Of a stretch of 32,428 nt of DNA, positions 1-32,428 are shown in pieces. The DNA lies in contig SHZU01000001.1 in the NCBI GenBank assembly GCA_009692115.1, positions 485,598-518,025 of the forward strand. The letters run 5' to 3'. Origin of the DNA: Gemmatimonadota bacterium (GTDB lineage Bacteria; Gemmatimonadota; Gemmatimonadetes; Gemmatimonadales; GWC2-71-9). The notes beneath the pieces were generated by a model. That model made no database searches and was not told the origin of the DNA. It worked only from the letters and a program-made list of their open reading frames with translations. Numbering within the stretch: the stretch's first letter is position 1; each line of letters begins with the position of its first letter. The position numbers and the translations under genes are program-made.

Positions 1-1
1 C

Positions 2-886
2 AAGGCCCGCCTAACGGCGCTCTTGTCGGTCGGGCGCTCCGCCGCGAACCTCACGGCCGCGCTTGGTGCCTTCAAGGCGCCAATTGGGACCGATCCGCGC
101 TGGGTTCGGGTCGCCGGCGTCAAGCTCCACGCCGATGGCATTCCGACCGGCAACAAGACCGCCTGGTTGCATGAGCCCTATCAAGGCGGCGGCAACGGCG
201 TCTTGGTCAGCGGCGAGGGCAGCGACGAGCAGCGGGTGGCCGAGATGGAAGCGATGGTCCGACTAGCTCACGACGCCGGATGGCAGATCGGCACCCATGC
301 CACCGGCGACCGCGCCATCGACACCATCATCGGAGCCTACGACAAGGTGCTCGCCGCGACACCGGATCGCAATCGCCGACACTACCTGATCCACGCCGAC
401 ATGGTGTTGCCGGCCACGCTTCGCCGGATGGCCGCCCTCGGCGTCGGGGCCAACTTCAACTCGACCATCAAATACCTGATCGCCGATGGGCAAATGGCCA
501 GCATCGGCCCCACCCGGGCGCCGTACGAGTGGCCCTACCGAACCGCCCTCGACGCCGGCGTCCAGGTCGCCACCGGCTCCGACGCCCCCGTAACCGACGG
601 CAACTGGCGCCAAGGCATCGCCACGTGCGTGGTCCGCAAAGGGAAGCAAACTGGAACGGTCTCGGGCCCCGAAGAACGGATCAGCCTCAATCAAGCGATC
701 TGGTCGCACACCGCCGCCGGCGCCTGGCAGGACCACGCCGAGGAATGGAAGGGAACACTCGAGACCGGCAATGCCGCCGACCTCTGTGTCCTCGACGGCG
801 GCCTGTCCCGCGTCGACCCGGACCAAATCGGCTCGATGAAGGTCGACCTCACCGTCGTCGACGGCAAAGTGACCTACCATCGCTAG
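2..886 (+). CDS. Amidohydrolase family 3 (YtcJ-like), C-terminal part
   Basis: The reading frame is open from the window edge, so the N-terminus, including the first HxH metal site, lies outside; about 295 residues are visible. Motifs typical of YtcJ-type metal-dependent amidohydrolases are present in order: GVKLHADGIP, THATGDRAID (a metal-binding His followed by the GDRA signature), RHYLIHAD (second His), and ATGSDAPV (metal-binding or catalytic Asp). The end, AADLCVLD...DGKVTYHR, is the usual C-terminal return to the small beta domain. The family hydrolyses amide or related C-N bonds; the substrate cannot be read from the sequence. The TAG stop is followed at once by a 16-base dispersed repeat and a decayed oxidoreductase gene. 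Confidence 0.85.
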   Translation, partial: KARLTALLSVGRSAANLTAALGAFKAPIGTDPRWVRVAGVKLHADGIPTGNKTAWLHEPYQGGGNGVLVSGEGSDEQRVAEMEAMVRLAHDAGWQIGTHATGDRAIDTIIGAYDKVLAATPDRNRRHYLIHADMVLPATLRRMAALGVGANFNSTIKYLIADGQMASIGPTRAPYEWPYRTALDAGVQVATGSDAPVTDGNWRQGIATCVVRKGKQTGTVSGPEERISLNQAIWSHTAAGAWQDHAEEWKGTLETGNAADLCVLDGGLSRVDPDQIGSMKVDLTVVDGKVTYHR

Positions 887-901
887 CCGCCGAGTGCCGA
901 G
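886..901 (+). repeat. Dispersed 16-base repeat, copy 1
   Basis: The sequence GCCGCCGAGTGCCGAG starts at the last base of the amidohydrolase stop codon and contains the GTG proposed as start of the next gene. Identical copies lie at 25712-25727 and, inverted, at 31599-31614. Confidence 0.7.
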
Positions 902-1883
902 TCTCCGCTGGGGCATCCTGAGCACCGCCAACATCGGCCGGGCCGCCGTGATTCCCGCGATCCGCGCCTCCTCCAACGGCACCGTCGCGGCCGTGGCCAG
1001 CCGCTAGTCTTCGACCGCCCGCGACTTCGCCGCCGCGAACGCCATCCCGGCCCACTACGGTAGCTACGACGCCCTGCTCGCCGACCCGGACATCGACGCC
1101 GTCCACATCCCCCTGCCTAACAGCCTCCACCGGGAGTGGACGATCAAGGCGGCCGAGCACGGGAAACAGATCCTGTGCGAAACACCCTTGGCCCTGACGG
1201 CGGCCGAATGTCACGACATGGGCGCGGCCGCCGCGGCCAACGGGGTCACCCTGATGGAGGCGTTCATGTACCGCTTCCATCCGCGGATCGGGCGGGTGGA
1301 AGCCCTGATTCGGGACGGAGCGGTGGGCTCGCTCAAGTCGATCCGGAGCGCCTTCACGTTCCGGCTCACCAAACCCGGCAACATCCGGCTCGATGCCGCC
1401 CTCGGTGGCGGCGCGCTGATGGATGTCGGCTACTATTGTGTCAACGTGAGCCGGACCCTGGCCGGCCGGGAGCCGATCGAGGTCCAAGCCTGGGCCACCT
1501 TCGGACCGACCAATGTCGACCTCGAACTGGCCGGCACGCTCCGGTTCGACGGCGGTCTCGTCGCTCAGTTTGACTGCGCCCTGACCATGGAACGGCGGGA
1601 GTACGTCGAGGTCGCCGGCACCGACGGATCGATCGAACTCCGGGCGGCGTTTCTCCCGGGCACCGCCGACACCGTCGCGATCGAGCACCGGGGCCGGGAA
1701 CCGTCGATCGAGCACCGGGTGGCCGGCGACGACGAGTACCGCCTGATGATCGAGCACTTTGCCGATTGCGCCTTGCATCACCGCCCCGTTAGGTATCCCG
1801 CGAGCGAAGCCGCCGCCAACCTCCGGGTCATCGAGGCGCTCTACCGGTCGGCCCGCCACGGGGGACACCCGGTAACTCTTTGA
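894..1883 (+). pseudogene. Gfo/Idh/MocA family oxidoreductase with an in-frame amber codon
   Basis: Read from GTG 894, the frame gives a classic Rossmann start (LRWGILSTANIGRAA) and runs to TGA 1881-1883, but TAG at 1005-1007 interrupts it at codon 38, where homologues read ASRS..A..FA. The remainder is intact: LLADPDIDAVHIPLPN, then GGALMDVGYYCVN, which carries the Tyr typical of dihydrodiol/xylose dehydrogenase-like members. The cofactor-contacting EKP motif reads CETPLAL, with Thr (ACA, 1182-1184) in place of Lys. A restart at an ATG or TTG near 1188 would lack the NAD(P)-binding half. With a stop and a lost key lysine, decay is likelier than a single sequencing error, but an error at 1005 is not excluded. 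The downstream ABC-F gene begins 15 bases later. Confidence 0.8.
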
Positions 1884-1898
1884 ATTGAAAGCAGTCTG

Positions 1899-3782
1899 AT
1901 GGCATTGATCGGCATGCGCGAGGTCAGTATCGCCTTTGGCGGACCGGCTATCCTGGACCGAATCAGTTTCAGCATCGATCGCGGAGAGCGGGTGGCGCTC
2001 CTGGGCCGGAACGGCACCGGCAAGAGCACGCTGATGAAGCTGCTCGACGGGACGATCCAGCCGGATTCCGGAGAGGTGATCCGCCAAACCGGCCTGACCA
2101 GCGGGCGCCTGGAGCAGGACATCCCGGCCGGCATGAACGGCTCGGTGTTCGATGTAGCCGCCGGCGGCCTCGGCGAGGCCGGGACCCTGCTGGTCCGCTA
2201 TCACGACGCCAGTCACCGCCTCGCCACCCACGGCGACGACGCCGCGCTCCGGGAACTCGATCGCCTCCATCACGCCCTCGACCAGGCCGACGCTTGGCAA
2301 CTCCAAAGCCGGGTCGAAACGGTCCTGTCCCACTTGGGCCTCGACCCCGAGCAACCGTTTGCCACGGCGTCGGGCGGCCGGAAACGCCAGGCCCTGCTGG
2401 CCCGCGCCCTGGTCAAGCAACCGGACCTCTTGCTCCTCGACGAACCGACCAACCACTTCGACGTGGAAGCGATCGAGTGGATGGAGGACTACCTCATCAA
2501 TCGCAGCGCGACCCTCCTCTTCGTCACCCACGACCGGGCCTTTCTCCGCCGGGTGGCCACCCGAATCATCGAGCTCGACCGGGGCCGGCTTCGTGACTGG
2601 GGTGCCGACTACGACACCTACCTCGAGCGGAAAGACGCTACGCTGGCCAACGAGGAGCGCGAATGGGCGCTGTTCGACAAGAAGTTGGCCAAGGAAGAGG
2701 TCTGGATCCGGCAAGGCATCCAGGCCCGCCGGACGCGCAACGAAGGACGGGTCCGGGCCCTGATCGATCTCCGGCGCGAACGCGGCGACCGGCGGGACCG
2801 GATTGGGTCGGTCTCCATGCAAGTCGACGAAGCCGAACGGTCCGGTAAGCTGGTCGTTCAAACCAAAGCCGCGTCCGTCTCGCTCGGCGGGCGCCCGTTG
2901 GTCAAAGACTTGACCACCACCATTGCCCGGGGCGACCGAATCGGGATCATTGGGCCGAACGGGTCCGGCAAAACCACCCTGCTCCGGCTCCTATTGGGCC
3001 AACTCGCTCCCGATACCGGCACCATCCGCCACGGTACCAACCTCGAGATCGTCTATTTCGACCAACTCCGCGAAGAGCTCGACCCGGAACGATCGGTATT
3101 CGACAGCATCGCCGGCGGCGCGGACCACATCGAGATCGGAGGTAGCCGGCTGCATGTGCTCGGGTATCTCAAGAACTTTCTGTTTCCACCGGACCGGGCC
3201 CGAACCCCGGTCAAGGCGCTGTCCGGTGGAGAGCGGAATCGGCTCCTGCTGGCCCGCTTGTTCACGAAATCCATGAACGTGCTGGCCCTCGACGAACCGA
3301 CCAACGACCTCGACATCGAAACCCTCGATCTGCTCGAAGAGGTCCTCTCGGGTTTCTCCGGAACGTTGCTCCTGGTCAGTCATGACCGGGCCTTCATCGA
3401 CAACGTCGTCACCAGCACGCTCGTGATGGAGGGCAACGGGGTGGTCGGCGAGTTCGTGGGCGGTTACTCCGACTGGGTTCGCCAGAAGACCGCTCGCACC
3501 GAAGCCAAGGCGGCCCCGCAGAAACGGGACACCCCGCCACCACCGAAGCCGGCCGAGAAGAAACGCAAGTTGAGTTTCAAGGAATCCCGTGAACTCGAAG
3601 AGCTTCCGGCCCGGATCGACGGCCTCGAGCAGGAGCGGCAAGGGCTCTACACCTCCCTCGCCGACCTCGCCTTCCTCAAGAACGGCGCCGCCACCGCGGC
3701 CGCCAAGGCCCGCCTGGCGGCGGTCGATCGCGAACTGGCCGAGTCGACTGTCCGATGGGAACGCCTGGCGGCACTCGCGTAG
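1899..3782 (+). CDS. uup: ABC-F family ATPase (Uup-like)
   Basis: The product is a 627-residue protein with two ABC ATPase domains and no membrane segments, the ABC-F layout. Domain 1 has Walker A GRNGTGKST, signature SGGRKRQ and Walker B LLLLDEPTNHFD. Domain 2 has GPNGSGKTT, LSGGERNR and VLALDEPTNDLD. A linker rich in charged residues (about 240-310, the ABC-F arm region) joins them. The C-terminus (about 545-627) is a Lys/Glu-rich coiled coil after a KPAEKKRKLS stretch, as in Uup rather than EttA. ABC-F proteins act on ribosomes; Uup is linked to DNA-associated and ribosomal roles in E. coli. ATG 1899 lies 15 bases after the oxidoreductase stop. Both ATPase sites look functional. Confidence 0.9.
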   Translation: MALIGMREVSIAFGGPAILDRISFSIDRGERVALLGRNGTGKSTLMKLLDGTIQPDSGEVIRQTGLTSGRLEQDIPAGMNGSVFDVAAGGLGEAGTLLVRYHDASHRLATHGDDAALRELDRLHHALDQADAWQLQSRVETVLSHLGLDPEQPFATASGGRKRQALLARALVKQPDLLLLDEPTNHFDVEAIEWMEDYLINRSATLLFVTHDRAFLRRVATRIIELDRGRLRDWGADYDTYLERKDATLANEEREWALFDKKLAKEEVWIRQGIQARRTRNEGRVRALIDLRRERGDRRDRIGSVSMQVDEAERSGKLVVQTKAASVSLGGRPLVKDLTTTIARGDRIGIIGPNGSGKTTLLRLLLGQLAPDTGTIRHGTNLEIVYFDQLREELDPERSVFDSIAGGADHIEIGGSRLHVLGYLKNFLFPPDRARTPVKALSGGERNRLLLARLFTKSMNVLALDEPTNDLDIETLDLLEEVLSGFSGTLLLVSHDRAFIDNVVTSTLVMEGNGVVGEFVGGYSDWVRQKTARTEAKAAPQKRDTPPPPKPAEKKRKLSFKESRELEELPARIDGLEQERQGLYTSLADLAFLKNGAATAAAKARLAAVDRELAESTVRWERLAALA

Positions 3783-3844
3783 GGCAGCCGGCCGGGGTGT
3801 AGTCGGGCAACGCCCGCGGGGGGGCGGAAGAGGCCCAACGTCCG

Positions 3845-3850
3845 TATCTT
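3845..3850 (+). promoter_or_regulatory. Candidate -10 element before the S9 peptidase
   Basis: TATCTT stands 32 bases before ATG 3883 in otherwise GC-rich DNA. The same hexamer precedes the genes at 14569 and 25069. No convincing -35 hexamer is seen. Confidence 0.3.
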
Positions 3851-3882
3851 CCTGACCCTGACCTCCTCGGAAATCCTCACCG

Positions 3883-6027
3883 ATGCGCTCGTTTCTCCTT
3901 GCTTTTTTAGCCGTGACGGCGCCGTTGGCTGCCCAAGCGCCAACCGCCCTCACGGCCGAGGACTATGCTCGCGCCGAGCGCACCCTCGGCACGAAGCTGA
4001 ACGCCCTGGTTTTCAAAGCCACCGTTCGTCCCACCTGGCTCGACGGCAACCGGTTCTGGTATCGGAACACCACGCCGACCGGAACCGAGTATGTCCTGGT
4101 GGACCCGGCCAAGAAGACCCGCATCATCGTCGCCGCGGCGCCGGGGGACACCACCCCGCCCGCCTGGACCCCAGGGCTCTCGCCCGATGGCAAGCGGCAG
4201 GCGTTTACCCGGGCCAACAACCTCTGGGTTCGCGACGTGGCCACCCAACGGGAGCGGCAACTGACCACCGACGGGATTCCCGACTTCGGGTATGCCACCG
4301 ACAATGCCGGCTGGACTAAGAGCGACCGGCCGGTCGTGTCGTGGTCTCCCGACTCCAAGCGGATCGCCACGTTCCAGCACGACGCCCGCGGCACCAGCAC
4401 CATGTACCTGGTCAACACCGCCGTCGGCCAGCCGAAACTCGAGGCCTGGAAATACCCGATGCCGGGCGACAGCGTAATCTTCCGAATCAGCCGGGTGATC
4501 ATCGATGTGCAGACCAGCGCCGTCACCCGGCTCAGGATGCCGCCCGACCCGCATCGCTCCACCCTCTGCGATCATGTCGTTTGCCGCGGCACCGAATGGA
4601 CCGACGTCGAGTGGTACCCGGACGGCTCAGCGCTGGCCTTCGTCTCGACCAGCCGAGATCACAAGCAGGCCAGCCTCCGGATCGGCGACCCCGTCACGGG
4701 GGACGTTCGCGACGTCCTCGAAGAACGAGTAGCCACCCAGTACGAATCCGGTTTCGGACGGGCCAACTGGCATGTCCTCCCGGCCACCAATGAAGTGATC
4801 TGGTTCTCGGAGCGCGACGACTGGGGCAATCTGTATCTCTACGACCTCACCACGGGGCAACTCAAACAGCAGATCACCCGCGGCCCGGGCCCGGTGCTCG
4901 AGCTGATCCGGATCGACGAGAAAGCCCGGATGCTCTACTACATCGCGACCGGCCGGGAGGTGGGCCGCGATCCCTATTACCACCATCTCTACCGGATCGG
5001 CTTCGACGGCAAGCGCCAGGAGTTGTTGACGCCCGAGAACGCCAACCACGACGTCACCCTGTCGCCGGACGGGCAGTTCTTCCTCGGCACGTGGTCCACC
5101 CCGACCACCGCGCCGGTCACGGTGCTCCGCGACGCGCGCGGCCGCTTGGTACTGGCGCTCGAAACCGCCGACATCTCGCGCCTCACCGCGTCCGGCTGGG
5201 TGCCCCCGATTCCGTTCACCGTGAAGGCCCGCGACGGACAAACCGACCTGTACGGTTTGATGTACCGGCCGCGGAGCTACGACTCGACCAAGCGCTACCC
5301 GGTCGTCAACTATCTCTACCCCGGGCCCCAATCAGGGAGCGTCGGCACCCGCTCGTTCCAAGCCTCCCGGGCCGACAAGCAGGCCATCGCGGAACTCGGC
5401 TTCATCGTCGTCGAAGTCGATGCGATGGGCACGCCGATGCGGTCGAAGTCTTTTCATGATGCCTACTACGGCAACATGGGCGACAACGGCCTGCCCGATC
5501 AGATCGAAATGATCAAGCAACTCGGACGCCGCTACCCGTCCATGAACCTCGACAAGGTCGGGATCTGGGGCCATTCCGGCGGGGGCTTTGCCGCGGCCGG
5601 GGGCATTCTCCGCTACCCCGACTTCTACAAAGTGGCGGTGTCGCAAGCCGGCAATCACGACAACCGGACCTACGAGGATGATTGGGGCGAGCGCTACCAA
5701 GGCCTGCTGACCAGGAACCCGGACGGGACCACGAATTACGACAACCAGGCCAACCAACTCTTGGCCAAGAACCTCAAGGGCAAGCTCTTGATCGCCCACG
5801 GCACCATGGACGACAACGTGCCGCCGAACAACACCGTGGCGCTCGCCGACGCCCTCATCAAAGCCGACAAGGATTTCGAGTTGATCATGATGCCGAACCG
5901 CCAGCACGGCTTCGGCAATGAGCCCTATATGATGCGGCGGCGCTGGGATTTCTTCGTCAAACACCTCCTCGGCGCCGAACCGCCCCAGGGATACACGATC
6001 GGCGCGTCGAGGAACCTGGTACCGTGA
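3883..6027 (+). CDS. Exported S9 family peptidase (dipeptidyl peptidase IV-like)
   Basis: The 714-residue protein starts with a signal peptide (MRSFLLAFLAVTAPLAAQA, likely cut after AQA), so it acts outside the cytoplasm. Residues about 60-430 are the beta-propeller domain with repeated strands such as PDGKRQAFTRANNLWVRD and SPDSKRIATFQHD. The C-terminal alpha/beta-hydrolase holds the nucleophile Ser565 in GHSGGG, the Asp in HGTMDDNVPP (643-644) and the His in NRQHGFG, a complete triad. S9B enzymes release dipeptides, often after proline. The gene overlaps the next one, a MATE transporter, by four bases (GTGA). This suggests coupled expression of peptide breakdown and export functions. Specificity is not readable beyond the family. 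Confidence 0.9.
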   Translation: MRSFLLAFLAVTAPLAAQAPTALTAEDYARAERTLGTKLNALVFKATVRPTWLDGNRFWYRNTTPTGTEYVLVDPAKKTRIIVAAAPGDTTPPAWTPGLSPDGKRQAFTRANNLWVRDVATQRERQLTTDGIPDFGYATDNAGWTKSDRPVVSWSPDSKRIATFQHDARGTSTMYLVNTAVGQPKLEAWKYPMPGDSVIFRISRVIIDVQTSAVTRLRMPPDPHRSTLCDHVVCRGTEWTDVEWYPDGSALAFVSTSRDHKQASLRIGDPVTGDVRDVLEERVATQYESGFGRANWHVLPATNEVIWFSERDDWGNLYLYDLTTGQLKQQITRGPGPVLELIRIDEKARMLYYIATGREVGRDPYYHHLYRIGFDGKRQELLTPENANHDVTLSPDGQFFLGTWSTPTTAPVTVLRDARGRLVLALETADISRLTASGWVPPIPFTVKARDGQTDLYGLMYRPRSYDSTKRYPVVNYLYPGPQSGSVGTRSFQASRADKQAIAELGFIVVEVDAMGTPMRSKSFHDAYYGNMGDNGLPDQIEMIKQLGRRYPSMNLDKVGIWGHSGGGFAAAGGILRYPDFYKVAVSQAGNHDNRTYEDDWGERYQGLLTRNPDGTTNYDNQANQLLAKNLKGKLLIAHGTMDDNVPPNNTVALADALIKADKDFELIMMPNRQHGFGNEPYMMRRRWDFFVKHLLGAEPPQGYTIGASRNLVP

Positions 6028-7421
6028 CGGCCCCGAAGAAGCTCGATCGGTCCATTATCGAAGGACCGATCGGCGCGGCCGTCTGGAAGCTAGCGTGGCC
6101 GACCATGCTCCAAAACGTGATCGGCGGTCTCCAGGGGATGATCGACCATGCCATGGTCGGTCACTACGTCGGGTATGCCGGCAATGCCGCCATCGGCGTC
6201 TCCTGGCAGATCTTTCTGGTCGTGATGGTCTTCATCAGTTCGTTGTTCACGGGGATGGGTGTGCTGGTGGCCCGGTTCATCGGCGCCGGCGACGTCGCCA
6301 AGGCCAATCGCACGGCATACCAGGCATTTCTGACCTCGACCGTCATTTCCTTTGCCATCCTGGCGCCGTTAGGGTACTTCCTGGCTCCGAGCCTCCTCGA
6401 GTTCGTCCGGGCCACCCCGGCCGTTAGGGCCGAGGCCCTGCCCTACCTCCGGATCATGTTCGTCTTCAGCTTCGGGATGCTGACCTTCTTCATGCTTGGC
6501 GGCGCCCTCCGCTCCGCCGGCGATGCCAAGACGCCGCTCCAACTTGGCATTGCCCTCACGGTGTTGAACATCGTCTTCAACGTCATCTTGATCCGGGGGC
6601 TTGGACCGATCCCGGCGTTCGGCACCGCCGGCGCGGCGATGGGCACCGTCATCGCCGGTGGTCTGGTGGCCGTCTTCGCGTTCCAGCGGTTGATCAGCGG
6701 CAAGTGGGTGGTCGGATTCCCCCGGCATGAGGGATTCCGGCCGGATTGGACCATCATCCGGGCGCTCTTCAAGATCGGATTACCGACCGGCTTTCAGGGC
6801 GTGGCCATGAATGTCGGCGGGGTCTTGCTCCTCCGGTTCATCGGGTCGCTCGACCAGAGCGCCGAAGCCCAGGCGGCCTACGCCGTCGGGTACGGCCAGC
6901 TGTTCTCGCTGATAACCTGGACGTCGGTCGGGCTGATGGGGGCCACCGCCGCCGTGGTGGGCCAGAACATCGGGGCCAGGCAACCCGAGCGCGCCATCGC
7001 GGCGGTGCACGGCGCCGCGCGGATCGGACTGTCGGCGGCGGCCGTGCTGGCCGTGTTGTTCATCGCGATTCCCCGGGTCTTGCTCGGCGCCTTCGGCATG
7101 ACCGATCCCGCGGCCGTGGCCATCGGGATCCGGCTGCTCCAGTTTCTGAGCGTCTCCGGGTTCTTCATTACGACGGCCCTGACCTACACCGGCGGTTTGC
7201 ATGGGGCCGCGGATACCAAGAGCCCATGTTATATCTCAGTGGTGTCGCAGATCATCTTGCCCCTGGGCCTGCTGGCGGTCCTCGGGACGTTCCACAAACT
7301 CGAGCCATCCGACATTTGGATCGCGATCGTCATCGGCCACGCCACCCGATGCACCCTGTCGGTGCTGCGATTCCGCCAATCCCGGTGGCGATCCATCGCC
7401 GTCGACCTGACCACGAGGTAA
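6024..7421 (+). CDS. MATE family efflux transporter
   Basis: The 465-residue, strongly hydrophobic protein has about twelve predicted membrane helices in two similar halves, the MATE layout. The N-terminal part reads IGAAVWKLAWPTMLQNVIGGLQGMID, with the usual charged start followed by helix 1, and the second half begins near LFKIGLPTGFQGVAMNVGG. MATE proteins export organic cations, drugs or metabolites using Na+ or H+ gradients. The start is GTG at 6024 within the GTGA that ends the peptidase gene, so translation is probably coupled. A deacylase-like amidohydrolase follows after three bases. The exported compound is unknown. Confidence 0.9.
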   Translation: MTAPKKLDRSIIEGPIGAAVWKLAWPTMLQNVIGGLQGMIDHAMVGHYVGYAGNAAIGVSWQIFLVVMVFISSLFTGMGVLVARFIGAGDVAKANRTAYQAFLTSTVISFAILAPLGYFLAPSLLEFVRATPAVRAEALPYLRIMFVFSFGMLTFFMLGGALRSAGDAKTPLQLGIALTVLNIVFNVILIRGLGPIPAFGTAGAAMGTVIAGGLVAVFAFQRLISGKWVVGFPRHEGFRPDWTIIRALFKIGLPTGFQGVAMNVGGVLLLRFIGSLDQSAEAQAAYAVGYGQLFSLITWTSVGLMGATAAVVGQNIGARQPERAIAAVHGAARIGLSAAAVLAVLFIAIPRVLLGAFGMTDPAAVAIGIRLLQFLSVSGFFITTALTYTGGLHGAADTKSPCYISVVSQIILPLGLLAVLGTFHKLEPSDIWIAIVIGHATRCTLSVLRFRQSRWRSIAVDLTTR

Positions 7422-7424
7422 CCG

Positions 7425-8972
7425 ATGCTCGCGGCCTTCGCGCTGTTCCTGCTCCAGACGTCGGACGTGTTGATCAAAGGCGGCACCATCATCGATGGTA
7501 CCGGCGCCCCCCGCTACCGGGCCGACGTCGCGATCACCGGCGACCGGATTACCCGGATCGCGCCGGATCTCGATCCCGCCACGGCGAAAGTGGTGGTCAA
7601 TGCCGCCGGATGGATCGTCGCGCCGGGGTTCATCGACAATCATGCCCATGTGGCCCCGACGATCGCCCAGTATCCGCTCCAGGAGAATTTCGTCCGCCAA
7701 GGGATTACGACCATCCTCGCGTCGCTCCACAGCACCGACCAGCCCTGGCCGCTCGGCCCCTACCTGGCCGGACTCCGGATGGCGCCTAACGTGGGGTTCT
7801 TTGCCGGACACACTTGGATTCGAAAGCAGGTGATGGGCCTCGCCAACCGGGCTCCCACGGCAGCCGAACTCGATTCGATGCGAGCCATGGTTGACCGTTC
7901 GATGGCGGAGGGGGCGCTCGGGCTGTCCACCGGCCTCGAATATGTCCCGGCGTTCTATTCGACCACCGACGAAGTCATCGCCCTCGCCAAGGTCGCGGCC
8001 AAGTGGGGCGGCCTCTACGTCACCCACGTCCGCGACGAGGGCCCCGGCGCCCTCGCGTCGATGGAGGAGGTGATCCGGATTGCCCGCGAGGCCAAGATTC
8101 CCGCCCAGATCAACCACCACAAAGTGTCGGGCGCGGCCCAGTTCGGACTCTCGAAGCAAACCCTCGCGATGGTCGACCGGGCTCGGGCCGAAGGCCTCGA
8201 CGTGAAGATCGACGCCTATCCGTACACGGCCTTCAGCACCTACTCGGACATCATGTTCCCGGCGTGGTCGCTCGCCGGCGGGCCGGCCGAGTTTGCCCGG
8301 CGGATCGCCGATCCGGCCACCCGCGCCAGGATCGAGACCGAGATGAAGCGGATTTTCCCCGAGCAGGCCGGCGACGGGCCGAAGAGCCTCCAGTTCCGCA
8401 CTCTCGAAAAACACCCCGAGTACAACGGCCGCACCCTCGCCGACTACCTCGTCGACAGGAAGCTCCCGCCGACGATCGAGGCGGCGATCCCCGTGCTGAT
8501 CGATTTGCAGCTCGAGGGCAGCTTCGACGCGATCTATCACTCCATGGACGAGGCCGACGTGATTCGGATCCTGACCTACCCGGCGTCGATGCTCGAAACC
8601 GACGGCGACCCGGTCGGATTCGGCCAGGGGTTCCCTCACCCCCGGACCTACGGCTCCTTCCCGCGCTTGCTCGCTCGCTATGTTCGAGAACTCAAGGTCT
8701 TGACGCTCGAAGACGCGATTCGGAAAATGACCTCGGCCCCGGCCGACCAGATCAACCAACCCGACCGGGGCCGGATCAAGGCGGGGGCGTTCGCCGATAT
8801 CGTCGTCTTCAATTCGGAAACGATCCAGGACCATGCCACCTTCACCGACCCTCATCGGTTCTCGTCCGGCATCGTGCACCTCTTCGTCAACGGCCGGCCG
8901 GTCATCCGCCGGGGCGCCCTGACCGGCGAACTCCCCGGCAGGCCCCTGACCGGGCCGGCCCGTCCGCGCTGA
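7425..8972 (+). CDS. D-aminoacylase-like amidohydrolase
   Basis: The 515-residue protein has the composite beta-barrel layout of N-acyl-D-amino-acid deacylases: DVLIKGGTIIDGTGAPRYRADVAI at the start, the metal site FIDNHAHV (His73 and His75), VTHVRDEG and INHHKVSG (further His ligands), then ASMLETDGDP and HPRTYGSFPRLLARYVRE. Where D-aminoacylases usually carry a metal-binding Cys in VVxGNCG, this protein has TTILASLHS, so the second metal site may differ. The first ten residues are hydrophobic (MLAAFALFLLQ), but there is no basic n-region, so export is uncertain. It starts three bases after the MATE gene. Substrates of relatives are N-acyl-D-amino acids or D-peptides; the real substrate is unknown. 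Confidence 0.85.
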   Translation: MLAAFALFLLQTSDVLIKGGTIIDGTGAPRYRADVAITGDRITRIAPDLDPATAKVVVNAAGWIVAPGFIDNHAHVAPTIAQYPLQENFVRQGITTILASLHSTDQPWPLGPYLAGLRMAPNVGFFAGHTWIRKQVMGLANRAPTAAELDSMRAMVDRSMAEGALGLSTGLEYVPAFYSTTDEVIALAKVAAKWGGLYVTHVRDEGPGALASMEEVIRIAREAKIPAQINHHKVSGAAQFGLSKQTLAMVDRARAEGLDVKIDAYPYTAFSTYSDIMFPAWSLAGGPAEFARRIADPATRARIETEMKRIFPEQAGDGPKSLQFRTLEKHPEYNGRTLADYLVDRKLPPTIEAAIPVLIDLQLEGSFDAIYHSMDEADVIRILTYPASMLETDGDPVGFGQGFPHPRTYGSFPRLLARYVRELKVLTLEDAIRKMTSAPADQINQPDRGRIKAGAFADIVVFNSETIQDHATFTDPHRFSSGIVHLFVNGRPVIRRGALTGELPGRPLTGPARPR

Positions 8973-9035
8973 GCCCGCTCCCAAACGCCGCTAACCACAG
9001 TACTTTTCAACCGAACCCTACTCCGAGCGCCCACG

Positions 9036-9500
9036 ATGGCCATCATGCTCAAGGTCAACGGCCAAACCCGGACCGTCGACGCCCCCCCCGACATGCCCCT
9101 GTTGTGGGTCCTTCGAGACCTCCTTGATCTGCCCGGAACCAAGTTCGGATGCGGGGTCGGCCAATGCGGCGCCTGCACCGTTCACCTGAAGGGTGTGGCG
9201 ATCAAGTCGTGCTCGATCCCGGTGTCGGCGGTCAAGGGCGCGGAAGTGACCACCATCGAAGGATTGTCCAGCACCGGGACCCACCCGCTCCAGGAGGCGT
9301 GGCAGGAAATCGACGTCCCGCAGTGCGGGTACTGCCAGGCCGGCCAGATCATGACGGCCGCCGCCCTCCTCGCTACCAAGCCAAAGCCGACCGACGCCGA
9401 CATTGACCAAGCCATGAACGGCAATCTGTGCCGGTGCGCGACCTACCTCCGAATCCGCAAAGCCATTCATCGAGCCGCCGGTACCGCGGCAGACCGGTAA
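9036..9500 (+). CDS. (2Fe-2S)-binding subunit of a molybdenum hydroxylase (IorA-like)
   Basis: The 154-residue protein has two [2Fe-2S] domains. The plant-ferredoxin-type N-terminal domain carries CGVGQCGAC followed by a further Cys in KSCSIPV. The C-terminal helical domain has CGYCQAGQ and [10 protein letters not shown]. This is the small electron-transfer subunit of xanthine-oxidase-type enzymes. The length and the direct partner at 9510, with no FAD subunit, match the two-subunit isoquinoline 1-oxidoreductase/aldehyde oxidase group. ATG 9036 follows a 63-base gap after the amidohydrolase, so it may have its own promoter, but none is clear. The small subunit has no signal and would have to be carried out with the Tat-exported partner. 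Confidence 0.9.
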
Positions 9501-9509
9501 GGCAACGCC

Positions 9510-11696
9510 ATGACGACGACGCACACTCGCCGGAGCTTTCTCCGGGTGACCGCGCTGGCCGGCGGAGGACTGCTCCTCGGCTCCTACTACGAACCCCTGG
9601 CCCGGCGAAACCGGCGCGGCTCGGCGGAACTCTTCGAGCCGAACGCCTATATCCGGATCGCTGCCGACGGGGCGATCACGATCATCGCCAAGAACCCCGA
9701 AGTCGGCCAAGGCGTCAAAACGATGCTCCCGATGCTGATTGCCGAGGAGCTCGACGTCGACTGGAAGGGCATCCAAATCCAGCAAGCCGACGCCGACCAG
9801 GCGAAGTACGGCCGCCAGTTTGCCGGTGGCAGCACCGCCACGCCGCTCCACTACGACGAACTCCGCCGAGTGGGAGCCGCCGCCCGCCAGATGCTGGTCG
9901 CCGCGGCCGCCGCGACCTGGGCCGTGCCTGAATCCGAGTGCACGACCGCCTCGGCCACGGTCTCCCATGCGGCCAGCGGCCGGAAACTCGGGTACGGCGA
10001 CCTGGTGGCCAAAGCCGCGACCCTGCCGGCCCCCGAGCTCAAGAGCGTTCGGCTCAAAGACCCGAAAACCTTCAAGCTGATCGGCACGTCAGTACCCGGG
10101 ATCGACAACCCGAAGATCGTGTCGGGACAGCCCTTGTTCGGCATCGACGTCAAGGTTCCGGGCATGCTCTACGCGGTGTTCGCCAAGTGCCCGGTGTTTG
10201 CCGGCAAGGTGGCGAGTGCCAATCTCGACGTCGTCAAGAAACTCCCCGGCGTGCGGCACGCGTTCGTCGTCGACGGCGGTACCGCGCTGAGCGGTCTGCT
10301 TGGAGGGGTGGCCATCGTGGCCGACCACTGGTGGGCCGCCGAAAGCGCCCGGCGGAAGCTCGTGGTCACCTGGAATGAGGGCGCCACCGCGACCCAAACC
10401 TCCCAGGGTTTCGCGGCCACCGCGGCCCAGTTGAGCCGAGGGCCCGGGGCCAAGGTCCTGCAGAACGACGGCGATGTCGACGCTGCCTTTGCTGGCGCGG
10501 CCAAGGTCGTCGAAGCGGCCTACTTCTATCCCTTCATTGCCCACGCCCCCCTCGAACCCCAGAACTGCACCGCCCATTTCAGCGGCGGGAAGCTCGAGAT
10601 CTGGGCCCCGACCCAGAACCCGCAGCCCGGCCGGGAGTTGGTCGCCACGACTCTCAGCATTCCCCAGACCGATATCACCATCCACATGACCCGGGGCGGC
10701 GGCGGCTTCGGTCGCCGGCTTGCCAACGACTATATGGTCGAAGCGGCCTGGATCGCGAAGGAAGTCGGCGCGCCGGTCAAGCTCCTCTGGACCCGCGAAG
10801 ACGACATGAAGCACGACTTCTACCGTCCCGCCGGGTTCCATTTCCTGAAGGGCGGCGTCGACGCCGCCGGCAAGCTGACCGCGTGGAAGAACCACTTCGT
10901 GACCTTCGGCGAAGGCGACCGGCTGGCCAGCAGCGCCGGACTCGCCCCGACGGAGTTTCCGTCCCGGTTCGTCCCGAACTTCCGGCTCGAACAGTCGCTG
11001 ATGCCGCTCGGGGTTCCCACCGGGCCGCTCCGGGCCCCGGGCAGCAATGCGCTGGCCTTCGTGTTCCATTCGTTCATCGACGAGTTGGCTCACGCCTCGG
11101 GCCAAGACCCGGTCCAGTTCCGGTTGGACTTGCTGGGCCCGCCCCGGATGGTTGGAGGCGCCCAGGGGGGATATGACGCGGCCCGGATGCGCGGAGTCCT
11201 GGAGCTGGTCGCTCTGAAGTCAGGCTGGGGCAAGCGGACGGCGGCGAAGGGCACCGGCATGGGCGTCGCGTTCCACTTCAGCCACCGCGGGTATTTCGCC
11301 GAAGTCGTTGAAGTCGCCATGTCGGCCGCGGACACCTTCCGGATCACCAAGGTCTGGGTCGGCGCCGACGTCGGGAGCCAGATCATCAATCCGAGCGGGG
11401 CCTTGAACCAGGTCGAAGGTTCGGTACTCGACGGAATCAGCGAGGCGTTAGGCCAGGAGATCACCATTGACCGCGGCCGGGCCAAGCAGAACAACTTCTA
11501 CGACTTCCCGCTCCTCCGGCTGGTCCAAGCCCCGCCGGTCGAGGTCCATTTCAAGCTGACCGACAACTCGCCCACCGGCATGGGCGAGCCGGCCTTGCCC
11601 CCGGTGGTTCCGGCGCTCTGCAACGCCATCTTCGCGGCCTCCGGACGAAGAGTCCGGAGCCTGCCACTCTCGAAAGAAGGTCTCAAATGGGGATGA
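9510..11696 (+). CDS. Molybdopterin-binding large subunit, Tat-exported (IorB-like)
   Basis: The 728-residue protein starts with a twin-arginine signal ([17 protein letters not shown]), so the folded, cofactor-loaded enzyme is expected in the periplasm. Molybdenum-hydroxylase landmarks include [31 protein letters not shown], the [13 protein letters not shown] loop and, near the end, [11 protein letters not shown], whose Glu is the conserved base of the family. Such enzymes hydroxylate N-heterocycles or oxidise aldehydes using water as oxygen source. The partner 2Fe-2S subunit ends nine bases upstream, and the lipoprotein amidohydrolase gene overlaps the last ten bases, so the three genes are probably co-translated. 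No FAD-binding gene or maturation chaperone (XdhC-like) is in the window. Confidence 0.9.
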
Positions 11697-13165
11697 TGAA
11701 CCGGCTGGCCCGAGCCACGTTTCTGGCGCTCGCCGCCCTGGCCATGGCCTGCGCCAAACCGCCGACCTACGATCTGGTGCTCCAAGGCGGGCGGGTCATG
11801 GACCCGGCATCCGGACTCGACTCGGTACGAAGCATCGGGATCACCGCCGGCAAGATTGCCGCGATGTCCGCGGAGCCGCTCAAGGGCACCGAGGTGATTG
11901 ATGTGTCGGGACAGGTCGTGTCACCCGGGTTCATCGATCTCCACGCCCACGGCCAAACCACGAGCGACATGGAACTCCAGGCCCAGGACGGGGTGACCAC
12001 CGCCCTCGAGCTCGAGGTCGGGGTCTATCCGGTCGATCCCTGGTATCGCTCCCGGGAGGGCAAGTCACCGCTCAACTTCGGCGCCACCGTGAGCCACATT
12101 GCCGCCCGGTTCTTCGTGTTCCACGGGATCGAGGTCGGCCATTGGCCCGTCAACCGAGCCAACGTCGCCAAACTGGGCGCCATGCCGGCCGGCGCGAACG
12201 AGCCGGCATCCGACGCCCAGACCGAGCAACTCGGCGGCGCGATCCGGCAAGGACTCGCCGACGGGGCGCTCGGCGTCGGATTCGGCATCAACTACTCGCC
12301 GGGGGCCACTCCCGCCGAGATCGAGGCCATGTTCGCGGTGGCTGCTGAAAAGAAGGTGCCGGTCTTCGTCCACACCCGGGCCTTCGGGATCGGCGCGATC
12401 CGGGAAGCAATCGGAGCCGCGAAGAAGACCGGCGCCTCGCTCCACATCGTGCACATCGGAAGCAGTGCCAGCCGGGACCTCCCGGCGGCACTGGCGTTGA
12501 TCGACTCGGCGCGGGCCGCGGGGCAGGATTTGACCACCGAGGTCTATCCCTACACCGCGGCGTCGACGATGCTCGAATCGGCCCTCTTCAACCCGGGATG
12601 GCAACAGAACCTCGGAATCGACTATCCGGATCTTGGCTGGGCCGCCACCGGCGAGCGGCTGACCAAGGCAACCTTCGATAAGTATCGGAAAGAGGGCGGC
12701 TGGGTCATCATCTACATGATGAAGGACGAGTTCATCGAGAAAGCCATCGCGCACCCCGGTGTCATGATCGCGAGCGACGGCGTACCCTTCGTCAACGGCA
12801 CCGGCCACCCCCGCGGCGCCGGCACGTTCGCGCGGGTGCTCGGCCACTATGTCCGGGAAAAGAAGACCATCGGCCTGATGGACGCGCTCGCCAAGATGAC
12901 GATCCTCCCGGCCCGGCGCGTGGAGGGCATCGCCCCGGCCATGCGCACCAAAGGCCGGATCGCCATCGACGCCGACGCCGACATCACCGTTTTTGATCCG
13001 GCCACGGTCATTGACCGCGCCACGTTTGAAAAGCCGACCCAAGGTTCGACCGGCATTTCCAACGTGATCGTCGGTGGCACGTTCGTCGTCAAAGGCGGCC
13101 AACTCGTGAAGGGCGCCATGCCCGGGCGCCCGATCCGAACCGGCACCAGGGACAGTACTCCCTAG
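11687..13165 (+). CDS. Lipoprotein amidohydrolase (D-aminoacylase/dihydroorotase-like)
   Basis: The 492-residue protein has an N-terminal signal ending [10 protein letters not shown], a probable lipobox (the Met at -2 is unusual), so it is likely membrane-anchored outside the cytoplasm. The amidohydrolase core shows [25 protein letters not shown] (HxH), [12 protein letters not shown] (Glu where relatives have Cys), [16 protein letters not shown] and [10 protein letters not shown], followed by [18 protein letters not shown], as in the gene at 7425. Three ATGs (11687, 11693, 11696) are possible; AAGGT about seven bases upstream favours 11687, which overlaps the molybdenum subunit gene by ten bases. 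It probably hydrolyses an amide or cyclic amide related to the oxidase substrate, but this is inference from context. Confidence 0.85.
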
Positions 13166-13167
13166 TT

Positions 13168-13608
13168 TTAAGGCTTAGCCTTCACCACTTCGCTGATCTG
13201 CAGCTCTCCGTCACCAATCGTGACGGAGACACGCTCCCCCGCCGCAGCGCCCGGTGGAATCCACTCGAAAGCCATGTCGCCGTCCATCGTTTCCTCGGGA
13301 TGGGCACCGGCGGGCAGGTTCTTGGCATAGAAGGCGGCCACCTCCTCCACCGGATCCTTGATGCCAAAGAACCACGACTTGCTGGTGAAGGTGACCGGTC
13401 CGCCGATGTCGTCGTAATAGTTCCCGCCGGTCGTTTCTTGGAACTCGGCACCGTAGTACACTGGAACCGGCGCGGCGTAGACCGAGTTTTTCATCGGACT
13501 CTGGTCCGGATCGAGCCCAGCCTCCTTCGAATCGGCGTTTCGGCTCATCACGATCAACCCGGCCAATCCCGCAACACCCACCAACATGCCCCGCTGCATC
13601 CACGACAT
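13168..13608 (-). CDS. Membrane-anchored protein of unknown function
   Basis: The 146-residue protein was not recognised. The start ATG 13608 is chosen because GGAGG stands six bases upstream; the frame is open further upstream to 13731, but that part has no matching ribosome site. After a short Met-rich start comes one hydrophobic helix (MLVGVAGLAGLIVMS, about residues 8-22). The rest is soluble, with aromatic and acidic stretches (GGNYYDDIGGPVTF, KSWFFGIKDPVEEVAAFYAKNLP). A domain outside the cytoplasm seems likely. The gene lies downstream of the sigma/anti-sigma remnants and converges on the lipoprotein amidohydrolase, with two bases between the stops. Confidence 0.75.
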   Translation of the reverse strand: MSWMQRGMLVGVAGLAGLIVMSRNADSKEAGLDPDQSPMKNSVYAAPVPVYYGAEFQETTGGNYYDDIGGPVTFTSKSWFFGIKDPVEEVAAFYAKNLPAGAHPEETMDGDMAFEWIPPGAAAGERVSVTIGDGELQISEVVKAKP

Positions 13609-13759
13609 AACGGTCCTCCCCCGAAGACAGACCGCATTGACGTCCGAAGCGGGGGCTGAAAATGCAAGAGGCGGACCGACCCGCTGGAGAACGACCAACG
13701 GTTGGCCCGCCCACTGGAAAGCATAATTCACGATGAGTTAGGAAGGCTACGCTCCGGCA

Positions 13760-13879
13760 AAGACGTACCCGGCACCCCGCACACCCGGCAGCGTGCTCGG
13801 TCAGCACCAGCGACTTGGCCGGATCGAGCGTGCCGGCCAGGTGACGGTCCAGACGATCGCGTACGCCATCACAGGTCAT
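13760..13879 (-). pseudogene. Stub of a zinc-finger anti-sigma factor
   Basis: ATG 13879 overlaps the sigma factor stop as ATGA, the usual coupled arrangement of ECF sigma and anti-sigma genes. The first 40 residues look like a zf-HC2/ZAS domain: CDGVRDRLDRHLAG, then EHAAGCAGC, giving His29-x3-Cys33-x2-Cys36. After CRVR the similarity ends. The frame stays open to 13211, but there it is Arg/Gly-rich and runs through the gene at 13168-13608 in another frame. There is no membrane helix or partner-binding extension in frame. I read it as a truncated remnant, though a short cytoplasmic zinc-finger protein is possible. Confidence 0.5.
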
Positions 13880-14488
13880 CGATCGAGCGCCTCGCGAAGA
13901 AGTCGTCGAGCCCGGAACAGCTGGGCCTTGGAAGTGCCCACGGCGGTCCCGGCGAGCTCCGCGATTTCGGCATGCTGGTAGCCCTCCACGTCGTGGAGCA
14001 CGAATACGGTCAGGGCGCCCGGCGGAAGGCCCGCAATGGCCCAGTCAAGATCGAGATGGAGCCCTGGGGTCGCTGGCCTGGCTTCAGGTTCAAGGTCGAT
14101 CAAGTCACCCTCGGGACTGATCCGGCGGGTCCGGCGCCAAGCGCTTCGGCGGGCGGGCGGTGAGGACCACGTTGACCGCCAGACCATGCAGCCACGTGGC
14201 AAAGCTGCTCTCGCCCCGGAAGCTGGCGAGCCGCCCCCACGTCCGAACGAATGCATCTTGAGTGAGTTGGTTGGCATGGCTCGGGTTGTCCGCCAGCCTT
14301 GTCACGAGGGCGTAGATCCAACCAACGTGGGTCCGATAGGCCTGCTCAAAGGCGGTCTCGTCCCCGCCCGCGGCCGCCGCGACCATCGGGTCGACCGGTC
14401 GCTCGGTTGCGTCGGATTCCACGCCAGAGGCGCGCGCCAAGGGAATCGGAATGACCCAGGAAGTCACGGGAGCTTGGATGCCGGCCAA
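13876..14488 (-). pseudogene. ECF-type RNA polymerase sigma factor, frameshifted
   Basis: Two frames carry the two halves of one sigma factor. Region 2 is in the upstream frame: AAAAGGDETAFEQAYRTHVG, then LTQDAFVRTWGRLASF and ATWLHGLAVNVVL, where it hits a stop at 14105. Region 4 is in the next frame: DLDWAIAGLPPGALTVFVLH, then GYQHAEIAELAGTAVGTSK, ending with TGA at 13876. One missing base (or two extra) in the GC-rich stretch around 14105-14155 would join them. The linker residues after the shift (EGDLIDLEPEARP) look native. The start is uncertain: ATG 14488, GTG 14467, GTG 14422 or ATG 14386. ECF sigmas usually direct envelope-stress or metal responses. Either this gene is dead or the base is a sequence error. 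Confidence 0.8.
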
Positions 14489-14552
14489 GGGTCAAGGGTT
14501 GATCCGGGAACTTACCGCCTCCACTCGCTCGGCGGGGGCGCGCCCTTGGCGC

Positions 14553-14558
14553 TATCTT
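14553..14558 (+). promoter_or_regulatory. Candidate leaderless -10 element for the adaptor gene
   Basis: TATCTT is followed by ten bases and then GTG 14569. Transcription starting about six to eight bases past the hexamer would give an mRNA with almost no leader. There is no Shine-Dalgarno sequence in between. Confidence 0.45.
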
Positions 14559-14568
14559 ATCCGCTCCC

Positions 14569-15780
14569 GTGACCACACTCCTTCGAAAACTCACCTCCCG
14601 ACGAACCCTCCTCGCCGTCGGTGCCCTCCTCCTGGCCTGGTGGGCTTGGTCCCGGATCAGACCGACCGCCCTGGAGACGGTTCTCGTGGAACGGCGCGAG
14701 CTCGTCCAATCGGTGGTCGCCACCGGCCGAGTCCGGAGTCTGTCTACCGCGCGTCTGGGTTCCGCGGTCTCCGGCACCGTCAACCGGGTCGCGGTCCGGG
14801 AAGGCGACCGGGTCCGTCCCGGACAGGTCCTCCTCCAACTCGACGATGCCGAGGCCCGGGCGCAGCTGCTCCAGGCCGAGGCCGCTCGTCGCCAGGCCGA
14901 AGCCGGGCTAGCCGGTATCGGGGAGGTCCGAGCCCTGGTGGCCGCGGCCAACCTCCGCTCGGCAGAAGTGGCCTTTCAGAAGGCCGAACTCGACTATCAG
15001 AGGACCCAACGGCTCGTGGCCGCAGGCGCCACGTCGACCGAGCAGCTCGACCTCGCCAATCAGGTCCTCGCCGCCGCCCGCAGTCAGCGGGATATCGCCA
15101 TGGCCCAGACAGACGCTACCGCCGGCGGCGGATCGGAGCGTCGGGGGTCGGAAGCGACGCTCGCGGAGGCAGTGGCCGCCGTTGCCCTGGCCCGAGCCCG
15201 GCTCGCCAACACCCGGATCACCGCGCCGGGTGCCGGCCGGGTCCTGACCCGCGACGTCGAGCCGGGCGATGCGATCCAGTCGGGTCGGGTGGTCCTGACG
15301 TTGGCGCTCGACGGAACCACCCAACTGGTGGCGGTGCCCGATGAAAAAGACGTCGCCCGGCTTCGCGAAGGCCAGCCGGCCACGGCTTCGGCCGAGGCAT
15401 TCCCCGAACAGACCTTCGCCGCCCGGGTGGTGTACGTGGCCCCGGCCATCGATCCGGAACAGGGCACGGTCGAAATCCGGCTCGATGTCGACAGTGTGCC
15501 GGCCTACCTCCGGCCGGACATGACGGTGTCGGTCCAGGTCGAAACCGCCCGCCGGCCCAATGCCCTGGTCCTCCCGTCGAGCGCCATTCGTGACTTGGTC
15601 ACCCCGGCGCCGTGGGTCATGGTCATCCGGGACGGCCTGGTGGTTCGCCTGCCGGTCACGTTAGGCATCCGGAGCGAGCAGTCGGCTGAAATTCTGACGG
15701 GCCCAGCCGAGGGCGACCGGGTCGTCGGCGCCGGCGCCCGGAGCGCCGTTGTCGGGATGCGGGCCCGGCCCAAGGCCTGA
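14569..15780 (+). CDS. Periplasmic adaptor (membrane fusion) protein, HlyD/MacA type
   Basis: The 403-residue protein has an N-terminal anchor helix (TLLAVGALLLAWWAW), then the lipoyl half-motif VSGTVNRVAVREGDRVRPGQVLLQLDD. An Ala/Glu/Gln-rich alpha-helical hairpin follows (about 95-200: ARAQLLQAEAARRQAEAGLA, AEVAFQKAEL). The second lipoyl half (TRITAPGAGRVLTRDVEPGD-like) comes next, and the beta-barrel and membrane-proximal domains close it. Adaptors of this type bridge an inner-membrane transporter and an outer-membrane channel. The next two genes supply an FtsX-like permease and a LolD-like ATPase, so this is probably a MacAB-like tripartite system; no TolC-type channel gene is in the window. 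GTG 14569 is the only start fitting the helix. Confidence 0.88.
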   Translation: MTTLLRKLTSRRTLLAVGALLLAWWAWSRIRPTALETVLVERRELVQSVVATGRVRSLSTARLGSAVSGTVNRVAVREGDRVRPGQVLLQLDDAEARAQLLQAEAARRQAEAGLAGIGEVRALVAAANLRSAEVAFQKAELDYQRTQRLVAAGATSTEQLDLANQVLAAARSQRDIAMAQTDATAGGGSERRGSEATLAEAVAAVALARARLANTRITAPGAGRVLTRDVEPGDAIQSGRVVLTLALDGTTQLVAVPDEKDVARLREGQPATASAEAFPEQTFAARVVYVAPAIDPEQGTVEIRLDVDSVPAYLRPDMTVSVQVETARRPNALVLPSSAIRDLVTPAPWVMVIRDGLVVRLPVTLGIRSEQSAEILTGPAEGDRVVGAGARSAVVGMRARPKA

Positions 15781-15785
15781 CCGGC

Positions 15786-17003
15786 ATGAAGTTCGAGTGG
15801 TTCGTCGCGCTCCGGTTCCTCCGGGAGGGCCGCACCCAGACCGCCCTGATCCTGACCGGAGTGGCCGTCGGGGTCGCCACGATCGTGTTCCTGTCGGCCC
15901 TGATCAACGGCCTCCAGGAGAGCATCATTTCGAGGACGTTGGGCAATCAGGCTCACATCGTGGTCCGGCCGCTCGAGGAGATTCCCCGGCCGGTCGGTCT
16001 CGACTCCGTCGACGGCGCCGATGCCCGGATCATCCGACCCCCGCAGCGGATCCGGTCGGTCCGCCAATGGCAGCAAGTGGCCGCGATCATCGCCGCGACC
16101 CCGGGGGTGGTTGCCGTGGCGCCGACGGTCAATGGGCCGGCCTTCGCGCTCCGCGGCAACGGCACCAAGGCCGTCGCAATCCGCGGTCTCGATCCGGAAG
16201 CGTACTCCGCCATCGTCGACCTGAAAGCCCGCCTCGTCGACGGCACCTTGTCGATCAATGGTTTTCAAGCGGTGATCGGGGTCGAACTGGCCCGGGCCCT
16301 CGGCGTCACCATCGGCGACAAACTCCGCCTCCTGGTCGGATCCGGAACGACCGCCATCTACACGGTGGTCGGCACCATCGACATCGGCAACAAGGATCTC
16401 AACGAACGATGGGTCCTGGTCCCGCTCCGCGCCGCCCAGACTCTGTTCGGCCTCGATGGCGGGGTCTCCACCATCGAGGTCAAGGTCGATCAGATCTTCG
16501 AGGCCGAGCCGATCGCCAAGGCCATCGGCCAGCAAACCGGGCTGCTCTCGGAAAGCTGGATGAGCAGCAACTCCCAACTCCTGGTCGGCCTCCGGTCGCA
16601 AAGCGCCTCGAGCAACATGATCCAGACCTTCGTGATCCTGGCCGTGGCGCTCGGCATCGCCAGCGTGCTCGCAGTGACGGTGGTCCAGAAGTCGAAGGAG
16701 ATCGGCATCATGATGGCCTACGGGACGACCCGGGCAAAGATCCTCCGGATCTTCCTGTTTCAGGGTGGCCTGGTCGGCCTCTTGGGATCGGTGGCCGGCG
16801 TCCTGCTCGGCATCGGCCTCGGCGCGTTCTTCGCGAGTCTGGTCAAGAATCCCGATGGGAGCGCCACCTTCCCCGTCGAACTCAAGCTGGGCCTCTACCT
16901 TCGGGCGTCGGCCACCGCCACCATCACGGCCCTGCTCGCCGCCTACCTCCCGGCCCGGCGCGCCTCTCGCCTCGACCCCGCCGTCACGATCCGCAATGCC
17001 TGA
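15786..17003 (+). CDS. ABC transporter permease, MacB/LolC FtsX-like
   Basis: The 405-residue protein has the four-helix FtsX/MacB pattern: helix 1 after WFVALRFLREGRTQTALILTG (about 18-40), a large periplasmic MacB_PCD domain (about 45-265), then three helices at the C-terminus (near FVILAVALGIASVLAVTVVQ, GLVGLLGSVAGVLLGIGLGA and ATATITALLAAYLP). The cytoplasmic loop KSKEIGIMMAYGTTRAKIL is the family signature that transmits force from the ATPase. Such permeases do not pump across the inner membrane. They push periplasmic substrates, lipoproteins or envelope enzymes (mechanotransmission). It starts six bases after the adaptor stop, and the ATPase gene overlaps its last eight bases. Confidence 0.9.
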   Translation: MKFEWFVALRFLREGRTQTALILTGVAVGVATIVFLSALINGLQESIISRTLGNQAHIVVRPLEEIPRPVGLDSVDGADARIIRPPQRIRSVRQWQQVAAIIAATPGVVAVAPTVNGPAFALRGNGTKAVAIRGLDPEAYSAIVDLKARLVDGTLSINGFQAVIGVELARALGVTIGDKLRLLVGSGTTAIYTVVGTIDIGNKDLNERWVLVPLRAAQTLFGLDGGVSTIEVKVDQIFEAEPIAKAIGQQTGLLSESWMSSNSQLLVGLRSQSASSNMIQTFVILAVALGIASVLAVTVVQKSKEIGIMMAYGTTRAKILRIFLFQGGLVGLLGSVAGVLLGIGLGAFFASLVKNPDGSATFPVELKLGLYLRASATATITALLAAYLPARRASRLDPAVTIRNA

Positions 17004-17709
17004 TCCGATTCTGGCGCTCGAGGGCCTGACTAAAGACTACGGCTCCGTCGTCATCACCCGGGCCCTCCGCGGGATTGACCTCGTAGTGGAGCGGGGCGAA
17101 TTCGCGGCGCTGACCGGCCCGTCGGGGTCCGGCAAGAGCACCTTGCTCAACCTGATCGGGCTGCTCGACCAGCCGACCGCTGGCCGCCTGGTCATGGCGG
17201 GTACCGATACCGGAACGCTCGACCCCAATGGCCTGGCCCGGTTTAGAGGCCAGACCATCGGCTTCGTGTTTCAGTTCCACCATTTGTTGCCGGCCTTCAC
17301 GGCGGTTGAAAATGTGATGTTGCCGGGTTTCGCGCAGACCGGTTCCATGGGTGCCGAACTCCGGCAAACCGCCGAGCGCCTGCTCGATGACGTCGGCCTG
17401 GCGGACAAGCGGAATTCCCCGCCGGCCCAACTCTCGGGGGGGCAACAACAGCGGGTTGCGATTGCCCGGGCCTTGGCCCTCTCGCCCGCCCTGGTCTTGG
17501 CCGACGAACCCACCGGCAATCTCGACCAGGAATCGGGCGAGCAAGTCCTCAAGCTGCTCCGCCGGCTCAACCAGGAGCGAGGGATCACCTGCATCATCGT
17601 CACCCACGACGACCGGTTGGCGGCCCAGTGCGACCGAACCATCCATCTCGTCGACGGCCTCGTCGACTACGACCGCCGCAACTCACCCCCGGGCCTGACG
17701 CCCCAGTAA
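16996..17709 (+). CDS. ABC transporter ATP-binding protein, LolD/MacB type
   Basis: The 237-residue ATPase is complete: Walker A GPSGSGKSTLL, Q-loop FVFQFHHLLP, signature LSGGQQQRVAIARAL, Walker B LVLADEPTGNLD and switch His in VTHDD. The GNLD after Walker B and the QFHHLLPAFTAVENV stretch are typical of the LolD/MacB/FtsE group. ATG 16996 overlaps the permease end by eight bases, consistent with a single complex made with the genes at 14569 and 15786. Its last 43 bases overlap, tail to tail, the leftward phosphatidyltransferase gene. Confidence 0.92.
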   Translation: MPDPILALEGLTKDYGSVVITRALRGIDLVVERGEFAALTGPSGSGKSTLLNLIGLLDQPTAGRLVMAGTDTGTLDPNGLARFRGQTIGFVFQFHHLLPAFTAVENVMLPGFAQTGSMGAELRQTAERLLDDVGLADKRNSPPAQLSGGQQQRVAIARALALSPALVLADEPTGNLDQESGEQVLKLLRRLNQERGITCIIVTHDDRLAAQCDRTIHLVDGLVDYDRRNSPPGLTPQ

Positions 17710-18272
17710 TGCCGGATGGCGTGCCCAATGACCGGCGCGCCGCGGAACCAGCAGAAGACCACCGCCGCCCAAGCGGTCACCTGGAACACCGCAACCATCC
17801 CGGGAACTCCGCCCAAAGCCTGGGCCAGCGCCAACCCGCAGAAGGTCGTGGTCTTCGTGATGGTGTAGCCGATCCGCATAAACGGCGAGGTCACCAAAAA
17901 GCGCCCGAGCGGAGTCTGGTGTCCAGCAAACGGCGCGGTACCCTGCCCGACCCAAAGAGATCGAAACGCGTCGGTCAGGATGGTCCGGGCGATCACCAAG
18001 AGCGGGATCGCCAATGGAATCATCCCGAGGTCGGTAAAGCAGAGCCAGAGGACCAACTCGTAGGTCCGGTCGGCCGCGATATCGAGGACGCCTCCGAAGA
18101 GACTGGTCTGCCCGGTCTTTCGGGCCAGCACGCCATCCACGGTGTCGAGGGTCAGCCTGACGAACAACAGGGCCACCGCGGCCAGCCGAATCGGCGGCGA
18201 CCCAAAGTAGAACACCAGCACGTTGACCAGCAGCAGCGGAAACCGCGACAGGGTAATCCAGTTGGGGAGCAC
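17667..18272 (-). CDS. CDP-alcohol phosphatidyltransferase family protein
   Basis: The roughly 201-residue integral membrane protein has the complete catalytic signature D-x2-DG-x2-AR-x8-G-x3-D-x3-D, seen from DTVDGVLAR to DIAADR. The family transfers a phosphatidyl group from CDP-diacylglycerol (or a related group) to an alcohol in phospholipid synthesis; which alcohol cannot be told. About six membrane helices are visible, e.g. LAAVALLFVRL and LWLCFTDLGMIPLAIPLLVIA. The start is taken at GTG 18272 because GAGG stands six bases upstream and the product begins VLPNWITLSRFPLLL like its relatives; the frame continues upstream only because it runs into the tRNA region. The 3' end overlaps the ABC ATPase gene by 43 bases. 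Confidence 0.85.
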   Translation of the reverse strand: MLPNWITLSRFPLLLVNVLVFYFGSPPIRLAAVALLFVRLTLDTVDGVLARKTGQTSLFGGVLDIAADRTYELVLWLCFTDLGMIPLAIPLLVIARTILTDAFRSLWVGQGTAPFAGHQTPLGRFLVTSPFMRIGYTITKTTTFCGLALAQALGGVPGMVAVFQVTAWAAVVFCWFRGAPVIGHAIRHYWGVRPGGELRRS

Positions 18273-18347
18273 GGGACGCCTCGGGGTGAGAGAACCACCC
18301 GGAAGTACGCCCGTACCAGTGACCTTGGCGTGACCCGGAAGCCAGCG

Positions 18348-18373
18348 TTGGAAGTTGCCCCTCCTGGGCTCGA
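18348..18373 (-). repeat. Displaced copy of the tRNA-Gln 3' end (direct repeat)
   Basis: Twenty-six bases are identical to 18438-18463, exactly 90 bases away. On the minus strand the copy begins in the T-loop (TCGAGC), includes the 3' T-stem and acceptor strand (AGGGGCA) and runs eight bases past the tRNA. The match stops abruptly on both sides. It resembles an attachment-site duplicate left by tRNA-directed integration, or a small partial duplication. Confidence 0.75.
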
Positions 18374-18417
18374 CCCCGCCGCGCCAGCGAGGGAACGGGC
18401 CCGGAGGGGAAACGAAC

Positions 18418-18439
18418 AAAGCCGCCTCGCGGCGGCTTT
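18418..18439 (-). terminator. Intrinsic terminator of the tRNA operon
   Basis: A perfect nine-base stem (AAAGCCGCC / GGCGGCTTT) with a four-base loop lies six bases past the tRNA-Gln 3' end. In the minus direction it is followed by the T-rich tail GTTCGTTTCC. Confidence 0.7.
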
Positions 18440-18444
18440 GGAAG

Positions 18445-18517
18445 TTGCCCCTCCTGGGCTCGAACCAGGACTCTTCTGATCCAGAGTCAGACGTGTTGCC
18501 AGTTACACCAAGGGGCA
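18445..18517 (-). tRNA. tRNA-Gln (anticodon CUG)
   Basis: The acceptor strands TGCCCCT and AGGGGCA pair over seven bases. The anticodon arm is TCTGA-CTCTGGA-TCAGA with CTG at positions 34-36. The T arm is CCTGG-TTCGAGC-CCAGG. The discriminator is A and CCA is not encoded. The gene lies seven bases after tRNA-Ala and shares its promoter. Reading CAG only, it implies a separate UUG isoacceptor elsewhere. Confidence 0.95.
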
Positions 18518-18523
18518 ATGATG

Positions 18524-18596
18524 TGGAGCGGAGGGGGATCGAACCCCTGACCTCTGCAGTGCGATTGCAGCGCTCTCCCAACTGAGCTACCGCCCC
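18524..18596 (-). tRNA. tRNA-Ala (anticodon CGC)
   Basis: The acceptor strands GGGGCGG and CCGCTCC pair with the G3-U70 wobble that identifies tRNA-Ala. The anticodon arm is CTGCA-ATCGCAC-TGCAG with CGC at 34-36, and the T arm is AGGGG-TTCGATC-CCCCT. The discriminator is A; CCA is not encoded. It is first in a two-tRNA operon. Confidence 0.95.
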
Positions 18597-18608
18597 GGAC
18601 AGGCGACT

Positions 18609-18637
18609 AAGCTAGTGACCTCGCCCGAACCCGTCAA
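18609..18637 (-). promoter_or_regulatory. Sigma70-type promoter of the tRNA-Ala/tRNA-Gln operon
   Basis: On the minus strand, TTGACG (-35, 18637-18632), a 17-base spacer and TAGCTT (-10, 18614-18609) stand just before tRNA-Ala. Transcription would start about five bases upstream of the mature 5' end. This is the best canonical promoter in the window. Confidence 0.75.
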
Positions 18638-18662
18638 CCGGGGATCAGCCCCGACCGGCATC

Positions 18663-18691
18663 TCTATCTCATTGTCTGACAATGCGATAGA
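18663..18691. promoter_or_regulatory. 29-base palindrome resembling a FadR/GntR-type operator
   Basis: The dyad TCTATC-TC-ATTGTC-T-GACAAT-GC-GATAGA is perfect except for two positions on each side of the core. Its centre TTGTCTGACAA fits the TnGTnnnACnA pattern of FadR-subfamily GntR repressors. It lies 26 bases upstream of the tRNA -35 element and 24 bases past the T-run of the candidate small RNA. No GntR gene is nearby, so the role is open. Confidence 0.5.
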
Positions 18692-18714
18692 AACATTAAG
18701 TAGGCTGAAGGGGC

Positions 18715-18794
18715 AAAAAAACGAGCGGTGAGTGGGAACCGGTTCGGGGGGAACTTAGTCCTATAGCCCCGTCCCTAGCTCTCCCCTCACCGCT
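18715..18794 (-). terminator. Long hairpin with T7 tail
   Basis: On the minus strand, AGCGGTGAG pairs with CTCACCGCT, extended past one bulged A by GGGA/TCCC. A 43-base loop with a CGGGG/CCCCG stem tops it. The tail is CG followed by TTTTTTT. The loop is larger than in usual intrinsic terminators. Confidence 0.55.
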
Positions 18795-18868
18795 GCTCTT
18801 GGAATGCAACTACCTCCATAGCAATTGTTGGGCCCCAATCGACGTCTGGTTGGCAAAACAATACCCAT
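18715..18868 (-). ncRNA. Candidate leftward small RNA (about 150 nt)
   Basis: No protein frame covers this stretch. Leftward it runs from just past a TATAAA element (18880-18875) to a long hairpin followed by seven Ts at 18721-18715. Base composition is less GC-rich than the surroundings. An inner GGGG/CCCC stem lies in the large loop. It was not matched to 6S, SRP, RNase P or tmRNA by eye: the conserved motifs of SRP RNA and RNase P RNA are absent. It could instead be only a terminator backing up an unseen transcript. Confidence 0.35.
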
Positions 18869-18874
18869 CATACA

Positions 18875-18880
18875 TTTATA
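18875..18880 (-). promoter_or_regulatory. Candidate -10 element for the small RNA
   Basis: TATAAA on the minus strand (five of six consensus bases) is one of very few such hexamers in this GC-rich DNA. No good -35 is seen at 16-18 bases. The same AT-rich patch could serve the rightward photolyase. Confidence 0.3.
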
Positions 18881-19017
18881 TGGACTCCACCCACCGCCCA
18901 TCGACTCGACACCATCCGGCGATCCGGCAGGAATGCCACGAACTAGGCATGGACCGCCAGAATGGCCCTCGGCCCACGACCCCAGCTGCCGGGTAGCGCT
19001 TCGGCCGCGCTCAGGGA

Positions 19018-19023
19018 TAACAT
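19018..19023 (+). promoter_or_regulatory. Candidate leaderless -10 element for photolyase
   Basis: TAACAT is followed by nine bases and ATG 19033. There is no Shine-Dalgarno sequence in the nine bases. Confidence 0.4.
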
Positions 19024-19032
19024 GCCGTCACT

Positions 19033-20436
19033 ATGGTTGACTCGCTCCGAATTCACGCCGCCGAAGAGCCCGGTCCCCGCCGCGCCGGCGAGTTCGTGCT
19101 CTACTGGATGCAGGGCGTCACGATGCGTTCCCGGGCCAACTTCGCCCTCAACTTCGCGATCGAGCAAGCCAACCAACTCGGCCTCCCGATCTTGGTGTAC
19201 CAAGGCCTCCGGCACGACTATCCGTGGGCCAGCGACCGGTTTCACACCTTCATCCTCGAATCGGCCATCGATCTCTATCATGGCTTCGCCGAACGGGGCA
19301 TCCGGTACGCGTTCTACCTCGAAACCCAAACCGAACAGGCCCGCCGCACCCACTCCGAATCACCGCTCACGGCCTTGGGCCGCCGGGCCGCGCTCGTGGT
19401 GACCGACTTCTTCCCGACGTTCATTCAGCCGCGCCAGTTGAAGCGGCTCCGCGACCGACTCGACGCACCCGTGGTGGCCGTTGATTCCGCCACCGTGGTC
19501 CCGCTCCAGTTCCATTCCAAAGAATACCTGGTGGCCCGATCGATTCGGCCGGTGTTGATGGAGGCCCTGCCCCACCATCTCTACCCGGTCGAGAATCCCG
19601 ACCCCCTCATTCGCCGCCCGATCGAGATTCCGTTCGACGAGCCCTTAAACGGAAACAGCACCACCCAGGACATCCAGTCGTTGGTGGCGAGCTGTGACAT
19701 CGACCACGCCGTCGGGCCGGCGTCGGCAACTCCCGGGGGCGAACGCGCCGCCCGAGCCCGGCTCCACGATTTCGTCACTCACGGACTGCCCCGCTACGAC
19801 CAGCGGGGCGACCCGAATGTCGAGGCCACGAGCCGGCTGTCCGCTCACCTTCATTTCGGTACCATCAGCATCCAGGAAGTGCTGCTCACCGCCAGACAAG
19901 CCGGCCCCGGCAGCCAATACGCCACGTTTCTCGATCAGGCCCTCACCTGGCGCGAACTGGCGCACAACCTCGTCTTCCGGAACCCCAAACACCGCACCCT
20001 GGCCGTGGTTCCCAACTGGGCCCGAAAGGAATTGGACGACCACTCCGAAGACCCCCGACCCGCCCTCTACTCGGACCGAGACCTCGAGGCGGGCCGGACT
20101 CACGACGAGTTGTGGAATGCGGCGGAGCGTTCCCTGGTCCACCACGGGGAGATCCACAACTATGTCCGAATGCTCTGGGGCAAGTCAGTCCTGATGTGGA
20201 CGAAGGACGCCGCCGCCGCACTCCGAATTCTCGAACACCTGAATCACAAGTACGCGCTCGACGGCCGGGACCCGAGTTCCTACGGCGGGATTCTTTGGTG
20301 TTTCGGGAAGTACGACCGTCCGTTCTACCGCCGGCCGATCTTCGGCACGGTTCGGTATATGAGCCTGACGGCAGCGGCCAAGAAATTCGATGTCCCGGCC
20401 TATGTGGCCCGGTTTGCGGCGCCCGGAGCCAAATAG
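19033..20436 (+). CDS. phr: Deoxyribodipyrimidine photolyase, class II-like
   Basis: The 467-residue flavoprotein would repair UV-induced cyclobutane pyrimidine dimers using light. The N-terminal antenna-type Rossmann domain reads FVLYWMQGVTMRSRANFALN, with the YWMQ start typical of class II enzymes. The C-terminal FAD domain has SRLSAHLHFGTISIQEV, TWRELAHNLVFRNP, VHHGEIHNYVRMLWGK, LNHKYALDGRDPSSYGGILW and RPIFGTVRYMS, all close to class II patterns. Length fits the class. ATG 19033 has no Shine-Dalgarno; a TAACAT hexamer nine bases upstream suggests a leaderless mRNA. It stands alone, with a 436-base noncoding region upstream. Confidence 0.9.
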   Translation: MVDSLRIHAAEEPGPRRAGEFVLYWMQGVTMRSRANFALNFAIEQANQLGLPILVYQGLRHDYPWASDRFHTFILESAIDLYHGFAERGIRYAFYLETQTEQARRTHSESPLTALGRRAALVVTDFFPTFIQPRQLKRLRDRLDAPVVAVDSATVVPLQFHSKEYLVARSIRPVLMEALPHHLYPVENPDPLIRRPIEIPFDEPLNGNSTTQDIQSLVASCDIDHAVGPASATPGGERAARARLHDFVTHGLPRYDQRGDPNVEATSRLSAHLHFGTISIQEVLLTARQAGPGSQYATFLDQALTWRELAHNLVFRNPKHRTLAVVPNWARKELDDHSEDPRPALYSDRDLEAGRTHDELWNAAERSLVHHGEIHNYVRMLWGKSVLMWTKDAAAALRILEHLNHKYALDGRDPSSYGGILWCFGKYDRPFYRRPIFGTVRYMSLTAAAKKFDVPAYVARFAAPGAK

Positions 20437-20451
20437 CGGACGTTTCGGTTA

Positions 20452-20457
20452 TATAGT
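20452..20457 (+). promoter_or_regulatory. Candidate -10 element before the transposase-like gene
   Basis: TATAGT in an AT-rich patch lies 51 bases before ATG 20509 and 15 bases after the photolyase stop. No clear -35 is present. Confidence 0.3.
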
Positions 20458-20508
20458 CGGAACCCGCCGGAGCTACTGTGTTCCCGCCTCCAACCGCGGG
20501 ACACAACG

Positions 20509-21018
20509 ATGATCTGGCATTCGGGCATCTGGACAGTAACCCTGTGGACCGCTGGGCGGATCCCGTCGTTCGTGGCATTCGGCACCAAGCGGGTCGACGC
20601 CAGCCTCTTGGGCCGCCTCGTCCTGGATCGGTGGCGGGACATCCCGACTCGTTTTCCCGAGCTGATTGTGGATGAGTTCGCGATTCTGCCGGACCGGTTC
20701 CGGGCTCTCGTCCACATCTCGAGCCTTCGGCGCCTGGAGCGAGCGGTCCTCTGGTTCAAGGCCACGATCGGCCGGGAAGCGCGGGTCACGGCACTCCCGT
20801 GTCCCAATCACCTTTGGGAGACCGGCGCCGAGCTGCAACCGGTGGCGGCGGCCGAAGAACTGGCGAGTTGGCGGCGCCGGATTCGAACCGGACGGGCCCT
20901 CGGTTTGTCGGGTCGGCTCCCCGACGACGACGGATGGTACCCAAACGGGCGCCCCCCGGTAGATTTCCGCCGCCTCGCTGCAGAAGGCTCCCTCAAGGGG
21001 ACCGAGCGGCAAAGGTGA
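20509..21018 (+). CDS. Degenerate Y1 (REP-associated) transposase-like protein
   Basis: The 169-residue protein resembles the N-terminal part of Y1/RAYT single-strand transposases. GIWTVTLWTAGRIPSF matches the usual first strand (YHVTLRTxGRxPLF), followed by a helix (LLGRLVLDRWRDIPTRFPEL) and the strand IVDEFAILPDRFRALVHI. In active enzymes the last strand reads MPNHVHLLV; here the two HUH histidines are both Arg (DRFR, residues 62-65). No convincing catalytic-Tyr helix is visible, and the C-terminal 60 residues are Arg-rich. It is therefore unlikely to cut DNA. It could be a domesticated DNA-binding relative or a decaying gene. Family assignment is by pattern only. Confidence 0.5.
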   Translation: MIWHSGIWTVTLWTAGRIPSFVAFGTKRVDASLLGRLVLDRWRDIPTRFPELIVDEFAILPDRFRALVHISSLRRLERAVLWFKATIGREARVTALPCPNHLWETGAELQPVAAAEELASWRRRIRTGRALGLSGRLPDDDGWYPNGRPPVDFRRLAAEGSLKGTERQR

Positions 21019-21040
21019 CGGCCCTATTGAACCTGATCGG

Positions 21041-21973
21041 CTAGCCGGCGGAACCGCCCCGGTCCGGAAACGGCACGTCCACCGCCATGCCGTCACGGGC
21101 AATACTCACGGTCGGGAAGATCGCTCGGGCCTCGTCGATCAACTCGGGCGCCTCCCGGCTGTACCGGGCGCTGATATGGGTCAGCACCAGACGTTTGACG
21201 CCGGCATCGCGCGCCAATTCGGCCGCCTCCCCCGCAGTACTGTGCCCGGTTTCAATGGCCCGTTGGCGCTCGTCCGACCCGAAGGTTGCCTCGTGAATCA
21301 ATAGATCGGCGCCCCGAGCCGCCTGCCTAACGCCCTGGCAGGGCCGGGTGTCGCCCGAGTAAACCACCGTCCGGCCCGGCCGGGGCGGCCCGACAATGGC
21401 ATCCGGCGGCACGACCCGGCCGTCCGGCAGGGTCACCGGCATCCCCCGGTGCAATTGCCCCCAGAGAGGGCCCTCGGAAACCCCTAACGACTTGGCCACC
21501 TCGGGATCGAATCGGCCCAGCCGGTCGCGCTCCACGAGCGCATAGCCCACGGTGTCGATCCGATGCTCGGTTTCGAACACGGCGATGTCGTATTCTTTCC
21601 GCTTCAGCCGGTCACCCGGCTTCACTTCGATGATGTCCACCGGGAACTTGGTCCGCTCGACCCCGACGGAGAGGGCGTGCGTAATGATTCGCTGGGCGTG
21701 CTTCGGCCCGTAGAGGGTGACGCCATCTTTCCGGTCGAGCAGCCCCATGGTACGGAACAGGCCGATGACGCCAAGGAGGTGGTCGGAGTGATAGTGGGAG
21801 AAGAAGATTTCGGAAAAGCTGAACCCGACGCCGTAGCGCATCATCTGGCGTTGGGTGCCCTCGCCGCAGTCGAACAGCATCATTTCGCCCTCGCGCATCA
21901 GCGCCAGGCCGGAGACGTTGCGTTCGACGGTTGGACAGGCCGCGCCGGTCCCAAGGAAAGTGACCCCAAGCAT
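21041..21973 (-). CDS. rnz: Ribonuclease Z
   Basis: The 310-residue metallo-beta-lactamase-fold endonuclease matures tRNA 3' ends. It starts VTFLGTGAACPTVERNVSGL and has the zinc motif FSHYHSDHLLG (HxHxDH), CGEGTQRQMMRYG, SGDTRPC, LIHEATF, ETGHSTAGEAAELA and LTHISARYS, all standard for RNase Z. Length is that of the short bacterial form. This fits the window's tRNAs, which lack encoded CCA and therefore need RNase Z processing. ATG 21973 is preceded by TAATTT six bases away and no Shine-Dalgarno sequence. The 3' end faces the transposase-like gene with 22 bases between. Confidence 0.95.
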   Translation of the reverse strand: MLGVTFLGTGAACPTVERNVSGLALMREGEMMLFDCGEGTQRQMMRYGVGFSFSEIFFSHYHSDHLLGVIGLFRTMGLLDRKDGVTLYGPKHAQRIITHALSVGVERTKFPVDIIEVKPGDRLKRKEYDIAVFETEHRIDTVGYALVERDRLGRFDPEVAKSLGVSEGPLWGQLHRGMPVTLPDGRVVPPDAIVGPPRPGRTVVYSGDTRPCQGVRQAARGADLLIHEATFGSDERQRAIETGHSTAGEAAELARDAGVKRLVLTHISARYSREAPELIDEARAIFPTVSIARDGMAVDVPFPDRGGSAG

Positions 21974-21979
21974 CGCGGC

Positions 21980-21985
21980 AAATTA
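21980..21985 (-). promoter_or_regulatory. Candidate leaderless -10 element for rnz
   Basis: On the minus strand TAATTT is followed by six bases (GCCGCG) and ATG 21973. Confidence 0.4.
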
Positions 21986-21998
21986 ACCTCGGCGGGCG

Positions 21999-22577
21999 CT
22001 AGATCAGAACATCGACCTGCTGGGCAATGGCGGTGGGGCCGTTCTCGTTGAGGTAGATCCCCGACCGGGACAGCGTCGCCACGGTCTGGTTGGACCCATC
22101 GGTGAACCGGTACGGCGTCGCCACCGACCCGGTAAAGATCGCCCCGACCCCCCGGTTCGTCAGGGTGTCGGCCGTCAGGCCGGTGGCGCCCTGGTCGACC
22201 AAGGCCAAACGGCTGAAGATGCTATCGCCCTCGTCGATGAAGCCATTCCCGTCCTCATCGTACCCGGCCAACTCAGCGAACCCGTTGCCGCTCTGTCCCA
22301 CCAGTGCCGTGGCGGCATCGATCCGACCGTCGCCGATCCGGGCCACCAGCCGGTCGATCCGGTCGGCCAACTTCTCGTTGTTGCCCTCCCCCGGGCGGCC
22401 CTCGAAGTACCGCTTCAGGAGCTTGGCCAACTTCTCGAGATCGTGATCCCAGCTCGCCCCGCGGACAAACGAGTCCTCGGCGGGTCGAACGGCCACGGTG
22501 AGCCACTCCCGAACCAAGTGGGCGGCCTCGAACCGATGGGCGCTGCTGAGCTGAATGTTCGACGCGACGATCTGCAT
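21999..22577 (-). CDS. EF-hand-like protein of unknown function
   Basis: The 192-residue protein has no signal peptide or membrane helix. The middle is helical and charged (LEKLAKLLKRYFEG, KLADRIDRLVARIG). Residues about 108-125 contain YDEDGNGFIDEGDSIFSRL, an EF-hand-like loop DEDGNGFIDEGD with acidic residues at the calcium-binding positions. The C-terminal part (GVGAIFTGSVATPYRF, SGIYLNENG) is beta-like and ends in QQVDVLI. It starts IVASNIQLSSAH, a start I associate with small uncharacterised proteins having a similar C-terminal EF-hand. ATG 22577 is 42 bases after the mlaD stop, in the same direction, so it may be the last gene of that operon. GATACT seven bases upstream could also give its own start. 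Confidence 0.75.
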   Translation of the reverse strand: MQIVASNIQLSSAHRFEAAHLVREWLTVAVRPAEDSFVRGASWDHDLEKLAKLLKRYFEGRPGEGNNEKLADRIDRLVARIGDGRIDAATALVGQSGNGFAELAGYDEDGNGFIDEGDSIFSRLALVDQGATGLTADTLTNRGVGAIFTGSVATPYRFTDGSNQTVATLSRSGIYLNENGPTAIAQQVDVLI

Positions 22578-22619
22578 GCCACGGAGTATCGGCGTGGCAC
22601 GCGGAGGCTTGAGGGAGGT

Positions 22620-23507
22620 TTAGAACGCCTTGATTTGGATGGTGATCTTCCCGGGGTGTTTCTTGAGCTCGTCCACCAGCTCCTTGACGGAGGTGGCCAC
22701 TTTGGTCAACTCCGCGTAGAGTGCGGTATCGGTGACGAACTTGCCAAGGGTGCCCTGGCCCCGATTGATCTTCTGGAGCAGGCTGTCGAACCGGGCCGCC
22801 GTCACCGCAAATTCGTGGCTGGTTGACGACAGGTTGGTCATCAGGGTATCGGTCATTCGGAGCGTGGTCGGCAGACTGGCGGCGGCCAGGGTTGAGTCGA
22901 GATGGGCCGTCAGGGTTTGGAGCTGCCGCATCGTGGCCGCGAGATCGCCCACGGGGCCGGATTTGGTATTGGTATAGACCCCCATCATTCGCTGCATTGC
23001 CGACAGGGTCGCATTCAAGTTGTCGGCCAGCTTCTGGTTGGCGATCTCGCTGAAACCGGTCATCGCCTCTTTCGCCTTGTCGCCTAACTCGGTGCCGAGC
23101 TCCATCAAACCCTGACCGACCACACCCTGAATCGTGGCCCCTGGGGGCAACGGCTCACTCGAATTGCCGGGGTGAAAAAGGATCAGGGCATCGCCCATCA
23201 GGCCGGCCGATCCGAGTTTGGCGGAGGCGTCGATTTTCGGCTGGACGATCGGCTTGACGCTCAGCGTGACGACGACCTTGCCGACGCCTTCGAAGTCGAT
23301 CCGGTCGACCGAGCCGAGATTGACCCCCGACACCCGCACTGCGGAGCCCCGCTTGAGGGTGCCGACGTCAGCGAAGGCGACCCGGACCTGACTGCCGGAG
23401 CTGGAGAAGCTCCGACCCTTGAGCCACGTGGTCCCGGCCATGAACAGGCCGATCCCACCGAGGACCAGCAACCCAACCGTTACTTCTTGTTTGTGATGAA
23501 GATCCAT
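22620..23507 (-). CDS. mlaD: MCE/MlaD family phospholipid-transport protein
   Basis: The 295-residue protein has an N-terminal anchor helix (TVGLLVLGGIGLFMAGTTWL, about 9-28) and a single MCE domain (about 36-120: QVRVAFADVGTLKRGSAVRV, GVNLGSVDRI, SAGLMGDALILFHPG). A long helical, Thr/Leu-rich C-terminus follows (TLTAHLDSTLAAA, FDSLLQKINRGQGTLG). MlaD-type proteins form hexamers that bind lipids in the periplasm and pair with an MlaFE-type ABC transporter, encoded directly upstream. ATG 23507 is chosen because the protein then begins MDLHHKQEVTVG, as homologues do; an open frame to 23624 overlaps mlaF. The C-terminus is longer than in E. coli MlaD and resembles tethered MCE proteins. Confidence 0.9.
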   Translation of the reverse strand: MDLHHKQEVTVGLLVLGGIGLFMAGTTWLKGRSFSSSGSQVRVAFADVGTLKRGSAVRVSGVNLGSVDRIDFEGVGKVVVTLSVKPIVQPKIDASAKLGSAGLMGDALILFHPGNSSEPLPPGATIQGVVGQGLMELGTELGDKAKEAMTGFSEIANQKLADNLNATLSAMQRMMGVYTNTKSGPVGDLAATMRQLQTLTAHLDSTLAAASLPTTLRMTDTLMTNLSSTSHEFAVTAARFDSLLQKINRGQGTLGKFVTDTALYAELTKVATSVKELVDELKKHPGKITIQIKAF

Positions 23508-23514
23508 AGTCCGC

Positions 23515-24264
23515 TCAGGCTGCCTCGTCGGTCTCGAAATCTCGTTCCAGGAATGCCCGCACCTCGGCAATGTTCGACGCCTTGAATTCCTCAGGCGTTC
23601 CTTGCAACACAATCCGGCCCTCACTCAGCAGCGCCACCCGATCGGCCACCCGGAAGGCGCCTCGCACGTCGTGCGTCACCATCACGCTCGTGATCCCGAG
23701 TTCACCGGCTAGCCGCTTGACCAGGCGGTCGATGATGTCCGAGTTGACCGGATCGAGCCCGGAGGTCGGTTCGTCATACAACAGGTACTTGGGCTGGCCG
23801 GCAATCGCCCGGGCAATCCCAACCCGCTTCCGCATCCCGCCGGACAGCTGGGCCGGGAACTTTCCCTGCGTCTCCGGGGCCAGGTTGACCAGCCGCAAGC
23901 ACTCCCCAACCCTGGCCCGGCAGAACATCTCGTCGCTGTAGTGCTTCTGATCGACGATGCCGAGCCGGATGTTTTCGTAGACATTCATCGAGTCGAAGAG
24001 GGCGCCGTTCTGAAACACATACCCGATCCTCATCCGAAGCTCGGCCAGGTCATCGCGCCGAAGCAGGGCCACGTTCTTGCCGTCGACCAGGATCTGCCCG
24101 GCGTCCGGGTGGATCAGGCCGTTGATGTGCTTGAGCAGCACACTCTTCCCGGTACCCGACGGCCCCATCAGCGCAACCGTCTCGCCGTCGGCGACCGTGA
24201 AGTCGACGCCGCCGAGCACCACCTGCTCGCCGAACCGTTTCTTGATGCCCCGGAGCTCGATCAT
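23515..24264 (-). CDS. mlaF: MCE-associated ABC ATPase (MlaF)
   Basis: The 249-residue ATPase has Walker A GPSGTGKSVLLKHINGL (with the KS-V rather than KST typical of MlaF), Q-loop YVFQNGALFDSMNV, signature LSGGMRKRVGIARAI, Walker B YLLYDEPTSGLDP and VTHDVRGAF. FQNGALFDSM and GGMRKRV are MlaF hallmarks. It energises lipid movement between inner membrane and periplasm with MlaE and MlaD. ATG 24264 overlaps the mlaE stop (TAATG), and mlaD begins seven bases after its stop, so the three are co-transcribed in the order E-F-D. Confidence 0.93.
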   Translation of the reverse strand: MIELRGIKKRFGEQVVLGGVDFTVADGETVALMGPSGTGKSVLLKHINGLIHPDAGQILVDGKNVALLRRDDLAELRMRIGYVFQNGALFDSMNVYENIRLGIVDQKHYSDEMFCRARVGECLRLVNLAPETQGKFPAQLSGGMRKRVGIARAIAGQPKYLLYDEPTSGLDPVNSDIIDRLVKRLAGELGITSVMVTHDVRGAFRVADRVALLSEGRIVLQGTPEEFKASNIAEVRAFLERDFETDEAA

Positions 24265-25049
24265 TAGTTGAGAAGCAGGCGCGCCAACGTGGCGTTCAGT
24301 AACAGGATGACCACCGAACTGGCCACGACCGCGGCCGTGGTGGCCCGACCCACGCCTTCAGCCCCCTGCTTGGTGTTGAATCCGACGTAGCACGAGATCA
24401 AGCTGATGGCGCCACCGAAAAAGAAGGCCTTGATGACCGAGTAGTACCCGTCGAAGGTCCGGTAGAAATACTGGGCGCCGTAGGCGAAATCCTCGTCGGT
24501 AACCGGCAGCACCCGCTTGACCGCGTACCACGCCACCACCACCGCCACCACATCGGCGATGACCACCAGAATCGGGACCATCAGGAAGCCCGCCAGGACC
24601 CGCGGAATGATCAGGTGCGACGCCGGCGAGCGGCCCAGGCTTTCCAGGGCATCGATTTGCTCGGTAACCCGCATCGTGCCGAGCTCGGCGGCGTAGCGGG
24701 CTCCAATCCGGCCGGCCAAGACCAGGCCAACCAGGACCGGCCCCAATTCCAACACGATGTTGGTGACGATCAGGGTACCCAAGACGTAGAGCGGCAGGCT
24801 GGTTTGCCACTGATAGCCGGATTGGAACGCCGTCACGGCCCCGGCAAACCCGGCAACCACCAGCACGATCAGCAGGCTTCCGACCCCGATATTGGCGCAC
24901 TCGGTAACCGTCCGGGGGATCCAGACCCGCCACTCCCGAAACCCCCGGACGATCTCGGCGCACATGGCGCTGAACCGCCCGAGATGTGCCAGACCGGTAA
25001 GGACGACCCGGCCAACCAGCCGGGGAACCCCAAGCACCGCTGTTGCCAT
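24264..25049 (-). CDS. mlaE: MCE-associated permease (MlaE)
   Basis: The 261-residue membrane protein of the MlaE/YrbE family shows an amphipathic N-terminus (VGRVVLTGLAHLG), then helices such as LLIVLVVAGFAGAVTAFQSG. The family core follows: LELGPVLVGLVLAGRIGARYAAELGTMRVTEQIDAL (ELGP...GR.GA..AAELG.M.V.EQIDAL), then VLAGFLMVPILVVIADVV and a C-terminal AISLISCYVGFNTKQGAEGVGRATTAAVV. ATG 25049 is preferred to the ATG at 25085 because the longer version would overlap the divergent mutY start at 25069. Only 19 bases separate the two start codons. No MlaA, MlaB or MlaC gene is present here. Confidence 0.92.
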   Translation of the reverse strand: MATAVLGVPRLVGRVVLTGLAHLGRFSAMCAEIVRGFREWRVWIPRTVTECANIGVGSLLIVLVVAGFAGAVTAFQSGYQWQTSLPLYVLGTLIVTNIVLELGPVLVGLVLAGRIGARYAAELGTMRVTEQIDALESLGRSPASHLIIPRVLAGFLMVPILVVIADVVAVVVAWYAVKRVLPVTDEDFAYGAQYFYRTFDGYYSVIKAFFFGGAISLISCYVGFNTKQGAEGVGRATTAAVVASSVVILLLNATLARLLLN

Positions 25050-25052
25050 GGC

Positions 25053-25060
25053 TATATCTT
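25053..25060 (+). promoter_or_regulatory. Candidate leaderless -10 element for mutY
   Basis: TATATCTT, containing TATCTT, is followed by eight bases (G and seven Cs) and ATG 25069. The element lies in the 19-base gap between the divergent mlaE and mutY starts. Confidence 0.5.
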
Positions 25061-25068
25061 GCCCCCCC

Positions 25069-25857
25069 ATGCCATCGAAGTCCACCCTAACCGCCTTTCG
25101 GCGCCGGATCGTGGCCTGGTTCCAGAAGCACGGCCGAGACCTGCCGTGGCGCCAGACGAGAGACCCCTATCGGGTTCTGGTGTCCGAAATCATGCTCCAG
25201 CAGACCCAGGTCAGCCGGGTCGAGGGCTTCTACCACCGCTTCCTGGCGGAATACCCCGACCTCGGCACGTTGGCCGCAGCCACTCCGAGTATGGTGAGGG
25301 AAAGTTGGGAGGGACTCGGCTACTACCGCCGCGCCACCAACCTGCACCGGCTGGCCCAAACGGTCGTTACCGAGCGGGACGGGACCATCCCGAGCAACGT
25401 CGACCAACTGCGCGCGCTTCCAGGGGTCGGCCGGTACACCGCCGGAGCGGTGGCGAGCTTTGCCTTCGAACAAGCCGAACCCGCCGTCGACACCAACGTG
25501 GCCCGGGTCCTCAAACGAGCCTTTCACCCCCGAGCCGGCGCCACAGCCCGAGACCAACAAAAACTGTGGAGCACGGCTGCCGCCCTGGTTCCCCGCGCCG
25601 GCGCGACCGCCTGGGCCTTCAATCAAGGCCTCATGGAGCTCGGCGCCCTAGTATGCACCGCCCGCCAAGCCCACTGCCCAATCTGCCCCGTCAAACCCCT
25701 CTGCTCCACCGGCCGCCGAGTGCCGAGCGTCACGGCCTCCCCATCGCCCCGGCGTAAAGCGCCAGCAGGCCAAGCAACCCGGAAATCATCCCGAACCGGG
25801 CCTGCTTCTTCCGGAGCGCGTCGAACAACGCGGGCTGGGCCACCGGATCGACTCTGA
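25069..25857 (+). CDS. mutY: Adenine DNA glycosylase lacking the C-terminal domain
   Basis: The catalytic part is complete: WFQKHGRDLPWR, the catalytic Glu40 in SEIMLQQTQV (MutY-type QQTQ), EGLGYYRRA, the helix-hairpin-helix LPGVGRYTAGAV, the catalytic Asp141 in AVDTNVARVL and the iron-sulphur cysteines 196, 203, 206 and 212 (C-x6-C-x2-C-x5-C). MutY removes adenine paired with 8-oxoguanine. Usual MutY proteins have about 350 residues with a NUDIX-like C-terminal domain that recognises 8-oxoG. Here similarity ends at about residue 217, right where the 16-base dispersed repeat begins (25712). The remaining 45 residues are low-complexity and overlap the convergent gene at 25730-26185. It may be a truncated or a minimal MutY. 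ATG 25069 has only a C-run before it. Confidence 0.88.
   Translation: MPSKSTLTAFRRRIVAWFQKHGRDLPWRQTRDPYRVLVSEIMLQQTQVSRVEGFYHRFLAEYPDLGTLAAATPSMVRESWEGLGYYRRATNLHRLAQTVVTERDGTIPSNVDQLRALPGVGRYTAGAVASFAFEQAEPAVDTNVARVLKRAFHPRAGATARDQQKLWSTAAALVPRAGATAWAFNQGLMELGALVCTARQAHCPICPVKPLCSTGRRVPSVTASPSPRRKAPAGQATRKSSRTGPASSGARRTTRAGPPDRL
25712..25727 (+). repeat. Dispersed 16-base repeat, copy 2
   Basis: This is a perfect copy of the repeat at 886-901. It sits where mutY loses similarity to its family and three bases before the end of the convergent membrane-protein gene. Confidence 0.7.
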
Positions 25858-26185
25858 CGAGCTTGCCGGCGCCCGGCACCAGCACCAACAGGGTGATCAG
25901 CGCGGCCAGGAGGCCGGTGCCTTGCATCGCCATCAGCCAGTGGCTTACCCCGGCCAGCGTCGGGCCGCCGTACATCATGAGCGACAGCACCAGCCCCGAC
26001 ACGACCGCCAGCAGCGCGCCCGGCAGCACCAACGCCTGATAGATGGCCGCCAGCATCCGCATGGCGGTGCCGAGATTCTCGCGGGGCTCCCGCTTCGAGG
26101 CCAAGCCCACGAACATGGCGGAGAACCCGCCGCCTAACCACATGGTAAAGCCGGCCAGGTGGGCCAAAATCCAGAGATGTCTCAA
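25730..26185 (-). CDS. Four-helix membrane protein, unknown function
   Basis: The 151-residue membrane protein has about four helices: LWILAHLAGFTMWLGGGFSA, LVLPGALLAVVSGLVLSLMM, GTGLLAALITLLVLVPGAG and FGMISGLLGLLALYAGAM. A His in helix 1 and a Trp-Leu-Gly-Gly turn recall DUF2269- or CopD-like membrane proteins, but the assignment is weak. The start is TTG 26185, overlapping the upstream stop as TTGA, with GGAA about eight bases before it. It is the last gene of the leftward nadE operon. Its 3' end overlaps the tail of the mutY frame. Confidence 0.7.
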   Translation of the reverse strand: MRHLWILAHLAGFTMWLGGGFSAMFVGLASKREPRENLGTAMRMLAAIYQALVLPGALLAVVSGLVLSLMMYGGPTLAGVSHWLMAMQGTGLLAALITLLVLVPGAGKLVRVDPVAQPALFDALRKKQARFGMISGLLGLLALYAGAMGRP

Positions 26186-26607
26186 GGAATGATTCCGCTG
26201 AAGTCGGCCGCGTCGATCGGTTGCCGGCCCGCAATGCCGGCGTCGACCTCGTGCCAGTGAGTGATGTGTGCTTCGCTCAATTTCCAACACAAAAAGACCA
26301 ACCGGTCGTCCCGGAGCGCATAGAAGTCGACCAGGCCGTCTTCGAACCCTTTGAACTGGCACCCGACGGCTTCGAGTTCGAGCAGACCAGCGTTGATCCG
26401 GGCCGCCGCGTCGGTGACCCGGCCGCGGCTTAGAAGCAGATCGTCCGTTTCGCCGGTGTCGGCGCGACTCGCGGCCGCCAACACTTCGTACCCGGCCACC
26501 GCCTCCCGCCATCCCTCGTACTCAACCTTGAGATCGGCCAGAATCTTCCGCAGAAACGGGAGGGTCCGTTCGGCTTCGTCGACGGAATAGATTTTCAATT
26601 CGGCCAC
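26182..26607 (-). CDS. DUF2203 family protein
   Basis: The 141-residue soluble protein has features of DUF2203: KIYSVDEAERTLPFLRKIL at the start, a helical middle with RINAGLLELEAVGCQFKGFEDGLVDFYAL, and the C-terminal LCWKLSEAHITHWHEVDAG. The family has no established function. GTG 26607 is chosen because GGAGG stands seven bases upstream; ATG 26613 would be only one base from that site, and ATG 26646 has a weak one. The stop overlaps the TTG start of the next gene. It lies downstream of a truncated patatin gene in the nadE operon. Confidence 0.75.
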   Translation of the reverse strand: MAELKIYSVDEAERTLPFLRKILADLKVEYEGWREAVAGYEVLAAASRADTGETDDLLLSRGRVTDAAARINAGLLELEAVGCQFKGFEDGLVDFYALRDDRLVFLCWKLSEAHITHWHEVDAGIAGRQPIDAADFSGIIP

Positions 26608-26666
26608 CGTCATGCCTCCGGATCGGGGGGACCCACCCCCAATCATCGACCCGTCCAACCGGTCGG

Positions 26667-26906
26667 TCAAGCCGGGCGGCCCAGCGCGAGGCGGGCCACA
26701 TCGTCTTTCCGGATCCGGCTGAGCCGGCGGTGAACCTCGGCCACCGAGAGTCCGGCCGCGAGCCGCGCGGCAATGACCGCTCCCATCGAGGTCCCGACCA
26801 ACCGGGTCGGGATGATCCCATTTTGGGCCAGGACCTCGAGCGCCCCGAGATGGGCCGCCGCCTTGGCGCCGCCTCCCGAAAGCACCGCCGTCACCGCCTT
26901 CTTCAT
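26667..26906 (-). pseudogene. Truncated patatin-like phospholipase
   Basis: Only 79 residues remain: VTAVLSGGGAKAAAHLGALEVL, whose Gly-rich part forms the oxyanion hole (GGGAK), and LVGTSMGAVIAARLA, the GxSxG nucleophile elbow. It then continues to RIRKDDVARLALGRPA and stops. Patatin domains need roughly 200 more residues, including the DG[GA] motif that supplies the catalytic Asp, and no other frame downstream shows it; the DUF2203 gene begins there instead. ATG 26906 overlaps the thioesterase stop (TGATG), so it is still translated in the operon. The piece is probably inactive, unless another protein supplies the rest. Confidence 0.7.
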
Positions 26907-27364
26907 CAGGACCGGCGGGCCTCGTACTGGGCTTGGGCCGCCTGGTACCGGGCGTGTTCTTCCGCGGTTTCGGGGACCAGCCGGGGCACCCGGCACGACT
27001 TGTGGTTGCGGTCGATCGCTACGAACACCACCCGGGCGGTGTGGGTATGGACCCGGGCCCCGGTCGCGATGTTCTCGGAGTAGACCTGCACCGTGATCGA
27101 CATCGAACTATTGCCGACGAAGTCGACCGTGGCGAGGCAGGTGACCAGGGCCCCCACCGGGATGGCGTGGTGGAAGTCGAGCCGGTCGATCGACTTCGTG
27201 ACTGCGGGCCCCCCGGCATGGCGCATCGCGGCGACCGCGGCCGCTTGGTCGACCAAGGCCATCAAGTCGCCGCCGAAGAGGTCGCCGAGGACGTTTTGCA
27301 TGTGCGGCATGACGAAGGTGCTGATTTCGCCCTTCGAGAACGCCATTGGATGGGATTCCGGCAT
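26906..27364 (-). CDS. Acyl-CoA thioesterase (hotdog fold)
   Basis: The 152-residue hotdog-fold protein has the acyl-CoA hydrolase (YciA/BACH) pattern: MQNVLGDLFGGDLMALVDQAA, with the helix and active-site Asp region, SIDRLDFHHAIPVGALVTCL, then NSSMSITVQVYSEN and HTHTARVVFVAID. It hydrolyses acyl-CoA to free acid and CoA in the cytoplasm. The start is ATG 27364, directly after the nadE stop; ATG 27346 (MAFSKGE) is equally possible and has GGAA before it. The stop overlaps the patatin remnant. With the phospholipase remnant it hints at a past acyl-lipid theme in the operon. Confidence 0.88.
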   Translation of the reverse strand: MPESHPMAFSKGEISTFVMPHMQNVLGDLFGGDLMALVDQAAAVAAMRHAGGPAVTKSIDRLDFHHAIPVGALVTCLATVDFVGNSSMSITVQVYSENIATGARVHTHTARVVFVAIDRNHKSCRVPRLVPETAEEHARYQAAQAQYEARRS

Positions 27365-27366
27365 CG

Positions 27367-29121
27367 TCAGTAGTCCACCGGGCGAAGATAGAACTCGCCG
27401 ATGGCGGTGGGCGACAACATGGCCACCGTCGGAAGCTTTCGCTTCCAGTGGGTCGAGTCGAGCCGGCGCTTGACCGTGACCACTTCCGCGGCCGAGAAGC
27501 CCAGCTGCTCGATCGCTTCGCTCGAATATCCCGACAACACCCAGTGCAAGATCAGATCGGCCCGGGCGTAGCTGATCCCGAAATCGCCTTCGTCGGTCTG
27601 GCCGGCCACCAAGTCCGCGGTCGGCGCCTTGTCGACGATGGCGGCGGGAACGCCAAGATGGCGTGCCAAGGCCCAGACCTGGGTCTTGAAGAGATCGCCG
27701 ATCGGGTTGACCGGCGGCGAATCGTCGGCGTGCCAGGTGAAATACCCGAACAACCGTTCCGTCTTGTTGCCGGTGCCTAACGGGATTGCCCGGGTGGCCG
27801 CCGAGAGATCGAAGAGCGTGATCATCCGCATCCGGGCCATGATATTGCCAAGCCGGGCCGGCGGGGGCCGCTCGCCCAAGGCCGACGCCAGTCCGTCCAC
27901 ACCGGCCGTGATCTCAATCGTCCTCGATTGGATGCCGAGTGCCCCGATGACCAGGTCGGCGTGGGAGAGACTCTCCTGGCTCGACGACCGGTACGGCATC
28001 CGAACCGCGGTGACCTGTTCGGGTCCAAAGGCTTTGGCCGCGAGGTACGCCACCACCGCGCTGTCGACCCCGCCCGACAAGCCCAGCACCACCCGTTCGA
28101 AGCCGCGGCGTCGGGTCACCTCATCCTTCAGGAACTCGACCAGCCACCGCTCCGTGAGGTCGGGATCGATGGCCAGGGGGTCGTCCTGCCGGGGCGGCAT
28201 GGCCGGGCGGTCCGGGCGCCGGACGGGGTTGGCCGCCCCGGGCTCCGGCGCCGCGGCGAGCGACTCGAGCAGATGAGGCAGATGGGTTTCCAAGTCCGAG
28301 AGCAACGGTTCTTCCGCGCGGGCCCGGGTAATCTCGTCCAGGTCCAACGCGACCGACGTCACCGCTGCCTCGAAGATCGGAGCCCGGGCCAAGACCGCCC
28401 CGCGGGGATCAACCACCACCGACCCGCCCGGAAAGGCTTTGCCGCCTTCGAATCCCACCAAATGGGCCACCACGACAAACACCCCGTGCTCGGCCGCGAT
28501 CGATTGGGCCACCCGTTCCCAACGGAGGGTACTTTCGGGCCGGCCGTCTCCCTCAGCGCTTGGCTGGATGCCCCGAGCCGGGCTGGCGCTCAGAATGATG
28601 ATGACCTCTGCCCCATCGAGCGCGGCAATGGTCGGAACCAGCGAATGCCAGGCGTCCTCGCAGACCAGCACAGCGGCCCGACACGCCCCGAGGTCGAAGG
28701 CCTGGACCGAGCGCCCCGGCTCGACAAACCGCTCCTCGTCGAAGACCCCGTAAGTCGGAAGAAAGATCTTCCGGTGAACATGCTTGACCCCGGCCTCGGG
28801 GCCGCCGAGCCGGACGACCAGGGCGGAATTGTAGAGCCGAGTGTTCCAGATCTCGTAGAAACCGCAGACCAGATCGAGCGGCGGCAGGCCGGCGGCCAAG
28901 TGCTCCGCGGACAGGTCCGCGAAGAGCTGCTCGGCGCTGACGGCCAGCTCCTTGACGCCGCCCTCGACGAAGTAGCCCGTCAAGGCCGTCTCCGGGAGGA
29001 CCACCAGATCGGGCACCTCGGCTCCCGTGGCCAACTCCGCCAAGAGTTGGCCCACCTGGGCCAAGTTGGCGCGGTAGGCGGCCTTCCGGGGCCGAAATTG
29101 GGCGAGAGCAATCCGAAGCAT
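27367..29121 (-). CDS. nadE: Glutamine-dependent NAD+ synthetase
   Basis: The 584-residue two-domain enzyme makes NAD+ from nicotinic acid adenine dinucleotide, ATP and glutamine. The N-terminal nitrilase-type amidase has the Glu-Lys-Cys triad in VVLPETALTGYF, HVHRKIFLPTYGVF and LVCEDAWHSL. The C-terminal synthetase shows the PP-loop GLSGGVDSAVVAYL, GTGNKTERLFGYFTWHADDS, NPIGDLFKTQVWALA and PTADLVAGQTDEGDFG. All key elements are present. ATG 29121 is preceded by TACCTT seven bases away and no Shine-Dalgarno sequence. It heads a tight leftward operon of five genes. Confidence 0.95.
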   Translation of the reverse strand: MLRIALAQFRPRKAAYRANLAQVGQLLAELATGAEVPDLVVLPETALTGYFVEGGVKELAVSAEQLFADLSAEHLAAGLPPLDLVCGFYEIWNTRLYNSALVVRLGGPEAGVKHVHRKIFLPTYGVFDEERFVEPGRSVQAFDLGACRAAVLVCEDAWHSLVPTIAALDGAEVIIILSASPARGIQPSAEGDGRPESTLRWERVAQSIAAEHGVFVVVAHLVGFEGGKAFPGGSVVVDPRGAVLARAPIFEAAVTSVALDLDEITRARAEEPLLSDLETHLPHLLESLAAAPEPGAANPVRRPDRPAMPPRQDDPLAIDPDLTERWLVEFLKDEVTRRRGFERVVLGLSGGVDSAVVAYLAAKAFGPEQVTAVRMPYRSSSQESLSHADLVIGALGIQSRTIEITAGVDGLASALGERPPPARLGNIMARMRMITLFDLSAATRAIPLGTGNKTERLFGYFTWHADDSPPVNPIGDLFKTQVWALARHLGVPAAIVDKAPTADLVAGQTDEGDFGISYARADLILHWVLSGYSSEAIEQLGFSAAEVVTVKRRLDSTHWKRKLPTVAMLSPTAIGEFYLRPVDY

Positions 29122-29128
29122 GGCCGGT

Positions 29129-29134
29129 AAGGTA
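29129..29134 (-). promoter_or_regulatory. Candidate leaderless -10 element for nadE
   Basis: On the minus strand TACCTT is followed by seven bases (ACCGGCC) and ATG 29121. It lies in the 35-base gap shared with a divergent gene. Confidence 0.45.
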
Positions 29135-29144
29135 AGGTGGGCGC

Positions 29145-29150
29145 TAATCT
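29145..29150 (+). promoter_or_regulatory. Candidate leaderless -10 element for the phosphatase-like gene
   Basis: TAATCT is followed by six bases (TCAGGA) and ATG 29157. The AGGA directly touches the ATG, too close to serve as a ribosome site. Confidence 0.45.
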
Positions 29151-29156
29151 TCAGGA

Positions 29157-29621
29157 ATGACGAATCCACTCGACGCGCTCGCGGGCGTCGCCAACGCGGC
29201 GGCCCCCCTCCCCAACCTGGTGACCGGCGGCCAGCCATCGGAAGGACACCTCGAGGCGCTCAAGGCGGCCGGGGTGACTGTCATCCTCGACATCCGGGAT
29301 CCCATGGAGCCCCGCCCGTACGACGAGCCGGCGGCCACCCGGCGGTTGGGGTTGGAGTACATCAACATCCCGGTCACCGCCGATACCCTGGATGACCCCA
29401 CGCTGGAACGAATCCTCGAGGTGGTGCGCTCCAACGCGGGCCGGCCGCTCCTGTTTCATTGCGCCAGCGGGAATCGGGTCGGCGGGGCGCTGGTGCCGCA
29501 TTTCATCCTCGACCATGGGATGACCGAGGACGACGCGATTCAGGCCGCCATGCGGATTGGCCTTCGCGGCGCCGAGATCCTCGAATGGGGCCTCGACTAC
29601 GCCCGCCGGCACACCCCTTGA
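29157..29621 (+). CDS. Protein tyrosine phosphatase-like protein (DUF442/BLH-type)
   Basis: The 154-residue cytoplasmic protein has a dual-specificity-phosphatase-like fold: LVTGGQPSEGHLEALKAAG at the start (the GQP strand-turn of this family), VTVILDIRDPMEPR, then LEYINIPV and the active-site loop LLFHCASGNRVGGAL. The loop is Cys-x4-Arg (CASGNR), as in DUF442 and rhodanese-like proteins, not the Cys-x5-Arg of classical phosphatases. Substrate and activity are unknown. It is transcribed away from nadE from a shared 35-base gap, and a strong hairpin follows its stop. Confidence 0.8.
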   Translation: MTNPLDALAGVANAAAPLPNLVTGGQPSEGHLEALKAAGVTVILDIRDPMEPRPYDEPAATRRLGLEYINIPVTADTLDDPTLERILEVVRSNAGRPLLFHCASGNRVGGALVPHFILDHGMTEDDAIQAAMRIGLRGAEILEWGLDYARRHTP

Positions 29622-29627
29622 AACGTA

Positions 29628-29656
29628 AAGCGCCCCGGTAACCCACCGGGGCGCTT
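29628..29656. terminator. Hairpin between convergent genes
   Basis: An 11-base perfect stem (AAGCGCCCCGG / CCGGGGCGCTT) with a seven-base loop stands six bases after the phosphatase-like gene and 22 bases before the end of the DUF4384 gene. T-runs are weak on both strands; it could serve both. Confidence 0.65.
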
Positions 29657-29678
29657 CACTCCTTGAACTCGTCGCCGA

Positions 29679-31016
29679 TTAGGCGGGCGGACGCTCGCGG
29701 GGGCGTCGGGGCGCGTCGTTGTTCCGCGGTTGAGCCGGCGGCGGCGCGCTTTGCCTCGGGGGATCCACGCGCGGGGGTGGATTGTTCCGAGGACCGTCGT
29801 TGTTCCGGGGCCGGTCCTCGTTCCGGGGCCGCTCCCGAACTTCCGGTCGGCTCTCGCGCGGCTCCACTCGTCGGCCGTTGTCGTTCCCCCCATCGCTGGC
29901 CCGCCGAGCGGGCCGGTCGCCGAAATCCACCGGGCCCCGAGGAGTGCCCCGATCCCGTTCGACAATCGGTCCTCGATCTTCAACCGCGGGCGAACGGCGA
30001 CCGCGGGGCCGGCCGATATCAATGTTGGGCGCCACCCGGTCGCCGGACGGCCGGCCACCGAAGCCCCGATCGCCATCGGCCGGGCGACCACCGGGAGTCC
30101 GGGGTCGGTAGTCGATGACCGGACGGCGCCCACCGCCACCGATCGAGCCACCGCCCAACGATCCCGATCGGCCGGGAGCGGCGTTGCCGGTATTATCAGT
30201 GCCGCGCCGAACGATGGTGTAGCCCCGCGGACGGCCGGCCAGCACCGGATAGCGAGCCACGGACCCGCCATAGTAGCGGGGGTTCCGGTACCAATTGCGG
30301 CCCCAACTACCATATCCGCCGCCGTATCCGTTGTACCCGTAGTAACCGGAACCATAGCCGCCGTACCACCCGCCCACCGGGTAGGAGCGGCACCCGAACA
30401 GGCTCGGGCGATTCCAAGGATCGCAATAGTAGTCGTCGATGTAGCCGTAGGGCCGGGGATGCCACCAGTTGTTCGCCACCGTTACCGATCGGTAGCCGTA
30501 CACCCGGTAGTCCAGCACATCGTAGTCAAAGCCCCGGTTGGTGGAAATCCGTTGGAGCAGTTCGGTGATGTCGGATTCCGGATCGCTGGAGTTGTCGCCG
30601 ATCGAGATCCGATCGTAGTCCCAGTTGCCCCCAACCTCGATATCATCGAACCGGAACGGGTCGGCGGACACCGAGGCGTAGATCAGTCCGTCGCCGTCGC
30701 GACCCACCACAAAAGATTCCCGATCGCCGCGGCCCCGGACCTCGTAGCGCCGGCCCCCCCGCACCAAGTTGTCTTCGCGGGGATCGACCGGGAACAAGAC
30801 CCGGAGGCGGCCTTCGGTGTCATAGTTGAAAACCAGGAGGTAGCCGTCGTCGCGCGATTCGACCTGGACTTGGGCTCGCTCACCTTCGCGGAACTGACGG
30901 CTGTTGTTGATCCAGATTCGGATCGGAGGGGCCGCGGCATCGATTGAGGCCGAAGCCACCGGAATCGAATCGCCGCCGGTGAACAGCGCGCTGGCCAACC
31001 ATAGAACGGGCATCAT
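29679..31016 (-). CDS. Secreted DUF4384-domain protein with low-complexity tail
   Basis: The 445-residue protein begins with a signal peptide (MMPVLWLASALFTGGDSIPVASA, likely cut after ASA). Residues about 30-125 match DUF4384: IRIWINNSRQFREGERAQVQV, DDGYLLVFNYDTEGRLRVLFP, NLVRGGRRYEV. A Tyr/Gly-rich stretch (about 210-250) and a Pro/Arg/Asp/Asn-rich disordered tail of about 140 residues follow. GGAGG six bases before ATG 31016 fixes the start. The domain is found in surface or stress-linked proteins without a known reaction. The tail suggests binding to cell wall or other polymers; this is inference. Confidence 0.85.
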   Translation of the reverse strand: MMPVLWLASALFTGGDSIPVASASIDAAAPPIRIWINNSRQFREGERAQVQVESRDDGYLLVFNYDTEGRLRVLFPVDPREDNLVRGGRRYEVRGRGDRESFVVGRDGDGLIYASVSADPFRFDDIEVGGNWDYDRISIGDNSSDPESDITELLQRISTNRGFDYDVLDYRVYGYRSVTVANNWWHPRPYGYIDDYYCDPWNRPSLFGCRSYPVGGWYGGYGSGYYGYNGYGGGYGSWGRNWYRNPRYYGGSVARYPVLAGRPRGYTIVRRGTDNTGNAAPGRSGSLGGGSIGGGGRRPVIDYRPRTPGGRPADGDRGFGGRPSGDRVAPNIDIGRPRGRRSPAVEDRGPIVERDRGTPRGPVDFGDRPARRASDGGNDNGRRVEPRESRPEVRERPRNEDRPRNNDGPRNNPPPRVDPPRQSAPPPAQPRNNDAPRRPRERPPA

Positions 31017-31165
31017 GAGGAACCTCCGCGCAACGACTCGTGGGGCTTGGACACAATGACAGCTACCCAGCATATCGAGTTTCGTGCCATCCCGATCGAC
31101 GCGGCCAACCAACATGGCCACAACGACTTACAGTTTTCCAAACCGGACATTGCCCTGTCCTAGCC

Positions 31166-31196
31166 GGGTGACACCTGAACCCGCCAGGCGACACCC
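31166..31196. other. Interrupted hairpin between two leftward genes
   Basis: GGGTG/CACCC and CCTG/CAGG stems are separated by a three-base internal loop and topped by a seven-base loop. It has no T-run. It could slow transcription past the SnoaL-like gene or mark an operator of the DUF4384 gene. Confidence 0.3.
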
Positions 31197-31214
31197 CTAC
31201 CCCAATATCACGGT

Positions 31215-31586
31215 TTATCCGTTCCGGTGCCAATACATTCGCATTTCGGTGACCTTGTCCCCCTCGGACTCACAGAATAACGCCCCTCGGGCCTCCACCC
31301 ATTCACCGGTTCGGCGGCGGCGAAAGACCACTTTGAACTCGGTCGAGAACCAGGGCCCCGCCGTATGCAGCTCACCGGTGGTGACCGTGATCTCGGATTG
31401 GTTGTACGGGACGTCAGCCCAGTAGCGGCGGATGGCGTCCCGGCCGGTGTGGGGCGGGGCAAACGGAGTCTCGATGAAGACGGCATTGTCGCTGAAGACT
31501 GAGAGGATCTTGTCCAAATCGGCCTTGGACCAGCCTTTGGCGAAGGTGTCGATCAGCTCGCGAGGGCTTGGTTGGGGTTCGGTCAT
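31215..31586 (-). CDS. SnoaL/NTF2-like protein
   Basis: The 123-residue cone-shaped fold protein shows the typical NTF2-like order: helices PRELIDTFAKGWSKADLDKI, then LSVFSDNAVFIETPF, a GRDAIRRYWADVP helix, and the beta-sheet EFKVVFRRRRTGEW, GALFCESEGDKVTEMRMYWH. Such proteins bind or isomerise small molecules; the function here is unknown. ATG 31586 is preceded by TAATAT five bases away, with no Shine-Dalgarno sequence. The dispersed repeat lies directly upstream of that hexamer. A downstream gap of nearly 200 bases separates it from the DUF4384 gene. Confidence 0.82.
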   Translation of the reverse strand: MTEPQPSPRELIDTFAKGWSKADLDKILSVFSDNAVFIETPFAPPHTGRDAIRRYWADVPYNQSEITVTTGELHTAGPWFSTEFKVVFRRRRTGEWVEARGALFCESEGDKVTEMRMYWHRNG

Positions 31587-31591
31587 GGTGA

Positions 31592-31597
31592 ATATTA
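31592..31597 (-). promoter_or_regulatory. Candidate leaderless -10 element for the SnoaL-like gene
   Basis: On the minus strand TAATAT (four of six consensus bases) is followed by TCACC and ATG 31586. It lies one base from a dispersed-repeat copy. Confidence 0.5.
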
Positions 31598-31598
31598 G

Positions 31599-31633
31599 CT
31601 CGGCACTCGGCGGCTCGGCACTCGGCACTCGGC
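31599..31633 (-). repeat. Dispersed repeat, copy 3, with extra tandem units
   Basis: The 16-base unit is present inverted at 31599-31614. Its core GCCGAGT is repeated further, so CTCGGCACT occurs three times on the plus strand between 31599 and 31630. It separates the divergent SnoaL-like and DinB-like genes. Confidence 0.7.
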
Positions 31634-31650
31634 TCTTGGGGGGACACAGC

Positions 31651-32187
31651 ATGATTGAGAAGGGGCAGGTGGTTTTGATGTTGGGGGAGTCGGGGGGGGC
31701 GTTTACGGCGGCGTTTCGGGGGGTGACGGGGGGGCAGTTTCATTTCAAGCCGGCACCGGATCGGTGGTCGATTGCGGAGACGGCGGAGCATGTGACGGTG
31801 GCGGAGACGGGGTCGGGGAAGTTGATCCGGGGGAAGTTGGTTCGGGAGGCGACGGCGCCGGAGTTGTTGGCGCAGACGGTGGGGGCGGAGGAGCGGGTGG
31901 ATGGGCGGCTGGCCAAGCGGGATCAGCCGTTTCCGGCCCCGGACTTTGTCCTGCCGACGGGACGGTGGACCACGCCGGAGGAGATGATCGCGGTGTTCGA
32001 AGAGAGCCGGCAGGCGACGATCGACTTCATCAAGACGACGGAGCACGACTTGACGACTTTCGCGGTGCCGCATCCGGCGCTCGGGCCGTTGAACGGGCTT
32101 CAGTGGGGGTACTTCCTGGTCCGGCACTGCGTGCGGCACATCGAACAAATCGACGAGGTCAAGGCCGCGGCGGGGTACCCGAAGTAA
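31651..32187 (+). CDS. DinB-like (DUF664) family protein
   Basis: The 178-residue four-helix-bundle protein of the DinB/YfiT type has the expected first metal His in RWSIAETAEHVTVAE and the later pair in VRHCVRHIEQIDEV (His-x3-His), together a plausible three-His metal site. KPAPDRWSI and TTPEEMIAVFEESRQ are typical. Members include thiol-dependent transferases; the substrate is unknown. ATG 31651 follows a GGGGGGA run. Codons end mostly in G (GCG, GGG, TTG, ACG) rather than in C as in neighbouring genes, so the gene may have been acquired or inverted. The 3' end overlaps the leftward gene at the window edge by 29 bases. Confidence 0.82.
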   Translation: MIEKGQVVLMLGESGGAFTAAFRGVTGGQFHFKPAPDRWSIAETAEHVTVAETGSGKLIRGKLVREATAPELLAQTVGAEERVDGRLAKRDQPFPAPDFVLPTGRWTTPEEMIAVFEESRQATIDFIKTTEHDLTTFAVPHPALGPLNGLQWGYFLVRHCVRHIEQIDEVKAAAGYPK

Positions 32188-32428
32188 AGGTCTCGAAGAA
32201 GCCGAAGCCGGAGTCGGCGACCGTTGCGCCGAGCAGGCGGCCCCGGGCGATGAATTGGCCGCGCATTTGGAGAAACGAAAGCCGGGCGGCCCCGGTTCCG
32301 ATCGGAGTGGTTTGGGTATTCCGAACCGTCACGTCGAGGCGGAGGGTGTCCGGCTCCCGGACGGCAATCAGGGAGAAGGCGCCCTCTCGATAATCGATCG
32401 AACTGAACCGGAGGATTTGCCGGACGCC
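32159..32428 (-). CDS. Unrecognised protein, C-terminal fragment
   Basis: A frame open from the window edge gives 89 residues ending at TGA 32159-32161. It has beta-rich, plausible protein sequence (FSLIAVREPDTLRLDVTVRN, GTGAARLSFLQMRGQFIARG) with C-ending codons like most genes here. The alternating hydrophobic pattern suggests an immunoglobulin-like or other beta-sandwich domain. The N-terminus lies outside the window. It was not recognised. Confidence 0.5.
   Translation of the reverse strand, partial: GVRQILRFSSIDYREGAFSLIAVREPDTLRLDVTVRNTQTTPIGTGAARLSFLQMRGQFIARGRLLGATVADSGFGFFETFTSGTPPRP

Follow-up and report, generated by a model that had tools for sequence, protein, structure and literature searches.

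A candidate sigma-54-driven small RNA gene beside a tRNA-Ala-tRNA-Gln operon in two genera of Gemmatimonadota

A hairpin on the minus strand lies between a photolyase gene (19033-20436, plus strand) and a pair of tRNA genes, which raises the question of whether it serves one of its neighbours or marks an RNA gene of its own. The window, by which is meant the whole stretch of 32,428 nucleotides analysed, had previously been interpreted from its letters. That sequence-only reading described a hairpin with an internally folded loop and seven Ts, with no gene preceding it on the leftward strand; both descriptions were borne out, the photolyase being on the opposite strand and the tRNAs downstream. 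Its proposal that photolyase and tRNA operon are separated by an independent RNA gene read leftward gains support from relatives, in which the hairpin is conserved; a lack of such conservation was among the observations named as counting against it. The locus is interpreted here as a probable orphan, trans-acting regulatory RNA gene, driven by sigma-54 and with a product of about 95 nt (probability approximately 0.68). The fold, the strand, the promoter motif and the presence of RpoN and its activators are supported by the sequence; transcription, signal and mode of action are what we infer.

A conserved hairpin on the minus strand

18722-18796, minus strand: conserved 75-nt hairpin (z scores, covariance model matches, 87% paired cells)
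18745-18771, minus strand: apical motif CGGGG-CUAUA bulge-GGA-CUAAGU-UCC-CCCCG, near-invariant in six genus members
18715-18721, minus strand: T7 tract, an intrinsic-terminator tail in the window genome only, with weaker, displaced T-rich stretches in relatives

The element is a single continuous hairpin with an internally folded loop, closed by the 9-bp stem AGCGGTGAG/CTCACCGCT (18794-18786 with 18732-18724) and followed directly on its 3' side by the T7 run. The 91-nt stretch containing it yielded a folding energy of -44.4 kcal/mol compared with -28.9 ± 3.3 kcal/mol for dinucleotide shuffles (z = -4.7; 0 of 200 as stable), and a z score of -3.95 was determined for the 75-nt hairpin alone. 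A simple terminator scan omitted the hairpin from its list because the loop exceeds the permitted 8 nt.

A BLAST search of 100 relatives located the element in all five of the other genus genomes examined, hence in 6/6 counting the window genome, and a covariance search added one member of a second genus (G007), giving seven in total. The element is present as a single copy and in all seven occupies an identical site on the strand of tRNA-Ala(CGC)-tRNA-Gln(CTG), preceding these genes by 94-144 nt. The hairpin covariance model, R1, scored 79-90 bits in the six genus members and matched G007 weakly, at 27.4 bits, in the same syntenic place. Model R2, which adds the promoter columns and was built with the G007 sequence included, scored 71.1 bits in that genome and below 35 bits elsewhere among 102 family and 395 phylum genomes. 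Weak covariance matches in other genera (< 39 bits) were discounted; those inspected were GC-rich hairpins of a generic kind that lacked the apical motif. When 84,980 species genomes were searched for the apical pattern, only four genus records were returned besides that of the window itself; four viral contigs with a shorter apical motif gave no score with the model. On these searches the distribution is therefore narrow, covering two genera.

In G104, G130 (genus g14) and G031, each genome contained several long and almost perfectly paired GC-rich hairpins composed of 7-nt units such as GAGCGGT/GAGCGGG (for example at L046:1501-1574 and L044:338-417). Their model scores were weak, and they resemble a family of palindromic repeats.

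Across the seven aligned sequences, 87% of cells paired, compared with 44-55% when the partner was slid. Double changes occurred at five pairs, a count reached by 4 of 500 shuffles, which do not control for relatedness; the hairpins of G001 and G004 are identical, leaving few independent covariation events. A slide of -2 columns also gives five, so the double-change count alone is a weak measure. Stem pairing was nevertheless kept through compensatory changes across the seven genomes: GCGGUGAG/CUCACCGC is replaced by GCGAUGAG/CUCAUCGC in G002, the same stem pair by GCGGUGGG/CCCACCGC in G005, and the apical mini-stem GGA/UCC by GGU/ACC in G007. All six genus members carry the same apical sequence, CGGGGCUAUAGGAC, and differ in the apical motif only at the loop and in the C tract on its 3' side.

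Among the cells in paired columns of the alignment, 11 are G.U and 3 are A.C, and in 7/7 genomes the minus strand gives a more stable fold than the opposite strand; the RNA-encoding strand should therefore be the leftward one. The structured RNA is conserved without a coding gene of its own, and the 1-3 nt insertions and deletions between relatives would be expected to break short reading frames at the element.

Promoter and predicted transcript

18821-18834, minus strand: sigma-54 -24/-12 promoter element GGCCCAACAATTGC (alignment invariance and shuffle test)
18715-18809, minus strand: predicted small RNA of about 95 nt (promoter geometry and T7 run)

All seven genomes possess a sigma-54 -24/-12 element, GGCNC-N6-TGC (GG-N10-GC), upstream of the hairpin, with its GC located 19-28 nt before the outer stem. 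It is the sole conserved block upstream of the hairpin in the seven-genome alignment, the flanks having diverged, and in each case it was the top-scoring site within 150 nt upstream, matching 9 to 11 of 12 consensus positions. The summed score of 67 was not reached by any of 3000 shuffled sets (45.1 ± 2.3). The genome encodes RpoN (sigma-54; 215 bits) and five clear enhancer-binding proteins with strong activator domains. No shared upstream activator site or dyad was found before the element across genomes.

The promoter had earlier been placed at a TATAAA hexamer, which is indeed present in the window at 18880-18875 but is not conserved in relatives. It is therefore unlikely to be the promoter and was rejected as a -10 element; a simple sigma-70 scan found no promoter between 17000 and 20500. 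The sigma-54 site at 18834-18821 is the most likely promoter on present sequence comparisons. The predicted start was placed near 18809, 12 nt downstream of the C in the -12 GC, and the end at the T run. Given this spacing, and a GC lying 19-28 nt before the outer stem, transcription would start shortly before the hairpin, and the length of about 150 nt first proposed is reduced to about 95 nt. A T7 run with a clear intrinsic terminator was found only in the window genome; in relatives the stem is followed by weaker T-rich stretches, with 35.7% T over the first 16 nt and 24.6% beyond them.

Genome G000 as a whole contains only 3 copies of the strong sigma-54 consensus TGGCNCN5TTGCW, compared with 29 for a reversed-pattern control, as if the motif were avoided. 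At least one of these copies (L134:1501) is positioned just ahead of a gene for a putative outer-membrane protein. With 3 sites, fewer than the control, a sigma-54 regulon could not be read from genome-wide strong sites.

Neighbouring genes and alternative explanations

18609-18637, minus strand: sigma-70-type promoter of the tRNA operon, TTGACG-17-TAGCTT (aligned TTGACG...TANNTT)
18523-18596, minus strand: tRNA-Ala(CGC), the constant downstream neighbour in 7/7 genomes
18444-18517, minus strand: tRNA-Gln(CTG), downstream partner of tRNA-Ala

In five genomes the upstream neighbour is photolyase, in divergent orientation. Its place is taken in G002 by an AI-2E-like transporter gene that reads toward the element and in G007 by a different gene, these two being assigned by reading of their translations. 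Since this neighbour varies, the element is not the leader of an upstream gene; a photolyase leader was rejected on the grounds that the element is kept in G002 and G007, where photolyase is not adjacent.

The tRNA linkage represents the one constant neighbour, and for this reason the main rival is a second, sigma-54-dependent promoter with a structured leader belonging to the tRNA-Ala-tRNA-Gln operon. Nitrogen stress would then cause readthrough via the hairpin into the tRNAs, with the hairpin either attenuating transcription or being trimmed. The shared strand and the short distance to the tRNAs in 7/7 genomes, while the other neighbour changes, are consistent with such a leader, as is the lack of a canonical terminator in most relatives, and tRNA-Gln would fit a nitrogen theme. 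In the window, however, the hairpin ends in a T7 intrinsic terminator, and a separate promoter of sigma-70 type serves the tRNA operon: TTGACG-17-TANNTT lies directly upstream of tRNA-Ala in genus members and is only partly kept in G007. The element would thus not be needed for basal tRNA transcription. Moreover, the Ala-Gln pair is retained in most other genomes of the family although the element is absent there, and a strict apical sequence is unexpected in a passive leader. The leader explanation is consequently considered unlikely.

Two further sequence features were observed around the operon. A near-perfect palindrome, TCTATCGCATTGTCAGACAATGAGATAGA, is located at 18663-18691, after the RNA and before the tRNA promoter; most genus members conserve its right half (CAATGAGATAG), and it may be an operator of the tRNA genes. 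The tRNA-Gln 3' end is repeated exactly and in direct orientation over 26 nt (18348-18373 and 18438-18463, 90 bp apart) on either side of a terminator-like hairpin, an arrangement that looks like a tRNA-fragment duplication or an integration scar.

It is very unlikely that the hairpin is a mere transcription terminator or a DNA-level element, such as a repeat or attachment site, with no RNA function. The terminator form in the window would suit such an explanation, as would the many generic long hairpins of relatives that score weakly with the model, but there is no upstream gene to terminate and the element is single copy. Its apex is near-invariant, its G.U pairs are biased to one strand and its promoter is conserved, all of which argue that the hairpin is more than a terminator.

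A divergent housekeeping RNA such as 6S, an option of the sequence-only reading, is scarcely credible: although RF00013 gave no match above cut-off in the window genome and 60 relatives, which leaves the 6S RNA of these 61 Gemmatimonadota genomes unaccounted for, the element is a single continuous hairpin of ~75 nt without a large central bubble, occurs in two genera only and has a sigma-54 promoter. Rfam 15 likewise returned no match at the hairpin, either at gathering score or at relaxed thresholds (E up to 10). The best RF00013 score among the 61 genomes was 29 bits (G082:C1:1168039-1168202), and the 6S RNA of Gemmatimonadota may be missed by this model. We read the element as neither 6S RNA nor tRNA leader; a regulator, the other option offered earlier, appears the better interpretation.

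Possible mode of action and comparison with known small RNAs

As a regulatory RNA gene, the locus would be switched on when a nutrient- or stress-responsive enhancer-binding protein opens sigma-54 RNA polymerase, with a start near 18809. The product would begin with a short 5' leader, continue as a single long hairpin and, in the window genome, finish with a U7 tail at which transcription stops. The outer stem may protect the RNA and assist in ending the transcript, whereas the functional site would be the near-invariant apex, with its 5-nt CUAUA bulge, GGA/UCC mini-stem and CUNAGY loop, contacting either a protein or a short mRNA sequence. Hfq was not detected in the genome, and the 10-nt apical core has no other copy and no perfect complement within the genus, both occurring only at the locus; a perfect antisense target was accordingly rejected. 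These two results favour protein recognition or short imperfect pairing, and recognition by a protein seems slightly more likely than classic antisense pairing. Sequestration of CsrA via GGA was rejected, as GGA is GGU in G007.

A more specific proposal is tentative and rather doubtful as a whole: that two Gemmatimonadota genera share a new class of structured RNA, sigma-54-induced and nutrient-responsive, whose bulged apex (CUAUA bulge, GG(A/U)/(U/A)CC, CUNAGY loop) is bound by a dedicated protein where Hfq is undetected. No report of small RNAs in Gemmatimonadota was found in the literature searched. A conserved RNA with a readable promoter class offers a concrete entry point, in that it indicates the class of inducer (sigma-54 activators) and a predicted 95-nt product, and its strict apical motif could serve as bait, all in a genome where Hfq was not detected.

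The Pxr sRNA of Myxococcus is ~108 nt, intergenic, preceded by a predicted sigma-54 promoter and conserved in one bacterial group; it folds into three stem-loops and is encoded downstream of the regulator nla19 (PMC5568312). The element shares with Pxr the intergenic position, promoter type, restriction to one group and a stem-loop fold with a conserved part, and is set apart, by description, by its one long hairpin, bulged apex and tRNA-adjacent site. NrsZ and CrcZ of Pseudomonas are RpoN-dependent orphan sRNAs of 226 and 407 nt induced by an NtrC-type activator, whose gene they adjoin, and CrcZ acts as an Hfq decoy through A-rich repeats (PMC8395346); the promoter type is common to both and the element, whereas the latter is shorter and occurs in a genome where Hfq is undetected. 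GlmY of enterobacteria is a sigma-54-driven small RNA of the GlmS regulatory cascade (PMC3162934), alike in promoter type, with no sequence relation found (no Rfam match). 6S RNA (RF00013) is also small and free-standing, but the element is shorter, lacks the central bubble, is narrowly distributed and has no covariance match. By these comparisons the element belongs to none of the families of Pxr, NrsZ, CrcZ and GlmY, and resembles all four in the type of promoter from which it would be transcribed.
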